Source: Bacteroidia bacterium (GTDB lineage Bacteria > Bacteroidota > Bacteroidia > Bacteroidales > VadinHA17). From it: DNA of 64,000 nucleotides. Below the pieces are notes generated by a model. The model was not told the DNA's origin. It did no database searches and saw only the letters and a program-made list of their open reading frames with translations. Each line of letters starts with the position of its first letter. The stretch's first letter is position 1. The stretch is taken from NCBI GenBank assembly GCA_026391555.1, contig JAPLEB010000093.1, positions 21,674 to 85,673 on the forward strand. The letters are read 5' to 3'. The position numbers were made by a program, and so were the translations under genes. Shown piece after piece: positions 1 through 64,000 of the stretch.

Positions 1-719
1 ATTCAATTAATATCGGAAGATTACTCCCTCAATCGGTATACTATTTTTATGCATGGTCGAGACTCTCGGAGAGAGTTGATGACAAAGCGGTCTTCAGTGT
101 GCCATCAGGCAATTTCGGGAACCTGATGGGTGGACTTATTGCCCGTAAAATGGGCCTTCCAGTTAAGCAATTTATTATTTCAACAAATGAAAATGATGAG
201 GTTCCTGAATTTTTACGAACCGGGAACTACAAATCAATCAGTCCATCAAAGAATTGCATTTCAAGTGCAATGAATGTTGGCCACCCAAGCAACCTGGCAA
301 GAGTTGTGGCCCTTTACGGAGGAATGATGGATGAAACAGGAATCATTATCAAAGCGCCTGACCTGAATAGAATGCATGAAGATCTCTTTGCAGTAAGTGT
401 AACCGATGAAAAGACAAGGTTGACAATTGCAGAAATTTACAAACAATATAACATCCTGATCGAACCACACGGAGCTATTGCATGGCAGGGAATAAACGAA
501 TATTTCAGGTTTTATAAAAACTACAATTCTGAAAAGCAACTTTGCATTTCTCTTGAAACAGCTCATCCTGCAAAATTCCCTGAGGAGATCCGGCAAATTA
601 TTAATGTAGACCCCATCCTTCCGCCATCTCTTATTGGCCTGGCTGAGAAAACCGAAAGTTATTTTTCGCTGGAAAATGATTATGAAAGGTTTAAGGCCCT
701 CATTCTAAAATATTATTAA
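1..719 (+). CDS. thrC: Threonine synthase, C-terminal part (5' end outside window)
   Basis: PLP enzyme that converts O-phosphohomoserine to threonine in the cytoplasm. The ORF track starts at an internal ATG (99), but the frame is open from base 3 and reads SINIGRLLPQ and then VPSGNFGN, both typical of threonine synthase. The SGNFGN loop contacts the PLP cofactor in this family. The PLP lysine and the N-terminal domain must lie upstream of the window. The rest (GHPSNLARV, IEPHGAIAWQG, ETAHPAKFPEEI) also fits ThrC. ThrH follows after about 20 bases, which suggests a threonine biosynthesis operon. This is a partial gene because of the window edge, not a broken one. Confidence 0.93.
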   Translation, partial: SINIGRLLPQSVYYFYAWSRLSERVDDKAVFSVPSGNFGNLMGGLIARKMGLPVKQFIISTNENDEVPEFLRTGNYKSISPSKNCISSAMNVGHPSNLARVVALYGGMMDETGIIIKAPDLNRMHEDLFAVSVTDEKTRLTIAEIYKQYNILIEPHGAIAWQGINEYFRFYKNYNSEKQLCISLETAHPAKFPEEIRQIINVDPILPPSLIGLAEKTESYFSLENDYERFKALILKYY

Positions 720-738
720 CAAGAATAACCATCTAAAT

Positions 739-1368
739 ATGTATATAGTATGTTCTGATCTTGAAGGTGTATTTGTGCCGGAAATATGGATAAATGTTTC
801 TAAACAGACAGGAATTGATGAGCTTAAACTGACCACACGTGATGTAAGTGACTATAATGTCCTCATGAAAGGGAGATTAGAATTATTACGTAAACATGGT
901 CTTACGTTACTTGATATCCAGAAGGTTATCTCGCGTCTTAAACCACTTCCCGGTGCATTGGAATTCGTTGACTGGCTCCGTACACTTTCCCAACTTATAG
1001 TTGTTTCTGACACATTTATCGAATTTGCTGATCCTCTTCTTAAACAGTTGGGAAGACCGACTCTTTTGTGCCATCATCTGACCACAGACACAGCAGGTAA
1101 CATAATAAATTATAACCTAAGGCAGAAAGATGCAAAAAGAATGGTGGTTGAAGCACTTCAAAGCCTTAATTACAAGGTAATTGCTATTGGCGATTCCTAC
1201 AATGACATTTCAATGCTCAGAAAAGCAGAGTTTGGAATATTATATAACCCTCCACAGAATGTGATTGACGAAAACAACGATCTGATGGTTGTTAAATCCT
1301 ATTATGATCTGAAGGAGATCATTTCGCAACTTATTGCCAAGGAACGGTTACCAGACACAGTCTCTTAA
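739..1368 (+). CDS. thrH: Phosphoserine phosphatase / homoserine phosphotransferase ThrH (HAD family)
   Basis: 209-residue HAD-superfamily enzyme. All HAD motifs are visible: nucleophile motif DLEG (Asp7, Glu9), VVSDTF (motif II), RQKDAKR (motif III lysine) and GDSYND (motif IV). The pattern DLEGVFVPEIW followed by TTRDVSDYNVLMK is characteristic of Pseudomonas ThrH, which dephosphorylates phosphoserine and can move the phosphate to homoserine. The length matches ThrH (about 205 residues). It starts 20 bases after thrC, so it probably shares its transcript and feeds phosphohomoserine to threonine synthase. Plain SerB-type phosphatase activity is the main alternative. Confidence 0.88.
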   Translation: MYIVCSDLEGVFVPEIWINVSKQTGIDELKLTTRDVSDYNVLMKGRLELLRKHGLTLLDIQKVISRLKPLPGALEFVDWLRTLSQLIVVSDTFIEFADPLLKQLGRPTLLCHHLTTDTAGNIINYNLRQKDAKRMVVEALQSLNYKVIAIGDSYNDISMLRKAEFGILYNPPQNVIDENNDLMVVKSYYDLKEIISQLIAKERLPDTVS

Positions 1369-1427
1369 GAATTGTTCTGAATGCCACAAATACCTTTATT
1401 AATCACCTGAATTATTTTCCTGAAATA

Positions 1428-2273
1428 CTATTGTAAAATTTCTGATGTATATCGATCTGCAACATCACTCTGATCTTTCGACAAGCCAGAAATAATTACG
1501 ATTATATTATCCTTCCATGCCAGAAAAATAGTTCCGTTATATCCGTCTTTTAACATATATCTGCCACTTCCCGCACCGACTGCATCCATCCCGGTTGCTG
1601 CAAGATAAGTTTCTATCGATTTCATTGCCTCCGCGGGGGAATTGTTTTCCATTATAAAGATGGAAAAGTTATCGCTCCCTGCTTCATAAATTGCTTTATA
1701 TGCTTTGTTCAGAAACTTATGTCCAAGAACACTTTCATTAATGTAAGTTTCTTCATTTATCTTTTTTCCAATTTCGGGGAACTGTGAAAGCATTGCAGGC
1801 ATTTCGGAATCTCCCCTAAGCATGCTGGCAACTTTAAGAGCCAGTGATTCAGCCGATTGCAATACTTTTTCACTAATTGAATAGGTCCTGATCTTGACAT
1901 AATAATTTTCTTTAAAGAAATTAATTGCACCATCAGCAATATATCCCTGAGCTCCAATATTCATGAACCTGAAGGAAGGAGAGCGTTCAGTTGAATATAT
2001 GCCGAAAGCCAGTGTTTTATCGCTGTGCCGGTATATCTCGAGCTTAATGACATTCTTACCCTTCTTATATTCTGCAACATGCAGATCAATGAACCCGTAG
2101 GCGAGATATGTATCAGCTGCCCCGTCAATAAAATCCCAGAGGTTATCAGGAACAAAGACGGGATAGTCGGTGGTCTTTTTAAAACCTGCAAGTTCCGGAA
2201 AGGTAAAGTCCTGAGCTAATGCTAATCCGGAAAACACAATCAGTACAAATCCGATAAAAATAAATTTTCTCAT
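1428..2273 (-). CDS. Secreted DUF6599-like protein of unknown function
   Basis: 281 residues with a clear Sec signal peptide (MRKFIFIGFVLIVFSGLALAQ, cleaved near 20). The segment NLWDFIDGAADTYLAYGF resembles the conserved 'WDYINGAAD' region of the DUF6599 family of secreted proteins. No catalytic motif is recognised. It stands alone between the convergent thrH and a same-strand aldo/keto reductase whose start lies more than 1 kb upstream. The family name is recalled from sequence resemblance; the function is unknown. Confidence 0.7.
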   Translation of the reverse strand: MRKFIFIGFVLIVFSGLALAQDFTFPELAGFKKTTDYPVFVPDNLWDFIDGAADTYLAYGFIDLHVAEYKKGKNVIKLEIYRHSDKTLAFGIYSTERSPSFRFMNIGAQGYIADGAINFFKENYYVKIRTYSISEKVLQSAESLALKVASMLRGDSEMPAMLSQFPEIGKKINEETYINESVLGHKFLNKAYKAIYEAGSDNFSIFIMENNSPAEAMKSIETYLAATGMDAVGAGSGRYMLKDGYNGTIFLAWKDNIIVIISGLSKDQSDVADRYTSEILQ

Positions 2274-2297
2274 TTCTGATAAATTAAATTAAATTAA

Positions 2298-2314
2298 GAA
2301 TCCCTAATGGATTC
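2298..2314 (-). terminator. Weak hairpin downstream of the aldo/keto reductase gene
   Basis: A 6-bp stem (gaatcc / ggattc) with a 5-base loop lies just beyond the minus-strand stop at 2327. On the minus strand it is followed by a T-rich run (ttaatttaatttaa). The stem is short, so this is only a possible terminator. Confidence 0.3.
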
Positions 2315-2326
2315 GTAAAAACTTTT

Positions 2327-3520
2327 TTAAGTCAGAAAATCTGCAGGAACATTTACCAACCGGGATATATCTGCTATTTTCTCTCTGATATTGAAATTTT
2401 TAGTACATTCTACTTTACAGATGTTACACCCATTACACGGATTATCATTCGTACCCAGCTCTCCAAGCAGAGAGTAAGCCATTGCCGGGTCTGAATAACC
2501 ATAAGCATACATATATGCTCTCATCAGATCAGGAACCGGAAGGTTCATAGGACAAGCCGGAATACATTTGCTGCATCCTGTGCAGTAGAGACCGGTTTCA
2601 GCACTTGCAATAATAATGTCATTCTTTTCCTCTTCTGTAATCGAAATGTCAGTAAGCAGCTTAACATTAAGATCGAGCTGATCAAAGTTAGTCATACCAG
2701 GTACTGTTGTATGAATATCCGTATTTGATAAAACCCATTTCAAAGCAGCCGTGGAATTAACCGGCCTGGTTTTTTCCTTGTCAAGGAATCCACCTGCCAA
2801 TGTCTTCATCGCGACAATACCTATTCCTGCTTCATTAGCTTTTTTAATCGCAGAATTTAATTCGTTGATATAGGCGTGTTTAAAATTGTAGGCCGTCAGT
2901 ATTACATCCCAGTTATCTGTTGCAACAGCAGCATTAATAACATCTGGTTCATTACGGTGTGTCGAGAACCCCATAAACCTTATTTTTCCATCTTTTTTTA
3001 ATTTCTTAACTGCATTAATAATTGGCTTATATTCAAGAAGTTCCGGATTATTAACAGCATGAACGTATAGAATGTCAACATAGTCCATCTTTAGTCTGGA
3101 AAGGCTGGTATTGAATTTCGTAAGAAAATCTTCAGCAGTAGTTTTGCTGGTAGGTTTACCCTCCTTGTCCAAACCCACAGCTCCTACTTTTGTAGCAATA
3201 AAAAATGAGTTTCTGGGGTAATCAATTAAAAGATTTCCAAGCATTGTTTCGTTATTGCCATTCTGGTACCCGTTAGCAGTGTCAAAAAATTTAATACCTT
3301 TTTCATAGGCAGCCTTGCAAAGGTTTGGATTATCAGCCTTCATTACGCCAAAACTGATTACAGGAACCTTCATTCCGGTTTTTCCCAAGGTTCTATAGAT
3401 TATATTTTCCGCCTGATCTGATGATACTGCCGATACTAATGAGGGTGAGAATGCAACGATTCCGGCAGCGCCTGTTATTCCTGTTCTGAGGAAACCTCTT
3501 CTGTTTATACTTTTCATCAT
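2327..3520 (-). CDS. Tat-exported aldo/keto reductase with C-terminal 2[4Fe-4S] ferredoxin domain
   Basis: 397 residues. The N-terminus carries a twin-arginine signal (NRRGFLRTGITGAAG), implying export of a folded, cofactor-loaded enzyme. Residues about 40-320 form the aldo/keto reductase barrel, with the catalytic tetrad represented by FDTANGY (Asp, Tyr), the IATK lysine and the LYVHAV histidine. The C-terminus has two ferredoxin motifs, CTGCSKCIPACP and CNGCNICKVEC, each CxxCxxCxxxC. This family is common in anaerobes; substrates are mostly unknown. The Fe-S tail suggests electron exchange with another redox carrier rather than with NADPH alone. It has its own promoter region and is not tightly linked to neighbours. 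Confidence 0.88.
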   Translation of the reverse strand: MMKSINRRGFLRTGITGAAGIVAFSPSLVSAVSSDQAENIIYRTLGKTGMKVPVISFGVMKADNPNLCKAAYEKGIKFFDTANGYQNGNNETMLGNLLIDYPRNSFFIATKVGAVGLDKEGKPTSKTTAEDFLTKFNTSLSRLKMDYVDILYVHAVNNPELLEYKPIINAVKKLKKDGKIRFMGFSTHRNEPDVINAAVATDNWDVILTAYNFKHAYINELNSAIKKANEAGIGIVAMKTLAGGFLDKEKTRPVNSTAALKWVLSNTDIHTTVPGMTNFDQLDLNVKLLTDISITEEEKNDIIIASAETGLYCTGCSKCIPACPMNLPVPDLMRAYMYAYGYSDPAMAYSLLGELGTNDNPCNGCNICKVECTKNFNIREKIADISRLVNVPADFLT

Positions 3521-3556
3521 AATATAATTTTGATTTTAAAGGTATGATATGATCTA

Positions 3557-4309
3557 TTATTTTAAGTTTCTGATACGTACGGTAATATCGGTATCCTTTA
3601 AAAGTTTTACTATTTCATCCGTGTTAGTGTCTCCAAAATGGTAGGGGTATAAAATTTTAGGCTTAAATGCCCTTGCCGCATCAGCAACCATTTCAGGAGT
3701 CATCGTATATGGAAGGTTCATTGGAAGAAAAGCGACATCAATATTTTTCAGCGCTTTCATTTCAGGGGTGTTTTCAGTATCTCCTGCAATATAAAACCTT
3801 TTACCCCCGATAGTGAGAATATATCCGACCCCTGCTCCTTTCGGGTGAAAAGGCTGACCAGGTGCGCGTTCATTAACAATATTATAAGCGGGTACGGCTT
3901 CAATAATAATGTTATTGATTTCCTGCCTGTCGTCCGCCCTCATAGCCATAGCCCATGAAACTTTTGCAGTAGAGTTTTCATTGCTGAATAACAGGGTTCC
4001 CTGCTTCTTCAGGTTATTAATCAGGTTAACATCAAGATGATCACTATGCTCATGGGTAACCAGGATAATGTCGGCTTTTGGAAGAAAATCGTAACTTCCT
4101 GAACTCCGTACCGGGTCGATGTAAATAACAAAACCGTTCACTTTATACATGAGTGATCCATGTCCGAGGAAGTGCATTTCAACTGTTCCTGCAGAGGTAT
4201 TTATTTTGTCAAAAGCAGGAAGGTCCTGAGAATAAGCCGAAATGGTCATTGAAATAATTATTATGGTTAGAAAAAATTTTAAAGCTCTGTTTAAATAGTA
4301 GTTTGCCAT
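3557..4309 (-). CDS. Exported metallo-beta-lactamase-fold hydrolase
   Basis: MBL-fold protein with the zinc motif THEHSDHLD (HxHxDH), a GDTENTPE loop and a late YPYHFGD histidine, as in the UPF0173-like group of putative metal-dependent hydrolases. The ORF track begins at a TTG (4339); the ATG at 4309 is preferred because it places the signal peptide (FFLTIIIISMTISAYSQ) near the N-terminus, giving about 250 residues. It lies 36 bases downstream of, and on the same strand as the aldo/keto reductase start, so it has a separate upstream promoter region shared divergently with the C25 protease. The substrate is unknown. Confidence 0.82.
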   Translation of the reverse strand: MANYYLNRALKFFLTIIIISMTISAYSQDLPAFDKINTSAGTVEMHFLGHGSLMYKVNGFVIYIDPVRSSGSYDFLPKADIILVTHEHSDHLDVNLINNLKKQGTLLFSNENSTAKVSWAMAMRADDRQEINNIIIEAVPAYNIVNERAPGQPFHPKGAGVGYILTIGGKRFYIAGDTENTPEMKALKNIDVAFLPMNLPYTMTPEMVADAARAFKPKILYPYHFGDTNTDEIVKLLKDTDITVRIRNLK

Positions 4310-4463
4310 AAAATGAAAATTAGAATCTACAATGTTCAAATTCAGTTGTAAAAATACGAATTTTATGTTTTAATCAAATTTAATCCGGTTACAATCATTA
4401 TATGTTGAATTTTTAATAACTTGCCTCCAGAATTTAGGTTATAGTGTTAATTAATTAACATTG

Positions 4464-7400
4464 ATGCGTTTAGGGAAAGATAAACAGGCTATTTTATTAG
4501 CAGTTTTTCTGCTTTTATCAGCATCAGCCGGCGGACAGGCAGGAAAAAGTTTCAAATACCAGTTTGATGGTAATTTGCAGAAGAGTGATGCCATTACCGA
4601 AAATCAATCTCTAATCATAAATTATTCAATATCAGAACTTAACGTTGAATGTGTTACAAATGATAATGGTTCTTTTTACCGAGTCTCAATCGCGGGCCAC
4701 ACTCCTACCGCCACTCCGGGTAAACCTGAGCTTCCGGTATTTAGCCGTTTGATCTCAATTCCTGATGGATCTGAATATAATGTGAAGATTTCTGAAGTCC
4801 GATCATCCAAAATCAATCCTTCGGGGGAAAAACTTGAAGGTGTTCTTTTCCCGGTACAGGAGGGTGAAACAAAGGAAGTTCAGCAAAGAAAACCTGATTT
4901 TAAAATTGACAAAACGGTGTACGCGGCAAGGGGATTAATCTCCTCTGACACAGTAAGAATTGAATCGTTAGGTATAGTAAGAAATAATAAACTGGCTAAC
5001 CTGTATGTTTTCCCGGTAAGATATAATCCACATTCGAACGTGCTCGAGGTTATTACTTCCATGAAGATTGAGATAACTTTTTCATATCCCGACAATATTG
5101 TGTCAAAATCTCTATTACCTGAATCGGCACTTTTTAATGAATCACTTGGTAAAGGAGTACTTAACTACAATCCCCGGGATGTAATTCCTGGTTACTCCGA
5201 CCAGCCCGTGAAGATGGTAATCATCACCGACTCTGCTTTCAGAAAGCAGCTTGAGCCATTTTTAAAATGGAAAACCCAGAAAGGTTTTAAACTTAAGGTC
5301 CTGTACAAAGGAGCCGGTCTGGCAGGTAATACCTATACTCAATTAAAGGATACTCTGACAAATATTTACAAAGCCTCATCCGAAACCGACCCTCCGCCTG
5401 AATATCTGCTGATCATCGGAGACGTGAACAGAGTGCCTTATTTAAATACCGGATATCCTTACTATAATATCACCGACATGTATTACGGTGAATTTGATGG
5501 TAATGGCGATTATATTCCTGAAATGTATATCGGAAGGCTTCCCGTTGCCGACACAACTGAATTAAAATCTGTGGTTAATAAAATAATTCAGTACGAGAAG
5601 TTTCAATTTGCCGATACTAATAAATTCTATTCACGGGCATTAGCTGCTGCAGGTAAAGATGCCTATTATGCAAATTACATGAACGGACAGGTGAAATATG
5701 CAATATCAAACTATCTGACAAAAATCAATAAAATAAATGAATATCACTTTTATAATCAATCAGCCAGCAATGACTCAATAAAAAAGCTGATTAATTTTGG
5801 AGTTTCATTCATAAATTACACGGGCCATGGCAGTTCTGACGGCTGGTTATACTCTAAAGATCCACCTTACTCTTATTATTTAAAGACTTTGGATGTAGGA
5901 GGGCTGGTTAATAAAAATATGTATCCATTTGTAATCAGTAATGCCTGCCAAACGGCCATGTTTAATATTGCTTCTTCATTCGGAAATAAAATGGTTCTTT
6001 CCGGAGAAAAGGGGGCAATTGGGTTTATTGGATGCTCAGCCAACTCTTACTGGGATGAGGATTATTACTGGGCCGTAGGACCCCGATCACCTTCTGCAGA
6101 TTCCACCTATCAGGGAACAGGGCTCGGGGCTTATGACCGGCTATTTCATACACACGGGGAACCTGCTTCAGACTGGTATTTCACCATGGGACAGGTTAAT
6201 TATGCAGGTAATCTTGCTGTGAGCGCAAGTACATCCTCATGGAAGAAGTATTATTGGGAGACCTATAACCTTATGGGAGATCCAAGTGTTATTCCCATCC
6301 TGGGGAAACCTGATACTTTCAACATCTCATTACCTGATACACTTCCAAATGGTATTAAATCTCTTTCGCTGAATATTGAACCGTTTGCATATTTGTCTGT
6401 ATCGCATTTTGATACTCTATGGGATGCTTCATTTGCAAGTCCTTCAGGATCAGTTACACTTGATATGCCCGGGTTATCTTATGATTCATGCATGATTGTA
6501 ATTACAGGCCAGAACAAATTACCTCTGATTAAGACAATATATTTTTCCGATGTCAATAAGGAATTCATTAATCTGACCTCCACCGGCATAAATGATAGTC
6601 AGGGAGATGGCAATGGCCAGGCTGACTTTGGAGAAACATTTTACCTGAACCTTAAAGTCAGTAATCTTGGTTTAACAGATGCCAGCGGCCTTTATGCAAA
6701 AATATCGTCATCCTCCGACTGGATAACAATTAACAACGATTCAGTATTAATTGGAAATCTTCCGGCCAAATCAGATACTGTTCTTTCAAATAACCTGGGT
6801 ATTGCTATTTCCGATAATGTCCCTGATAAAGGATTAGTTACGATTAAGCTGATGCTGAAAGATCAGAAATCAGAGAAACATTATACTATTGATATTTGTA
6901 TTCATGCATCCGAACTCCAGATACTGAATTGCATAATAGATGATAAGACATTAGGAAATGGCGACCAGATTGCCGATCCGGGAGAAATTTTTAACCTTGT
7001 TTTTAAGGTTCGGAACCAGGGAAGCAGTGATATATCAGGACAATTTACTATTGTCAGTCCCAATGAAAAAATCGAAATCTTAGACCTATATGGCAAATCA
7101 GGAATAATGAAATTTGGGGAGATTACTGATATTCCGATAAAAGTAAAATTACCAGAGACAATCTCATCCGGTAGTTTCATTTTAGTTTCGGCAACACTCA
7201 ATTGCAGTCCGTTCCTGATAAATAAGGACTTCTCTTTCAGGGTTGGCAGGATTAGAGAGAGTTTTGAATCATTATCATTTAATGTCTTCCCATGGATCAA
7301 TAACAGTAAAATACCATGGTCAATAGCCGGAACTAGTTCATATGACGGTAGTATTTCAGCCAGGTCGGGCGCTATCAATGATAATGGATCCACTTCATTA

Positions 7401-8261
7401 ATAATAAGGACCATTTATGCAACCGCCGATTCTGTTAAATTCTTTTACAAAGTTTCATCTGAAACTAACTATGATTTCCTTTCTTTCAGGCTTAATGGCA
7501 CCGAGGTTTTCAAAAAATCGGGAGAAACAGGATGGACAAAGAAAGCAATTCCTGTAACAGCCGGGCTAAATAAAATGGAATGGATTTACTATAAAGACGG
7601 CACCAAACTTGAGGGTTCAGATTGTGCATGGATCGACATGATTGATTTTGCAGGATCAGGTACTGTCAAATACATTCAAAAAGACATCCAGGTTGCAAGA
7701 ATAGTAACACCGGTTCAAAAGGACCAAAATGGACAAGGAACTGTAACGGTAAAAGTTATGAACATTGGTAAGGACACTCTAAATGGCTTCAATCTGGCCT
7801 ACGAGGTCAATGATCATTTACCCCCAGTAACACAATATTTCGAAAACCCGGTTATTCCTTACGGTGATTCGTGTACAGTTTCATTCAAGACAAAAACTGA
7901 TATGTCGAAATCAGGCATTTATAAAATCACTGCTTACGTTGTTGACAATAACGATGATTACATTTTTAATGACACATTACGAGTCAGTTTTGAGAACAAA
8001 AAAATCGATGAGATATTTGTATTTCCGAATCCATTTACAGATCAGTTTACAATACTTATCAATTCCCAGGCTGCTGATAAACTTCAGATATCCATTACCA
8101 ATATTTCAGGAGTTAAATTGTATAACGTTGAAAAAGAGATCATCAGCGGAAAGAATGCAATAATTATTTCTGATGTCAGATTATTACCTTCCCTTTATTA
8201 TCTAAATATCCGCGGAGCTACAGTCAATAAAACCATATTCGTTCTAAAAATAAATAAGTAG
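4464..8261 (+). CDS. C25 (gingipain-like) cysteine protease with type IX secretion C-terminal domain
   Basis: Large secreted protease, 1265 residues from the ATG at 4464 (the track's TTG at 4461 is immediately upstream). A Sec signal peptide is followed by a propeptide-like region, then the C25 catalytic domain with His455 in NYTGHGS and Cys495 in SNACQT. Two similar beta-sandwich modules follow, each with an acidic repeat (DGNGQADFGE, LGNGDQIADPGE) and a NxG segment. The C-terminus from about residue 1180 (VFPNPFTDQF ... TIFVLKINK) is a type A sorting domain of the type IX secretion system. It is therefore expected at the cell surface or in the medium. No T9SS genes are in this window. Confidence 0.93.
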   Translation: MRLGKDKQAILLAVFLLLSASAGGQAGKSFKYQFDGNLQKSDAITENQSLIINYSISELNVECVTNDNGSFYRVSIAGHTPTATPGKPELPVFSRLISIPDGSEYNVKISEVRSSKINPSGEKLEGVLFPVQEGETKEVQQRKPDFKIDKTVYAARGLISSDTVRIESLGIVRNNKLANLYVFPVRYNPHSNVLEVITSMKIEITFSYPDNIVSKSLLPESALFNESLGKGVLNYNPRDVIPGYSDQPVKMVIITDSAFRKQLEPFLKWKTQKGFKLKVLYKGAGLAGNTYTQLKDTLTNIYKASSETDPPPEYLLIIGDVNRVPYLNTGYPYYNITDMYYGEFDGNGDYIPEMYIGRLPVADTTELKSVVNKIIQYEKFQFADTNKFYSRALAAAGKDAYYANYMNGQVKYAISNYLTKINKINEYHFYNQSASNDSIKKLINFGVSFINYTGHGSSDGWLYSKDPPYSYYLKTLDVGGLVNKNMYPFVISNACQTAMFNIASSFGNKMVLSGEKGAIGFIGCSANSYWDEDYYWAVGPRSPSADSTYQGTGLGAYDRLFHTHGEPASDWYFTMGQVNYAGNLAVSASTSSWKKYYWETYNLMGDPSVIPILGKPDTFNISLPDTLPNGIKSLSLNIEPFAYLSVSHFDTLWDASFASPSGSVTLDMPGLSYDSCMIVITGQNKLPLIKTIYFSDVNKEFINLTSTGINDSQGDGNGQADFGETFYLNLKVSNLGLTDASGLYAKISSSSDWITINNDSVLIGNLPAKSDTVLSNNLGIAISDNVPDKGLVTIKLMLKDQKSEKHYTIDICIHASELQILNCIIDDKTLGNGDQIADPGEIFNLVFKVRNQGSSDISGQFTIVSPNEKIEILDLYGKSGIMKFGEITDIPIKVKLPETISSGSFILVSATLNCSPFLINKDFSFRVGRIRESFESLSFNVFPWINNSKIPWSIAGTSSYDGSISARSGAINDNGSTSLIIRTIYATADSVKFFYKVSSETNYDFLSFRLNGTEVFKKSGETGWTKKAIPVTAGLNKMEWIYYKDGTKLEGSDCAWIDMIDFAGSGTVKYIQKDIQVARIVTPVQKDQNGQGTVTVKVMNIGKDTLNGFNLAYEVNDHLPPVTQYFENPVIPYGDSCTVSFKTKTDMSKSGIYKITAYVVDNNDDYIFNDTLRVSFENKKIDEIFVFPNPFTDQFTILINSQAADKLQISITNISGVKLYNVEKEIISGKNAIIISDVRLLPSLYYLNIRGATVNKTIFVLKINK

Positions 8262-8310
8262 TGCATTTCTGACACTATATTAATATGTCAACCAGCCCAT
8301 GATATGGCTT

Positions 8311-8348
8311 TGAACAAAAAAAAGGCTGACGGAAGAACCGTCAGCCTT
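8311..8348 (-). terminator. Rho-independent terminator of the 8415-9902 oxidoreductase
   Basis: A perfect 11-bp stem (aaggctgacgg / ccgtcagcctt) with a 5-base loop. Read on the minus strand the stem is followed by a run of eight or more T residues, so it terminates the minus-strand oxidoreductase gene. It may also help stop the C25 protease transcript that ends 50 bases away, although no T tract follows on the plus strand. Confidence 0.85.
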
Positions 8349-8414
8349 AAATTAACTATACGAAAATTTTTATTAAATTTCTTTAATATTAATATTTCTT
8401 AACCAAACATCTGA

Positions 8415-9902
8415 TTACACCGGCATATCTGGTAATGTATAACCTTTGCTGTAATTATGTTTAACCATCTCAGCAGCAAACTGTTTTGCGTTCATCGGAT
8501 CAGTCCATTTTTTGTTAAATTTTGGATCGCCATCTGTGATGGTGAAATTATCTGAAATACAAATTTTCAAACTTTCAGTATCGCTGATATTAGTGAATTC
8601 CATCTTTTCACCATTCCATTCAAGTTCTTTGTTAAGACCCTGGAGTCGTACAGCAAGAACACCCATAACAACCATTTCGTTAAATGGACCTGCTTGTGAA
8701 AAATCAGATTTAGAAAGAACTCTGCTTTCCGGGCTCTCTTTACAAGCTCTTACCCAGTCCATCTCGTGTTTTCCATCTTCAACCCTGCGTTCTGTTTTAG
8801 GAACATTTGGAACACGACCAGACAACAGCCATGGGTCGACGCCATAACAACCGCAAATAAGGGTATCTTTTGAACCATGGAAGATAACACCGCCACCACG
8901 ATTATTCATATTTTTTCCTTCCGGCCAGCCTTTTGGTTTTGGAGGTTGCAGACCACCATCATACCAGGTAACTACAACCTCAGGGTATTTAATTTTTGAG
9001 CCTTTTGGTGCAATTCTTTCGGGATATGTTAATGTAACCATCTGTGCATTAGGTGCGCAGTCAGATAAAAGAAGTGTTGAACTGCCCTGAGCTTTGATCG
9101 GGTATTGCAATTTCAGACCTTTGAATACCGGGTGAAGAATATGGCAAGCCATGTCGCCAAGTGCTCCTGTTCCGAAATCCCACCAGCCTCTCCAGTTCCA
9201 TGGAGTGTATATGCTATTATATGGACGCATCCGGGCCGGGCCTATAAAAAGATCCCAGTTAAGTGTTTCAGGAACCCATTCACCTTTTGGGACATTTAGT
9301 CCTTGTGGCCAGATAGGACGATCAGTAAATGCTTCAACTCTTCTAATTTCACCAATCTCACCATTCTGTATCCATTCTGTTGTAAGATTAACTCCTTCTC
9401 CAGAAGAACCCTGGTTACCCATTTGAGTTGCAACCTTATATTTTGCAGCCAGTTTGGTTAATAACCTTGATTCATAGACCGAGTGTGTCAGAGGTTTTTG
9501 AACATAGGCATGTTTGCCCATGGTGATAGCATTTGATGCTGCGACGCAATGCGAATGGTCAGCAGTTGCAACAATAACTGCATCGATAGATTTACCCATT
9601 TCATCATACATCTTTCGCCAATCCCAATAAGCTTTTGCATCCGGGTTTGCAGTAAATACCTTTTTTGCATATCCCCAGTCAACATCGCACAGAGCGATAA
9701 TATTTTCAGTTGGGGCAACAGCTTTTAAATTTGAATTACCCATACCACCAATACCAATAACAGCGATATTCAGCTTGTCGCTGGGGGCCTTGTGGCCAAA
9801 GCCACTCATAACTGAGCCAGGAAGTATCGTCAGACCTGCTGCAACAGTACCGGTTCTTTCAATAAATGACCGTCGTGTAATGTTTTTCGAATTTTCTTTC
9901 AT
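8415..9902 (-). CDS. Tat-exported Gfo/Idh/MocA-family oxidoreductase
   Basis: 495 residues. It has a twin-arginine signal (TRRSFIERTGTVAAG), then a Rossmann NAD(P) fold (VIGIGGMGNSNL) and the family hallmark GKHAYVQKPL (an EKP-type lysine motif). The C-terminal alpha/beta domain follows. Such exported family members oxidise sugars or glycosides at the expense of a tightly bound nicotinamide cofactor. The neighbouring DUF1080 and TIM-barrel proteins belong to families linked to cleavage of oxidised glycosides. A strong terminator follows the stop codon. The actual substrate cannot be read from the sequence. Confidence 0.9.
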   Translation of the reverse strand: MKENSKNITRRSFIERTGTVAAGLTILPGSVMSGFGHKAPSDKLNIAVIGIGGMGNSNLKAVAPTENIIALCDVDWGYAKKVFTANPDAKAYWDWRKMYDEMGKSIDAVIVATADHSHCVAASNAITMGKHAYVQKPLTHSVYESRLLTKLAAKYKVATQMGNQGSSGEGVNLTTEWIQNGEIGEIRRVEAFTDRPIWPQGLNVPKGEWVPETLNWDLFIGPARMRPYNSIYTPWNWRGWWDFGTGALGDMACHILHPVFKGLKLQYPIKAQGSSTLLLSDCAPNAQMVTLTYPERIAPKGSKIKYPEVVVTWYDGGLQPPKPKGWPEGKNMNNRGGGVIFHGSKDTLICGCYGVDPWLLSGRVPNVPKTERRVEDGKHEMDWVRACKESPESRVLSKSDFSQAGPFNEMVVMGVLAVRLQGLNKELEWNGEKMEFTNISDTESLKICISDNFTITDGDPKFNKKWTDPMNAKQFAAEMVKHNYSKGYTLPDMPV

Positions 9903-10083
9903 TGTCAGATAGATTAAAATTTAATATTGATCGTTAAAAATAATAATTATTATATTAAGTCAGCAATTTCAAGCGCCATATTTACTATAAGATTACAAAA
10001 CAGTCAGAAGACCGAAGTCAGAAGTCAGGAGTTTCAAATACATTTAATAATGATCAGTAATAAAAATAAGTAAATAAAAAAAA

Positions 10084-10875
10084 CTATAATTCTCTGATCC
10101 AGATATTTCTATAGGCAACCGGATTCCCATGATCCTGAAGGACGAGACTTGCCGGCCCATGTTTTTTAATGAAATATTCAGGAATTCCGATATATTCAGT
10201 TGGCCCTCTCAAACTTACATTATTCTGAATCAATACTCCATTATGAAGAACAGTAACCCTTGGAGGTGTGAAATATGTAGTAGTATCGTTATTAAAAGTC
10301 GGAGCTGTGTAAATAATATCATAAGCCTGCCATTCGCCAGGTTTCCGGGAAACGTTTACCAGAGGAGCATATTGCTTATACAGGCTGCCTGCCTGACCAT
10401 GACGATAGGTGCGGTTATTGTAACTATCAAGTACCTGGACTTCATAAAGTTCCTGTAAAAACACACCACTGTTTCCCCTGCGCTGGCTTTCACCGGTAAC
10501 TTCAGATGGTGTCCTCCATTCAATATGTAACTGAAAATTCGAAAATTTACGTTTTGTTTTTATCACACCTGATCCCTTTACACAAATAAGTGCACCATCC
10601 TGAACGATCCACTTTGAAGGATTTTCCCGGCTATCTTCCCATTCCGAGTCGATATCTATTCCATTAAATAAAACGATCGCATCGGAAGGAGCATCACTGT
10701 CTTTTGCACCAGGTTGTACGATTTTTACTTCAGGATCCCAAATCTCTGTCATCCCCGGGGTCATTTTGTTGGGATCAACAGGCTTCGTTGATGGAGGTTT
10801 AGTAGTTTGTTGTGCCTGTATTGAGCCATAAGCATAAGCGAACAACATTAAACTGATAATTAATAGTTTTTTCAT
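10084..10875 (-). CDS. Secreted DUF1080 (3-keto-disaccharide hydrolase-like) protein
   Basis: 263 residues with a Sec signal peptide (about 1-21). Residues about 85-260 form a DUF1080 domain, a concanavalin-like beta sandwich (LFNGIDIDSEWE, QLHIEWRTPSE, GNSGVFLQ, EVQVLDSYNN). Proteins of this family have been linked to hydrolysis of 3-keto glycosides generated by Gfo/Idh/MocA enzymes, which matches the neighbour at 8415-9902. A gap of about 180 bases with no gene separates the two; they are probably co-regulated, perhaps co-transcribed. Confidence 0.85.
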   Translation of the reverse strand: MKKLLIISLMLFAYAYGSIQAQQTTKPPSTKPVDPNKMTPGMTEIWDPEVKIVQPGAKDSDAPSDAIVLFNGIDIDSEWEDSRENPSKWIVQDGALICVKGSGVIKTKRKFSNFQLHIEWRTPSEVTGESQRRGNSGVFLQELYEVQVLDSYNNRTYRHGQAGSLYKQYAPLVNVSRKPGEWQAYDIIYTAPTFNNDTTTYFTPPRVTVLHNGVLIQNNVSLRGPTEYIGIPEYFIKKHGPASLVLQDHGNPVAYRNIWIREL

Positions 10876-11102
10876 AATTTTTTTAATTAATAGAGTTTTA
10901 TTTTTTTTATATATGTCGTAATCAAATAATTAAGCCTACTAAACAGGAGAAGTTTGTAATGACAGTATTTAATGTAGACCATCTTAAGCTAATAAGCTCA
11001 TAAAAATATATATTTTCCCTATTGCCTGGTACATTATTCAGAAATAATCCTGACTATTGCCAGTATTCAGAAAAAAAGATAAATTGCCGGAAATAATTAT
11101 TA

Positions 11103-11576
11103 ATGGAAATAAAATATTTTTCTCTTGGTATAAGTGAAAACAACAAATTTGTAAAAATATTCAAGATAGTATTCGGTGTTGTGTGCTTTGCAGTTGCAAT
11201 CTTTTGGATGATTTTCAATATCAAATCATTAAAGCCTGATGGAACAGCCTGGATAACAATTATATTCCTTTCAGGGTTTGGATTTTACCAGATATTATCA
11301 GGGTTAGGCCGTGCTACCAGGTTTATCGAAATAGGCAACGATTGTATTCGCCTTAAGAAGAATCCTGTTCTTCCACCTGTTGTAATGAGTGAAAAAGATA
11401 TAGAGAAAATAGAACTGTATCCCATGAATCTCATTTTCTTCCTGAAAACAAAAAAAAGAATTCTTCTGCGGTTTGGATCTACGTTTTACGAAACGAATGA
11501 ACTGATAAAAGATGAGATTCTTGGGTTTGCCGAATCGAATAAAATCCCACTCGAAATAATACAGGAAGAGTTATAA
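11103..11576 (+). CDS. Two-helix membrane protein with PH-like cytoplasmic domain
   Basis: 157 residues, not assigned to a named gene. Two hydrophobic helices (about 20-38 and 48-68) are followed by a soluble beta-rich segment (FIEIGNDCIRLKKN ... RILLRFGSTFYETNEL) resembling small bacterial PH-like domains. It is convergent with the heparinase/CE15 gene, with only 17 bases between the stops. It is a plausible real gene because of the coherent membrane topology and ATG start. The role is unknown. Confidence 0.6.
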   Translation: MEIKYFSLGISENNKFVKIFKIVFGVVCFAVAIFWMIFNIKSLKPDGTAWITIIFLSGFGFYQILSGLGRATRFIEIGNDCIRLKKNPVLPPVVMSEKDIEKIELYPMNLIFFLKTKKRILLRFGSTFYETNELIKDEILGFAESNKIPLEIIQEEL

Positions 11577-11593
11577 GAAGCAAAATCAGTTTA

Positions 11594-14500
11594 TTATTTC
11601 AAAACAACATCTGCGAAATCCATAAACCAGTTCCAGTCTTTCAATAGCATATTATGAACTCCGTCTCGTATATGATAAGCTACTTTGCCACTCATTACCT
11701 GTTTATTAAGAGGCGGTATAGCTTCCGGAATATCAGAGGCTGTTCCTAATAACTTAAAAACAGGTATCGCATTATAAAGCGACAGATATGATCCACGCGG
11801 ATCACCCCAGAGGTCGTCGCTTGCACAATCAACATAAAGAGCCCTTGGTGCAATCAGGGCTAAAAGCATATGCATATCGACAGGAAGAGCATCTTCATTA
11901 TTATTGTACTTTTTATAGTTAGAACAGAACCAGTGTGGAAATGATGTGTTGATCCTTCCAACCGTTTCTCCAAAGCGGCGCCTGGCTAAAGCAGCTCCTC
12001 CGCAACCTGATTCATTTGATACCACCATTGCAAAACGGGAATCCTCAGCCCCTGCCCATAACGCGGTTTTACCACCGCGTGAATGACCAACCACAGCGAC
12101 CTTATCACCGGCAATATCTTTATCAGTTACAAGATAATCCATACAACGGCTTGCACCCCAGGCCCATGCAGCAATGGTTCCCCATGCATCATCAGGGCGC
12201 GAATCTTTGTCAAGAAGTGAGTGTATCCCATTCTTAAAATCATCAAAATTATCAGGATCTACATCTGCATTGCAAAAAACTGCCATCCCGTATCCTCTTG
12301 CAATGGCCTCTTCTACTGGCCAGAACTCATTTTTTACCTTCCTGTATGGATCTATATTCGCCGGCCCACGGTTATCGATCAAAAGAAATACAGGAACAGG
12401 TTTCTTTGCATTATTTGGTGTAAAAAGTGTGAGATGGATATCCAGAGTTTTACTAATTGATGCGATTGTGATATCGACCAGCTTAAGTGTCGCAGCTCCA
12501 TCCAATGCATTATTGTCCAGATTTACTACCTTAAAACTTTTCTGATAAGGAGTTTCAGGTATCCTTCCATAAACATTTTCCCGGAAAAGTTCCAGTATCT
12601 CATTCCTGCGAACATCCGTCCACATCCGGGGTGTTGTGACTTTTTTTCCATCGGCAGTTGTCAGCGCATCCGGTAATGAATATGCAGGCACTTTTTCTTC
12701 ATAATAGTTAAACTCCGGTCTGTTTTTAGAGAGCTTTTCGACAGTTTGTACTGATGCACGCCAACCGTTGTCCGATTTTATTTTTGTAAAAGTAACTGTC
12801 TGTTCACCTTTAAGCGAAGGATCGAGAAACTCCAGAACTACCCGCGTTACCCCTTTTTGCCAATAACGTTTTAAAGAAGCATCAAAAACTTCGATCTGCT
12901 CAATTTTTGGCTTCACCACTTTTTGATTATAGGCCATATTCAGACTGAACCCATCACCATCAAATCTTAGTAAGCCTGGAGAAACCACTGTTACCTTGCA
13001 ATAAGTGATCAGGTTAGATGATGTGGGAGCCTCTCCCCTGCCGGATAACTGAAACTTGTCGTTAATAACAAAATTCTTCCCCCGGTTAAGGGTATAACTG
13101 CGAACCCAGCTTTTTACCAAAGCATCTTTGGTATAAGCACCGGCAATATCTGTTGAAAACGTGGCAGACTTCTCATTTGCAGTGAATGATGAATTCTTTG
13201 CTTTGAAACCGGCACCCTCCTTCTGATCATTTCCATTGATTACAGGAAGGTTATGATATCCCGACTGCATTGTCCATATCTCATAACGTTTGGAACTGAA
13301 AGTTTTAGCAGTATAACCTTCACGGCCCAAATCAATAAGACAAGGCTTTCCATCGTAGTACATCACACAAGAACCTATGTCGTTGTGATTGTGACTTTCA
13401 GCATTAAACCCACCTTTGGCACCAAAGAAGAAACCTGCAAAACTTCCTTCCTTATCGCGGGCTCCGGCAACCTCGGTATCAGGAAGCCAGAAATCGGCCA
13501 TAAGCGCCTCTTTGGCATCAGCTTTTATGATTTCAGGCAACAGAACCAGGTTTTTGATCTGTTCACATATCTTGCCTGAGAAGGCATTTTCGCCCCATTT
13601 ATTCAGATTTGCCAGGTATGCGCCAAACTGTTGCATCTGAAGATCATTAATTGCTTTCCCATAAAGATAAACTGATGCCGGACTTCCCCCTATTGTTGCG
13701 TCAGCATCGGCAAAATTTATAAAATATGGAGCGTGAATATTGACTTTATAGAAATATTTCCCGATATTCTGAACCAGAGGATTATCGTACACATCAAATT
13801 TTCCATTAGTTGCACTTTTAAGGACAGCAAGACTCTCGTACAACAATGCCCCGGCGACTCCCCAATAGGATGGACCTTCATCGCAACCGCCATCATCTGA
13901 ATAACCATTCAGAAATTTGTCAAGAGAGTTGATAGTCTTCTGAACTTCAGCCTGCTTTTTAACAGGATCATCCCCGAGCAGGAGAAAACAGTTCAGCATG
14001 TTATAATTGACCCATGGATTCCAGTTATTCGGACGTCCGCCTATAAAACCCATATAACCAAAATCAGACCGTTCAAAATAGGGCTTAACAGCTTTATTAA
14101 TGATCTCCTGCTTCAGTCGTTGAGATATTAAAGGATGTACCTTATCAAACTCATCTTTAAACAGATACCATGTCCAGGAAAGATCACTTGCTATTTCACC
14201 TACACCAAGATCAACAGTTGGTTCATTCACATCTGGTAATCCACGGGGAGCTTTCTGGAAATGGAGATGAGCTGACCATCCCCACCATGTCTGTTCGCTG
14301 TAATACCACACTGCATTTATGATCTGATCGATAAAACGACCTTTGCCCTCAATAAGCTCTCCGGTAACAAGTGAATTGAGAGCTCTGCCGGGTGCGGCAT
14401 AAGCGCCCTGGCGGCGATCGCCTGATCGTATAAACTCAAGATAATCAGTCGCCCTGACAACCGGCCAGTTATAATCGAGATAACCCTCAGCTCTTGAAAT

Positions 14501-14743
14501 ATACTCTTTCCTGAGATTTGAAGGGACGCTCTCCCAGAACTGACGGTTTTTATAATCAGGCAACTTATTCCATGAGTTATCGGTAATAAGAGATTTTGCA
14601 AGGTCGATCTCCCTTGCTTTATTGGCCAGGATATTCCTCTCTTTTGTCTGGACAGATGCTGTTAAAGGGTAAATTGATGATAAGACAAGCATGGCGCAAC
14701 AGCCCGAAAGAAAGAGCTTCAGATTATGGTTAAATTTTATCAT
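11594..14743 (-). CDS. Heparinase II/III-like lyase fused to CE15 glucuronoyl esterase
   Basis: About 1049 residues from the preferred ATG at 14743 (the track's TTG at 14761 adds six residues). A signal peptide is followed by an alpha/alpha-barrel (about 40-400) and a heparinase II/III-type beta domain (about 420-670) with ESHNHNDIGS and the LIDLGREGY segment. Residues about 700-1049 form an alpha/beta hydrolase of bacterial CE15 type: Ser888 in GHSRGGK, Glu911 in SNESGCGG and His1030 in DGVHNM. The predicted enzyme removes uronic-acid esters and cleaves the uronate-containing chain by elimination, in the periplasm or at the surface. A separate lyase and esterase would be more usual, so the fusion is notable. 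Confidence 0.85.
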   Translation of the reverse strand: MIKFNHNLKLFLSGCCAMLVLSSIYPLTASVQTKERNILANKAREIDLAKSLITDNSWNKLPDYKNRQFWESVPSNLRKEYISRAEGYLDYNWPVVRATDYLEFIRSGDRRQGAYAAPGRALNSLVTGELIEGKGRFIDQIINAVWYYSEQTWWGWSAHLHFQKAPRGLPDVNEPTVDLGVGEIASDLSWTWYLFKDEFDKVHPLISQRLKQEIINKAVKPYFERSDFGYMGFIGGRPNNWNPWVNYNMLNCFLLLGDDPVKKQAEVQKTINSLDKFLNGYSDDGGCDEGPSYWGVAGALLYESLAVLKSATNGKFDVYDNPLVQNIGKYFYKVNIHAPYFINFADADATIGGSPASVYLYGKAINDLQMQQFGAYLANLNKWGENAFSGKICEQIKNLVLLPEIIKADAKEALMADFWLPDTEVAGARDKEGSFAGFFFGAKGGFNAESHNHNDIGSCVMYYDGKPCLIDLGREGYTAKTFSSKRYEIWTMQSGYHNLPVINGNDQKEGAGFKAKNSSFTANEKSATFSTDIAGAYTKDALVKSWVRSYTLNRGKNFVINDKFQLSGRGEAPTSSNLITYCKVTVVSPGLLRFDGDGFSLNMAYNQKVVKPKIEQIEVFDASLKRYWQKGVTRVVLEFLDPSLKGEQTVTFTKIKSDNGWRASVQTVEKLSKNRPEFNYYEEKVPAYSLPDALTTADGKKVTTPRMWTDVRRNEILELFRENVYGRIPETPYQKSFKVVNLDNNALDGAATLKLVDITIASISKTLDIHLTLFTPNNAKKPVPVFLLIDNRGPANIDPYRKVKNEFWPVEEAIARGYGMAVFCNADVDPDNFDDFKNGIHSLLDKDSRPDDAWGTIAAWAWGASRCMDYLVTDKDIAGDKVAVVGHSRGGKTALWAGAEDSRFAMVVSNESGCGGAALARRRFGETVGRINTSFPHWFCSNYKKYNNNEDALPVDMHMLLALIAPRALYVDCASDDLWGDPRGSYLSLYNAIPVFKLLGTASDIPEAIPPLNKQVMSGKVAYHIRDGVHNMLLKDWNWFMDFADVVLK

Positions 14744-14852
14744 CTCTGTTTTTATTATCAAAATATTAATAAAAAGCCATCATGCCGACCGTTATCAGTC
14801 ATAATGGCTCATAAATAATGTTTACCATTTGAGATATTTACCAAAAAATATT

Positions 14853-15695
14853 TTACATATTCTTCAGTAAATAATCACGGCTTATTCTTGCGCTCTCAAG
14901 AGGTGTATGGGTTTTACAGTTATCCTGCTCAACGAAGAAATACTTCATCCCGGCCTTTTTAGTTAATGCAAAAATCGGTTTAAAATCAATTGTACCTTCG
15001 CCCATTGTTGCGTCCTTTTTATCAGATGACATATCTTTCATATGCAGAAGTGTGTACCTGCCCGGATATTTGTTAATATATTCAACAGCACTTTGATCAC
15101 CGGCGGTTATCCAGCAAAGATCAAGTTCAAATATAACCAGCTTTGAATCTGTCCTTGTAACGAGTAAATCGTAAGGGATCTGGTCGTCTATTTTTTTAAA
15201 TTCAATCGAGTGATTATGGAAACCAAATTTCATCCCGGCATTTTTGCACTTCTCCCCTGCCAGGTTAAAGAAATCAGCTGCCTGCTTGAAACCATCGAGT
15301 GATTTTCCCCAGTCACCCGGGAGAGAAGGCAGTACAACATATTTCAAGCCGGCTTCGGAGCAATCAGCCACAACTTTATCAATATTTGAAGTATTTAATC
15401 CTCCGTTATGGCTGCTGAGTAATTGCATTCCAAAACTTTCAACCTTTTTACGGAAATCGGCCGGTTTAAGATTATAGAAAAGACCGTTGGAATAATTTGC
15501 TGCTTCAACCCAGTTATATCCCATATCTGCAACTGCTTTCAGGGTACCATCCGTATCACTAATCATCTCATTACGGACTGTGTAAAGAATCAATCCGGTT
15601 TTAATACCGGCAGGTTTAAAATCCAAAGAAGGTAAAAATGCTGTTGCCGCTGCAGCAATTCCGGCTTTTTTCAGGAAATCTCTTCGTGTTACCAT
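14853..15695 (-). CDS. Tat-exported sugar phosphate isomerase/epimerase-like TIM barrel
   Basis: 280 residues with a twin-arginine signal (TRRDFLKKAGIAAAATAF). The rest is a xylose-isomerase-like TIM barrel (LILYTVRNEM, LLSSHNGGLN, KFGFHNHSIEF, FELDLCWITAG, LLHMKDMS, YFFVEQDNC). The H/E/D ligands expected to bind a divalent metal are in these strands. Exported members of this fold accompany Gfo/Idh/MocA oxidoreductases and can act as epimerases or lyases on keto-glycosides. It lies about 110 bases upstream of the heparinase/CE15 gene on the same strand and is probably first in that unit. Confidence 0.86.
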   Translation of the reverse strand: MVTRRDFLKKAGIAAAATAFLPSLDFKPAGIKTGLILYTVRNEMISDTDGTLKAVADMGYNWVEAANYSNGLFYNLKPADFRKKVESFGMQLLSSHNGGLNTSNIDKVVADCSEAGLKYVVLPSLPGDWGKSLDGFKQAADFFNLAGEKCKNAGMKFGFHNHSIEFKKIDDQIPYDLLVTRTDSKLVIFELDLCWITAGDQSAVEYINKYPGRYTLLHMKDMSSDKKDATMGEGTIDFKPIFALTKKAGMKYFFVEQDNCKTHTPLESARISRDYLLKNM

Positions 15696-15963
15696 ATTTT
15701 AGGAATTAAATGAATATTAATTTATTAAAATACTTTGAAATCTGATTACAAATTTATTAATAAATGTGATAGTAAGTAATTTTTACTTATAATCATTTCA
15801 GACATTAGTATTGAGTGATATAAGGACAGCAGGCAGCAGGCTTTAGGCGGAGCAAAGACAGAACGGGATAACAGTGAAATGGTACAACGGCAAAAGGTTA
15901 CAGGAGTAAATTTTTTCAAAAAGGTTATTTATTAATGTACTTTTGATATCAGATAAAAATGGT

Positions 15964-16980
15964 ATGATACCCCTTTTTAAAATAAACGATAAGAACCTTG
16001 AATGCCTGTTATGTCCTCATTATTGTAAGCTTAAGTCAGGAAAGACAGGCATTTGCGGCGTGAGGAAAAACACAGGAGATAAAATTGAGTTGCTTACATA
16101 CGGCGTCCTCTCAGGATTTTCGCTTGACCCGGTAGAAAAAAAACCACTTTATCATTTTTTCCCAGGATATAATATTTTGTCTGTAGGATCATACGGCTGT
16201 AATATGAGATGTGATTTTTGCCAGAATTACAATATATCTCAGAAAATCCCTGAAGGCATGATCCCGGAAACAACTCCTGAAAAAATTGTTAAGGCAGCTC
16301 TTTCTGCTGAAAAGAATATTGGCCTGGCATTTACTTACAATGAGCCGGTTATCTGGTTTGAGTTTATGAGAGATACAGCAACAGTTGCTCAAAATGAAGG
16401 GTTATTTACGGTTATGGTCAGCAACGGGTATGTCAACAGTGAACCTATGAATGAAATAATTCAATTCATTAATGCTTTTAATATTGACCTTAAAGCCTTT
16501 AATAACAAATTTTACAGAAAACTTACCGGCTCAGACATTGAACCTGTTCAGAATAGTCTGAAGCAGATTGCAAAGTCGGGGAAACATCTGGAAATTACTA
16601 CTCTTATTATACCGGGGCAGAATGATGATGAGAGGGAAATGGCTTTACAGGCGGAATGGATCGCATGTGAACTGGGGAAAGATGTTCCTCTTCATCTCAG
16701 CAGGTACTTCCCCATGTACAAGAGGGACGATCCGGCAACATCACAGGAAACTCTGAACAAACTTTTTGAGATCGCCTCCGGGAAACTGGATCATGTCTAT
16801 ATGGGAAATTCAATCTCAGAATCAGGACAAAACACTTTATGTCCGAAATGCGGTACTATCGTTACAATACGATCAGGATATAAAACCCGGCTGTTAAACC
16901 TGGACAGAGGAGGAAAATGTACCGGTTGCGGAACATTGGTTTACAAACACTTTACTTTTTCTTCTCCGTTAAAGCGCTGA
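15964..16980 (+). CDS. amrS: Radical SAM enzyme of the AmmeMemoRadiSam type
   Basis: 338 residues from the ATG at 15964 (the track starts seven codons earlier at a TTG). The N-terminal cysteine cluster (CLLCPHYCKL, GICGVR) is followed by the radical SAM motif CNMRCDFC, then a TIM-barrel core (AFTYNEPVIWFEF, NIDLKAFN). The C-terminus is a zinc-ribbon-like CPKCG ... CTGCG. This layout matches AmrS/PflA-like proteins. The usual partners Memo and AMMECR1 are not in the window, so function is uncertain. It overlaps the convergent 16952-17245 gene by 29 bases at the 3' ends. Confidence 0.85.
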   Translation: MIPLFKINDKNLECLLCPHYCKLKSGKTGICGVRKNTGDKIELLTYGVLSGFSLDPVEKKPLYHFFPGYNILSVGSYGCNMRCDFCQNYNISQKIPEGMIPETTPEKIVKAALSAEKNIGLAFTYNEPVIWFEFMRDTATVAQNEGLFTVMVSNGYVNSEPMNEIIQFINAFNIDLKAFNNKFYRKLTGSDIEPVQNSLKQIAKSGKHLEITTLIIPGQNDDEREMALQAEWIACELGKDVPLHLSRYFPMYKRDDPATSQETLNKLFEIASGKLDHVYMGNSISESGQNTLCPKCGTIVTIRSGYKTRLLNLDRGGKCTGCGTLVYKHFTFSSPLKR

Positions 16981-17245
16981 GCCTGATAAAAAGCTTATCG
17001 ACGCCTGTCATGAGATCTTTTTCAACCGTCTTATAATAAGCCTTCACAATTTTAGGATTATCCTTGCCGTCAGGGTTATTAACCCGTGCTATAAGATCAT
17101 TTCTGAAATTAACGGCATCAGACATTATGGTTGATAATTCATCAGATTTATTTTCAGGATGAACTCCTGAATAAACAAAACAATCAGAAATCACTTCAAA
17201 AATCAGGTAATCAATATCTTTTTTCAGTTCTCTTACACTTGCCAT
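16952..17245 (-). CDS. Conserved small hypothetical protein
   Basis: 97 residues, helical and charged (ELKKDIDYLIFEVISDCF, TVEKDLMTGVDKLF). It has no signal peptide or recognised domain. It resembles short cytoplasmic proteins seen in Bacteroidota, but no function is known to me. Its last 29 bases overlap the 3' end of the radical SAM gene on the other strand. It lies 70 bases downstream of the aminotransferase gene on the same strand, so the two may be co-transcribed. Confidence 0.6.
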   Translation of the reverse strand: MASVRELKKDIDYLIFEVISDCFVYSGVHPENKSDELSTIMSDAVNFRNDLIARVNNPDGKDNPKIVKAYYKTVEKDLMTGVDKLFIRLSALTEKKK

Positions 17246-17315
17246 ACGATACAGGTTTGAATTAATAAGGGTTCAAATATAATAAATATCCTTCAGACTG
17301 TTCAACGGGCTACCA

Positions 17316-18152
17316 TTATTCAGGTCTGAAAAGCCGCGTACTCTCATCAACTTTTACCAGATACAGCTGCCTTAACCTCTCCATAAGCGGCAGTCTGACA
17401 TTGAAAAATTTATCGCCAATACAATAAAAAGGGAGAACCATTGGGGAAGTCCCGGTCATAAAAACCGCATCATATTTCAAAATATCTTCAGATTTCACGC
17501 AGGATAATTCCACTTTAATCTTGTTTTCTCTGCATATTTCAAGAATATGTTTACGTGTAATTCCATTAAGAATAATGTTATCAGGCGCTGTTACCAGAGT
17601 CTCTCCTTTTATAAAAAATATATTGGAACGGCTCCCTTCAGTAATTAATTTATTATCGTTCACGAGAAGAACTTCGTAACCACCTTCCTGAATGAGTTTA
17701 TGATAGATTGATGACCTCAGTTTATGGTCGATTACTTTTGATTCAGGGTCCTTCCGTTCAGCAAAAAAGAGAATACCTTTCACTCCTTTTTTATACTGTT
17801 CACCAGATGGATAAATTGGCTCAATAAAGTAGACCAGGTAATTATCTGAGCCCTTATTATAGTTAAAGACGATTTTGATGTTTATCTCCTTTTTCCTGTC
17901 TGATCTGGTAAGCGAGATGATTGCCTTTCTTAAAGCAGGAACATCAGCCAGGTGTTTTTTTCGCTGAAGTTTTACACTCGAGGCCAGCCGTTCCATGTGG
18001 TCATGAAAAAAGACGGGACACCCCTTTACCATCCTGATCACTTCATAAATTGAATCACCCTCATAAACCATTGAATTATCGAACAATTCTGCCGGTTGAA
18101 GATCTCCGTTAAGTATGAATTTTTTTCCATAACATTCATTCATGATAAACAT
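17316..18152 (-). CDS. Class IV PLP aminotransferase (BCAT / D-amino acid aminotransferase-like)
   Basis: About 278 residues from the ATG at 18152. The track begins at a TTG (18197) that adds a cysteine-rich stretch with no counterpart in the family; the ATG at 18143 is also possible. Family segments are visible: MVYEGDSIYEVIRM near the start, IDHKLRSSIYHK with the expected PLP lysine region, LITEGSRSNIFFI (PLP phosphate-binding ESS-type segment), NIILNGITRKHI and MTGTSPMVLP. The substrate (branched-chain amino acid, D-amino acid or aminodeoxychorismate) cannot be decided. It is divergent from the AlkD-like gene. Confidence 0.85.
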   Translation of the reverse strand: MFIMNECYGKKFILNGDLQPAELFDNSMVYEGDSIYEVIRMVKGCPVFFHDHMERLASSVKLQRKKHLADVPALRKAIISLTRSDRKKEINIKIVFNYNKGSDNYLVYFIEPIYPSGEQYKKGVKGILFFAERKDPESKVIDHKLRSSIYHKLIQEGGYEVLLVNDNKLITEGSRSNIFFIKGETLVTAPDNIILNGITRKHILEICRENKIKVELSCVKSEDILKYDAVFMTGTSPMVLPFYCIGDKFFNVRLPLMERLRQLYLVKVDESTRLFRPE

Positions 18153-18242
18153 TTTTTGACAGACAAAAATACAAACTATCAGCCAATCTGCCCGCAATTC
18201 TGATTATATTCGTAGCCGCCATTTCAAAGGAGATTTCAACAG

Positions 18243-18950
18243 ATGTATGCGATTATTGAAAACATAAGACAAGAACTGATCCGGGATGCTGATGAAAAGA
18301 CAAAGCAGTCAGGAGAGAGATTCTTTAAGGAAGAAGTTAAACTGTACGGTGTCAAATCAGCTGTAGTCCACCAGATCGGAAAGGAACATTTTAAAGTTAT
18401 ACCTGATAAAAATAAATCACATATTTTCTCTCTATGCGAAGAACTATGGAAATCGGGTATTATGGAGGAATCATTTATTGCTTGTAACTGGTCATATAAT
18501 GTCCATAAACAATACGAGCCGGCTGATTTTGAGGTCTTTGAAAGATGGGTTAACAACTATGTAAGTAACTGGGCATCGTGCGATACATTTTGCAATCATA
18601 CAGTGGGAACACTTGTTGAAAAGTACCCATCCCTGCTTTCCGGATTGAAGAGATGGGCAAAATCGCAGAACCGGTGGGTTAAGCGTGCTTCTGCAGTATC
18701 GCTTATTGTACCTGCAAGGAATGGCAAATTCTTAGAAGACATTTTCGAAATAGCTGATATTCTTCATTCTGACAGTGATGATATGGTGCAAAAAGGATAT
18801 GGATGGATGCTTAAAGCTGCAAGCCAGGCTCACCAGAATGAGGTGTTCGATTATGTTTTCAGCAAAAAGGCAACTATGCCAAGAACTTCACTAAGATATG
18901 CAATAGAAAAAATGACGAAGGAATTAAAAGCAAAGGCAATGGCAAAATAG
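18243..18950 (+). CDS. AlkD-like DNA alkylation repair protein
   Basis: 235 residues, all alpha-helical HEAT-like repeats. Recognisable family segments are ARFF-like SGERFFKEEVKLYGVK, IACNWSYNV, the NWASCDTFCNHTVG segment carrying the conserved WA..D of AlkD enzymes, and RWVKRASAVSLIVPAR. AlkD removes alkylated bases such as N7-methylguanine without flipping them. A TATATTCG box (18205-18212) about 30 bases before the ATG resembles the Bacteroidota -7 element. It is followed after about 40 bases by the gamma-glutamyltransferase gene, which has its own promoter-like box. Confidence 0.85.
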   Translation: MYAIIENIRQELIRDADEKTKQSGERFFKEEVKLYGVKSAVVHQIGKEHFKVIPDKNKSHIFSLCEELWKSGIMEESFIACNWSYNVHKQYEPADFEVFERWVNNYVSNWASCDTFCNHTVGTLVEKYPSLLSGLKRWAKSQNRWVKRASAVSLIVPARNGKFLEDIFEIADILHSDSDDMVQKGYGWMLKAASQAHQNEVFDYVFSKKATMPRTSLRYAIEKMTKELKAKAMAK

Positions 18951-18964
18951 TTTATCCTGTTTCT

Positions 18965-18972
18965 TACCTTTG
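18965..18972 (+). promoter_or_regulatory. Bacteroidota-type -7 box upstream of gamma-glutamyltransferase
   Basis: TACCTTTG exactly matches the TAnnTTTG consensus of the Bacteroidota primary sigma factor and lies 20 bases upstream of the ATG at 18993. No convincing TTTG was seen at the -33 position. Confidence 0.5.
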
Positions 18973-18992
18973 CATTATTATATAAACTCGAA

Positions 18993-20681
18993 ATGAGAAG
19001 AATCCTTTCAATAATTTTTGCTCTTTTAATACCTGCTATTACATTTTCACAGGACAGGATCACAGGGCGGGATTTCGCAACACGCTCAGAAGTTATTGCC
19101 CGCAACGGTATGGCAGCAACAAGTCAGCCGCTTGCCACACAGGTAGCCCTCGATATACTAAAAAAGGGCGGCAATGCCATTGATGCGGCAATTGCCGCTA
19201 ATGCAGTACTGGGAGTTGTTGAACCGACGGGCGCCGGGATCGGTGGAGATCTGTTTGCAATAATCTGGAGTGCAGATAAGGGGAAGTTATACGGACTTAA
19301 TGCCAGCGGAAGATCGCCCCGTTCGCTTAAGCTTGAATATTTCAAGGAAAACGGGTATGAGTTCATTCCTTCGTATGGTCCTCTGCCTGTTTCAGTTCCG
19401 GGATGTGTTGACGGCTGGTTTGAAATGCATGATATGTTCGGCCGACTGCCAATGAAGGAAATCCTTCAACCTGCAATAAGCTACGCCAGGGATGGCTTTC
19501 CGGTAACAGAAGTAATTGCATATTATCTCGACAAAGGGACAGCAATTTTGAAAGAATATCCGAATATTAAAGAGGTTTATATGCCAGGAGGGAAGGCTCC
19601 TTCCAAAGGTGAAATTTTTAAAAACCCTTTACTGGCCAATACTCTTGAAAAAATAATAAAAGGGGGGCGAAATGAGTTTTACAGGGGTACCATAGCCAGA
19701 AATATTGATGCATTTATGAAAAAGCAGGGTGGTTTCCTCACTTTTGATGATATGTCGCGACATCATTCTGAATGGGTAGAGCCGGTAAGTACAACCTACC
19801 GGGGTTATGAGGTTTGGGAACTGCCACCAAACGCACAGGGAATTGCTGCGCTACAGATGCTGAACATCCTCGAAGGCTTTGATATTGCCTCTATGGGCTT
19901 TGGATCATCCGAATATATTCATGTTTTTACCGAGGCTAAAAAACTTGCTTTTGAAGATCGTGCAAAGTATTATGCCGATCCTGTTTTCAACACAACACCT
20001 GTTGCACAACTGATCTCAAAAAAATATGCTGCAGAAAGACGAAAACTGATCGATCGCGAAAAGGCTGCAAAGATATTCGATGCAGGTAAGGTTGAAGCCG
20101 GAAATACAATATATCTCGCCGTGGCAGATAAATATGGCAACATGGTTTCACTTATCCAGAGTAATTACCGTGGAATGGGATCAGGCATGTGTCCTACCGG
20201 TCTTGGTTTTGTCCTGCAGGACAGGGGTGAAATGTTCAGCCTGGCAGAAGGGCATAACAATATTTACGCACCGGGAAAAAGACCATTTCATACAATAATT
20301 CCTGCCTTTATTACTAAAAACAATAAACCATGGATAAGCTTTGGTGTTATGGGTGGTGATATGCAACCGCAGGGGCAGGTGCAGATTGTTATCAATCTTA
20401 TCGATTTTAAAATGAATCTGCAGGAGGCTGGCGATGCTCCAAGGATGCATCATATTGGATCATCCGAACCGACAGGCCAACAGATGACCGATGGAGGAAT
20501 TCTGCTTCTTGAAAACGGATTTCGTGTGGAAGTCATTCAAAAGCTAATGTCAATGGGACATACAATACAATGGGATCTTGGCGGTTATGGTGGTTACCAG
20601 GCGATCATGTGGGATGCGAAGAATAAAGTATGGTTCGGAGCCTCCGAATCGAGAAAGGACGGGCAGGCAGCGGGGTATTGA
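18993..20681 (+). CDS. ggt: Gamma-glutamyltransferase
   Basis: 562 residues with a signal peptide (about 1-19), consistent with periplasmic action on glutathione and other gamma-glutamyl compounds. N-terminal motifs include GMAATSQPLAT, GGNAIDAAIAANAVLGVVEP and GIGGDLF. The autoprocessing nucleophile is probably Thr372 in GNTIYLAVADKYGN; cleavage before it would yield the two subunits. The oxyanion region reads GVMGGDMQPQG rather than the classical PGG, as in many environmental GGT-like amidohydrolases, so acylase-type specificity is possible. Confidence 0.9.
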   Translation: MRRILSIIFALLIPAITFSQDRITGRDFATRSEVIARNGMAATSQPLATQVALDILKKGGNAIDAAIAANAVLGVVEPTGAGIGGDLFAIIWSADKGKLYGLNASGRSPRSLKLEYFKENGYEFIPSYGPLPVSVPGCVDGWFEMHDMFGRLPMKEILQPAISYARDGFPVTEVIAYYLDKGTAILKEYPNIKEVYMPGGKAPSKGEIFKNPLLANTLEKIIKGGRNEFYRGTIARNIDAFMKKQGGFLTFDDMSRHHSEWVEPVSTTYRGYEVWELPPNAQGIAALQMLNILEGFDIASMGFGSSEYIHVFTEAKKLAFEDRAKYYADPVFNTTPVAQLISKKYAAERRKLIDREKAAKIFDAGKVEAGNTIYLAVADKYGNMVSLIQSNYRGMGSGMCPTGLGFVLQDRGEMFSLAEGHNNIYAPGKRPFHTIIPAFITKNNKPWISFGVMGGDMQPQGQVQIVINLIDFKMNLQEAGDAPRMHHIGSSEPTGQQMTDGGILLLENGFRVEVIQKLMSMGHTIQWDLGGYGGYQAIMWDAKNKVWFGASESRKDGQAAGY

Positions 20682-20724
20682 CAAGACAAAAGATAAAAGT
20701 ATAAAGTCGAAGCGCAGCGAAGAT

Positions 20725-20738
20725 CCCGCTTAGGCGGG
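20725..20738. repeat. Short GC palindrome in AT-rich spacer
   Basis: cccgcttaggcggg is a 5-bp stem with a TTAG loop, between ggt and the fucosidase. Related cores occur at 31373-31388 and 60230-60243. It sits in a non-coding stretch of purine-rich simple sequence. Confidence 0.5.
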
Positions 20739-20830
20739 GACAAAAGTATATACGTACTGAAGCTCATAAAATAATAAAACAGTAAAGACACAATATATTG
20801 CATCTCATAATAATAAATATCATTTACTAT

Positions 20831-22180
20831 ATGAAAAAGAACCTCCTTACTCTATCCCTCATCAGCACACTGATAATCAGCATGATATCGTGTAAGCAAA
20901 AACCCACACCCCTCACCGACTACACAAAAGAATCAAAAGATAGTTATGAGGCACGTATGAAATGGTGGAACGACGCCCGCTTCGGTATGTTTATCCACTG
21001 GGGTGTTTATTCTGTTCCTGCAGGAATATATAACGGAAATGAAGTAAAAGGTGGCGGTGAATGGATAATGAACCGTGCCAAAATTCCAATTCCTGAATAT
21101 GAAAAATTTGGAAAAGAATTCAATCCGGTTAAATTCGATGCAGCCGAATGGGTAAGGATAGCTAAGGATGCCGGAATGAAATATATTGTTATCACCTCAA
21201 AGCATCATGATGGCTTTGGTCTGTGGAACTCAAAGGTTTCAAAATATGATATTGTGGATTTTTCCCCTTATAGAAAAGATGTTCTTAAAATGCTTTCTGA
21301 CGAGTGTGCTAAGCAGGGAATTACTCTTTGTTTCTATCACTCTATCATGGACTGGCACCATCCCGATGCAAATGCAGAAAACTGGGCAAAATACCGTGAG
21401 AACTATCTTAAGCCCCAGCTCAAAGAACTGCTAACCGGTTATGGCAAGCCTGGTGTTCTGTGGTTTGATGGGGAGTGGATAAAAGAATGGACTGAAGACC
21501 AGGGAAAAGATATTTACAATTACTTAAGGAATATTCAGCCCGATCTGATAATCAATAACCGCGTCGGGAAAGGACGCAAGGGAATGCAGGGAATGAATAA
21601 GGACACCAGCTTTGTCGGCGATTTCGGAACCCCTGAACAGGAAATACTTTCAACATCTTCTTCTATGGCATGGGAATCGTGCATGACAATGAATAACACG
21701 TGGGGATTTAAAACCAATGATACAAACTGGAAATCATCGGAAAACCTTATAAAAAACCTTGTTGACATTGTATCAAAAGGTGGTAATTTTCTCCTGAATG
21801 TTGGTCCGACATCGGAAGGGCTCATCCCGGCTGCCAGTGTTGAAAGATTAAAAGAGATGGGAAAATGGATCAAAGTGAACGGAGAGGCAATTTATGGTGT
21901 CAGACAACTGAAAAGTTATAAGGAGGGTGATGATCTGAGGTTCACTATTTCAGCAGATGGTAAATTGATCAACGCCTTCATAATGAACTGGCCAGGCAAA
22001 CAATTGAATATTAAACAGATAAAGCCTAATGATGGGTCAAAGATCCGAATGACCGGATATGATATCGATCTGAAATGGAATTATGATGTAGAAAAAGGAT
22101 TGACAATTGAACTACCGGATCAGGCCAATCTGCCATGCAAATTTGTCTGGGTTTTAAAGATTGAAGGCGCAGAAATTTAA
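20831..22180 (+). CDS. Alpha-L-fucosidase, GH29, lipoprotein
   Basis: 449 residues from the ATG at 20831 (the track's TTG at 20798 precedes the true signal sequence). A lipoprotein signal ends at the lipobox-like LIISMISC. The GH29 domain includes ARFGMFIHWGVYS, VITSKHHDGFGLW, FYHSIMDWHHPD and the nucleophile segment VLWFDGEW (Asp213). The late NFLLNVGPTSEG motif is also typical. It should remove terminal fucose from glycans at the periplasmic face or the cell surface. The gene is convergent with the hydrogenase-related operon, separated by a palindrome. Confidence 0.93.
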   Translation: MKKNLLTLSLISTLIISMISCKQKPTPLTDYTKESKDSYEARMKWWNDARFGMFIHWGVYSVPAGIYNGNEVKGGGEWIMNRAKIPIPEYEKFGKEFNPVKFDAAEWVRIAKDAGMKYIVITSKHHDGFGLWNSKVSKYDIVDFSPYRKDVLKMLSDECAKQGITLCFYHSIMDWHHPDANAENWAKYRENYLKPQLKELLTGYGKPGVLWFDGEWIKEWTEDQGKDIYNYLRNIQPDLIINNRVGKGRKGMQGMNKDTSFVGDFGTPEQEILSTSSSMAWESCMTMNNTWGFKTNDTNWKSSENLIKNLVDIVSKGGNFLLNVGPTSEGLIPAASVERLKEMGKWIKVNGEAIYGVRQLKSYKEGDDLRFTISADGKLINAFIMNWPGKQLNIKQIKPNDGSKIRMTGYDIDLKWNYDVEKGLTIELPDQANLPCKFVWVLKIEGAEI

Positions 22181-22206
22181 CCCAATTATTTTAATATATT
22201 GGATTT

Positions 22207-22234
22207 GTAGGGACGCATCACGATGCGTCCTTAC
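22207..22234. repeat. GTAG-type palindrome between convergent genes (putative bidirectional terminator)
   Basis: A 13-bp near-perfect inverted repeat (gtagggacgcatc / gatgcgtccttac) lies between the fucosidase stop and the stop of the small-subunit gene, touching the latter. The framework GTAGnGAC...GTCnnTAC recurs at 57722-57749. It probably ends both transcripts. Confidence 0.65.
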
Positions 22235-22989
22235 TATTTTATCCCTAACAGATCCATCACACCATTAATAAATGTCAGTGGATGAACCGGATTACCCGGG
22301 ACATAAAGATCAATATTATTCTCTTCAATAAATCTTCTGTCAAGAGCCGGACTTCCTTCAAAAATACCACCGCTGATAGCATCTGTCCCTGCAAGGATTA
22401 TAATTCTTGGTTCAGGAATTGATTCATAGCATATCTTTAATGCTTCTGACATATTTTCGCTCACCGGACCTGTAATAACTATTCCATCAGCATGGCGTGG
22501 TGAAGCAACAAACTCAATTCCGTAGCGGCCTGAGTCAAAATTCACATTGCCTGTAGCAGCAAGTTCCATTTCACAAGAATTATCTCCCCCGGCAGATACC
22601 TGGCGCAGCTTCAATGCACTTTTAAAAAGCCTTCTTATCTCTTTTCTTACCCTGTTTTCATCAAGTTGTACCGGAGTTTCAGAACCCGGTTTGATTATAA
22701 GTGCTTCCCTCACATTGGATGATATCCTGTAATCATTTGTGAACCTGATCTTTTCGGGGAGCAGGAACGAACATTCTTTACAGTAAACACATCTGCCCAT
22801 ATCTATAGATCTTGATTTACCATCAATGGCCATTACCGGGCAGACGGCAGAGACAGTTTTGATTTCATCTTTTGTTATATCACCTGAAATGACCGGCCTC
22901 CCTCTGAACAACGCTGAAACAGGCTGGGTACGAAGGTTTTTGACATATTGTCTGCCGTGACTCTTCAGAACTTTTATCTCTTTAAACAT
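22234..22989 (-). CDS. Ferredoxin-NuoB/HycG fusion: small subunit of hydrogenase-related complex, cluster ligands degenerate
   Basis: 251 residues. The N-terminal part is a reduced ferredoxin domain: Cys50 (CP) plus Cys67, Cys70 and Cys73 can bind one [4Fe-4S] cluster, as in HyfH/HycF. The C-terminal part aligns with HycG/MbhJ/NuoB proteins (GGDNSCEME, ITGPVSENM, AGTDAISGGIF, YVPGNP). Three of the four cysteines that normally hold the proximal cluster are replaced: Asp136, Asp203 and Asn233; only Cys139 remains. The gene is last in the six-gene operon, 23 bases after the large subunit. It is read as a peripheral subunit of an Ehr-type complex. Confidence 0.8.
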   Translation of the reverse strand: MFKEIKVLKSHGRQYVKNLRTQPVSALFRGRPVISGDITKDEIKTVSAVCPVMAIDGKSRSIDMGRCVYCKECSFLLPEKIRFTNDYRISSNVREALIIKPGSETPVQLDENRVRKEIRRLFKSALKLRQVSAGGDNSCEMELAATGNVNFDSGRYGIEFVASPRHADGIVITGPVSENMSEALKICYESIPEPRIIILAGTDAISGGIFEGSPALDRRFIEENNIDLYVPGNPVHPLTFINGVMDLLGIK

Positions 22990-23012
22990 AGTAGTTCACT
23001 TACTGTATAAGA

Positions 23013-24533
23013 TTATAAATCGTTTCCGCAATACGACAGGTTAAAGCTCTTATTACACACCGGGAAATCCGATATTTCCTGATTGCGCACTGCCAAAGCT
23101 AAAGCCAACCAATTATGCATTGAAGGATCTTTGACTTTGTAATGTGCAATATTTCCATTATTATCAGTGATAGCGATGTGACAAATTTCACCTCTCCATC
23201 CTTCGACCATCGAGATTGCAAAGCTGTTTGGCTTTAACTTATATTCATAAACAGGCTTCTTGATGTCTTTAATTTTTTGTCGCCATATCTCAATAAGTTC
23301 ATGAATAATTTTCACCGATTCACGTGCTTCAAGATTACGCTCCATACCGCGTGCAAGAACATCGCCTGTCTCAAGAATTACCGGTCGAACCGGATAGTTT
23401 TTATAGTATTGAAAAGGATGTGTTTTTCGAATATCACGTAAAATCCCGCAGGTACGGGCAGCCATTCCAACGGCACCCAGGCTTAAAGCTTGTTGTCTGG
23501 TAAGTATCCCTATATCATCAAAACGGCCAAGAACACTTGGTAGGGAATAAATAAGATCAGTTACTTCAGAATATCGTCTATCTGTATCATCAAGTACTCT
23601 GAGCATTTCGTCCATAATATTATTACTCATGGGATAATTACTGCCTCCGGGGCGAACTAATCCCTTCCCAAAGCGATTTCCGCACCAAAATTGAGTAGTA
23701 TTTATTATTGTAGTTCTGAGCGCTTCACACACAACTTGTCCAAGCTGGTAAGCAACATCGCCGCATAAAGCAGCAGTGTCGCCAATGTGATTGGCAAGCC
23801 TTTCCATTTCCAAAGCGATGCACCTTTCGATCTGTAGCGCTTCGCTGACCTGAATACCAGCTAATGACTCAATAAGCTGCGAGTGAGCCAGTGCATGTCC
23901 AACTGAAGTATCTCCGGCAATGCTTTCTGAAAGAACACATCTTTGTAATGCATCGTTTTTTTCTATAAATAATTTTTCAATACCACGGTGCTGATACCCA
24001 AGTTGAATTTCGAGGTGTAAAACCTTTTCCCCGTTGCAGATAAACCTAAAGTGACCTGGTTCAATTATACCCGCATGTATCGGACCTACTCCCACCTCGT
24101 GCAACTCTTCGCTCTCAATCTCATAGAAAGGATAATTATCCATAATCTGTGACTTATCTGAACGTTCATGCGAATATCTAACCGGCTTTAACCATGGGTG
24201 CCCTTCGAATTTCACTCCAAAATTTTCATGAATCTCACGCTCAAAAATATGAAGCTGGGAGCAAACCGGAGTTAATGATTTCAATACAGGTTTATCCTTA
24301 TTAATCACGTGAGCAAACACTTTAATACTATTATTATTGTCATCAGCAATACAACAATAAAGTTTCAGTTTACCCGCTGATTCTACACCGTAATAGGCAA
24401 CGCAGTGTTTTACTTCATCTTTTAAAAAAGCCATAATCTGATCAAAAAAAATATCATATTTTAATATCGGTATTTCGTTAAGGTCAGTCGGTAATGAATT
24501 GTTTATTATTTCTATATATAGTTTTTGATCCAT
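23013..24533 (-). CDS. NuoCD/HyfG-like large subunit without [NiFe]-binding cysteines
   Basis: 506 residues. The N-terminal ~160 residues resemble the NuoC/30-kDa domain (HIFEREIHENFGVKFEGHPWLKP). The rest resembles NuoD and group 4 hydrogenase large subunits (EPGHFRFICNGEKVLHLEIQLGYQHRGIEKLF). At the L1 site, where hydrogenases have RxCGxC, it reads LSESIAGDTSVGH. At the L2 site, where they have DPCxxC, it reads DPSMHNW. It therefore cannot bind a [NiFe] centre in the known way. No hydrogenase maturation genes are present. The subunit is probably a docking or quinone/ion-coupling element, as in complex I or Ehr complexes. Confidence 0.85.
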   Translation of the reverse strand: MDQKLYIEIINNSLPTDLNEIPILKYDIFFDQIMAFLKDEVKHCVAYYGVESAGKLKLYCCIADDNNNSIKVFAHVINKDKPVLKSLTPVCSQLHIFEREIHENFGVKFEGHPWLKPVRYSHERSDKSQIMDNYPFYEIESEELHEVGVGPIHAGIIEPGHFRFICNGEKVLHLEIQLGYQHRGIEKLFIEKNDALQRCVLSESIAGDTSVGHALAHSQLIESLAGIQVSEALQIERCIALEMERLANHIGDTAALCGDVAYQLGQVVCEALRTTIINTTQFWCGNRFGKGLVRPGGSNYPMSNNIMDEMLRVLDDTDRRYSEVTDLIYSLPSVLGRFDDIGILTRQQALSLGAVGMAARTCGILRDIRKTHPFQYYKNYPVRPVILETGDVLARGMERNLEARESVKIIHELIEIWRQKIKDIKKPVYEYKLKPNSFAISMVEGWRGEICHIAITDNNGNIAHYKVKDPSMHNWLALALAVRNQEISDFPVCNKSFNLSYCGNDL

Positions 24534-24541
24534 GATAATTA

Positions 24542-25969
24542 CTATTTAAGAAAAATGGAAATGCTCTGGTTAATAAGATCAACCAAAAAGGGCGGTTGAT
24601 AAAAGCACATAATAATCACTACTCCGAGAAGCACAAATTGGCTAATGGTTTCAGCAGGGTTAACTTTATCAGGTGGTCTCAGACTATCTTCATTTCTGGG
24701 GTCGGAAAAGATAATGTGCATGATCCTGGTGCTCATAGCATAGATTACAAAGCAAAGTAGCAAAATTGTAATAATCAGGATGAACCATTGATCATTGAAA
24801 ACCAACCCTTTAAATATCATAAACTCCATAATAAACAATCCCGACGGCGGAATGGCAAGAATGCAAATCATTCCTATAATAAGTACCAGGGCGCCAGCCG
24901 GGTAAAGTTTCATATATCTGCCGCTTTCATCTAATTTGAACGTATGGAGGACCCGTGACAACTGCCCCATTTGATAAAAAAGACTTGATTTTGTTAATGA
25001 ATGTAACACTAACAGAAGCAGCGCAGCATAATAACCAACACCCCCGACACCAACAGCTATGGCTACTAAGCCCATGTTTTCAAGACTTGAATATGCAAGC
25101 ATACGCTTAAGATGTTTTGCTTTAAGCATATATCCTGCGGCAATTAACAAAGACAATATTCCTGCAAGGATAAGAACATGATTCATGAAAGGCAAAATAG
25201 GTGATGAAGAAAACAAAGTATAAACACGAAAAATAGCCAGAAAACCGACATTCATCAATGTTGTGGAAATTAAAGCGCTTATTGGAGGCGGCGCTACAGA
25301 ATGTGCATCAATGGTAACAGTATGCATGGGAAAAAGTCCCATCTTCGTGCTGAAGCCAACCAGAACAAAAATAAATGCAATTTTCAGATACATGGGGTTG
25401 GCCTGATTAATAATATTGGCTAAAGATGTAAAAGAAAGATTAGCAGCATCTTCCCGGCCATAAATAAATCCTAAAAACAAAATACCCAGGTAAGCCAGAG
25501 CTATCCCTGTTGAACAGATAAAAACATATTTCCATGTTGCTTCAAGCGCCATTTCGGTGCGGTCGTGATATATCAGGGCTGCAACAGCCAATGAGGTAGC
25601 TTCGACAAAAATCCATAAAACAGTCATTCCATTTGCCAGGTATGCACCCGACATAAAAGTCATTAAAGCAATCAGGGCAGCATGATAAATATTATATTTT
25701 TTTACATCGTCACCGGCTGCATAAATAAATCCATGATAAACAGTTGGAATAGCTAAAAACGATAAAACTGAAAGTAATAACACCCCGGCGCTGTTATAAG
25801 TGAAATAGCTCAATTCGGTTTTATTTAAGTTAGTCCAGCAATAGAGAGTAAAAGCAATGTGCATCAATGCGAAACCGAGGGTTATAATTTTAGTAATAGT
25901 TTTACTTTTAAGTAAGACTATCGAGATACACATAAGTGATGAAATGATAAAAAAGCATAAAAGCGTCAT
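24542..25969 (-). CDS. HyfF/NuoN-like antiporter subunit of hydrogenase-related complex
   Basis: 475-residue integral membrane protein with about 14 hydrophobic helices, of the proton-antiporter family. The key channel residues are present: glutamate in WIFVEATSLA, lysine in GFSTKMGLFPMHT, lysine and histidine in AKHLKRMLAYSSLENMG, and lysine in HSLTKSSLFY. It should translocate protons or sodium ions. It lies 8 bases upstream of the large subunit and 3 bases after the HyfE-like gene, so it is tightly co-transcribed. Confidence 0.85.
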   Translation of the reverse strand: MTLLCFFIISSLMCISIVLLKSKTITKIITLGFALMHIAFTLYCWTNLNKTELSYFTYNSAGVLLLSVLSFLAIPTVYHGFIYAAGDDVKKYNIYHAALIALMTFMSGAYLANGMTVLWIFVEATSLAVAALIYHDRTEMALEATWKYVFICSTGIALAYLGILFLGFIYGREDAANLSFTSLANIINQANPMYLKIAFIFVLVGFSTKMGLFPMHTVTIDAHSVAPPPISALISTTLMNVGFLAIFRVYTLFSSSPILPFMNHVLILAGILSLLIAAGYMLKAKHLKRMLAYSSLENMGLVAIAVGVGGVGYYAALLLLVLHSLTKSSLFYQMGQLSRVLHTFKLDESGRYMKLYPAGALVLIIGMICILAIPPSGLFIMEFMIFKGLVFNDQWFILIITILLLCFVIYAMSTRIMHIIFSDPRNEDSLRPPDKVNPAETISQFVLLGVVIIMCFYQPPFLVDLINQSISIFLK

Positions 25970-25972
25970 CTT

Positions 25973-26587
25973 TTAATCTTTTAGCGTTGTTAATTCGTTA
26001 GTATGCGGTTTGAGTCGTAATCCAAAAAAACCAAGAATCAGAACTCCAGCAAAAATGTCAAGTAATATCCCAATATTGATCAACATAGGCATTTTATTTC
26101 CAACAGCAAGTGAAAACATAAAAATCGCGTTTTCAATAATTAAAAAACCTATGAGATGTGAGATTATCAGTCTATGGGTTACTATCAGCAACAATCCGGT
26201 AAATAAAGTAAAGAGAGCTATTGCCATATATATTGTATTGATAAAAGGATTAATAAGAGAATTAGCCAATACAACACTTATCAATAATGCAAAAATTGAT
26301 AAAATCAGCAAATAAAATCCGGGCATTGCCTGATGGTGCACTTTAGATACGCCGGAACGATTAATGATCCTGACCAGAAGATATGGAATCAATAAAGCCT
26401 TAAAAACCAAAGACTCTGAGGCAATAAATATCAGGTTAACAGTACTGACTTCCTTTAGCTCAATTAAAGCTATACCACAAAGTAATAATCCCTGCAATCC
26501 AATCAGCCTGGAATAAATTATTAATCGCTCAGCAGAAGCAAAATATACCAGGGTTATAGCAAACAAAACTATCAGATAATTTACCAT
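25973..26587 (-). CDS. HyfE-like membrane subunit (NuoK-related)
   Basis: 204 residues, about six or seven hydrophobic helices, very few charges. The segment IGFLIIENAIFMFSL carries the membrane glutamate conserved in NuoK/HyfE/MrpC proteins. It is separated by 3 and 9 bases from its operon neighbours. Its presence argues for the Hyf/Ehr type of complex rather than classical complex I. Confidence 0.8.
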   Translation of the reverse strand: MVNYLIVLFAITLVYFASAERLIIYSRLIGLQGLLLCGIALIELKEVSTVNLIFIASESLVFKALLIPYLLVRIINRSGVSKVHHQAMPGFYLLILSIFALLISVVLANSLINPFINTIYMAIALFTLFTGLLLIVTHRLIISHLIGFLIIENAIFMFSLAVGNKMPMLINIGILLDIFAGVLILGFFGLRLKPHTNELTTLKD

Positions 26588-26596
26588 ATCTCGTTA

Positions 26597-27508
26597 CTAT
26601 ATCAATTTATTAGTCAATATTAAAATTACCACAAAAGCTATCCATGCAATTGCAGAGATGGTAAGAATGAACTTGGGATTTAAATTCATTTTATTCCGTG
26701 CCCTGAACGATTCTATCAGGCCGATGATAATTGCAAATACCACCTGAACTGCCAGAAATAAACCAGTTTGCAAAAATATGTTCCATCCGGCAGGCACTAT
26801 GACATTGTACATTAATGAACCATAAATTGCAAATTTCAGGTACGACCCTAAATGAATTATTGCTTTATCAAAACCGCTGTTATCCAATATCATCACCTCA
26901 TGTATCATTGTGAGTTCGAGATGTGTTTTGGGGTCATCGACAGGGAGCCTGCTGTTTTCGATCATGGCTATCTGGACAAATAAATAAAATCCTATAATAC
27001 TGTATATCAACACATAATGATCTCCTGTAAGAAAGAAGTGGCTAAAGATATCCGAGAATGAAGTAAAACCGGTAAACATGGCAAAAGTGGCCAGCAAAAT
27101 AAAAAATGCAGGTTCCACAAGCATTGAGAAAAATGCTTCGCGATTGGCTCCCATCCCCCCGAAACTGCTGCCGGTATCAAGAGCAGCAAGAATAGTAAAA
27201 AACTTTCCGAAAGCAAGCAGGTAAGAGAAGAAAATAAAATCTCCTTCAAACGAAATAAGAGCCCTCTGATTTGCAAATGGTATTACAAGTGAAGCACACA
27301 AAGTACCTGACAATGCAACAACAGGCGCTATCTGAAATATTATTCCTGAGGTCTTGCTGAAAACACTTCCTTTCCTCACCAGCACTCCAATATCTTTTAT
27401 AGGCTGAAGTATTCCGGGACCTTTGCGTCCTGAAGTAATGCTTTTTGTTCGTAATATTATGCCGGGAAAAAAGAAAGCTGCAATTAAAATCAAAACAAAT
27501 CCTATCAT
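26597..27508 (-). CDS. HyfC/NuoH-like membrane anchor subunit
   Basis: 303 residues, about eight transmembrane helices, NuoH/HycD family. The first loop KGPGILQPIKDIGVLVRKG is the conserved segment that contacts the peripheral arm, and MIENSRLPVDDPKTHLELTMIHE is the acidic loop typical of NuoH/HyfC (with the ELTMIHE motif). It would link the large and small subunits to the ion-pumping membrane arm. The gene starts 2 bases after the NuoL-like gene ends. Confidence 0.87.
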   Translation of the reverse strand: MIGFVLILIAAFFFPGIILRTKSITSGRKGPGILQPIKDIGVLVRKGSVFSKTSGIIFQIAPVVALSGTLCASLVIPFANQRALISFEGDFIFFSYLLAFGKFFTILAALDTGSSFGGMGANREAFFSMLVEPAFFILLATFAMFTGFTSFSDIFSHFFLTGDHYVLIYSIIGFYLFVQIAMIENSRLPVDDPKTHLELTMIHEVMILDNSGFDKAIIHLGSYLKFAIYGSLMYNVIVPAGWNIFLQTGLFLAVQVVFAIIIGLIESFRARNKMNLNPKFILTISAIAWIAFVVILILTNKLI

Positions 27509-27510
27509 AC

Positions 27511-29502
27511 TCAGATAAGGTTAAAATAGGTTAACAAAAAGACAAGCAGCATAAATACAAACGCATATAGAATGTAATGCTGTATTTGTCCGGTCTGCAT
27601 TACTGCAATTTTTTTAAGAAGAGATGAAAACCAATCTATCGGTTTGTCAATAAGAAGCTTTTTGAAAATATCATCACTATGCGACACAAAGGTTCTTTTG
27701 CCGGGAAATATTTCATCTTCCCGGATGTCAACCATTATTTTTTTTGTCTGGAGCAATGGTTTTACAAGATGATTGTAATTATAGGCATATGATGTTGCAG
27801 TATATTGTTGTTTAAAGGTGCCTGCAGTATAGCCGCAACCCCATGTTGGGCCGACATCAATTTGTTTGGTCTTGAGATGGAAATGCCTGTAAACGAGCAA
27901 TATAATAATCGTAATAACAAAAATTCCACTCAGAATGCTTATTTGCGTGAGGTTATTGACAGAAGCTGCTGCTGCTATATTTGTATCGGGTATATTGAAA
28001 GCCGATGATACTATATTAAAAACAGGTTTCACAAAGAAGACTGAGGCTAATCCTATCAGCATTATAAAAGCTATGGTTATGAATTGAGGGAAAATCATCA
28101 CCCGGCTTACTTCTTTAGCCATTGATGCTTTTTCTGAACGTGGTTCTCCAAGGAAGACTATTCCAAACGCTTTAGTAAAACAGAAAATTGCCAGTCCCCC
28201 GATTAGGGCAAGTCCGACAATGCTTGACAGTATTACAATAGATTGATATAAGTTGGCTGCTGACAGGCTTTTAAACATGCCAACGTAAATAAGATATTCT
28301 GAAATAAAACCGTTGAAGGGAGGCAGACCGCAGATAGCTAAAGAACCTATTAAAAAGAGAATTGCTGTATATGGCATTTTCTTCATTAAACCGCCAAGAT
28401 GTTCAATGTTTCGTGTATGTGTGGCCGTGTACACCGAGCCTGCATTAAAAAAGAGAAGAGATTTGAATAAAGAATGATTCAACACATGTAGTAAGCCCCC
28501 GCTGAAACCGAGCAGGCTTAATGCGATATTTTTTGTAGCAAGGCCTATCACCCCCAATCCAATTCCGATACCTATAATACCAATATTCTCAATGCTATGG
28601 TATGCCAGCAATCGCTTAAGATCATGCTGAACGATAGCCATCATTACGCCAAGCACACCTGATATTAGAGAAACTGACAGAATGATGAGGCCAATCAAAA
28701 GCAGATCATTCTGAACCGACATAAGAACCCTTAAAATACCATAAATGCCCATTTTTATCATTACCCCCGACATTACACCCGATACATGCGATGGAGCTGC
28801 AGGGTGAGCTTCGGGGAGCCATGTATGCAAGGGAATAAAACCGGCCTTTATTCCAAACCCGATAAAAAACAGGATAAAAAGCAGAAAATTAGAATGGCTT
28901 GAGAAATATAGCCTGAGAGCATCAAAGCTCATTTGCCCGGTTGCTTTATCAACAATTAAAAAGCTGATTAAGATAAAAAACATGCCTACATGCATCTGTA
29001 TCAGGTAACTGATACCTGTTTTCATTATAGTGCGGTCTTCTGCATCAAAAATCACCAGGAGGAACGAAGACAGAGCCATTAATTCCCAGACAATTAGAAA
29101 CGACAAGCCATCGCGGATCATAACTACCATTATCATCGAAAGGTAGAGCCACAGGTACGAGAAGTAATGTATTGAAAAATGTAACGCGTTTTTGCTTTGA
29201 TAATACGACTGGAGGTATCCCCTGGCATAAAGGAACCCTATAAAAACAGTTATATTAACCACGATGATAAAGAATGCAGAAAGCTTGTCAATTATAAAGA
29301 CAAGACCGTTTTGCAGGAAAGGTAATTTTAGCTGTATTTCAAGTATTTGTTTATCATTTGAAACCAATTCAAAGCACCACATTGAGCTTAATATGATCCC
29401 ACTTGTAAGCAAAAACAGTGTATAGAAATACTTTAGAGATTTGGGAATAAAAAAAACAGCGAATGACAGAAGTAAGATAATAAAAAATAATAATGTATTC
29501 AT
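27511..29502 (-). CDS. HyfB/NuoL-like antiporter subunit
   Basis: 663 residues, first gene of the operon, with about 15 transmembrane helices. Channel residues are conserved: glutamate in VWELMALSSFLL, lysine in GIKAGFIPLHTWLPEAHP, lysine in DLKRLLAYHSIENIG and lysine in NHSLFKSLLFF. Near residue 560 the hydrophilic GPTWGCGY ... QYTATSYA stretch is the HyfB/HycC signature, followed by a lateral-helix-like tail and a last membrane helix. A TACCTTCG box (29547-29554, minus strand) about 45 bases upstream could be the operon promoter. Confidence 0.88.
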   Translation of the reverse strand: MNTLLFFIILLLSFAVFFIPKSLKYFYTLFLLTSGIILSSMWCFELVSNDKQILEIQLKLPFLQNGLVFIIDKLSAFFIIVVNITVFIGFLYARGYLQSYYQSKNALHFSIHYFSYLWLYLSMIMVVMIRDGLSFLIVWELMALSSFLLVIFDAEDRTIMKTGISYLIQMHVGMFFILISFLIVDKATGQMSFDALRLYFSSHSNFLLFILFFIGFGIKAGFIPLHTWLPEAHPAAPSHVSGVMSGVMIKMGIYGILRVLMSVQNDLLLIGLIILSVSLISGVLGVMMAIVQHDLKRLLAYHSIENIGIIGIGIGLGVIGLATKNIALSLLGFSGGLLHVLNHSLFKSLLFFNAGSVYTATHTRNIEHLGGLMKKMPYTAILFLIGSLAICGLPPFNGFISEYLIYVGMFKSLSAANLYQSIVILSSIVGLALIGGLAIFCFTKAFGIVFLGEPRSEKASMAKEVSRVMIFPQFITIAFIMLIGLASVFFVKPVFNIVSSAFNIPDTNIAAAASVNNLTQISILSGIFVITIIILLVYRHFHLKTKQIDVGPTWGCGYTAGTFKQQYTATSYAYNYNHLVKPLLQTKKIMVDIREDEIFPGKRTFVSHSDDIFKKLLIDKPIDWFSSLLKKIAVMQTGQIQHYILYAFVFMLLVFLLTYFNLI

Positions 29503-29657
29503 TATTTACAGAAATCTTTTCGAACTGAACAGCAAATTTGTGGCCGCGAAGGTAAAAAATAATCTCCCTTAATTTTACTTTTTACAGCAAATTCAGCGTA
29601 AAAATCTGAGTAATCTGTGTTAATCTGCGAGATCACCGCGCACCGCACACCGAACCA

Positions 29658-31148
29658 CTATTTCACATTCAGCTGCATCTTCGCTTCTGCCTCTTTCAGT
29701 TCCAGAACTTTGGTTGTGCCTCCGGTTTCGAGATTTATCCCGTGAGGTTTATTGGTTTTCCATGAGCCTCCGGTAAAGTCAGGTATATCAATTGATTGCG
29801 ATCTGTTTGCTACGGACCATTCACTTAGTGGTGCGATTGAGCTCCAGAGAGCACCGTCGTAGACATTCTCATCAAGAGGCAGGCCATTTCGCAAACAGTC
29901 AATCAACCGCCAGTCCATAATGAAGTCCATGCCGCCATGTCCACCGACTTTCTTTGCCATTTCCCCTACCCTCTTCACAATTTCAGGAGTATATTTATCC
30001 TGTACCTCTTTCATCTCATCATCCTTTAACCAGCTATGCCCCAAGGCTATACGCTCCTCGGGATACTTCATTGCACCACCGGCAGTACCACTAACAACAT
30101 GCAGCCTTGAATAGGGCCGAACCGATGAAACATCGTGCTGTATCATTATTGTCCTGCCGTTACTGGTTTTTACCAGGGAAGTATTCATATTACCACGGAA
30201 GTTTTTATTTGCGTAGGGAGCAAAGAAAGAGTCACCTGCGGCAAGCAGATTTGCATGTTTCCCCATAGTAAAATCTATTGTCGACATGGAAGTAAGATAA
30301 TCCATCTTATCGCCACGGTTTATATTCATTATCTGGCAAATAGGCCCCAGTCCATGTGTCGGATAGAGGTTACCGTTCCGGGTAGCATTCTCTTTCAGAC
30401 GCCACATATCGGTATAAGCACCATCGGATTGTTTATCATCAAGCGGTTTCTTGAAGTTATATCCCATAAGGTTGTGAATATAAGCGCCTTCACCATGAAC
30501 AAGATCACCAAACAAGCCCTGGCGGGCCATATTAAGAGTAAGGAGTTCGAAGAAATCATAACAGCAGTTTTCAAGCATCATGCAATGCTTTTTGGTTCTT
30601 TCCGAAGTCTCCACAAGTTGCCATGCATCATCAATAGTGCGTGCAATTGGTACTTCGCAGGCAACATGTTTTCCGTTCTCCATTGCATAAACCGAGATAG
30701 GTGTGTGCAATATCCATGGGGTACATGTATAGATAAGATCAAGGTCAGGAAGCTCCACTAGATTTTTCCAGCTGTTTTCATCGCCAAAAAACTCCCGGGC
30801 AGCAGGTCTTCCGATACTTGTGAGGTACTTCTGTGAACCTTCCACTGCTACCTTTCGGAGATCGCCCAAAGCTGTTATCTCAACACCCTCAATATAGGAT
30901 AACCGTTTAACGGCTCCGCTTCCCCTGTCGCCCAGACCGATAACACCAACTCTTACTAAAGGAAGAGCAGGCGCTGCATAACCGCACATATTAAAACGCT
31001 GTGAATGAGATTTTTTAACTGATTCCAGAATACCTGCCATATTTGATTCGGGTTGTTTTGAAATACAACCGGGTATTAAACCACCAGTCATGGCTCCTGC
31101 ACCGGCGAATGTTGCTGTCTTTAAAAAATTACGGCGATTACTTGTCAT
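29658..31148 (-). CDS. GH109-like NAD-dependent glycosidase (Gfo/Idh/MocA fold), Tat-exported
   Basis: 496 residues. The twin-arginine signal NRRNFLKTATFAGAG is followed by a Rossmann fold (RVGVIGLGDRGSGAV). Instead of the EKP motif it has CEVPIARTIDDAW, followed by MLENCCYDFFEL, GLFGDLVHGEGAYIH and HGLGPICQIMNINRGD, all characteristic of GH109 alpha-N-acetylgalactosaminidases. These use bound NAD+ in an oxidation-elimination-reduction cycle. It may act on GalNAc-containing glycans in the periplasm. It stands alone, between the hydrogenase-related operon and the repeat-bearing spacer at 31.2 kb. Confidence 0.8.
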   Translation of the reverse strand: MTSNRRNFLKTATFAGAGAMTGGLIPGCISKQPESNMAGILESVKKSHSQRFNMCGYAAPALPLVRVGVIGLGDRGSGAVKRLSYIEGVEITALGDLRKVAVEGSQKYLTSIGRPAAREFFGDENSWKNLVELPDLDLIYTCTPWILHTPISVYAMENGKHVACEVPIARTIDDAWQLVETSERTKKHCMMLENCCYDFFELLTLNMARQGLFGDLVHGEGAYIHNLMGYNFKKPLDDKQSDGAYTDMWRLKENATRNGNLYPTHGLGPICQIMNINRGDKMDYLTSMSTIDFTMGKHANLLAAGDSFFAPYANKNFRGNMNTSLVKTSNGRTIMIQHDVSSVRPYSRLHVVSGTAGGAMKYPEERIALGHSWLKDDEMKEVQDKYTPEIVKRVGEMAKKVGGHGGMDFIMDWRLIDCLRNGLPLDENVYDGALWSSIAPLSEWSVANRSQSIDIPDFTGGSWKTNKPHGINLETGGTTKVLELKEAEAKMQLNVK

Positions 31149-31502
31149 GATGAAAGTATTTTCAGGTTAGATCAAAAAATTAATCCACCGCAAATTAATA
31201 CTTTATTATAAAATTCTATGACCTTTGAAGATTCATTTTCCCAATTTACAGATTCTGAAGCGAAAATAGAATTTTTATTTAAATCGGAAAGGAAGTTTCG
31301 GTTATCTCTGGGGCTCCGGTTCAGGGGGCATAAGGCGGTTAGTCTTCTTGGTTCCCCTCCTGGGAGAGCCTGCCCCGCTTCGGCGGGGGGCACAAGGGGT
31401 GGGTTTTATCGGGTAAAGGATAAGCAATCTGCAACCTGCCTACGATAAAGCTTCGGCAGCCAATGCCTGCAACATTTTATATGAATTTCATGTTTAAAAT
31501 AT
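31149..31502. other. Intergenic spacer with GC palindrome
   Basis: Apart from the glycosyltransferase remnant, this stretch holds a G+C-rich segment (about 31310-31440) unlike its neighbours, with the hairpin ccccgc-ttcg-gcgggg at 31373-31388. ORFs over it on both strands (31172-31393, 31218-31448) have no family resemblance beyond the remnant. No RNA gene was recognised. Confidence 0.5.
31201..31309 (-). pseudogene. Remnant duplicate of the 3' end of the GT4 glycosyltransferase gene
   Basis: About 109 bases are nearly identical to 34003-34112, the 3' end of the glycosyltransferase gene at 33983-35128. Both encode KNSI(F/I)ASESVNWENESSK on the minus strand. Identity is very high over the first 80 bases and fades towards 31309. 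There is no glycosyltransferase upstream of it, so the track ORF 31172-31393 is read as a remnant, not a gene. The two copies are direct repeats about 2.8 kb apart. Confidence 0.7.
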
Positions 31503-31557
31503 ACTATAATCGATTCTTTTAAATATATTTGTAAAGAATAGACTATAATCGATTATG
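31503..31557 (+). promoter_or_regulatory. Promoter flanked by two ATAATCGATT operator-like sites
   Basis: The 13-mer actataatcgatt occurs twice (31503-31515 and 31542-31554). The second copy extends into a perfect 12-bp palindrome ATAATCGATTAT (31545-31556) that overlaps the ATG of the DUF4143 ATPase. Between them lies TATATTTG (31524-31531), a full match to the TAnnTTTG promoter box. The arrangement suggests autoregulation or another DNA-binding factor. Confidence 0.6.
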
Positions 31558-32763
31558 ATAAATAGAGAAAAATACTTAGACAGAATCAGGCCTTTCATTA
31601 ATAAGCCAGTTATTAAAGTAATTACAGGTATAAGAAGGTGTGGGAAAAGCACTTTTCTTAAAATCCTCATGAATGACCTGTTTGCCAATATAGTTGACCA
31701 GAAGAACATCGTTTTCATAAACAAGGATTCTCTGGAATTTGACAGCATTATTACATACAATGACCTTAATGTTTTTGTTCTCGAAAAATTTAAAGGGATA
31801 AAAGGTGGCAGGTATCTCTTTATTGACGAGGTACAAATGATTAAAAATTGGGAGAAAGCAATTGCCGGGTTTTTCGCAGATAATATTGCAGATATTTATG
31901 TTACCGGCTCCAATGCAGGATTACTTTCATCTGAATTGGCAACACTACTGACAGGCCGATACATTGAATTTAAGATCAACACTCTTGTATTCTCCGAATT
32001 TTTGAAATTCAGAAGCAAAACAAATGAAGAAAAGGAGGAGGAATTCGGTTTATTTCTGAAATATGGCGGATTTCCAGGTATCCATCAGATGGAATTCAGC
32101 GATGAAGTAATCAGTCAATATATAAGTTCCATCTATAGCACAATTCTTCTTAAGGATGTTGTTGCAAAAAATCAGGTTCGCGATGTAGCCCTGCTTGAAA
32201 GAATTGTCAGGTACATTGCTGATAATTGTGGAAACATTACTACAGCAAAAGGAATAAGTAAATATATTAAATCGCAACACTTAAACTGTTCTATTGATAC
32301 TATCCATAACTATATTGTCTGGCTTACTGATGCTTATGTTGCATTTAAAGCTATGCGTTACGATATAAAGGGGAAACGTCAACTTGAACTTTATGAAAAA
32401 TATTTTCTCGGTGATATCGGTTTTATCTTTAGCATACAGGGTAACAAAACATCCGACATATCAGGTAAACTTGAAAATATTGTATACCTTGAATTACTGT
32501 CACGTGGATATTCAGTAAATATTGGAAAACTATATAACCGGGAAGTGGATTTTATTGCAGTAAAAAATGATCATAAAATGTATATTCAGGTGACTTACCT
32601 CCTGTACGATGAAAAAGTTATTGAAAGAGAATTTGGAGTATTGTCGTCATTAAAAGATAATTATACTAAAATAGTTCTATCTCTTGATAAATATTTTGGT
32701 GCCGAGAGAAATGGCATAAGATGGTACAATCTTATTGATTTTTTATTGATGGAGGACATTTAG
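31555..32763 (+). CDS. AAA+ ATPase with C-terminal DUF4143 domain
   Basis: 402 residues. Walker A is GIRRCGKST (about 24-32) and Walker B is YLFIDEVQ. Sensor region TGSNAGLLSSELATLLTGRY is typical. The C-terminal third (NIVYLELLSRGYSVNIGKLYNREVDFIAV) is a DUF4143-type nuclease-like domain. The family is widespread in Bacteroidota and archaea, with no firmly established role; some members are considered genome-defence or mobile-element related. It is a single-gene unit with an unusual start region (see the operator entry) and lies inside the 2.8-kb segment flanked by direct repeats. Confidence 0.87.
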   Translation: MINREKYLDRIRPFINKPVIKVITGIRRCGKSTFLKILMNDLFANIVDQKNIVFINKDSLEFDSIITYNDLNVFVLEKFKGIKGGRYLFIDEVQMIKNWEKAIAGFFADNIADIYVTGSNAGLLSSELATLLTGRYIEFKINTLVFSEFLKFRSKTNEEKEEEFGLFLKYGGFPGIHQMEFSDEVISQYISSIYSTILLKDVVAKNQVRDVALLERIVRYIADNCGNITTAKGISKYIKSQHLNCSIDTIHNYIVWLTDAYVAFKAMRYDIKGKRQLELYEKYFLGDIGFIFSIQGNKTSDISGKLENIVYLELLSRGYSVNIGKLYNREVDFIAVKNDHKMYIQVTYLLYDEKVIEREFGVLSSLKDNYTKIVLSLDKYFGAERNGIRWYNLIDFLLMEDI

Positions 32764-32830
32764 CAGTCTGAGGTTGAAGTTGAGGTCAACTACCAAGCTG
32801 CATGGCTTTTTACTTTCTGCTTTCTACTTC

Positions 32831-33022
32831 TTACTTTATTCTCTGAATCGCCCTGTAACCACAATAATTAGTACACAAACCACATTCAGTACACTTATCT
32901 TCATCTATTTCAGGTGCACTGAAGGGGGTTTTTTGTGAAATTGCTCCCGCAGGGCAAATTCTGATTACCGGACAAACATGATTTTGCGGACATTTCGATG
33001 CTTCTATTCCAATTGAATTCAT
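32831..33022 (-). CDS. Small 2[4Fe-4S]-type ferredoxin-like protein
   Basis: 63 residues. The first cysteine set is spaced unusually (CPQNHVCPVIRICPAGAI); the second is the standard CTECGLCTNYC. Together they provide seven cysteines for one or two clusters. The protein has no signal peptide and should be cytoplasmic. It follows the DUF6132 gene by 7 bases, so the two are co-transcribed and are likely controlled by the adjacent Crp/Fnr regulator. The partner enzyme is unknown. Confidence 0.8.
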   Translation of the reverse strand: MNSIGIEASKCPQNHVCPVIRICPAGAISQKTPFSAPEIDEDKCTECGLCTNYCGYRAIQRIK

Positions 33023-33029
33023 TTTGTTT

Positions 33030-33284
33030 CTATTTTTCGTTAATATGAATATCTCTATTAATTTTTTTCTTACCCTTAATTTTCAACAGGAGATCTTTGA
33101 CTATACTTCCTGCAAGGTACCCAAATGCCAGACCCCATAAAGTACTTAAATACCAGACCGATTTAATCGGGCAGGTACCCGACTGGCAACCGACAAATTT
33201 CCAGTATAGAAATCCGCCAAGTGCTCCTGCAACTGAAAATACTATTACTAAAAGATGTTTTTTGATAAATTCTGTCATAACCAT
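33030..33284 (-). CDS. DUF6132-like small membrane protein
   Basis: About 84 residues from the ATG at 33284; the ATG at 33278 is equally possible, and the track's TTG at 33296 is unlikely. Two hydrophobic helices bracket the motif FVGCQSGTCPIKS, with two cysteines that could be redox-active or bind metal. This pattern matches DUF6132 proteins of Bacteroidota. It is the first gene of a pair with the ferredoxin and starts about 40 bases from a Crp/Fnr-like palindrome. Confidence 0.72.
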   Translation of the reverse strand: MVMTEFIKKHLLVIVFSVAGALGGFLYWKFVGCQSGTCPIKSVWYLSTLWGLAFGYLAGSIVKDLLLKIKGKKKINRDIHINEK

Positions 33285-33337
33285 ATTTTGATGCAAAAGT
33301 CGCTACATCACAAAATATGGTCAGTGACTAAAGTCAC
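33281..33337 (-). promoter_or_regulatory. Crp/Fnr-type operator and flanking inverted repeat upstream of DUF6132 gene
   Basis: GTGACTAAAGTCAC (33324-33337) has two perfect 6-base half-sites and lies about 40 bases upstream of the DUF6132 start, directly after the stop of the Crp/Fnr regulator gene. A second inverted repeat, CCATATTTTG (33281-33290) and CAAAATATGG (33311-33320), overlaps the start codon. Both could be regulator-binding sites. Confidence 0.6.
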
Positions 33338-33345
33338 AGAAGAGA

Positions 33346-33990
33346 CTATTTTCGTACGAGACGAGTGTAATCAACTGAATTTCTTTCAGTTATAACAAGA
33401 TATTTTCTTTCAAGGTTTCTGAGAAGTCTTGAAACAACCTCCCGTGAGGTATTAAGCTGCAATGCTATTTCCTGGTGGGTTCCCGGGAAAACTGTTTGCC
33501 CGGTTGATCTGAACCTCTCCTCAAAAAAACGGATCAGCCGTTCATCGAGCTTCATAAATGCAATGGAATCTATGGTATCGAGAAGCTCATCAAAACGTTT
33601 CCTGTATGAATACATCATCAGTTCTTTCCACGATTTATACTCCGACATCCATTTTTCCGGTTTATCTACAGGAATAGTAATAATAACTGAATCTTCTTCT
33701 GCAATCATTTTAATATTGCTTTTCTGAAGAACCATGCAACAGGTGAGCGACATGCTGCAAATCTCACCCCGGTTCAGATAGTACAATAACAATTCGTTTC
33801 CCTCCTCTGAAAGACGTACAACCCTCAGACAACCATCAAGAACCATAGGGAAGAATTTAATGTAGTCCCCCTCTCCAAGTATGCTTTGGTCTATCCTAAG
33901 GTTGTGAAGAGTAGAAATAATATTTATTTCGGAAATTAATTCCTTTTCTAAAAATGGAAATGTTTTCCTTATTAACTCCTGCTTATCCAT
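33346..33990 (-). CDS. Crp/Fnr-family transcriptional regulator
   Basis: 214 residues: an N-terminal cyclic-nucleotide-binding-like domain (about 20-130) and a C-terminal winged helix with HQEIALQLNTSREVVSRLLRNLE. The ligand pocket lacks the usual cAMP-binding RxS arrangement. It holds three cysteines (CSMSLTCC) near residues 78-84, which could sense redox state or bind metal. The start overlaps the glycosyltransferase 3' end by 8 bases. It probably regulates the DUF6132-ferredoxin pair through the adjacent palindrome. Confidence 0.88.
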   Translation of the reverse strand: MDKQELIRKTFPFLEKELISEINIISTLHNLRIDQSILGEGDYIKFFPMVLDGCLRVVRLSEEGNELLLYYLNRGEICSMSLTCCMVLQKSNIKMIAEEDSVIITIPVDKPEKWMSEYKSWKELMMYSYRKRFDELLDTIDSIAFMKLDERLIRFFEERFRSTGQTVFPGTHQEIALQLNTSREVVSRLLRNLERKYLVITERNSVDYTRLVRK

Positions 33991-35128
33991 TATAGTAAAT
34001 AACCTTATTATAAAATTCTACGACCTTTGAAGATTCATTTTCCCAATTTACAGATTCTGAAGCGATAATAGAATTTTTCTTCAATTCTGAGAGCAAGCAT
34101 CGGTCATCTCTTAATTCAATCAGGGCCTTAGATATCTCTTCCGGGGTCACTTCCGGAATAATCATCCCACATCTGTTTTCCAGAATGATATTTTTTACCT
34201 CTGTAAGATCACTTGCAATTACAGGAATTCCGGCACTTATATAATCAAACAATTTATTTGGAAGACTAAATTTGTAATTCAGGTTAGTATTCTTATCGAG
34301 ACTAATTCCTGCATCAGCTGATTTAGTATATCTGATAAGTTCTTTCCATTGAAGTTTAGGAATAAACTTCACCCTTTCCGCAATATCCATTTCCTTCACC
34401 ATAGTTTTTAATGCTTCAAGATTATCTCCTGCACCTACAACAAGTAATGAAACATTACCAGTCTTATGAACTGCTTCAATTAGTTCTTCCACTCCCCTGT
34501 CTATATTAATACCCGTACCCTGGTAAATCAGCAGAAGATGATCTTTGCTTATTCCCAATTCATAACGTGAGTAACCGATTATATCAGTAGTTGATCTTGA
34601 GCAATTCCTGATTATCGCAAGTCTGATACCATATTCATTTTCGTACAAACTTGCAATTGAATCATTTACAGTCATAACATGTTTCAACCTTGGAAAAATC
34701 ATCTTCTCAATACTCTTCCAGACCCATTTTACTAACGGTCTGTTCTGAATCTCCGGTACACCGGTAAAATATTCATGCGAATCATAAACAAGGGTCAGCT
34801 TCTTTAGTCTTGAAACAATAAAATTCGGTAATAATGTATCGAGGTCGTTTGATACAAGAATGTCGTATTTATGAAAAAGAAGATAAAAAAATAACCTGAT
34901 ATTATAAAATTTATAGAAGAGGAATCCTCTTTTGAAGAGCATTTTGAATCTTCTAGTCCTGAAGGGAACAGAATCATAATCGCAGCAACCACCTGATTTT
35001 CGACCTATTATAGTGATCTCACAACCCAAGCAACTGACAGTCTCTGCAATCTTCAGCACACGCTGGTCGTGGCAGATGCAGTTGGTAACAGAGAATGCTA
35101 CTTTGGTTTTATGTGAGCGAGAAGGCAT
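33983..35128 (-). CDS. Glycosyltransferase family 4-like protein
   Basis: 381 residues with a two-domain GT-B layout. The C-terminal half shows LLLIYQGTGINIDRGVEEL, LLVVGAGDNLEAL and the KLFDYISAGIPVIASD segment typical of GT4 nucleotide-sugar binding. The N-terminus binds the acceptor. It is probably involved in cell-surface polysaccharide synthesis, although no polysaccharide cluster surrounds it. Its last 110 bases are duplicated at 31201-31309. Confidence 0.85.
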   Translation of the reverse strand: MPSRSHKTKVAFSVTNCICHDQRVLKIAETVSCLGCEITIIGRKSGGCCDYDSVPFRTRRFKMLFKRGFLFYKFYNIRLFFYLLFHKYDILVSNDLDTLLPNFIVSRLKKLTLVYDSHEYFTGVPEIQNRPLVKWVWKSIEKMIFPRLKHVMTVNDSIASLYENEYGIRLAIIRNCSRSTTDIIGYSRYELGISKDHLLLIYQGTGINIDRGVEELIEAVHKTGNVSLLVVGAGDNLEALKTMVKEMDIAERVKFIPKLQWKELIRYTKSADAGISLDKNTNLNYKFSLPNKLFDYISAGIPVIASDLTEVKNIILENRCGMIIPEVTPEEISKALIELRDDRCLLSELKKNSIIASESVNWENESSKVVEFYNKVIYYNG

Positions 35129-35218
35129 GGGGTAAAATTACTAAAATCCGGGGAATAGGGAAAGGGGTGATGGGGAGAATGGAGGAAATTTGTACTTTTA
35201 CATCAAATTGAGACATTT

Positions 35219-36235
35219 ATGATCTATAAAAATATCTCACTGAAAAAATTTAATACCTTCGGTCTTGATTGCATGGCTGATTGCATGATCCGTATCAGGA
35301 ATGAGAAGGAAGCAATATCACTTTTCAGGGGAGAAATTTCCTGGAAAAAACCTTTTCTTATCATTGGAGGTGGAAGTAATATACTGTTTACCAGCGATTT
35401 TAAAGGTACAATTCTCTATCCTGAAATAGGCGGAATTAAAGTTGAAGTAAAAGACCAGGAATATGTCATTATCTCGGCCGGTGCCGGTGTAAATTGGGAC
35501 AAACTGGTTGAATGGACAGTTAATAAAGGATATGGTGGTTTGGAGAACCTCTCATTGATTCCGGGTCTGGTCGGGGCTACTCCTGTTCAGAACATCGGCG
35601 CTTATGGGGTTGAAGTGAAAGATACAATAGAAAAAGTCATAGCTGTTTCTATTGACGATGGGGCCATAACAGAATTCAGTAAAAATGACTGCCGGTTTGG
35701 TTACAGAAACAGCACTTTTAAGAGCGAAAATAAAGGTAAATACCTGGTAATCAGAGTTTATTTTAAATTGACCATTAGCCCATTGCTTAATCTGAATTAT
35801 GGTTCTCTGAAAGAAGAGGTGACTAAACTGGGAAGTGTAACATTGAAAAATGCCAGACAAGCTGTAATAAATATAAGGAGAAGCAAATTACCTGACCCTG
35901 AAATCATTGGTAATGCAGGAAGCTTCTTCAAGAATCCGGTTGTGAGCAGTTCTGCTGCAGAGAGTCTCAATAATAGGTATCCTCAGATGCCATCGTATAA
36001 AGACCAGTCAGGAGGTACCAAACTGGCAGCCGGATGGCTGATTGATCAGTGCGGCTGGAAAGGCAAAAGGGTCGGAGATGCAGGCGTGCACGATAAACAG
36101 GCTTTAGTCCTGGTAAACTATGGAAAAGCGACCGGAAAAGAAATCTACAACCTTTCTGAAAAAATTATAAAATCTGTTCAGGAAAAATTCGGCATTGATT
36201 TGGAACGGGAAGTTGAAGTCGTTGGAACTATTTAA
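35219..36235 (+). CDS. murB: UDP-N-acetylmuramate dehydrogenase
   Basis: 338 residues. MurB reduces UDP-GlcNAc-enolpyruvate to UDP-MurNAc with FAD and NADPH in peptidoglycan synthesis. FAD-binding motifs (LIIGGGSNILF, SLIPGLVGATPVQNIGAYG) and the catalytic segment IRRSKLPDPE ... GNAGSFFKNP are present, including the proton-donor serine. The long insert and C-terminal GWLIDQCGWKGKRVGDAGVH match type I MurB. The 3' end overlaps mltG by 8 bases, with the two genes convergent. Confidence 0.95.
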   Translation: MIYKNISLKKFNTFGLDCMADCMIRIRNEKEAISLFRGEISWKKPFLIIGGGSNILFTSDFKGTILYPEIGGIKVEVKDQEYVIISAGAGVNWDKLVEWTVNKGYGGLENLSLIPGLVGATPVQNIGAYGVEVKDTIEKVIAVSIDDGAITEFSKNDCRFGYRNSTFKSENKGKYLVIRVYFKLTISPLLNLNYGSLKEEVTKLGSVTLKNARQAVINIRRSKLPDPEIIGNAGSFFKNPVVSSSAAESLNNRYPQMPSYKDQSGGTKLAAGWLIDQCGWKGKRVGDAGVHDKQALVLVNYGKATGKEIYNLSEKIIKSVQEKFGIDLEREVEVVGTI

Positions 36236-37259
36236 ATATCTTCCTCTTATTAAGCTCTTTTTGATAAAGTGCTGCGTAATGGTTATGCTCGGTAAGTGTT
36301 TTGGAAAAGTTATGATACCCTGAAAAATCAGGTTTTGCAGCAAAATATATATAATCGTGCTGTTCAGCATTTAGAACCGCGTCAATTCCTTCAATAGAAG
36401 GGCAACTAATGGGCCCGGGCGGAAAACCACGGTGCTTGTAAGTATTATAAGGTGAGTCGGTATGCAGGTGCTTATGTAGAACTCTTGTAATTGTAAAATC
36501 ATTTAACGCAAATTTTATTGTCGGACAAGCCTGCAGGGGAATACCTCTTTTTAATCTGTTCAGGTAGACACCGGCAATACGGGGCTTCTCATCAGGATTT
36601 ACAACTTCATCATCAATAATAGAAGCAAGAATGGCGACCTCTTTTTGATCGAGTCCCTTTTCTTGTGATTTTGCCAGTCGCTGATCATTCCAGAACAACC
36701 TGTATTCTTTCAACATCCTGTTATAAACTCCCTTAGCATCAGTATTCCAGTAAAATTCGTACGTGTTGGGGATGAACAATGCAATAATATTTTCCTTTTT
36801 AAATCCGTCAGAAAGAAAGTTAGAATCATCCGATAAAAAGCTGATTATCTCAGAAGAGTCAGCTTCTATGTGTTTACTGATTTTCCCTGCCAGCTGGTTC
36901 AATGTCCTGATATTATGAAAGGTGATTTTGACAGGTGCCTGCCGGCCCGACCTCAGGAGATTGATTAATCCATTATAACTCAAGTCTTTGTCAATGACAT
37001 ATCTTCCGGGCTTAATAAGAGCCGGATAGTTTTTCTTATTCGCAACCCACTTAAGGACTTTCCGGTTTTTAATTATCAGGTTCGATTCAAGAGTATCAAG
37101 TACCTGTTCATAAGTTGAACTCGTTGGAATATAAATGACCTGATTAATATCTTCTGCTTTGATGCTTACACCAAACAGATTCCTGTAAATCAGGATTAAA
37201 ATGACCAAAACCAGAGTTCCAAGCCCTGACAAAAAATATAATATTTGCTTTTTCTTCAT
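36228..37259 (-). CDS. mltG: Endolytic transglycosylase MltG
   Basis: 343 residues. An N-terminal membrane anchor (about 5-25) precedes a LysM-like region and the YceG/MltG catalytic domain. Motifs seen are ALFIPNTYEFYW, the acidic ASIIDDEV segment bearing the catalytic glutamate region, AGVYLNRLKRGIPLQACPT and SPYNTYKHRGFPPGPISCP. MltG cuts nascent glycan strands and sets their length. It is convergent with murB with an 8-base overlap. Confidence 0.93.
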   Translation of the reverse strand: MKKKQILYFLSGLGTLVLVILILIYRNLFGVSIKAEDINQVIYIPTSSTYEQVLDTLESNLIIKNRKVLKWVANKKNYPALIKPGRYVIDKDLSYNGLINLLRSGRQAPVKITFHNIRTLNQLAGKISKHIEADSSEIISFLSDDSNFLSDGFKKENIIALFIPNTYEFYWNTDAKGVYNRMLKEYRLFWNDQRLAKSQEKGLDQKEVAILASIIDDEVVNPDEKPRIAGVYLNRLKRGIPLQACPTIKFALNDFTITRVLHKHLHTDSPYNTYKHRGFPPGPISCPSIEGIDAVLNAEQHDYIYFAAKPDFSGYHNFSKTLTEHNHYAALYQKELNKRKIFK

Positions 37260-37356
37260 TGTCTTTCAACCGGATTGCAAATTTACTGATATTGTTTAAA
37301 AGTACAAGTGGAACCGTCTGAATATCTATTGGTCTTGTGGTTATTCAGGTCTATTT

Positions 37357-37397
37357 ACTTTTGTCTTTTTACTTTTGTCTTTTTACTTTTGTCTTTT
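37357..37397. repeat. 14-bp tandem repeat
   Basis: About three copies of acttttgtcttttt (period 14) lie in the spacer between mltG and the TSUP gene. The run is low-complexity and pyrimidine-rich. No function is inferred. Confidence 0.7.
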
Positions 37398-37486
37398 ATC
37401 TTTTCTGACTCTCTCCCATTCTCCCCTTCGTAATTATTCCCATTATATTTATAAATTTGTGTGATTGATTATCAAACTAATATTCG

Positions 37487-37861
37487 ATGAAAATGACAAC
37501 ATCAATGCTACTGATCCTTATTGGGATAGGGATACTAACCGGAGTTATGGCAGGCATGCTGGGAATAGGAGGTGCAATAATAATGATCCCCGCTCTTGTA
37601 TTTTTTATGGGATTCAGTCAACAGACTGCACAGGGAACCAGCCTTGCAGTGATGCTCCCCCCAATAGGAATTATTGCAGCTTACAATTACTATAAAGCAG
37701 GACAGGTAAATATCAAATTTGCCATTATCCTTGCGGTTTTTTTCCTGGTTGGTTCCTATTTTGGATCCAAGCTGGCATTGAATCTTCCCCAAACGTTACT
37801 TAAAAAAATATTTGGAATTCTTTTGCTTTTGGTTGCTGCAAAAATGCTTTTATCAAAATAA
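37487..37861 (+). CDS. Half-size TauE/SafE (TSUP) membrane protein
   Basis: 124 residues with four hydrophobic helices. GVMAGMLGIGGAIIMIPAL and QQTAQGTSLAVMLPP are the family's repeat motif, seen twice in full-length (about 250 residue) sulfite/sulfonate exporters but only once here. It could work as a dimer. The stop at 37861 is 2 bases from the convergent porin-like gene stop at 37864, and no frameshift was seen. Confidence 0.85.
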   Translation: MKMTTSMLLILIGIGILTGVMAGMLGIGGAIIMIPALVFFMGFSQQTAQGTSLAVMLPPIGIIAAYNYYKAGQVNIKFAIILAVFFLVGSYFGSKLALNLPQTLLKKIFGILLLLVAAKMLLSK

Positions 37862-37863
37862 TT

Positions 37864-38508
37864 CTAGAACATAAGACCCACGCTAAGAAGAAATGCATTT
37901 TGTCTGTCATCCAAAGGAAACTTTGCCCCTCCGGTAAGCGCCTCAATCTGGTTCTGGTATTTTTTAAGGCTTCCTTCATACCTTAAATCGATAATAAGTG
38001 TCTTTAATATATCAAGGCCCACACCCGCCTGATAGCCAAAGGTCATATTGCTATACATATTTTTTAAATTCGGATCATCAATAAGCGCTTTGGGTGAATT
38101 GATCAGAAGCGAAGCTGCCGGACCGGCATTCAAACGGACAGGACCAAGTTTAAAGCCAAGCATAACAGGAATATCAAGTTTATTGAAACTCTGTTTTTGG
38201 GCCAATTTAACTGTAGGAGTCGCAAGATTGATAACGGAATATTCATTTGTTGTTGAAGAGAATAAAAACTCAGGTTGAATATATAAGCCAAACAAGCTGA
38301 GCCGGATGAAAGCGCCTCCATGGAATCCATAATTTGCGCCTTTAAGAGCCTCAACTGTATATGAAGTGGTTCCTGTAGTTACAGTTTTAAGTGTTTCCAT
38401 CGATAGAGAAGTTGTACTCAATCCTGCTTTCAGACCATAATTAACCTGTGAGAAAGCCGGAATTGATAAAAGAACTATTAGAACAATTACAAATAATTTT
38501 TTCATCAT
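37864..38508 (-). CDS. Outer-membrane beta-barrel protein, porin family (PorT-like)
   Basis: 214 residues with a signal peptide (about 1-20, ending SIPAFSQ). The repeated beta-strand pattern (VNYGLKAGLSTTSL, NYGFHGGAFIRLSLFGLYIQPEFLF, LDIPVMLGFKLGPVRLNAGPAASL, MTFGYQAGVGLDIL) and a terminal aromatic residue fit a small eight-stranded barrel. The location should be the outer membrane; the ligand is unknown. Confidence 0.82.
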   Translation of the reverse strand: MMKKLFVIVLIVLLSIPAFSQVNYGLKAGLSTTSLSMETLKTVTTGTTSYTVEALKGANYGFHGGAFIRLSLFGLYIQPEFLFSSTTNEYSVINLATPTVKLAQKQSFNKLDIPVMLGFKLGPVRLNAGPAASLLINSPKALIDDPNLKNMYSNMTFGYQAGVGLDILKTLIIDLRYEGSLKKYQNQIEALTGGAKFPLDDRQNAFLLSVGLMF

Positions 38509-38800
38509 TTTAAGTTTTAAATTTTCTAAATCAAATAGTTAATAAATAATCAGTATTGGAATAGACTATAAATATAACGTATATCAAAATAAAAAGGTTG
38601 CATTCGCTACCCACTTTTTAATCAGACCTCTTTTCAAAACGGAAGAAAAGTACATTTATTTTCAAGCCAGCGTCACAAAGATAACCTTATTCATCTGGTA
38701 AATTCCTTCCGGTTAAAGATAGACTAATAAAACAAATTGGAATAAATAATTACCTTAGTAAAATGAACAGGGAAACAAATAATGCAAAATCCTTACTTCG

Positions 38801-40402
38801 ATGAAAAAGATTCTATTTTCAGTATTAACATTAAGTATTTTAACAATATCACTGAATTACGGACAGGTATCACCGGTGGAAAAAGGGCTTCAGGCAATTA
38901 CTCCGGACGCAATAAAAGCTCAGTTTGGTTTTTTGGCCTCAGACTGGACCGAAGGAAGAATGGCCGGAGAAAAAGGTGAATTTCTTTCAGCCGATTACAT
39001 TGCCAGCATGCTTCAGTTATATGGCGTTAAACCAGGCGGGGATCTTCTCCAGACAAGAAGCCAGGGGAAAAATATTAACAGCAGTGAAATATCTTATTTT
39101 CAGAATTTCGTCCTGCTTAAAACTAATGCTGGTGATGAGCAGATACTTAAAGTAAAATCATCTGATGGTAAAATGGTGAAAACAACAAATTTCACCTATA
39201 ATGTTGATTTTACCGTCAAACCTTCAGACCCCGGAATTGAAATTGAGGCACCCGTAGTATTTGCAGGTTATGGATTTATTAGTAGCAAACTAAAATACAA
39301 CGATTTCAGCAAAATAGATGTAAAGGGAAAGTTCATATTGAGAATTTCAGGTATTCCAAAATTTATCAAGGAGACCCTCAATACAACAGAAACAGAATCC
39401 CTTGCCAGGGAAATGGAATCGACGTTAAAAGCAATGGGTGCGATAGGTATAATTGAGTTTAATCCCCAGGCAACAGTAGTTGGTAATCCTGATAGTAGAG
39501 AATTTGTGAATTTGTCTCCATCAGAGGGAACTCCGCGATCAGGAAAACCTTATGCAAGCTTCTCAATACCAGGGAAAAAGAGTGCCGACAACCTTATCAG
39601 AATAGGGGTATCGGTAAAAACAGCTAATGAAATATTGAAGGGGACCGGGGTTAATTTTGATGATTACATTAAGAAAACCGATGCCAACGAACCATTTTTG
39701 ATACCTCCTGTAACCGATAAGTCTATCTATTTTAAAACGACTATAAAAACAACTCAGGTTGCAGTAAGAAATGTTATCGGGATAATTGAAGGCACTAATC
39801 CGGAACAGGTCATTGTCCTTGGTGCCCATTACGATCATTTAGGTATCGGCAATGGATATATATGGAATGGTGCTGACGATAATGGGTCAGGAACCGTAGG
39901 GGTTATGACCCTGGCAAAGGCAATTATGGAAACCGGTAAAAAACCGGAGAAAACTATAATTTTTGCCTTATGGACAGCAGAAGAAGAGGGACTTTTAGGA
40001 TCGCGTTATTGGGTTCAGAATCCTACTTGTCCATTAAAAAATATCAGGCTGAATGTAAACTTTGATATGATCTCAAGATATTTTTCTGATGATGAACCAA
40101 AGAAAGTCACGATGACATATACCAGTTCATGCCCCGGTTTTAAGGATATGACGATAGCTAACCTTAAAAAGTATGATATTGATCTTATAGTTGACTATCA
40201 GCCTTCAGCCGATCCCACGGGAGGGACTGATCACAGGTCTTTTGTTAATGCAGGCATCCCGATAATGAGATTCAAACCAGGTCATCGTGAAGAGTATCAT
40301 ACACCTAAGGATGAACTCAATACAATTGACTGGGATATTATGGAAAAGATAATCAGGATCAATTTCTCCAATGTATGGGAACTGGCTAATACAAATTGGT
40401 AG
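38801..40402 (+). CDS. Secreted M28-family metallopeptidase with PA domain
   Basis: 533 residues, signal peptide about 1-21. A PA-domain insertion (about 130-260) precedes the catalytic core. Zinc ligands are visible in order: GAHYDHLG (His), GADDNGSG (Asp), AEEEGLLG (Glu pair), NVNFDMI (Asp) and EYHTPKDE (His). The family comprises aminopeptidases and glutamate carboxypeptidase-like enzymes. It likely digests peptides in the periplasm, in keeping with the C25 protease elsewhere. The overlapping ORF at 38782 is a shadow. Confidence 0.92.
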   Translation: MKKILFSVLTLSILTISLNYGQVSPVEKGLQAITPDAIKAQFGFLASDWTEGRMAGEKGEFLSADYIASMLQLYGVKPGGDLLQTRSQGKNINSSEISYFQNFVLLKTNAGDEQILKVKSSDGKMVKTTNFTYNVDFTVKPSDPGIEIEAPVVFAGYGFISSKLKYNDFSKIDVKGKFILRISGIPKFIKETLNTTETESLAREMESTLKAMGAIGIIEFNPQATVVGNPDSREFVNLSPSEGTPRSGKPYASFSIPGKKSADNLIRIGVSVKTANEILKGTGVNFDDYIKKTDANEPFLIPPVTDKSIYFKTTIKTTQVAVRNVIGIIEGTNPEQVIVLGAHYDHLGIGNGYIWNGADDNGSGTVGVMTLAKAIMETGKKPEKTIIFALWTAEEEGLLGSRYWVQNPTCPLKNIRLNVNFDMISRYFSDDEPKKVTMTYTSSCPGFKDMTIANLKKYDIDLIVDYQPSADPTGGTDHRSFVNAGIPIMRFKPGHREEYHTPKDELNTIDWDIMEKIIRINFSNVWELANTNW

Positions 40403-40404
40403 AT

Positions 40405-40770
40405 TTATTGATACTCAATATATTGACTGTTCTGTCTTAATTCCAGAAAATCATCACCGATTTCGCGATAGCCGTATTCAAAGCAATAATGAAACTCATG
40501 GCCCTGCGATGTTTCGATATTATGGGTAAAGAAACTGAAGTTATAACCAAGGGCAAACAGAGCATCTTTATGAATTTTTATTTTACCCTCAGCATACAGA
40601 TCAGCAAGAATTCTTCTGTTCTTTCTCAACAACCCGTGAACATTTCTGACAAAATTGTTTGAATCGCGGTTCAGTCGGTTGTTGTAGTTATTCCGGCACT
40701 GGTCAGAACAGAATTTTTTATCAGTACGGCCACGTAAGGTGTCACCGCAATCGAGACATTTTTTTTCCAC
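40405..40770 (-). CDS. Small zinc-finger protein of unknown function
   Basis: 121 residues from the GTG at 40770, chosen because the family-like sequence begins EKKCLDCG; the track's TTG at 40821 adds 17 residues unlike the rest. Four cysteines (CLDCG ... FCSDQC) form a treble-clef-like zinc site. The remainder is helical and then beta, ending FHYCFEYGYREI. Similar small proteins occur across Bacteroidota. It stops 2 bases from the convergent M28 peptidase. Confidence 0.68.
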   Translation of the reverse strand: MEKKCLDCGDTLRGRTDKKFCSDQCRNNYNNRLNRDSNNFVRNVHGLLRKNRRILADLYAEGKIKIHKDALFALGYNFSFFTHNIETSQGHEFHYCFEYGYREIGDDFLELRQNSQYIEYQ

Positions 40771-40887
40771 AGCACTAATGTTTTGATAAAGATATATAAA
40801 AACGTTTTCAAACGGATACAAACGACTATAAATGATTACAAACCGTGTATAAATGATTAATAACCGGAACAGTATCAGAGGGTGGCT

Positions 40888-40895
40888 TAAGTTTG
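40888..40895 (+). promoter_or_regulatory. -7 promoter box of ssb
   Basis: TAAGTTTG matches TAnnTTTG and lies 40 bases upstream of the ssb start at 40935. No clear -33 TTTG was found. Confidence 0.45.
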
Positions 40896-40934
40896 CTAAG
40901 AAATTAAACTAATGTTAAATTAAAACTTAAAGTC

Positions 40935-41306
40935 ATGAATTCATTAAAAAACAGAGTCACACTGATTGGAAATCTTGGTCAGGATCCGGAAACAAAAACC
41001 ACCGAGAGTGGAAAAAAAGTTACCAATTTCACACTTGCCACCGATGATGGTTATAAAAATTCTGATGGCCAGAAGGTAAGCGAAACTACATGGCACAATA
41101 TTGTTGCCTGGAACGGGCTGGCTGAAATCGCCGGGAAGTACCTGAAAAAAGGCCGGCAGGTGGCGGTTGAAGGTAGGATCGTCTATCGCACTTATGAGGA
41201 CAAGAAGGGTGTCACAAAGTACATAACTGAGATTGTTCTTAATGATCTTATTCTGCTCAGATCAGGTAAGGATGAGGGAAAAGAGGAACCGGACAAAGGT
41301 GAATAG
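40935..41306 (+). CDS. ssb: Single-stranded DNA-binding protein
   Basis: 123 residues with a complete OB-fold (RVTLIGNLGQDPETK, TNFTLATDDGYK, TTWHNIVAWNGLAEIAGKYLKKG, QVAVEGRIVYRTY). The C-terminal tail is short and acidic but lacks the usual DDDIPF tip. It may be a secondary SSB rather than the main replication protein. A well-formed terminator follows. Confidence 0.9.
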   Translation: MNSLKNRVTLIGNLGQDPETKTTESGKKVTNFTLATDDGYKNSDGQKVSETTWHNIVAWNGLAEIAGKYLKKGRQVAVEGRIVYRTYEDKKGVTKYITEIVLNDLILLRSGKDEGKEEPDKGE

Positions 41307-41343
41307 TCAGGAGAATCGAAAATCGGTCGCTGCATTTTCGATT

Positions 41344-41378
41344 AATAGAGGTTGTCAATGACAGCCTCTATTTTTTTT
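41344..41378 (+). terminator. Rho-independent terminator of ssb
   Basis: A 13-bp stem (aatagaggttgtc / gacagcctctatt, one G-T pair) with a 3-base loop, followed by eight T residues. It lies about 38 bases after the ssb stop. Confidence 0.88.
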
Positions 41379-41476
41379 GTATTCTGCTAAATATCAGTGA
41401 TATCAACATTACTCCTGTAATCCCCAAGATGAGGTTCAGCAAAATATAATTAAATCGACTTATCAGGATCAGGGGT

Positions 41477-42052
41477 CTATTCCCCCGAGCAATCCCTTCC
41501 GGCTTTAAGCGCTTTCAGATTAGCTTCAACAATCGCTTCACCTTTTCTTCCAAATAACTTCCTGATCGCATTTTCGAGACTCACAAAGGACATATCAATA
41601 AACGGCGACGCAGCTCCCAGAATTACAATATTACCGGACCGTGCAGATCCCGCTTCCTTCGCTATAGTATCTGCATCAATAATAATATGGTTTTTTATCT
41701 TTTTTATCTCTTTAATAATCTCATCTATAGGTGGATAGTCAGGTATATTAATAAAAGGGGTTGAGTTGGTTACCAGCCAACCATTTTTTGAAAGCCATGG
41801 AAGATATCTCAATGATTCCATCGGTTCAACAGAGATTATAAGGTTGGCTCTTCCATAAGGGATCAGATCAGAATAAACCGGCTTATCTGAAAGCCTCAGA
41901 TGCGACTGAACATCTCCCCCTCTCTGGCTCATCCCATGTACTTCCGATTGTTTGAGAAAAAGGTTATTAGCAACCGCAGCCAGACCAATTGTCGCAGCAA
42001 TTGAAAGGATGCCCTGTCCTCCTACTCCTGATAATATTATGTCGTTCTTCAT
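41477..42052 (-). CDS. iorB: Indolepyruvate ferredoxin oxidoreductase, beta subunit
   Basis: 191 residues, pyruvate ferredoxin oxidoreductase gamma-type domain (ILSGVGGQGILSIAATIGLAA, SEVHGMSQRGGDVQSHLRL). It is the small subunit of the IorAB enzyme, which oxidises aromatic 2-oxoacids such as indolepyruvate to acyl-CoA with reduction of ferredoxin. It follows iorA by 20 bases on the same strand and is surely co-transcribed. Confidence 0.9.
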   Translation of the reverse strand: MKNDIILSGVGGQGILSIAATIGLAAVANNLFLKQSEVHGMSQRGGDVQSHLRLSDKPVYSDLIPYGRANLIISVEPMESLRYLPWLSKNGWLVTNSTPFINIPDYPPIDEIIKEIKKIKNHIIIDADTIAKEAGSARSGNIVILGAASPFIDMSFVSLENAIRKLFGRKGEAIVEANLKALKAGRDCSGE

Positions 42053-42072
42053 TGAAATTCATTTTGGTGTTA

Positions 42073-43674
42073 TTAGTTTGAAGCTTCTGATCTTTTTCTT
42101 TTAGTTGCAGTCTGAATACATTCGCGTGAAGCAATAATCACTGATACTCCCCTATATTCAAATTCTTCTTTCATTATACGTATATTTTCCTCGTGATTCT
42201 TACGTAATGGTATAATGGTTTTCAGGTGCTCCCGTGAAACTCCGATGCCTTCACAAATCTGTTCGATCCGGCCGGTAGCCTGAGATTGCTGACCGCCTGT
42301 CATCCCTGCAGTTGAATTATCGGATATTATTATCGTTACTGATGAGTTTTTTACTACGGCATCGAGCAGGCCGGTCATACCGGAATGGGTAAAAGTTGAA
42401 TCTCCTATTACGGCAACCGATGGTAACAAGCCTGCATCGGCTGCTCCAACCGCCATGGTAACAGAAGCACCCATATCGACACAAGAATTTATTGCATTAT
42501 ATGGAGGTAGTGCTGCCAGGGTATAACAGCCTATATCGGAAAATACACGTCCCGGGCCATAAGATTTAACAGCTTCTATTAAAGAATTGAACATATCGGC
42601 ATGTCCGCATCCCTTGCAAAAGGAGGGTGGTCTCATTTTAACCAGCGACGGAACCTCTTCACCATAAATAACCGGTAAGCCAAGAGCCTTTGCAACAATA
42701 GCCGGGTTTAGTTCCCCATCGCGTGGAACCGTTCCATCAAGTCTGCCATAAATTTTTATTCCATTATCAAGAATTCCTCTTAAGGCTTCTTCAACAAGAG
42801 GGGCCCCCTCTTCAAGGATAAGAACCTCATTGCACCTATCTGTAATATCCTTAATAAGGTCTTTTGGGAAAGGGTATGCTGATATCTTCAGTACCGGAAA
42901 ATCATCGATAGAGCTATCTATATTCTCCATCAGGTAGTTATAGGCTATTCCACAGGCAATTATTCCAATATCTCTTTTTCTGCCATCTTTAAAAGAGTTA
43001 TATTTCGAAATTATGTTTTCATATCTTAATGATTCATAAGATGATAGCAAAGCATTGTATTTTTTCCTTGCAATTGATGGAAGAAGAACAAACTGGAAAA
43101 GATCGGCAGGCAGTTGTAGTTTTTTTTCAGGAAGAACTTCTTTTAACTGAACACTTGCCCTTGAATGTGCAAGACGTGTAGTTATCCTGAAAAGAACCGG
43201 CAGTTTATATTTTTCTGAAGCTTCAAAAGCATCAAAAATCATTTCATACGCTTCCTGCTGGTTTGATGGTTCAAAGCATGGTACCAGAGCGAATTTCCCA
43301 TAGAATCTTGAATCCTGTTCATTCTGTGAAGAATGCATTGACGGGTCGTCAGCCGAGACCACTATCAGTCCACCATTTACTCCTGTCATGGCAGAATTAA
43401 TAAAACCGTCGGCAGCAACATTCAGACCAACATGTTTCATGGCAACCATAGCCCTTTTGCCGGCATAGGACATGCCAAGAGCAGCCTCAATGGCAGTCTT
43501 TTCATTTGCTGACCACCCCCTGTGAATGTTACGGTCAGAAGCATCTTTTGATGATTGAATATACTCCATTATCTCGGTTGAAGGAGTTCCGGGGTAAGCA
43601 TACATGCCGCTTAAACCTGCATCTAAAGCAGCCTGAGCTATCGCTTCATCACCTAATAACAGTAGTTTTTTCAT
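42073..43674 (-). CDS. iorA: Indolepyruvate ferredoxin oxidoreductase, alpha subunit, without ferredoxin domain
   Basis: 533 residues. The pyrimidine-binding domain comes first (GDEAIAQAALDAGLSGMYAYPGTPSTE), then a transketolase-like C-domain, then the TPP domain with CKGCGH, IGDSTFTHSGMTGLLDAV and NSTAGMTGG. It oxidises arylpyruvates during amino-acid fermentation, making reduced ferredoxin. Many archaeal IorA proteins continue with a C-terminal 2[4Fe-4S] ferredoxin domain; here the chain stops at about the end of the TPP domain. The electrons must leave through another protein. Confidence 0.9.
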   Translation of the reverse strand: MKKLLLLGDEAIAQAALDAGLSGMYAYPGTPSTEIMEYIQSSKDASDRNIHRGWSANEKTAIEAALGMSYAGKRAMVAMKHVGLNVAADGFINSAMTGVNGGLIVVSADDPSMHSSQNEQDSRFYGKFALVPCFEPSNQQEAYEMIFDAFEASEKYKLPVLFRITTRLAHSRASVQLKEVLPEKKLQLPADLFQFVLLPSIARKKYNALLSSYESLRYENIISKYNSFKDGRKRDIGIIACGIAYNYLMENIDSSIDDFPVLKISAYPFPKDLIKDITDRCNEVLILEEGAPLVEEALRGILDNGIKIYGRLDGTVPRDGELNPAIVAKALGLPVIYGEEVPSLVKMRPPSFCKGCGHADMFNSLIEAVKSYGPGRVFSDIGCYTLAALPPYNAINSCVDMGASVTMAVGAADAGLLPSVAVIGDSTFTHSGMTGLLDAVVKNSSVTIIISDNSTAGMTGGQQSQATGRIEQICEGIGVSREHLKTIIPLRKNHEENIRIMKEEFEYRGVSVIIASRECIQTATKRKRSEASN

Positions 43675-43895
43675 ATATAGTACTAATATTTATGATGAAA
43701 CAAATATTGAAATATTTTCCATATATAAAAATGACAAATGGATGAATTAAATATAATAGGTATCAGGGAATTGATTTATTGAGAATAACAAATAATGAAT
43801 GTCGTTAAAATATAGTTAAATATTTTACCGTTACACTCAATAATGTTTATTTTGCAGTCACAATTCGATTTCATCAGATATAAACACAGTTCTAA

Positions 43896-44588
43896 TTGAA
43901 CAGACTCATTTATACCATCGCATTCTTCATCCTGACTTTTTTAGACGTATATGGTCAGACAAATGAAAGGGAGAGATTCGTTCAGGTAAGCGGGATTATT
44001 ACTGACGAGTCATATAAAGCTGTGCCAGGGGTGGCGGTTATCTCCAAAAAACTTCGCAGGGGAACCATAAGTGAAAGAACCGGTATCTATTCCATCACAA
44101 GCACCCCTGGTGATACTATTTTTTTCAGAGCTTTAGGATTTAAAAGATATCATACAATTATTCCGGTATCGTACGAAGAAAGGCATTGTAATGTTGATAT
44201 TGCCCTGGAAATTGATACTATTCCGATTGAAGAAATAACGATTCTCCCATGGAAGAGTTATAATGATTTTATTAAAGATATAACTAAAGAAAAGCCTGTT
44301 GATCCGATTATTGAAAATATGAATGATAACATTGCTTCAATTTATATAGCATTGGCAAATCAGACAGGGGTAAGAATTTCACCTGAAGCAGGTTACAGAT
44401 ATGCTATGGAGCAGAATTTCAGTGCTTTAACAACAAAAAACCAATATCCTGTCAATAACCTACTCAACCCATTTGCCTGGGCAAAATTCATTAACGGGAT
44501 TAAGAATGGATTATTTAAAAATCAGAAATTCAACAAACCTGTTAACGCCAAAGTCAGAAAAATAAAAAAGAAATCGGAAAACAAATAA
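43896..44588 (+). CDS. Secreted protein with CarboxypepD_reg-like domain
   Basis: 230 residues beginning at TTG, kept because the signal peptide (NRLIYTIAFFILTFLDVYGQ) starts there and no ATG is available in frame. Residues about 28-110 form a carboxypeptidase-regulatory-like beta sandwich (VSGIITDESYKAVPGVAVISKK, RTGIYSITSTPGDTI, FRALGFKRY), common in TonB-dependent systems. The C-terminus is basic. It is 14 bases upstream of a TonB-like gene, suggesting a shared envelope role. Confidence 0.72.
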   Translation: MNRLIYTIAFFILTFLDVYGQTNERERFVQVSGIITDESYKAVPGVAVISKKLRRGTISERTGIYSITSTPGDTIFFRALGFKRYHTIIPVSYEERHCNVDIALEIDTIPIEEITILPWKSYNDFIKDITKEKPVDPIIENMNDNIASIYIALANQTGVRISPEAGYRYAMEQNFSALTTKNQYPVNNLLNPFAWAKFINGIKNGLFKNQKFNKPVNAKVRKIKKKSENK

Positions 44589-44602
44589 TCAGCCTTTTCT
44601 GT

Positions 44603-45352
44603 ATGAAAAAGTATGAAGGGAGATTGATTGGCATTCTAGGTACTGTAATAATTCATCTTATTGCCGGAATAATATTTATGTCATTCCAGATAAAGTCATT
44701 GCAAAGGAATTTATCGGATGAATTCGAGGTTGAATTTGCCCCTGTTGTGGGGTCTCAGATAAAGGAGAAGCTGATTGAGTTACCTGCAACAACTATTGAA
44801 AGAATTCTTAAGGGGGACGATGAGATGCTTAATATTGCAAGAAATCTCGCGAACAAGTCGGAGGAAAAGATAGATCCTGCTGATTATATTGATATGGTTA
44901 AAGAGGAACTTATAAAGAGCGGGAAGCTCGGAATTGACAATTATATCGATGAGCAGAAAAGGTTGGATGAAATGAAGGCAGACGAGAAACTTACATTTGA
45001 GAATGATACTGTCAATAAGAATGAAAGTGACAAGCCTAAAGAATCGCAGAAAATGGCTGCAAATTACAAGGGACCGACAAGGATCTATTATTATCTGGCA
45101 GACCGTAACCACACGTATCTGCCAATTCCTATATATAAATGTCAGGGATCAGGCAAGGTTGTCCTGTCTATTGATGTTAACCAGAAAGGAGTTGTTGAAA
45201 AAGCGTTGGTAATTGCAGATGAAAGCACCACTTCCGACCCTTGTCTTGTTGAAACAGCAGTAGCCACAGCTCTGATTTCGAGATTCAACTCCGATCTCAA
45301 TTCCCCAAAAATACAAACAGGGACACTTTCATATCAGTTTGTAGCCCAGTAA
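44603..45352 (+). CDS. TonB-like energy transducer protein
   Basis: 249 residues: a single N-terminal membrane helix (about 7-29), a long charged helical linker (about 40-150), and a C-terminal TonB-like domain (GSGKVVLSIDVNQKGVVEKALVIADES). It lacks the usual proline-rich spacer. It could transmit proton-motive force to outer-membrane receptors, or be a TonB-box-binding relative such as TolA. It is co-transcribed with the preceding CarboxypepD_reg-like gene. Confidence 0.7.
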   Translation: MKKYEGRLIGILGTVIIHLIAGIIFMSFQIKSLQRNLSDEFEVEFAPVVGSQIKEKLIELPATTIERILKGDDEMLNIARNLANKSEEKIDPADYIDMVKEELIKSGKLGIDNYIDEQKRLDEMKADEKLTFENDTVNKNESDKPKESQKMAANYKGPTRIYYYLADRNHTYLPIPIYKCQGSGKVVLSIDVNQKGVVEKALVIADESTTSDPCLVETAVATALISRFNSDLNSPKIQTGTLSYQFVAQ

Positions 45353-45510
45353 GTGTGCTTTAACATGGCGCTCTGCCATTGTAGCGAAGGATTGCTTCGT
45401 TACTTTGCGCAATGACCGTAGTGAAGTGAAACGTTTGGCGATTGTTCAGTTTTGAACCATTTACCTCTTGTTACGAGTTACGGGCCATAAGCTATAAGCT
45501 ACAGTATTAA

Positions 45511-45768
45511 CTATTTTTTCTTCTTGAGAAGGAAAAATCCCGCAGCTCCTGCAACAACAACAGCTCCTGCTATTATGGCTATAGTTGCGGAACTTCCTTT
45601 AGCTTCGCTTTTCTCATCCTCAACAGCATAATAGAATGTTGGTTTTGCATCAGTATCCATATTGACTGTATCTTTCTTTGGTCTGGGCTGCTCCTGTGCA
45701 ATTGCCATATTCATACCACCAAGAAGAAGGAGCGATGTCATCGAAAACACTAAAACTGATTTTTTCAT
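45511..45768 (-). CDS. Small membrane protein of unknown function
   Basis: 85 residues: a signal peptide (about 1-24), a short hydrophilic middle (PRPKKDTVNMDTDAKPTFYYAVEDE), and a C-terminal hydrophobic helix ending FFLLKKKK. It resembles proteins with a C-terminal anchor. It is 18 bases downstream of the GT39 gene on the same strand. No family was recognised. Confidence 0.55.
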   Translation of the reverse strand: MKKSVLVFSMTSLLLLGGMNMAIAQEQPRPKKDTVNMDTDAKPTFYYAVEDEKSEAKGSSATIAIIAGAVVVAGAAGFFLLKKKK

Positions 45769-45786
45769 TTTTAAACTTTTTATAAA

Positions 45787-47856
45787 TTATTGAATAGTAT
45801 TTGCCAGTTCATCATATTTTTCTGCAACGTCGGGGTTTGATTTCCTGTAAGTATCAGCCAGTGCAACTATTGCAGGCTTATACCGCGGACTCATTGTCAG
45901 ACACGTTCTGAGTAAAGCCCGGGCCCTCATTATATCACTGTCAATCAATAATTCCGACAGTCCGACATATGCATCAAAGTACTTCCTGTCAGCTTCAATA
46001 AGTCTTTGGTAATACCTGATAGCCTCATCCGTTTTATTTTGCGACCCGGCTATGTTTCCAAGGTACATCAGTATCGGCTCAAAATCAGGATTTATCTCTA
46101 ATCCCTTATTTAAAACCGAGTCTGCCTTCTGATACTGCCCATCGTTATATAAAGCTGCTGCAAAATTATAATAAATCATTTCATCACCATCATCAACCAG
46201 CAATACCTTCTCAAAGTATTTTATTGCATCCTTGCTCCTGCCTTCATTTAAAGCAATATAACCGTAAAAATCATCTTTCGATTTTCGTTCAATAACTGCA
46301 CAAACCGGAATCCGGTCAGCATATATAATATGTATAGCATTTGTGGGAGGCCAGTAATTATTCTTTAATTGGTAAGGTGAGATATACCTGTTTGCTACAA
46401 TGGCATAATCCCAGTCGGACTGGCTTCTTTCTTCATACCTGAAATATGATGTTTCAATATCAGGATGAGCGCGAAACAGCCATTTTACAGAATAAGTTGC
46501 CTTAACTTTTACAGAGCCGGTAATATTCTTCTCTTTGAGATAATCAATCAGCCATTTTGATGCTTCAGTCTGACCGACATAATAATAATCCGTTTCATAA
46601 TTAGCATAAGCCCCTCGTAATCCTCCAACCAGCTGATTATAATACAAATAATAGTATGGATGATTTACGATCATGAACTTAAGAGGATGAACCGATAGTA
46701 CAGCCAGCAGTGCAACCACACCCCATTTTGAATACTTGTTTTTAACACAATCAAAAAAGTAATGAAATCCTATCGCGGCTAATAAAACTATTGCAGGATA
46801 GATAAAAAGAAACTGCCTCCAGGAACTGTACAGATTTGATTTATCATAAACCACAAAAACAAGGGGAAACAAAACTGTAAAAATTACAAATCCATATAGG
46901 ACAGTCTTTCCATGATTGAATATAAGCTTTGACAAAAAACTGAATAAAATCAAACCTGTCAATACAATAAGAGGAATGGTGATTGACATGGATTTAGGAA
47001 GGTAGTACCATGGCATATAATCCGACCATTCAACTTTTCCTTCAAATATCTGACGGAAGGTATCCGGAAAATGAGCCATAACATGATAAGATTCGAGAAC
47101 ATTCTTAACGGGACTCTGAAGTGCATAAGGCCATAATAAAATGCTTAATAACCAGGATACTATGGAAATCCCGGTTATCCATAAAAGCTTAGTTCTGATT
47201 TCAATAAAATCAATTATATTACCTCTCAGATATTTAACCAGGTAGAAGATAAAAAAGAAAAAGAAGAGATAACAGATCAATAGTAACCCTCCTGCCCTGA
47301 TGCTGATAGAAAATGCGATACCGGCAGTTAGTAAAATTATATACCGGGTTGAAATTTTCCTTCCTGAAAACAGGAACTTAAGAGTGAAAAAAATACTTGA
47401 AATATAACCAAGCGCGAATGGAATATCCTTCAGGTTATTCTGAGTGTGACCAATAAAAGTAGGTGAAACAGCAAACAGGATCAGGACAAGAATACCGGCT
47501 CTGTAACCGGCGAGCCAAACAGCAAAAAGAGCTGTTAATAAAATAACAAGCCACCCTGCGACAGAACTCATAAGGTGACGAAATCCGTATATATCATCAA
47601 TATTAAACCAATTGATTAATATCGTGACCAGATTATCGTATGACTGGCCATAATATTTCAGATTAGTAATGGGGGTATTCAGTGCAGACTGATCATTACC
47701 ATGAGTTGCAAAATAGTTATAAACTGAGACAGAATGATTGTAATGCAGAACTTCATCGCAAGTGATACCGGCATCCCTGCTTGTGAGCAGCATCAGAAAA
47801 AGAAGAATTGCGGAAGAAAAATAAAAGATATATTTTAGCCTTGCCACTTTCATCAT
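45787..47856 (-). CDS. GT39-like membrane glycosyltransferase with C-terminal TPR repeats
   Basis: 689 residues. The N-terminal ~400 residues form about ten transmembrane helices with an early DAGITCDEVLHY acidic loop, the family position of the catalytic aspartate in dolichyl/undecaprenyl-phosphate-dependent GT39/ArnT transferases. From about residue 520 come four TPR-like repeats (YFEKVLLVDDGDEMIYYNFAAALY, ADSVLNKGLEINPDFEPILMYLG). It overlaps the GT2 gene by 4 bases, so the pair likely makes and uses a polyprenyl-phosphate sugar. Confidence 0.82.
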   Translation of the reverse strand: MMKVARLKYIFYFSSAILLFLMLLTSRDAGITCDEVLHYNHSVSVYNYFATHGNDQSALNTPITNLKYYGQSYDNLVTILINWFNIDDIYGFRHLMSSVAGWLVILLTALFAVWLAGYRAGILVLILFAVSPTFIGHTQNNLKDIPFALGYISSIFFTLKFLFSGRKISTRYIILLTAGIAFSISIRAGGLLLICYLFFFFFIFYLVKYLRGNIIDFIEIRTKLLWITGISIVSWLLSILLWPYALQSPVKNVLESYHVMAHFPDTFRQIFEGKVEWSDYMPWYYLPKSMSITIPLIVLTGLILFSFLSKLIFNHGKTVLYGFVIFTVLFPLVFVVYDKSNLYSSWRQFLFIYPAIVLLAAIGFHYFFDCVKNKYSKWGVVALLAVLSVHPLKFMIVNHPYYYLYYNQLVGGLRGAYANYETDYYYVGQTEASKWLIDYLKEKNITGSVKVKATYSVKWLFRAHPDIETSYFRYEERSQSDWDYAIVANRYISPYQLKNNYWPPTNAIHIIYADRIPVCAVIERKSKDDFYGYIALNEGRSKDAIKYFEKVLLVDDGDEMIYYNFAAALYNDGQYQKADSVLNKGLEINPDFEPILMYLGNIAGSQNKTDEAIRYYQRLIEADRKYFDAYVGLSELLIDSDIMRARALLRTCLTMSPRYKPAIVALADTYRKSNPDVAEKYDELANTIQ

Positions 47857-48782
47857 TTTTCCAGACCGCCGTCATAAAACTTCCTCACAAAATAGACCGG
47901 ACGGTTTTGTGATTCCTTATAGCTTCTGTAAACATATTCGCCCAGGATACCCAAAAAAACCAACTGAATGGATCCGAGAAAATAAATACTGAGAAGAGTG
48001 GATGACCACCCGATAACCGCGAAGCCATAAGCTTTTGCTATCAGAACATAAATTCCTGCGCTCATAAAAACAAGAGTGCCTATTATCCCAAGCATCAGAC
48101 AGAAGCGAATTGGAAATCTCGAGAAGGAAAAAATGGCATCTGCAGCCAGGACAAACAACTTGCGAATGCTCATCTTAGAGACACCTTTGAAGCGGTCTTC
48201 TCTGACGAATTCGACATATCCCTGTTTGAAACCGATAAATGTTCTCAGCCCCGGCAGATACCTGACTTTTTCTTTCATTGAAAGAATTGCGTCAACGGCT
48301 TTCCGCTTCATCATCGAGTAATTTCCTGAATTCTCCATGTTTTTTATTTCGCCAATATGCTTAAAAAGAAGATTAAACAAAATTGCATACAGGTTGCGGC
48401 CCTTATTACCTTTTCTCCCGATCTTTTTACCACTGATAATATCAAAATCTTCTTCTTTTATCTTCCTGTACATCTCGGAAAGCAGCTCCGGAGGATCCTG
48501 AAGATCACCGTCCATCATTGCAACAAAATCTCCCTTAGCATATTCCAATCCGGCTGTATATGCAGCCTGGTGACCAAAATTCTTCGATAATGACAGAATT
48601 TTTATCTTCCTGTTTTGTTGCTGCCATTGCAGAATCTTATTAAGACTCGTGTCAGTGCTCCCATCGTCAACGAAAATCACCTCATAATCAGGGATGAATG
48701 ATTCAAGAGCTGAAATAGTCCTTTTCACCAGCTCATCAATCAGTTTCTCTTCATTAAATATAGGAATTACCAATGAAAGCAT
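47853..48782 (-). CDS. GT2 polyprenyl-phosphate glycosyltransferase (DPM1/GtrB-like)
   Basis: 309 residues. The GT-A catalytic domain shows VIPIFNEEKLIDELV, VDDGSTD (the DD pair for nucleotide and metal), KNFGHQAAYTAGLEYAKGD, MDGDLQDPPE (DxD-type) and GRKGNKGRN. Two C-terminal membrane helices (about 230-295) anchor it. It would transfer a hexose to undecaprenyl or dolichyl phosphate. It starts 23 bases downstream of the ThuA gene and overlaps the GT39 gene. Confidence 0.9.
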   Translation of the reverse strand: MLSLVIPIFNEEKLIDELVKRTISALESFIPDYEVIFVDDGSTDTSLNKILQWQQQNRKIKILSLSKNFGHQAAYTAGLEYAKGDFVAMMDGDLQDPPELLSEMYRKIKEEDFDIISGKKIGRKGNKGRNLYAILFNLLFKHIGEIKNMENSGNYSMMKRKAVDAILSMKEKVRYLPGLRTFIGFKQGYVEFVREDRFKGVSKMSIRKLFVLAADAIFSFSRFPIRFCLMLGIIGTLVFMSAGIYVLIAKAYGFAVIGWSSTLLSIYFLGSIQLVFLGILGEYVYRSYKESQNRPVYFVRKFYDGGLEK

Positions 48783-48804
48783 AACAGGATTTATAATTCC
48801 AAAA

Positions 48805-50019
48805 TTATTTTACTGGTTGAAGTCGTGCAAGTGCAAATTCGGCTTCGTCCTTTAACTCAGTATTTGATACAAGATTTTTAATAGCAGGAACAGAATAATC
48901 AGAACCCATCCAGCTTAATTCGCGGAGTAAAAGTTTCTTTGCTTCAACTGTAGCCTCATTGCTGGTAAGAACTTTTACCATCATCTTCTCAAGATTCAAT
49001 AACCCCTGTTCATCACCTGCAAGATTACGGATATGGCTCTGCACATAACTGAAATATTTGGTGCTTTTTGCTATATCATAACTCCCAACATTTGCCATGG
49101 CCTCATCAAGTTTCATTTCCTTGAAGTCGGGACGTAGAACAACCCCTGCAGCACTTGGGAAATCCCATGGTATGGGTTGAGTTACATCGCCGGTAACAGC
49201 CCATTCTGCACCTCGCTGCAATGTTACAATAAATCCTACGCACTGCATTGCAGGGCCACCGCCTTCATCAGCATGCCCCATGGCAGTATGGAATATCCTG
49301 CCTTTCTCATAACTGATAACCATAAGCATAGGCTCGTCTCTCCTTGTACCTCCGCCTTTAGCAGAATCAGCAAAAGCCGTTGCCAGTATCTGCATGTTTT
49401 TAGCAGGTCCCCGAAGCTGACTGTATAACTCATCATTCCCATGCAACCATCTTACAGGCAAACCTTTGGTTATAGGATGGTCAGTAATTCTTGCTCTGAC
49501 AAGAAATTCCCTTCTTTTACCATGAGAACCACCTTTGCCAGCCGCTGTGTCTATAACCAGCTGATTATTTTTGTAATAAACATAAGGTCCGTCTTTTTCT
49601 GTGCGGTTTCCCCATCCGCCAAGTCCTATCATTTCGTTATATTCTTTCCATGCCGGAAAAGAATTATCGGCAGCATGGTAAACCACAACTCCACCGCCGT
49701 TTTTAACATATTCAAGGAATGCAGCGTTTGTTTTTTCTGACCATGAGTCGCCGTTATAATCCAGAACAATCAATTTATATTTTGAAAAATCAGGATTGAA
49801 AGTATTCATATCTCCGCCTTTTTCAGGAGTGATCAGGATATCCGCTGTAAACATTCCTGTTTCGTCAAGTATCTGTTTCAAAACCGGTGAACTTGCTTTC
49901 CAGTTATGATTATTCTGACCTGTGATTATCAATGTTTTGTAAACTGCCTCATTTTTACAGGCAGATACAAAGGTTAATAAACCTGCTACAAATAATAATA
50001 GTAAATATTGTTTTTTCAT
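48805..50019 (-). CDS. ThuA-like lipoprotein (trehalose-utilisation family)
   Basis: 404 residues. A lipoprotein signal ends LLTFVSAC. The ThuA domain (about 27-270) shows TLIITGQNNHNWKASS, LIVLDYNGDSW, GGGVVVYHAADNSF and GRIFHTAMGHADEG. About 100 residues follow with helical HEAT-like sequence. ThuA proteins act on keto-glycosides made by Gfo/Idh/MocA enzymes such as ThuB, and two of those lie directly upstream. It is 12 bases after the 50032 gene, so it belongs to that operon. Confidence 0.88.
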   Translation of the reverse strand: MKKQYLLLLFVAGLLTFVSACKNEAVYKTLIITGQNNHNWKASSPVLKQILDETGMFTADILITPEKGGDMNTFNPDFSKYKLIVLDYNGDSWSEKTNAAFLEYVKNGGGVVVYHAADNSFPAWKEYNEMIGLGGWGNRTEKDGPYVYYKNNQLVIDTAAGKGGSHGKRREFLVRARITDHPITKGLPVRWLHGNDELYSQLRGPAKNMQILATAFADSAKGGGTRRDEPMLMVISYEKGRIFHTAMGHADEGGGPAMQCVGFIVTLQRGAEWAVTGDVTQPIPWDFPSAAGVVLRPDFKEMKLDEAMANVGSYDIAKSTKYFSYVQSHIRNLAGDEQGLLNLEKMMVKVLTSNEATVEAKKLLLRELSWMGSDYSVPAIKNLVSNTELKDEAEFALARLQPVK

Positions 50020-50031
50020 TTTTCTTACTGA

Positions 50032-51345
50032 TTAAACTGTTGGTAATGTCCATGGTTGACGGTAAGGACGGCTCAGCATGCGGCCGGCCCTTGGATTGCC
50101 GATTATCTCTTCCTTATCCGGATCCCATTTAATTGTCTGGCCGGTTGTCATGGCAATTTCACCCAATAAGGCAACAGATATTGCCCTGTAAGCTACTTCT
50201 ATGGGAGCAATTGTTGGCTTTCCAGAGCGGACACAATCGATGAAGTTCTGCCAATGGTTCTCGCTTTTATATAACTTAATCTCATTCTCACCGATAACTT
50301 CATCGAGAATTTTAGGATCAGAAGCGGAAATTTTGTTTCCCCTGTCAACATGAACCCAGCCCAGGTCGCCATGCCATGTAGTTCCCATGCCAAGAGGAAG
50401 TCGTGATGCATTTGCTACCCGCATTTCAATGCCGTTAGCATATTTGCATAGGAAATCATATTCAACGGGTACATTATAAATTCCTTCAACAGGGTAAACA
50501 CCTGCTCCTGAAATTTCAACCGGACCAGTATGTTCAAGTCCTGCACCCCAGTTTGCGATATCAACATGGTGCCCTGCCCAATCGGTTAACTGCCCCCCTG
50601 AATAATCAAGTATCCAGCGCCAATCCCAATGCGAAACACCGCGATAAGGTACTTTTAAAGCTGGTCCAAGCCACATCTCCCAGTTCAGTTCAGCAGGAAC
50701 TTCCTGAATTGGCGGAGTACCTATGCATTTATTTCCGTCAGGTAGTCCTACTTCAATATATTTTATCTTTCCAACTCTGCCATTAATAGCAAGTTCGGCT
50801 CCATGGTGAAAATTGGGTAGAGAGCGTTGCCAGCTGCCAGTCTGCCAAATAATGTTGTTCTTTTTAACTGTGTTGACAATAGTCTGACCATCTTTTATTG
50901 TCCGGCAAATAGGCTTCTCACCATATACATTAAATTTCTTGTTTGCGACTTCCGAATAAATGATCCCGTGCCAGTGATCGGGTAATGCTAAAGAAACAGC
51001 ATCCGGTTTTTCCTTTTCGAGGAATTCGCGGTAATCACCATAAGTCCGGCAATCACTGTTCTTATTTGCCTGGTTAACTGTCTCTTTGGCTTTTGCCAGA
51101 TGAAGGGCGTCCACATCGCATACTGCAACAAATTGCACGGCATCTTTGAGTCTTAAAAAGTCTCTCATATTGCTCATTCCCTGCGATCCGGTACCGATAG
51201 CGCCCATTACAATACGATCGCTGGGAGCAATCCTCCCTCCCATTCCAAACGCTGACGAAGGAATGATTTGCGGAAGCACGATAGCCCCTGCTACAACTGC
51301 CGCCGATCGTTTAACAAATTCTCTTCTTGATGATTTGTTTGCCAT
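50032..51345 (-). CDS. Tat-exported Gfo/Idh/MocA-family oxidoreductase
   Basis: 437 residues. The signal is SRREFVKRSAAVVAG. The Rossmann domain (VMGAIGTGSQGMSNMRDFL) is followed by KKFNVYGEKPICRTIKDG, with the EKP lysine intact, and the sugar-binding half (WLGPALKVPYRG, DWAGHHVDIANWG). It probably oxidises a glycoside in the periplasm with tightly bound NAD(P). It sits between a second family member and the ThuA gene. Confidence 0.9.
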   Translation of the reverse strand: MANKSSRREFVKRSAAVVAGAIVLPQIIPSSAFGMGGRIAPSDRIVMGAIGTGSQGMSNMRDFLRLKDAVQFVAVCDVDALHLAKAKETVNQANKNSDCRTYGDYREFLEKEKPDAVSLALPDHWHGIIYSEVANKKFNVYGEKPICRTIKDGQTIVNTVKKNNIIWQTGSWQRSLPNFHHGAELAINGRVGKIKYIEVGLPDGNKCIGTPPIQEVPAELNWEMWLGPALKVPYRGVSHWDWRWILDYSGGQLTDWAGHHVDIANWGAGLEHTGPVEISGAGVYPVEGIYNVPVEYDFLCKYANGIEMRVANASRLPLGMGTTWHGDLGWVHVDRGNKISASDPKILDEVIGENEIKLYKSENHWQNFIDCVRSGKPTIAPIEVAYRAISVALLGEIAMTTGQTIKWDPDKEEIIGNPRAGRMLSRPYRQPWTLPTV

Positions 51346-51388
51346 TTTGATTTTATTTTAGTTATGCTATAATATAATAACTTATATA

Positions 51389-52723
51389 TTAAACCTTTAC
51401 TGATGTTCCGGGGATAGGTGTTTCGAAAACCATATCAACAGGGCCTAACTCAATTTTAGCCGGTCCAAGGTCCATATCAGATTTTAAAATCTCATCCCAT
51501 GATATTGACAGGCCGGTATAGGCCGCGGTCCTTCCCATAATGGCTGTAAGTGTCGAAAGGGCTGTTTGTTCTGCTTCATTAACATAATTGCCAGTACGGA
51601 TAGCATGAACAAGGTGCATGTGCTCCTGGACATAAGGAGGAATCTTTAAAGCGTTCATAGGATTTCCGTTTTCATCTTTAGGATATTCAAACTGCCATTT
51701 TACATTTCCCTTCAAATCCCAGATTGTGTTGGCACAATTGGTATAACCTTCAGACCCCACAATAACTTCTCCCGTTCCGTTAGCGCAGCTATCTATCTGA
51801 CGGCACATACTATGCGAGCTGACGCCATTCCCATAATCGAAGTCGATGCTAAAAAAGTCATACTGATCACCGGTAACTCTGCGATGACGGCCGCCATAGC
51901 CGATTGCCTTTTCGGGATGCTTACCCATGAACCAGTTGATAACATCTATATTATGTACGTGTGTGTCAAGGATATGATCACCGCTTAACCAGCAGAAATT
52001 ATTCCAGTTACGGATCATGTATTCCATATCGTTCCATCCCTTTTCCCGCTCACGGAACCATACATGATCCTGGTTCCAGAATGCTTTGGCAGAGGTTATT
52101 GTGCCAATTGCACCGTTCACTACCTGTTTATATGTCTCTATATAATCTTCCTGATGACGTCTCTGAGTTCCTGTGACAACACATAATCCGATAGCTTCGG
52201 CTTTTTTCCCGGAAGTTATAACTGAACGTATTCCAACAGGATCTACTGCTACCGGTTTTTCCAGGAAGGTATGTTTGTTATTCGAAACAGCCTCAAGAAA
52301 ATGCTCAGGGCGGAACTGAGGTGGAGTTGCAAGTATAACAACATCAACATCAGGAAGAGCCATCAGCTTTTTATAAGCATCAAACCCGACAAAGCAGTTT
52401 TCGGCAGGTATTGGAAGATTGAACGAAGCAAATCTTTCGCGGCAGGCATCAACCTTATCCTGGAAAACATCGGCAAGGGCTATAACCTCCAGGTCGGGCC
52501 CTGCACTTATAAAATTAATGGCTGCTCCGGTACCTCTTGCTCCGGCGCCAACAAGGCCGGCCCTGAGTTTCTTACCTTTTGGGGCACCATTTAAAATAGG
52601 AGGAAGACCAAGCGCTTCAATATCCGGTTTCCTCTTGCATGCTGCTATCAATGCCCCTGCACCGGCTAATCCCATACCTGCAAGCGCTGTTTTTCCAATG
52701 AATTTTCTTCTGTCGATATTCAT
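51389..52723 (-). CDS. Exported Gfo/Idh/MocA-family oxidoreductase
   Basis: 444 residues. The N-terminus combines a twin-arginine (DRRKFIGKTALAG) with a lipobox-like LIAAC, so it may be a Tat-exported lipoprotein. NAD binding: AGLVGAGARGTGAAINF. The hallmark NKHTFLEKPVAVDPV is intact, and WLSGDHILDTHVHNIDVINW provides the catalytic histidines. It is co-transcribed with its paralogue (43 bases) and the cytochrome/SUMF1 protein upstream (50 bases). Confidence 0.9.
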   Translation of the reverse strand: MNIDRRKFIGKTALAGMGLAGAGALIAACKRKPDIEALGLPPILNGAPKGKKLRAGLVGAGARGTGAAINFISAGPDLEVIALADVFQDKVDACRERFASFNLPIPAENCFVGFDAYKKLMALPDVDVVILATPPQFRPEHFLEAVSNNKHTFLEKPVAVDPVGIRSVITSGKKAEAIGLCVVTGTQRRHQEDYIETYKQVVNGAIGTITSAKAFWNQDHVWFREREKGWNDMEYMIRNWNNFCWLSGDHILDTHVHNIDVINWFMGKHPEKAIGYGGRHRRVTGDQYDFFSIDFDYGNGVSSHSMCRQIDSCANGTGEVIVGSEGYTNCANTIWDLKGNVKWQFEYPKDENGNPMNALKIPPYVQEHMHLVHAIRTGNYVNEAEQTALSTLTAIMGRTAAYTGLSISWDEILKSDMDLGPAKIELGPVDMVFETPIPGTSVKV

Positions 52724-52773
52724 ATATTCTGTTCCTTCGTTTGTCGATTGTCGTTTTTCGTTCGCCTTTTGTC

Positions 52774-54306
52774 TTATTTAATTGTGCTGTCTGCTTCGCA
52801 TACTACCCTGAATCCTACATCGATACAATCGGAATACCACCATATACTTTTCGGCATTTGGGGATCGGTCACCAGCCATGCTTTTGTTTTTGTGAAATCG
52901 CGGGCCGCACTCCTTACATCTTTTGCATCGCTTTTGAACGACCCGCCGCGAATTACATGCTCTTGTCCGGTTACAGGTCCTTCAGGATTGACCATTTCTG
53001 ATGAATCGGCTTTATAAGCATCGGGAGAATAATAATCAAAACAAAACTCTGACACATTTCCCGACATATTCTTCAATCCAAATGGATTCTCTTTTACTGA
53101 CACAGGCTCCAAAGTCCTGGAAGAACTATTCAAATTATAAACTACCAATGAAGCGATATTTGAAGTATCCGGTCCAAATATCTTCTTTAACAAACCAGAT
53201 GATGTGAACTCTTTTGGATTTCCCTCAAAGAAATAAGGAGTTTCAGTTCCACCCCTGCATGCATATTCCCATTCAGCCTCAGTAGGTAGCCGGAATTTTT
53301 TACCTGTAACCTTCGACAACCACAGGCAATAAACATTTGCTGCATGCCACGACATAGTTATTGCTGGCCTGGCGCCTTTGCCCCAGCCCTGGTCGGGAGC
53401 GCCCCATGGAGGAGTTGCTCCACTGATAGCATCCACATTCTTTTTGCTGACCACCTGGCCTTCTGTTCTTCCCTGCGAACCAGTTGCCCTGAAGAAGGCT
53501 AAGTATTCATCCCATGTAACCTCAGTTTTGGCCATCCAGAATTTCGATACGGTCACTTTCCGGACAGGACCCTCATCGGGTTTGCGTAATGGCTCACCAT
53601 CAGGACTTCCCATGTTAAATGTTCCTTCCGGGATTGCCACCATTTCAAATGACACATTTGAGCCCGGTATCATTTCATTGAAGTTTTCAAATTTTTCAAC
53701 TTTGGCAGATTCAGTGAAAATAGCCTTATTTGCTGTAATCGTAACACCAAAACTTGTGTCATGAGCATGTATGGCATTCCTGTCGTAATGCCCGACATTA
53801 AGGTGACAGTTGATGCAATTTAACGGTTCCCTGGATGTCGTATAGAAAAGGTGGGCATTGCCGCCATTGACGGATAATTTAACCGGGAAAAGGTTCTGAT
53901 GGCATTCGAGACATGATTTTTCATAAACGAATCCTTTTGCGTTTTCAAGTAATTTTTTCTCCTGCCAGTTTAACTTTGCACTGTCTTTTAAGAAATACCC
54001 ATAGACATCCTTGATCCCATGTTTTGCTTTTGCAAGAAGGTATCCATGACCTTCGGGAGGCAGATGACAATCAGCACAATGGGTAATGCTTCCTGAGTGA
54101 TTATTATAATGCGTTGACAATTTCCAGCTCTGATCTGCCTGTGGGTGAATATGGCACGATACACAATATTTATCGGAAGAAGTGTAAGATACAACTGATT
54201 TCCCCGATTTCAAAAAGAGGAGACCTAAAATGAAGCCCACAATAATAAACCAGACTTTTGTCCTGACCCTTATAGAAGCCCGGCTACGGAAATTCCTTAA
54301 ATTCAT
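52774..54306 (-). CDS. Tetraheme NapC/NirT-like cytochrome fused to SUMF1/FGE-like domain
   Basis: 510 residues. An N-terminal membrane helix (about 17-33) precedes four heme motifs: CVSCH (48-52), CADCH (77-81), CLECH (132-136) and CINCH (164-168), as in NapC/NrfH. From about residue 220 comes a formylglycine-generating-enzyme-like domain (EMVAIPEGTFNMGSPDGEP, FRLPTEAEWEYACRGG, NMSGNVSEFCFDYY, IRGGSFKSD, DVGFRVVCEAD). The active-site cysteine pair of true FGE is not visible near GGSFKSD, so it is likely not an FGE but a PvdO/EgtB-type redox or binding domain. It leads the operon with two oxidoreductases and ThuA. The fusion could feed electrons from the membrane quinol pool to the SUMF1 domain. 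Confidence 0.88.
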   Translation of the reverse strand: MNLRNFRSRASIRVRTKVWFIIVGFILGLLFLKSGKSVVSYTSSDKYCVSCHIHPQADQSWKLSTHYNNHSGSITHCADCHLPPEGHGYLLAKAKHGIKDVYGYFLKDSAKLNWQEKKLLENAKGFVYEKSCLECHQNLFPVKLSVNGGNAHLFYTTSREPLNCINCHLNVGHYDRNAIHAHDTSFGVTITANKAIFTESAKVEKFENFNEMIPGSNVSFEMVAIPEGTFNMGSPDGEPLRKPDEGPVRKVTVSKFWMAKTEVTWDEYLAFFRATGSQGRTEGQVVSKKNVDAISGATPPWGAPDQGWGKGARPAITMSWHAANVYCLWLSKVTGKKFRLPTEAEWEYACRGGTETPYFFEGNPKEFTSSGLLKKIFGPDTSNIASLVVYNLNSSSRTLEPVSVKENPFGLKNMSGNVSEFCFDYYSPDAYKADSSEMVNPEGPVTGQEHVIRGGSFKSDAKDVRSAARDFTKTKAWLVTDPQMPKSIWWYSDCIDVGFRVVCEADSTIK

Positions 54307-54400
54307 TTTCTCCGGAAAAGTTCAATTAAAACTTTCTAAAGTTAATTGTTTACCGGATTTGGTGACAAAAATTATTGTCTTTTTTAATTAAATTTAACAA

Positions 54401-55333
54401 TCAGAACCTTTTTACATAACCATGACAATATGGAACCTTACCGTTGTTGAAATAATAATCCTGGTGACAGGCTTCTGCCGGATAGAATTCTGAGGCTTTG
54501 GTCACAGTAGTTTCAATTTTATAACCTTTAGTTTTCAGAATGTTCAGATCTTTTTCGGCAATATCCTTCTGATCATCATTCATATAGAATATTTCTGACC
54601 TGTACTGGTCGCCAATGTCCGGTCCCTGTCTGCCAACCTGGGTTGGATCGTGTATCTCAAGGAACAATTTAAGAAGCTTTTCATAAGATATTTTATCAGG
54701 GTCATAGACTATCTTAACCGCCTCAGCATGGCCCGTGTTTCCTGTACAGACCTCTTTATAAGTCGGATTTTTTACCTGCCCTCCTGTATAACCCGAAGTT
54801 ACAGAGATTACGCCCGGGGCTTTCTGAAGAAAATATTCAACACCCCAGAAACATCCGCCGGCAAAAATCGCTGTGCCATATCTCCCTGCTTCGAGTTGAG
54901 CAGGTACAAAATCGAGTGAAACGGAATTTACACAATGCCGGATGTTCTTTTCAGTGAGTCTCTCCCCTGTGAAAACATGACCAAGATGAGCGCCACAGTT
55001 GGCACATTCGATTTCGGTTCTCAATCCATCTGCATCCGGAAACCTGTTAACAGCTCCTTTTATTTCATTATCAAAACTCGGCCATCCGCAATCTGATTCA
55101 AATTTGTCGGATGAATAATAAAGCGCCGCTCCGCACTTTTTACAGACATAAGTACCTTTTTCCTTAAAATTTGTAAATTTTCCTGTAAATGGAGATTCGG
55201 TACCTTTATTATTAATGACATACGATTCCACTTTTGTGAGATCGTAGTATTGTAATTTTTCCTGTGAATAAGATTCTTCGCTCATACTGCCAAAGTAAAT
55301 AAATAATATTAATATAGCATATCTAATATTCAT
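54401..55333 (-). CDS. msrBA: Secreted methionine sulfoxide reductase, MsrB-MsrA fusion
   Basis: 310 residues with a signal peptide (about 1-23). MsrB comes first (about 40-150) with zinc cysteines CKKCG and CANCG, the GWPSF segment and the catalytic RHCVNSVSL. MsrA follows (about 155-310) with GGCFWGVEYFLQ, GYTGG and YRSEIFY. It repairs oxidised methionine of both stereoisomers in periplasmic proteins. The B-A order is the reverse of most MsrAB fusions. It has its own upstream region. Confidence 0.94.
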   Translation of the reverse strand: MNIRYAILILFIYFGSMSEESYSQEKLQYYDLTKVESYVINNKGTESPFTGKFTNFKEKGTYVCKKCGAALYYSSDKFESDCGWPSFDNEIKGAVNRFPDADGLRTEIECANCGAHLGHVFTGERLTEKNIRHCVNSVSLDFVPAQLEAGRYGTAIFAGGCFWGVEYFLQKAPGVISVTSGYTGGQVKNPTYKEVCTGNTGHAEAVKIVYDPDKISYEKLLKLFLEIHDPTQVGRQGPDIGDQYRSEIFYMNDDQKDIAEKDLNILKTKGYKIETTVTKASEFYPAEACHQDYYFNNGKVPYCHGYVKRF

Positions 55334-55591
55334 AACACGCTTTTTATGTTAATATTTATTACAAATTTGAAACCAAAAAGTTTCTTTACCAGAACTTTTT
55401 AACATATTTATTTGTTCCTAATATCAGATTATGCATAGATTAATAATTTGCATCTGTTCAGTATCAAATATAAAGAAGCAGGAAGTCAGAAGTCGTGAGC
55501 TAATAGTAGAAAGACTTCGGTCTTCTGGCTTATTAGTTAAAATTTTTGCAATTAAACGAAATATTTGTTTAAATTTTATTTTAACACAAAG
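55334..55591. other. Intergenic spacer with a UUCG hairpin
   Basis: A non-coding AT-rich spacer. It contains a UUCG-capped hairpin near 55508-55527 (agaaagac-ttcg-gtcttct) within a 'gaagtcagaagtc' stretch that resembles 10001-10030, so it is probably a dispersed repeat. No gene seen. Confidence 0.5.
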
Positions 55592-55621
55592 ATTGTTTTT
55601 TCAATGAAAAGTTTATTTTTG
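55592..55621 (+). promoter_or_regulatory. Promoter of the small lipoprotein gene
   Basis: TATTTTTG (55614-55621) matches TAnnTTTG. An ATTG lies 18 bases upstream in the -33 position. The box is 25 bases before the ATG at 55646. Confidence 0.5.
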
Positions 55622-55645
55622 TAAATAATTAATATAGTATCTGGT

Positions 55646-55771
55646 ATGAAAAAATTTGCTGTTTTACTTATTGTTGCTTTTATTACGGCATTAGTTGCAA
55701 GTTCCTGTAGCCAAAAGGAATGTCCGGCTTATTCCAAGGCCAATACGGAGCAGACAGGTCAGAATGTCTGA
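55646..55771 (+). CDS. Small lipoprotein (41 residues), absent from the ORF track
   Basis: ATG at 55646, TGA ending at 55771. The product has a lipoprotein signal with lipobox-like LVASSC (Cys21), followed by about 20 polar residues (SQKECPAYSKANTEQTGQN). Very short lipoproteins with a CPAYS tail are seen in other Bacteroidota, which together with the promoter supports it as real. It stands 51 bases upstream of the 55823 envelope protein, possibly in one transcript. Its function is unknown. Confidence 0.75.
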   Translation: MKKFAVLLIVAFITALVASSCSQKECPAYSKANTEQTGQNV

Positions 55772-55822
55772 TTCCCGGGTTGCTCTTTTAATTTCTCCAA
55801 TTTTATAAGTTAGCAATAAAAA

Positions 55823-56620
55823 ATGAAGAAGCTGCTTATAATAGCGGTATTGTTTGCATTTAGTACAGTTTCGCTATATGCCCAGGGTGAATTAGATGAG
55901 CAGCAGAAGGTATTTTTCCGTAATGAAATATCTTTTGCAATTCTTCTTAACACTGACGGTATTGGAGTCAGCTACCGTGGTGCCAAAAGAATTGATTATC
56001 TCAATAAGCGTCTCATCGAGATTGAAGCAGGAACTCTGAAACATCCTAAAGAATATAAACTGTCCAATCCTTATAGTCAGAGTGGTTCTTTTGTGTTTGG
56101 CAAACTCAATTCCACCTTTTATCTGAGGGGAGGAATTGGTCATCAGCATGAACTTTTCAAAAAAGCCGATCTTGGTGGAATAGCCATCAGGTATTTTTAT
56201 TCAGCCGGTCCGGTAATAGCATTATACAAACCCTACTTCTATAAGGTGCTATATCCTATTTCAGCTAATGAATTTGAAATTAAAGAGGAAAGATTTGATG
56301 TCTCAATTGCTCTGCCTCAGGATATTTACGGCAGAGCTTCATTTACAAAAGGACTTGACGAAATTAAAGTACTTCCCGGGTTATTTGCAAAAGGAGGTTT
56401 TAATTTCGAGTATAGTAAAGAGGATAAGATAATTCATGCCATAGAGATCGGAGCCCAGATTAACGCTTTTCCTAAGAAGGTGCCAATTATGGCCGGTTCC
56501 GATAACAAAACTATATTTTTTTCATTATTTATCAGTTACAGGTTTGGAATGATAATTGACCCACTTGATCCGGAATCAAATAAGCTTTCAAATATTTTCA
56601 GGAGAAAAAAGAATAATTGA
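55823..56620 (+). CDS. Secreted envelope protein, probable outer-membrane barrel
   Basis: 265 residues with a signal peptide (about 1-20). It has alternating beta-strand pattern in the middle and near the C-terminus (QKVFFRNEISFAILLNTDGIGVSYRGAK, NSTFYLRGGIGHQHELFKK, HAIEIGAQINAFPKKVPIM, KTIFFSLFISYRFGMII). This suggests an outer-membrane barrel of 10-12 strands, conserved in Bacteroidales, with no known function. Confidence 0.68.
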   Translation: MKKLLIIAVLFAFSTVSLYAQGELDEQQKVFFRNEISFAILLNTDGIGVSYRGAKRIDYLNKRLIEIEAGTLKHPKEYKLSNPYSQSGSFVFGKLNSTFYLRGGIGHQHELFKKADLGGIAIRYFYSAGPVIALYKPYFYKVLYPISANEFEIKEERFDVSIALPQDIYGRASFTKGLDEIKVLPGLFAKGGFNFEYSKEDKIIHAIEIGAQINAFPKKVPIMAGSDNKTIFFSLFISYRFGMIIDPLDPESNKLSNIFRRKKNN

Positions 56621-56632
56621 TCCTTTTTACAT

Positions 56633-56663
56633 CTTGCCTTTTAGCTGGAAAATATTAATTTTG
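56633..56663 (+). promoter_or_regulatory. Promoter of gap
   Basis: TAATTTTG (56656-56663) with CTTG (56633-56636) exactly 19 bases upstream, close to the TTTG-N19-TAnnTTTG consensus. It lies 37 bases before the ATG. Confidence 0.6.
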
Positions 56664-56666
56664 TGA

Positions 56667-57701
<1,035 letters not shown>

Positions 57702-57716
57702 TAAGCATATATAACT

Positions 57717-57754
57717 AAAAAGTAGTGACAGGTCGTGACCTGTCGCTACTTTTT
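57717..57754. terminator. Bidirectional terminator / GTAG-type palindrome after gap
   Basis: An 18-bp stem (aaaaagtagtgacaggtc / gacctgtcgctacttttt, one mismatch) with an A run on one side and a T run on the other. It terminates gap on the plus strand and the SiaC-like gene on the minus strand. The core (57722-57749) resembles the palindrome at 22207-22234. Confidence 0.85.
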
Positions 57755-58130
57755 AAACGATCATCTCCATCTCTAACAGAATACCTGCTGTATCGCGATA
57801 GTGTTCACCAAGTTCGAGCATTGCTTCATCGTCTTCCTCATAAAGCCATTTCATTTTTACAAGCTTTCCTGAATGCTTGTAACTTGTCAGTCTTTTTAGT
57901 ATCTCGTACAGATACTTTGAGGAGCCGCTGTTAATATATTCAAGTTGAATAATTACATCCAGCCCGCTATTCTTTGCAAAATGGAGTGTAATCCATTCTT
58001 CAAGACGCCTGAAGATCAGCTCAGGATTTTCAGGAATTGACCGTCCGACCAGTTCAAGTTTATTTGCATCGGGGTAATAGACCATACCCGGACAATTTTT
58101 TAACTCTTCCTGAATTACATATTTTTCCAT
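57753..58130 (-). CDS. SiaC-like (DUF1987) phosphoprotein
   Basis: 125 residues. Segments GRSIPENPELIFRRLEEWI, IIQLEYINSGSSKYLYEILKRL and VKMKWLYEEDDEAMLELGEHY match the DUF1987/SiaC family, related to anti-sigma-antagonist folds. SiaC is controlled by reversible phosphorylation and regulates biofilm formation or c-di-GMP synthesis in Pseudomonas. The conserved serine/threonine of the NSGSSKYL segment is the likely phosphosite. No SiaA/B/D partner is nearby. It is 11 bases downstream of the permease, so possibly co-transcribed. Confidence 0.82.
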   Translation of the reverse strand: MEKYVIQEELKNCPGMVYYPDANKLELVGRSIPENPELIFRRLEEWITLHFAKNSGLDVIIQLEYINSGSSKYLYEILKRLTSYKHSGKLVKMKWLYEEDDEAMLELGEHYRDTAGILLEMEMIV

Positions 58131-58141
58131 ATTCTGATAAT

Positions 58142-59383
58142 TTATTCGTATCTTAAAGCTTCAATAGGATCAATATTAGCAGCTTTTACAGCCGGTGCAT
58201 AACCTGAAACAACACCTACAATAAAACAGACAACTATGCCGGTCATTACCCATACCCAGGGAATTACAAAACTTGACCTCAGCATTGAAGATACAGCATT
58301 TCCGATAAGTATTCCAAGAATAATTCCAAAAACACCCCCAAGCTGGCCTATCAGTATCGATTCAAAAAGGAATTGGTACTTAATAGTCTGCGTTTTTGCC
58401 CCTATAGCTTTTCTTATACCTATTTCGCGTGTCCGTTCTGTTACTGAGACAAGCATAATATTCATAAGTCCGACTGCAGCACCAAATAAGGTAACGATGC
58501 CAATAATTGTAGCGGCAAGTGTAACATACCTGAGGTTCTTGAGAAGCATGTTAACAATGTTGTCGCTCTTTGAAATATTAAAATCCGATTCATCCCTTGG
58601 ATTAAGATTCCGTACAATCCTGAAAAGAGCTTCCGCCTCACCTGTCATCATATCGAGATTCACTGGGTTTATAGGCATAATAGTAAGGCTGAATGACATA
58701 TTTGGGCGTGAAAAGTACTGCCGGGCAGTAGTGACAGGCATAAAGCACACATTATCACCGTTAATGGCACTGGCGCCCTTGCTCTTAAGAACCCCGGCAA
58801 CCTGAAGTTTTAATCCTGCCACAGTAATCACTTTCCCCAGAGGGTCAACACCCGAAGGGAAAAGATCCTTCACTATATCTGCACCAATAAGTACAAGATG
58901 CCGGTTCAATTGAACCTCATCAGCAATGAAATTTCTTCCTGATTCAATCTCATAACCAGAAACAGTAAGATGGTTTTCATCAACACCCATAAGGCTGACA
59001 TTCGGATTTGTCTCCTCTGAACCATACTTCACAGTTGATAATCTTGAAGCACTGAAGGAAATGGAAACCCATGCGGCCTCAGTAAAACGACTTTTAAACT
59101 CTTCAGCTTCCCTGTAAGAGATACGCGAAAAGTTTTTTGCCCTGTATTTACTATTACCAATCTGAATATTCATACCACGGGAAGTAATGGTGAATGAATT
59201 GGCACCCATCATCGTAAACTGATTTGTCAGCGATGATTTTATTGCATCAATAGCTGTGAGGATACCAACAAGCGCCATAATACCAATCGCTATAATACAT
59301 ATAGTAAGGACAGCCCGGAGCCTGTTGGATTTAATTGCCCTGAATGATATTCTTAAATTCTCCCTGAAAATGCCGATTTTCAT
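58142..59383 (-). CDS. MacB/FtsX-type ABC transporter permease
   Basis: 413 residues. An N-terminal membrane helix (about 22-42) is followed by a MacB periplasmic core (about 45-270), then three transmembrane helices (about 285-400) with [24 protein letters not shown], the conserved coupling segment, and [22 protein letters not shown] at the end. No ABC ATPase or membrane-fusion protein is adjacent. The likely role is mechanotransmission-type export or lipoprotein handling. Confidence 0.9.
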
Positions 59384-59397
59384 TACTTCACTCCATT

Positions 59398-59411
59398 TAG
59401 AGGTACCTCTA
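59398..59411. promoter_or_regulatory. Perfect 14-bp palindrome upstream of ABC permease
   Basis: TAGAGGTACCTCTA is self-complementary over all 14 bases and ends 15 bases upstream of the permease ATG. It could be an operator for a dimeric regulator or a hairpin in the leader. Confidence 0.45.
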
Positions 59412-60494
59412 CATGCTTTTCATAAATAAAAAATTAAAAGTACAACTTTTTTCCCTTTTACCGAAAACTGAAATGGGAATAAATAATTATGAGTATCTGG
59501 AATCATTTACGTTAAGCTAAATATCAAATGAAATACTTTTATAAAGCGCTCATCTACCCGGATTCCCGGGTATGTGGTAATAAAAACATATAAACATCGC
59601 TGGAATTATTTTTGAAAACCTATACTCATTTTTAAATTTTACTAAAAATAACACTACTAAACAGATAATATATGAAATTAGAAGGAGATTACCTTCGGTG
59701 AGCTCGCAAGGCTCGGTTCTTCGCTTCACTTCGTTTCGCTACTAATGACAACATTTTATAATTCATAGATTATTAGATATATGTGGCTTCATAAAATCTT
59801 TATTCTGTGGTTGTATGAGTCTCTCTTATAATGGTGCTTTTTAGAAGGACATCAATTGAAGAGGGAGATCCCTCACTGGCGCTCGGGATGACATAGCATT
59901 TGAGAGGTTAAATAGGGAGAATTGGCGATTTGCCTGGGCAAACCGCCAATTCTCCCTCCCCTGACCAAGAAAGAGCTGTCATTCTGAGCTGAAACCCAGA
60001 GCGAAGCGAAGGGGTAGCGAAGAATCTCTATATCACGGAGCAGCACTTATCAATAATGTCCGTTTCAATTTGTGAAGATTCATCATTCTATTCGCTTAAT
60101 TACAAATGACAACAATTTAGTAGTAACACATGATATAGAACTCATTTAGTTGTTATAAGTATTTGTGTGCAAATTTGTATGGGGACTCAGAATGACAGAC
60201 ACATGTTTTTTGAGGAGGGAAGAACCGAGCCCCGCATGCGGGGCGAGCTCACCGAAGGTAATCTCATACTTTTAATCGGTCACTAATGTAAAAATAATTA
60301 GGTTTTTAGTTGCATAACTAATTATTTCGTTTTATATTTATAAGATTGATTGTGAAAAATATGAAACATCTCTTCGCAGAATCTTCTTCCAAAACACCGG
60401 TTTATTACTTCCGATTACCAACTCATCGGATTTTAATATCATTATGTAGCTTTAATATATTCATTTGAGACATAAATTAATAATATGTTCTGAA
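59412..60494. repeat. Repeat-rich intergenic block with nested inverted repeats
   Basis: About 1.1 kb without a gene. An outer inverted repeat (gagattaccttcggtgagctcgc, 59685-59707, and its complement at 60243-60265, extended by ggctcggttctt / aagaaccgagcc) encloses about 500 bases. Inside is a hairpin with a 21-bp stem and one mismatch (59914-59934 / 59937-59957). The right arm carries a perfect palindrome ccccgcatgcgggg (60230-60243). Several 'gggatgaca'-type fragments recur, also near 63760. No ORF with family resemblance was seen. Confidence 0.7.
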
Positions 60495-62858
60495 ATGAAA
60501 CCAAAATTCTTCTTAACTTCTATATTCACTTTTCTATTATTAAATATTACTGTTGCTCAATCTCAGTGGTATTCTTTCCGTTCTCTGATATCTGCTGACA
60601 AGAATGACACCATTGAAATCTTTCAAAATTATGGTGGATCACTCCCTCGTGTTCCAAATAGTTTCTGGATGAGAATTGAAAGCAATACGGACACAATAAA
60701 AGAAATTCAGGTTGAAGAAGGGACATCAGAAAAATTAAAAGATGGTACTTTTTTAGTTAAATTGACAGATGTGCACATTGATCGGTATTTTACATTTATC
60801 GGAAACAAAAAATACAAATATCATGATACTAAAGTTTCATTTTCTTTCCCAAATTATTTCTGTTTGAAAAATTTTATTTCAGAAATGCATAGAGATTCCC
60901 CAGGGAACGGGAACTTTCTCCGATATACAATTGATGATATCATTCGAAATGGTAAAATTATAGTCTTCCCAAAAGGTAAAATGGACTCTGTTTTCAGGAT
61001 AACTGAATTTCAATTATCCTTTCGAAGTGGCGATAAAATTGTTAATTTTTTAAGCCCTGTTTTCAAAAACGATTCCATCCCTTCAAGTTACGCAGAATCC
61101 TTAAGAAAGTATTTTACCGGGCCCTCAGAAATTGGCAGGTTGTATTTTAGCATACAAAACTATAAAATTATCGGGCTCGATTCAGTGATATATAAAATTC
61201 CTAACAATTCTCAGAGTGCAATAATTTATAAGGACAGTTCCTATTTACTTATTGATAAATATTATTACTTGAATGGTGAGGTAACCAGATCTGATCTCAG
61301 AATTAAGTTAGTGGGCAATCCAACGTCCGAAGATAGGCAAACTGTTGAAAAGATAGTGAATGAGTTTAATTCATTGCAAGTTAATATAAAAGCAAAAATT
61401 GTACGTTTCTTACCTTCTGTCGTGATTCATTTCGATTCAATAGGTACGTCATTAGGTAGAGGGTCATTAACATCCAGGCAAATGCAATCATATAAAGTGA
61501 ATCCCTTTTTCCCAAGTTTATCTTACTCTGAATTATTTTTGGATAATGACCTTAAAGATCAACATGACCGGGATCTGATGCTTTGGGAACTAATTACAAG
61601 GAAGTCAATTGCGACCTTTGGTATTTTTCCAACAAATAATAATAATTCGATCATTATAGGATTGAGTAAAATCCCGGGCTTGACCGACGAAGATAAATTG
61701 GCACTTAAAGAAATTCTGTCAAAAAACTATATTAAAACGGCAAAATTGTTTGGAAGGACTACATCCACAGTTAAAATCCAAGTTTTCCTTTTAGTATTTA
61801 TATCTATAATTCTATTCTTTATATTATATGAGATACATTCCTATTTCAATTTTGGGAGGTTTGTTAAAAATGCATTTTTATTAAATTCAATTTACAGCAT
61901 CTTAATTGCTCAGTTGTTAATTATTACCAGCTTTCTTGTTCAAATACATTCTCTTAATGACCTATGTCAATCTGAAATCTACTTTTGCGGATTTGCTTTG
62001 GCAACAGGATGGTTTTTTATTGTCTCAGACCGGCTTTTAAAAAAATACATAAGTGCAAACTGGCTAAAGTTGTTATTTAACCCTTTTCTAACTCTTATTT
62101 CACTTTACCTGTCATACCAGTTTATTTACTTATTCGTTCGGGGTGAATTTCTTCGCTTTATAACAATAGATATTAATACAGTTATAATAGGCTTATCCAT
62201 AATAGCAGTCCGGTTTTATTTACAATATGAAAATGAGAAGATAACAAGTCTGTTGCAGGAAAAGGAATATGAGCTTACCAGGCAAAGGGAACTGAAAAAC
62301 CGTGCCGAACTTAGTACTCTGCAAGCAAAGATTAATCCCCATTTTCTGTACAATGCCCTTAATTCAATTGCAGCTCTTGCCCCAATCGACTCCTCACGAA
62401 CCGAAGAAATGGCCCTCTCATTGTCGAAACTGTTCCGGTATAATGTGAACCGCGAAGAAGATATGGTTTCCACCATCAGGCAGGAAATAGAAATGGTGCA
62501 ACTCTATCTTAATATCGAGAAACAACGCTTTGCCGACAGGCTCAGTTTTGAAGTTTCGGCAGATGAAAACCTTTATGAGCGACAAGTGCCCCGGTTCCTT
62601 ATTCAACCATTGGTGGAAAATGCCATCAAACATGGAATCTCACAAATAACCGGACAGGGAATAATCAAACTTAAAATATTCGAACAGGGTAAAAACTTAT
62701 TCATTGAGGTACATGATAATGGTCCTGAATTTCCGCAGGGTCTTGTAACGGGTTATGGTCTGCAGAACACATACGACAAACTCACACTGGTTTATAAAAA
62801 CCCGTATGAAATAAGATTTGTAAATGAACCTGAGAAGTTTATACAAATAAAGCTGTAA
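60495..62858 (+). CDS. LytS-like sensor histidine kinase with novel periplasmic domain
   Basis: 787 residues from the ATG at 60495 (the track's TTG at 60465 adds ten). A signal peptide (about 1-22) precedes a roughly 400-residue periplasmic domain and then five transmembrane helices (about 425-595). The kinase part has AKINPHFLYNALNSIAAL (His phosphosite), LVENAIKHG (N-box) and EVHDNG ... GYGLQNTYDKL (ATP-binding). The ELFLDNDL ... LMLWELITRKSIATFG ... LTDEDKLALKEIL stretch in the periplasmic half resembles DUF2927-type zincin-like domains without the metal histidines, so it may be a degenerate protease used as a sensor. It is followed after 6 bases by its response regulator. Confidence 0.88.
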   Translation: MKPKFFLTSIFTFLLLNITVAQSQWYSFRSLISADKNDTIEIFQNYGGSLPRVPNSFWMRIESNTDTIKEIQVEEGTSEKLKDGTFLVKLTDVHIDRYFTFIGNKKYKYHDTKVSFSFPNYFCLKNFISEMHRDSPGNGNFLRYTIDDIIRNGKIIVFPKGKMDSVFRITEFQLSFRSGDKIVNFLSPVFKNDSIPSSYAESLRKYFTGPSEIGRLYFSIQNYKIIGLDSVIYKIPNNSQSAIIYKDSSYLLIDKYYYLNGEVTRSDLRIKLVGNPTSEDRQTVEKIVNEFNSLQVNIKAKIVRFLPSVVIHFDSIGTSLGRGSLTSRQMQSYKVNPFFPSLSYSELFLDNDLKDQHDRDLMLWELITRKSIATFGIFPTNNNNSIIIGLSKIPGLTDEDKLALKEILSKNYIKTAKLFGRTTSTVKIQVFLLVFISIILFFILYEIHSYFNFGRFVKNAFLLNSIYSILIAQLLIITSFLVQIHSLNDLCQSEIYFCGFALATGWFFIVSDRLLKKYISANWLKLLFNPFLTLISLYLSYQFIYLFVRGEFLRFITIDINTVIIGLSIIAVRFYLQYENEKITSLLQEKEYELTRQRELKNRAELSTLQAKINPHFLYNALNSIAALAPIDSSRTEEMALSLSKLFRYNVNREEDMVSTIRQEIEMVQLYLNIEKQRFADRLSFEVSADENLYERQVPRFLIQPLVENAIKHGISQITGQGIIKLKIFEQGKNLFIEVHDNGPEFPQGLVTGYGLQNTYDKLTLVYKNPYEIRFVNEPEKFIQIKL

Positions 62859-62864
62859 AGTATC

Positions 62865-63629
62865 ATGAATACACTCTGGCGCACTCTTATTATTGACGAT
62901 GAAGTACTTGCAAGGGACCGGTTGAAGCGGCTCCTTGGAAACATAGACAATGTATTTCAGATTATCGGAGAAGCATCAGATGGCGACCAGGCTCAGAAAA
63001 TGATTGAATCATTAAAACCCGATATCATCTTTCTCGATGTGCAGATGCCCGGGAAAAATGTTTTTACCATGCTCACCGAGATCCGGCATAAACCATTTGT
63101 GGTCTTTTGTACCGCTTTTGACCACTATGCACTCGATGCTTTTAATTCCCACTCGGTGGACTATCTTATAAAACCTGTTGAAGAGGAACGGCTCAGGCGC
63201 ACTGTTGAGAAGCTGGATAAGATCACCGAAAGATCTTTTAATGGTTCGTTGCATTCAGTACTTGAGGCAATTAAAAAGATGGAACCCCGGCAAATACCAA
63301 CATCCATACCACATAAAGTGGGTGATAAAACTATTCTGGTAAAACTGGAACAAGTAGTTTTTCTCCAGGCCGAGGATAAGTATGTCAATTTCTACAATGC
63401 TGAAGGAAAAAAGTTTATGTCGGACCAGAGCCTTAAAACTCTTGAAGAAAAGCTGCCGGTGAATTTTATCCGCGTTTCCAAATCAATCATCCTGAATCGA
63501 AATTTTGTAAATGAGGTTCACAGGTATTTCAGAGGTAAAGTAATTTTTGTAATGCACGACATCAACAAAACAAAGATAACCAGTGGCAGTACTTATTCCG
63601 ATATCATAAAGAAAACTTTTGATTTGTAA
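62865..63629 (+). CDS. LytTR-family response regulator
   Basis: 254 residues. The receiver domain has IIDDEVLARDRL, the phosphorylated aspartate in IIFLDVQMPG, CTAFDHYALDAF and DYLIKPVEEERL (lysine). The C-terminal LytTR DNA-binding domain reads VFLQAEDKYVNFYNAEGKKF and FIRVSKSIILNRNFVNEV. It should regulate genes in response to the adjacent histidine kinase; the target genes are not visible here. Confidence 0.93.
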   Translation: MNTLWRTLIIDDEVLARDRLKRLLGNIDNVFQIIGEASDGDQAQKMIESLKPDIIFLDVQMPGKNVFTMLTEIRHKPFVVFCTAFDHYALDAFNSHSVDYLIKPVEEERLRRTVEKLDKITERSFNGSLHSVLEAIKKMEPRQIPTSIPHKVGDKTILVKLEQVVFLQAEDKYVNFYNAEGKKFMSDQSLKTLEEKLPVNFIRVSKSIILNRNFVNEVHRYFRGKVIFVMHDINKTKITSGSTYSDIIKKTFDL

Positions 63630-63820
63630 AAAATTATGAGAATCATGAATCATAAACAGAAATTCAGTGATTGTATCTTTCATGATGGAAAAGCAGATTA
63701 TATAGTCCAAACTCAAGGTAGAGATAAGCAGTTGATCAACATTTGGTTGAAGAGATACAAAGATTCATCGCTACCTCTTGGGATGACATGGCGAATTATC
63801 AGAAAAGAGGAAGAGATCAG
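63630..63820. other. Spacer after LytTR gene, no supported gene
   Basis: Non-coding by all appearances. The ORF 63636-63854 is low-complexity and runs into the tandem repeat. A 'cttgggatgacatgg' fragment near 63778 resembles one near 59883. Confidence 0.45.
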
Positions 63821-64000
63821 GAGATTCCTCGCTGGCGGTAAGGAAATGGAATAACAAAATGATCAAAGAGGGTACGGTAAAGGGAAATGGAGATTCCTCG
63901 CCGGCGGTAAGGAAATGGAATAACAAAATGATCAAAGAGGGTACGGTAAAGGGAAATGGAGATTCCTCGCCGGCGGTAAGGAAATGGAATAACAAAATGA
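63821..64000. repeat. 69-bp tandem repeat, 2.6 copies, open at window end
   Basis: Units start at 63821, 63890 and 63959 with gagattcctcg(c/t)(t/c)ggcgg; period 69. Copies 1 and 2 differ at one base. The array continues past the window. The unit contains gagattcctc, related to fragments of the 59.4-60.5 kb block. An open frame of 23-residue repeats on the minus strand (63771-63995) is a consequence of the period being divisible by three, not evidence of a gene. Confidence 0.88.

Follow-up and report, generated by a model that had tools for sequence, protein, structure and literature searches.

Gene Content and Operon Organization

The operon described here lies within a 64,000-nucleotide stretch of DNA from a Bacteroidales bacterium (hereafter, the window) and comprises six co-directional genes, running from position 29502 to 22234 in a Hyf-like arrangement. 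The HyfB-like gene comes first, followed by the HyfC/NuoH-like, HyfE-like, HyfF-like, and NuoCD/HycE-like genes, with the fused small subunit (P0001) in last position (Table 1). As proposed in a first-pass annotation of the sequence, P0001 joins a NuoB-like subunit to a one-cluster ferredoxin, the NuoB homology being clear from a PF01058 match (1.8e-18) as well as from sequence and fold matches. Its N-terminal part is HycF-like and the NuoB/HycG-like part begins at around residue 115. The AF2 model of P0001 has a mean pLDDT of 92.4, and its best PDB relatives, by both sequence and fold, are HycG (7z0s_G) and MbhJ (6cfw_J), with MbhJ placed slightly higher by profile. The plus strand opposite this gene is non-coding. 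With HyfB/C/E/F/G/I-type subunits encoded together and a large subunit (P0002) that lacks NiFe cysteines, the complex is, by sequence definition, an Ehr (the name reportedly given by Marreiros et al. in 2013 to energy-converting hydrogenase-related complexes) and by definition neither a group 4 [NiFe] hydrogenase nor complex I.

Table 1. Coordinates of the operon genes and of the cluster-ligand codons of the small subunit in the window.
Feature	Position	Strand	Remarks
HyfB-type antiporter-like membrane subunit, 663 aa	27511..29502	-	E140, K219, H343, K347, E402 conserved
HyfC/HycD/NuoH-type membrane anchor, 303 aa	26597..27508	-	E-channel-like acids conserved
HyfE-type membrane subunit, 204 aa	25973..26587	-	PRK11492 match, E 1.4e-11
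HyfF-type antiporter-like membrane subunit, 475 aa	24542..25969	-	E123, K209, K327, E382 conserved
Large subunit P0002, NuoCD/HycE-like, 506 aa, without the four NiFe cysteines	23013..24533	-	Keeps HRGxE Arg183, Lys290, His249
Small subunit P0001, one-cluster ferredoxin domain fused to NuoB/HycG-like domain, 251 aa	22234..22989	-	ATG start
Cys50 codon, N6b-type ligand ('CP' cysteine, first ferredoxin motif)	22840..22842	-	C in 93/94
Cys67, Cys70, Cys73 (CxxCxxC), N6b-type ligands; subsequent N6a cysteine absent	22771..22791	-	
Asp136 codon, first N2 cysteine replaced	22582..22584	-	D in 94/94; D/E in 140/142 N2-less proteins
Cys139 codon, sole leftover N2 cysteine, unconstrained	22573..22575	-	C in 121/142, else T/A/S/G/N/D/V
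Asp203 codon, third N2 cysteine replaced	22381..22383	-	D/E in 142/142
Asn233 (fourth N2 cysteine replaced) to His236	22282..22293	-	N233 140/142, H236 139/142

A six-gene operon of identical make-up is found in Bacteroidota, Planctomycetota, and Variovorax; cultured organisms with the complex include Rikenella microfusus and Flavihumibacter profundi. In the window, the operon is flanked downstream by a plus-strand alpha-L-fucosidase-like gene and upstream by a Gfo/Idh-type gene, both identified by eye and neither of them part of the operon. No conserved electron-donor, acceptor, partner, or regulator gene was found beside the operon, and the neighbors shared between loci resemble ordinary local gene order. 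The HyfB-like gene at the operon head is tandemly duplicated in a number of loci (L079, L084, L086, L088, L090, L093, L094, and L097–L099) from Prolixibacteraceae, Paludibacter, and Flavihumibacter, and a tandem HyfB-like duplication is also present in L203, L204, and the Planctomycetota loci L208, L210, and L214. Elsewhere in the window, we noted a minus-strand ORF of 1055 aa (11594–14761) in which, on visual inspection, a heparinase-like lyase is fused to a C-terminal half resembling an esterase.

Iron–Sulfur Cluster Ligands of the Small Subunit

The ferredoxin domain of P0001 contains exactly four cysteines (Cys50, Cys67, Cys70, and Cys73), as the first-pass annotation had counted, corresponding to one [4Fe-4S] site rather than the eight cysteines and two [4Fe-4S] clusters of a HycF/NuoI-type ferredoxin. 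That annotation also placed the sole remaining cluster at the periphery of the complex, which proved to be wrong, since the retained set consists of the second CxxCxxC motif and the 'CP' cysteine. In NuoI/HycF-type ferredoxins, we take this combination to be that of N6b, the inner cluster adjoining N2, based on the Nqo9 ligand pattern; it is the outer cluster, N6a, that was lost. The four N6b cysteines are kept in essentially all members of a first alignment set (94 homologues, drawn from two collections). A larger set, extended by sampling of 392 Planctomycetota and of 295 genomes from the order to which the window belongs, comprises 204 non-redundant fused proteins, and all four are present in 203 of them. 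The exception, L288 (from a MAG), keeps N2 with four cysteines and has lost both N6a and one N6b cysteine (C to G), and absolute conservation of N6b was rejected on this account. N2, the proximal cluster, is absent in 142 of the 204 proteins; N6a is also absent in 141 of these, the other one (L092) having all eight ferredoxin cysteines. The rest of the set is made up of 50 proteins in which the twelve ligands are complete, 11 that have N2 but lack N6a, and one with three N2 cysteines (L174). In P0001, the predicted N6b cluster remains while its partners, N6a and N2, are both missing.

At the N2 site, the alignments confirmed the first-pass reading that three of the four proximal-cluster cysteines are replaced, by Asp136, Asp203, and Asn233 (hereafter, the D/x/D/N state). 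P0001 has neither the four-cysteine proximal [4Fe-4S] site of the group 4 [NiFe] hydrogenases, given these three residues, nor the N2 site of complex I, with its tandem cysteines and four Cys ligands. Among the 94 homologues, D136 and N233 are invariant (94/94 each), H236 is present in 93, and D203 in 90 (Glu in the remainder), while C139 gives way to T, A, S, G, or N in seven. The 142 N2-less proteins of the larger set display D in 138, E in two, T in one, and N in one at position 136; D in 136 and E in six at position 203; and N in 140, S in one, and A in one at position 233. Position 139, in turn, is C in 121 and another residue in 21, and no N2 cysteine is left in L148 and L149. Conservation of the replacements exceeds chance by far and, given that positions 136, 203, and 233 are constrained and 139 is not, the pattern is that expected of a fixed, non-cluster site. 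The first-pass annotation had reasoned that the replacements would be functional if they were conserved; they are conserved in both alignment sets and are presumably functional. A general loss of cluster assembly can be set aside, as normal cluster cysteines are found in two other small subunits encoded by the host genome, an Ech-like protein and the NuoB of a complex I.

The frequent retention of C139 might suggest that N2 is still assembled with Asp, Asn, and Cys ligands, and there are other proteins in which a [4Fe-4S] cluster has a single Asp ligand. However, the last cysteine is missing in the 21 substituted proteins, L148 and L149 have none, and ligation of a cluster by two Asp and one Asn is not known to us. 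We regard such a ligation as highly improbable; a cluster without cysteine ligation was rejected because C139 is not kept. A second alternative is that the site has been rebuilt for a non-redox cation (Mg2+, Ca2+, or Zn2+), bound via D136, D203, N233, and perhaps H236, in a structural or Lewis acid role. The tolerance for Asp/Glu exchange at positions 136 and 203 and the near-invariance of H236 would agree with a metal site, but H236 also occurs beside an intact cluster (PGCPPHP) and is therefore not a newly arisen ligand, and other N2-less lineages have different residues at the site (T/D/E/S, N/D/D/A, and D/C/D/D, described below), which a specific metal site would hardly permit. We consider a metal site distinctly unlikely.

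Evolutionary History of Cluster Loss

Fused homologues in the same type of operon retain all twelve cysteines in the Bacteroidota locus L115 (55% identity) and on a Variovorax PBL-E5 plasmid (49%). Trees were computed with all ligand columns masked. In the careful tree, a branch with support of 49/75 sets the D/x/D/N proteins apart, in a position nested among intact relatives, and a single change to D/x/D/N is seen on 52% of bootstrap trees; in a quick tree, L115 was placed inside the D/x/D/N group. One old N2 loss, the simplest reading of this group, is compatible with these results, with weak support for the branch. N6a was lost more than once with N2 intact (in L116 and L117; in L123; and in L170 and other Planctomycetota). 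Two D/x/D/N small subunits, L073 (Marinimicrobia) and L102 (Phycisphaerae), lie on contigs labeled as other phyla, reflecting either lateral transfer or misbinning. A scan of viral contigs returned one fragment, which was left out of the analysis.

The dN/dS of the small subunit between close orthologues is 0.07–0.15; the D/x/D/N state is held under strong purifying selection, and recent decay is excluded. Intact homologues in close relatives were named in the first-pass annotation as the sign of such decay. The outcome is mixed: homologues of this kind do exist, as noted above, but the D/x/D/N proteins are consistent with one old clade (bootstrap of 49) on which strong purifying selection acts. 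Recent decay or an assembly artefact therefore has a negligible probability: while homologues with all four N2 cysteines do occur in the same phylum (L115, L118–L122), identical substitutions are shared across many genera and families, in open frames and a conserved operon, dN/dS is low, and the tree is consistent with one old loss.

Outside the D/x/D/N group, there were at least three further, separate losses of N2. These cases include a Mycobacterium branderi plasmid (N/D/D/A at the N2 site), grouped with intact Burkholderia (99/96); an Allomeiothermus silvanus plasmid (T/D/E/S), on a long branch of unsure placement; and an unfused Bacteroidales small subunit (L296; D/C/D/D). In each of these separate cases, the residues at the old N2 positions include two or more carboxylates, and position 203 is acidic. 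The operon of the unfused D/C/D/D protein (L317; G069:C386) has the gene order small-B-C-E-F-CD, and no ferredoxin gene is present on its 8.4 kb contig. Given this small subunit and the lack of a ferredoxin gene on the contig, L317 apparently encodes no complete Fe-S cluster, which indicates that complexes of this kind can do without one.

Incomplete relays seem to be common in Ehr. Four plasmid-borne, unfused Ehr operons (L144, L145, L146, and L199) have a four-cysteine N2 site and no ferredoxin gene in the cluster, in which case N2 would be the sole iron–sulfur cluster. Plasmid 3 of Variovorax sp. PBL-E5 (L143, 6746-24626) carries two adjacent Ehr operons, one with a fused, 12-cysteine small subunit and the other with an unfused, N2-only small subunit.

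Large Subunit and Membrane Arm

The NiFe-binding CxxC pairs of group 4 [NiFe] hydrogenases are missing from P0002, where the four positions read A206, T209, S500, and G503; across 46 large subunits from the N2-less clade, none has cysteine at any of them. Given that NiFe cysteines are absent in both N2-intact and N2-less clade members, the NiFe loss came first. They are still there in the more distant fused relative L215; there (L215/L176, G483), a fused ferredoxin-NuoB small subunit is encoded beside a large subunit with four NiFe cysteines, likely representing a true group 4 hydrogenase with a like fusion.

The quinone-site residues of complex I are also lacking, with His38 and Tyr87 of Thermus Nqo4 aligning to Ile157 and Gly207, and the redox-Bohr His169 position is mostly Gly (Gly289). 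In complex I, the Arg of the HRGxE motif lies 3.7 Å from N2 and is required for N2 in Yarrowia (PMC8042128). This Arg is present in all 46 large subunits without N2, as well as in M. branderi and A. silvanus. Large-subunit residues changing with N2 loss yielded weak candidates only (C257, and K290, which is mostly R in intact ones), and most clade-specific changes are common to the intact relative L200 and thus predate the loss of N2. A model of P0002 (pLDDT 84.6) was poor at residues 133–160 and the C-terminus and was left unused.

The membrane arm is of the complex I type. In both antiporter-like subunits, the TM5 Glu, TM7 Lys, and TM12 Glu (helices assigned by alignment) show little or no variation, whether N2 is present or absent; the TM12 Glu of the HyfF-type subunit is Lys in 4 of 18 N2-intact operons. 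Most E-channel acids of the anchor subunit are kept alike in N2-less, N2-intact, and convergent operons. Over these residues of the antiporter-like and anchor subunits, invariance amounts to 42/42, 55/55, and 56/56.

Comparison with Known Complexes

No function is assigned to Ehr complexes in PMC6349859 or PMC10284858; electron transfer coupled to charge translocation is presumed for them. The window complex shares with them Hyf/complex I-like subunits, antiporter-like membrane subunits, and a large subunit without NiFe ligands; however, in those accounts NiFe loss is the defining feature and loss of the proximal cluster goes unmentioned, whereas the small subunit here includes a fused ferredoxin and has lost both N2 and N6a, with Asp/Asp/Asn fixed. 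The best PDB relative of the small, large, HyfB-like, and HyfC-like subunits is the E. coli formate hydrogenlyase (HycCDEFG, 7z0s), which possesses NiFe and a full relay, and whose HycC lacks the TM7 Lys (Leu208; PMC9474812). In contrast, the window complex has no NiFe, one cluster, and two antiporter-like subunits with the TM7 Lys kept, such that its membrane arm looks more pump-like than that of formate hydrogenlyase.

The closest precedent for an altered proximal cluster is MBS of P. furiosus, a member of the same superfamily in which proximal-cluster ligation is likewise altered and NiFe cysteines were lost stepwise (PMC7684303), although MBS keeps the cluster on three Cys as its catalytic site and here it is gone. 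Respiratory complex I (NuoB/NuoCD/NuoI) shares the folds, the HRGxE motif, and the pump residues, but differs in having an NADH module, N2, N6a, and the quinone residues His38/Tyr87. Mrp antiporters, like other redox-free users of antiporter-like subunits, translocate ions by means of the common subunit fold; they perform no redox chemistry and have no NuoB/NuoCD peripheral arm, an arm which is strongly conserved here. In the literature searched, with most subscription papers outside its reach, there was no report of an N2-less member.

Proposed Function of the Complex

The predicted iron–sulfur relay is dismantled in this clade, with N6a and N2 gone, N6b alone left, and NiFe lost earlier. The interruption of the electron path suggested in the first-pass annotation was upheld, in that the proximal cluster is missing and the relay no longer reaches the cavity of the old active site. 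Lacking NiFe, the complex I quinone residues, and N2, the complex has its known electron route to the coupling cavity closed.

One way to retain redox chemistry would be a shortened path, in which reduced ferredoxin or another donor reduces N6b, electrons pass to a small acceptor in the vacated N2 or N6a space, and acceptor binding or protonation drives the pump. N6b persists in 203/204 fused proteins regardless of other losses, which favors this reading; in a purely redox-free machine, the cluster would be superfluous unless structural. That the superfamily can shift its terminal redox site is also demonstrated by MBS, where the proximal cluster became the site of polysulfide catalysis (PMC7684303). 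Nevertheless, there is no conserved donor or acceptor gene near the operon, and the related L317 does without a complete cluster. Furthermore, by known complex I distances, N6b is too far from the coupling cavity for fast tunneling. Overall, we find a shortened path rather unlikely.

The high conservation of the peripheral arm, together with the invariance of the pump residues, favors an ion translocator with a coupling region set by conformation or by a ligand. We lean towards a translocator uncoupled from N2 electron transfer, in which paired carboxylates replace the charge of N2 and N6b serves as a structural element or switch; the complex probably moves ions by means other than the usual electron flow. 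D136, D203, and N233 would fill the N2 site, facing the second-sphere Arg183 of the large subunit, with D136 and D203 standing in for the 2− charge of oxidized [4Fe-4S](Cys)4 N2 against this Arg, and the carboxylates may thereby keep the coupling region folded. Translocation of H+ or Na+/H+ would then depend, for its drive or its gating, on a conformational change or on a ligand bound in the old NiFe/quinone cavity, and would proceed without electron transfer through N2. N6b may act as a structural element or a redox switch, and redox sensing by this cluster, also raised in the first-pass annotation, is possible. For Ehr as a whole, we tentatively suggest, as a plausible but less than even prospect, that redox centers have been removed repeatedly (leaving three clusters, N6b and N2, N6b only, or none) under full constraint on the arm and coupling region, and that paired carboxylates have independently assumed the electrostatic function of N2, giving a complex I-type machine without a continuous electron chain.

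If true, the complex would be a naturally occurring homologue of complex I, uncoupled from redox chemistry and powered by ions or a ligand. For complex I, it has long been asked how electron transfer at N2 drives the movement of ions at a distance, in the membrane arm, and a homologue with fixed carboxylates in place of N2 and all its pump residues kept would offer a direct test of the membrane arm without the redox step, as well as of whether the coupling region takes its state from the charge at N2 alone. It would also provide a testable clue to the function of Ehr complexes.
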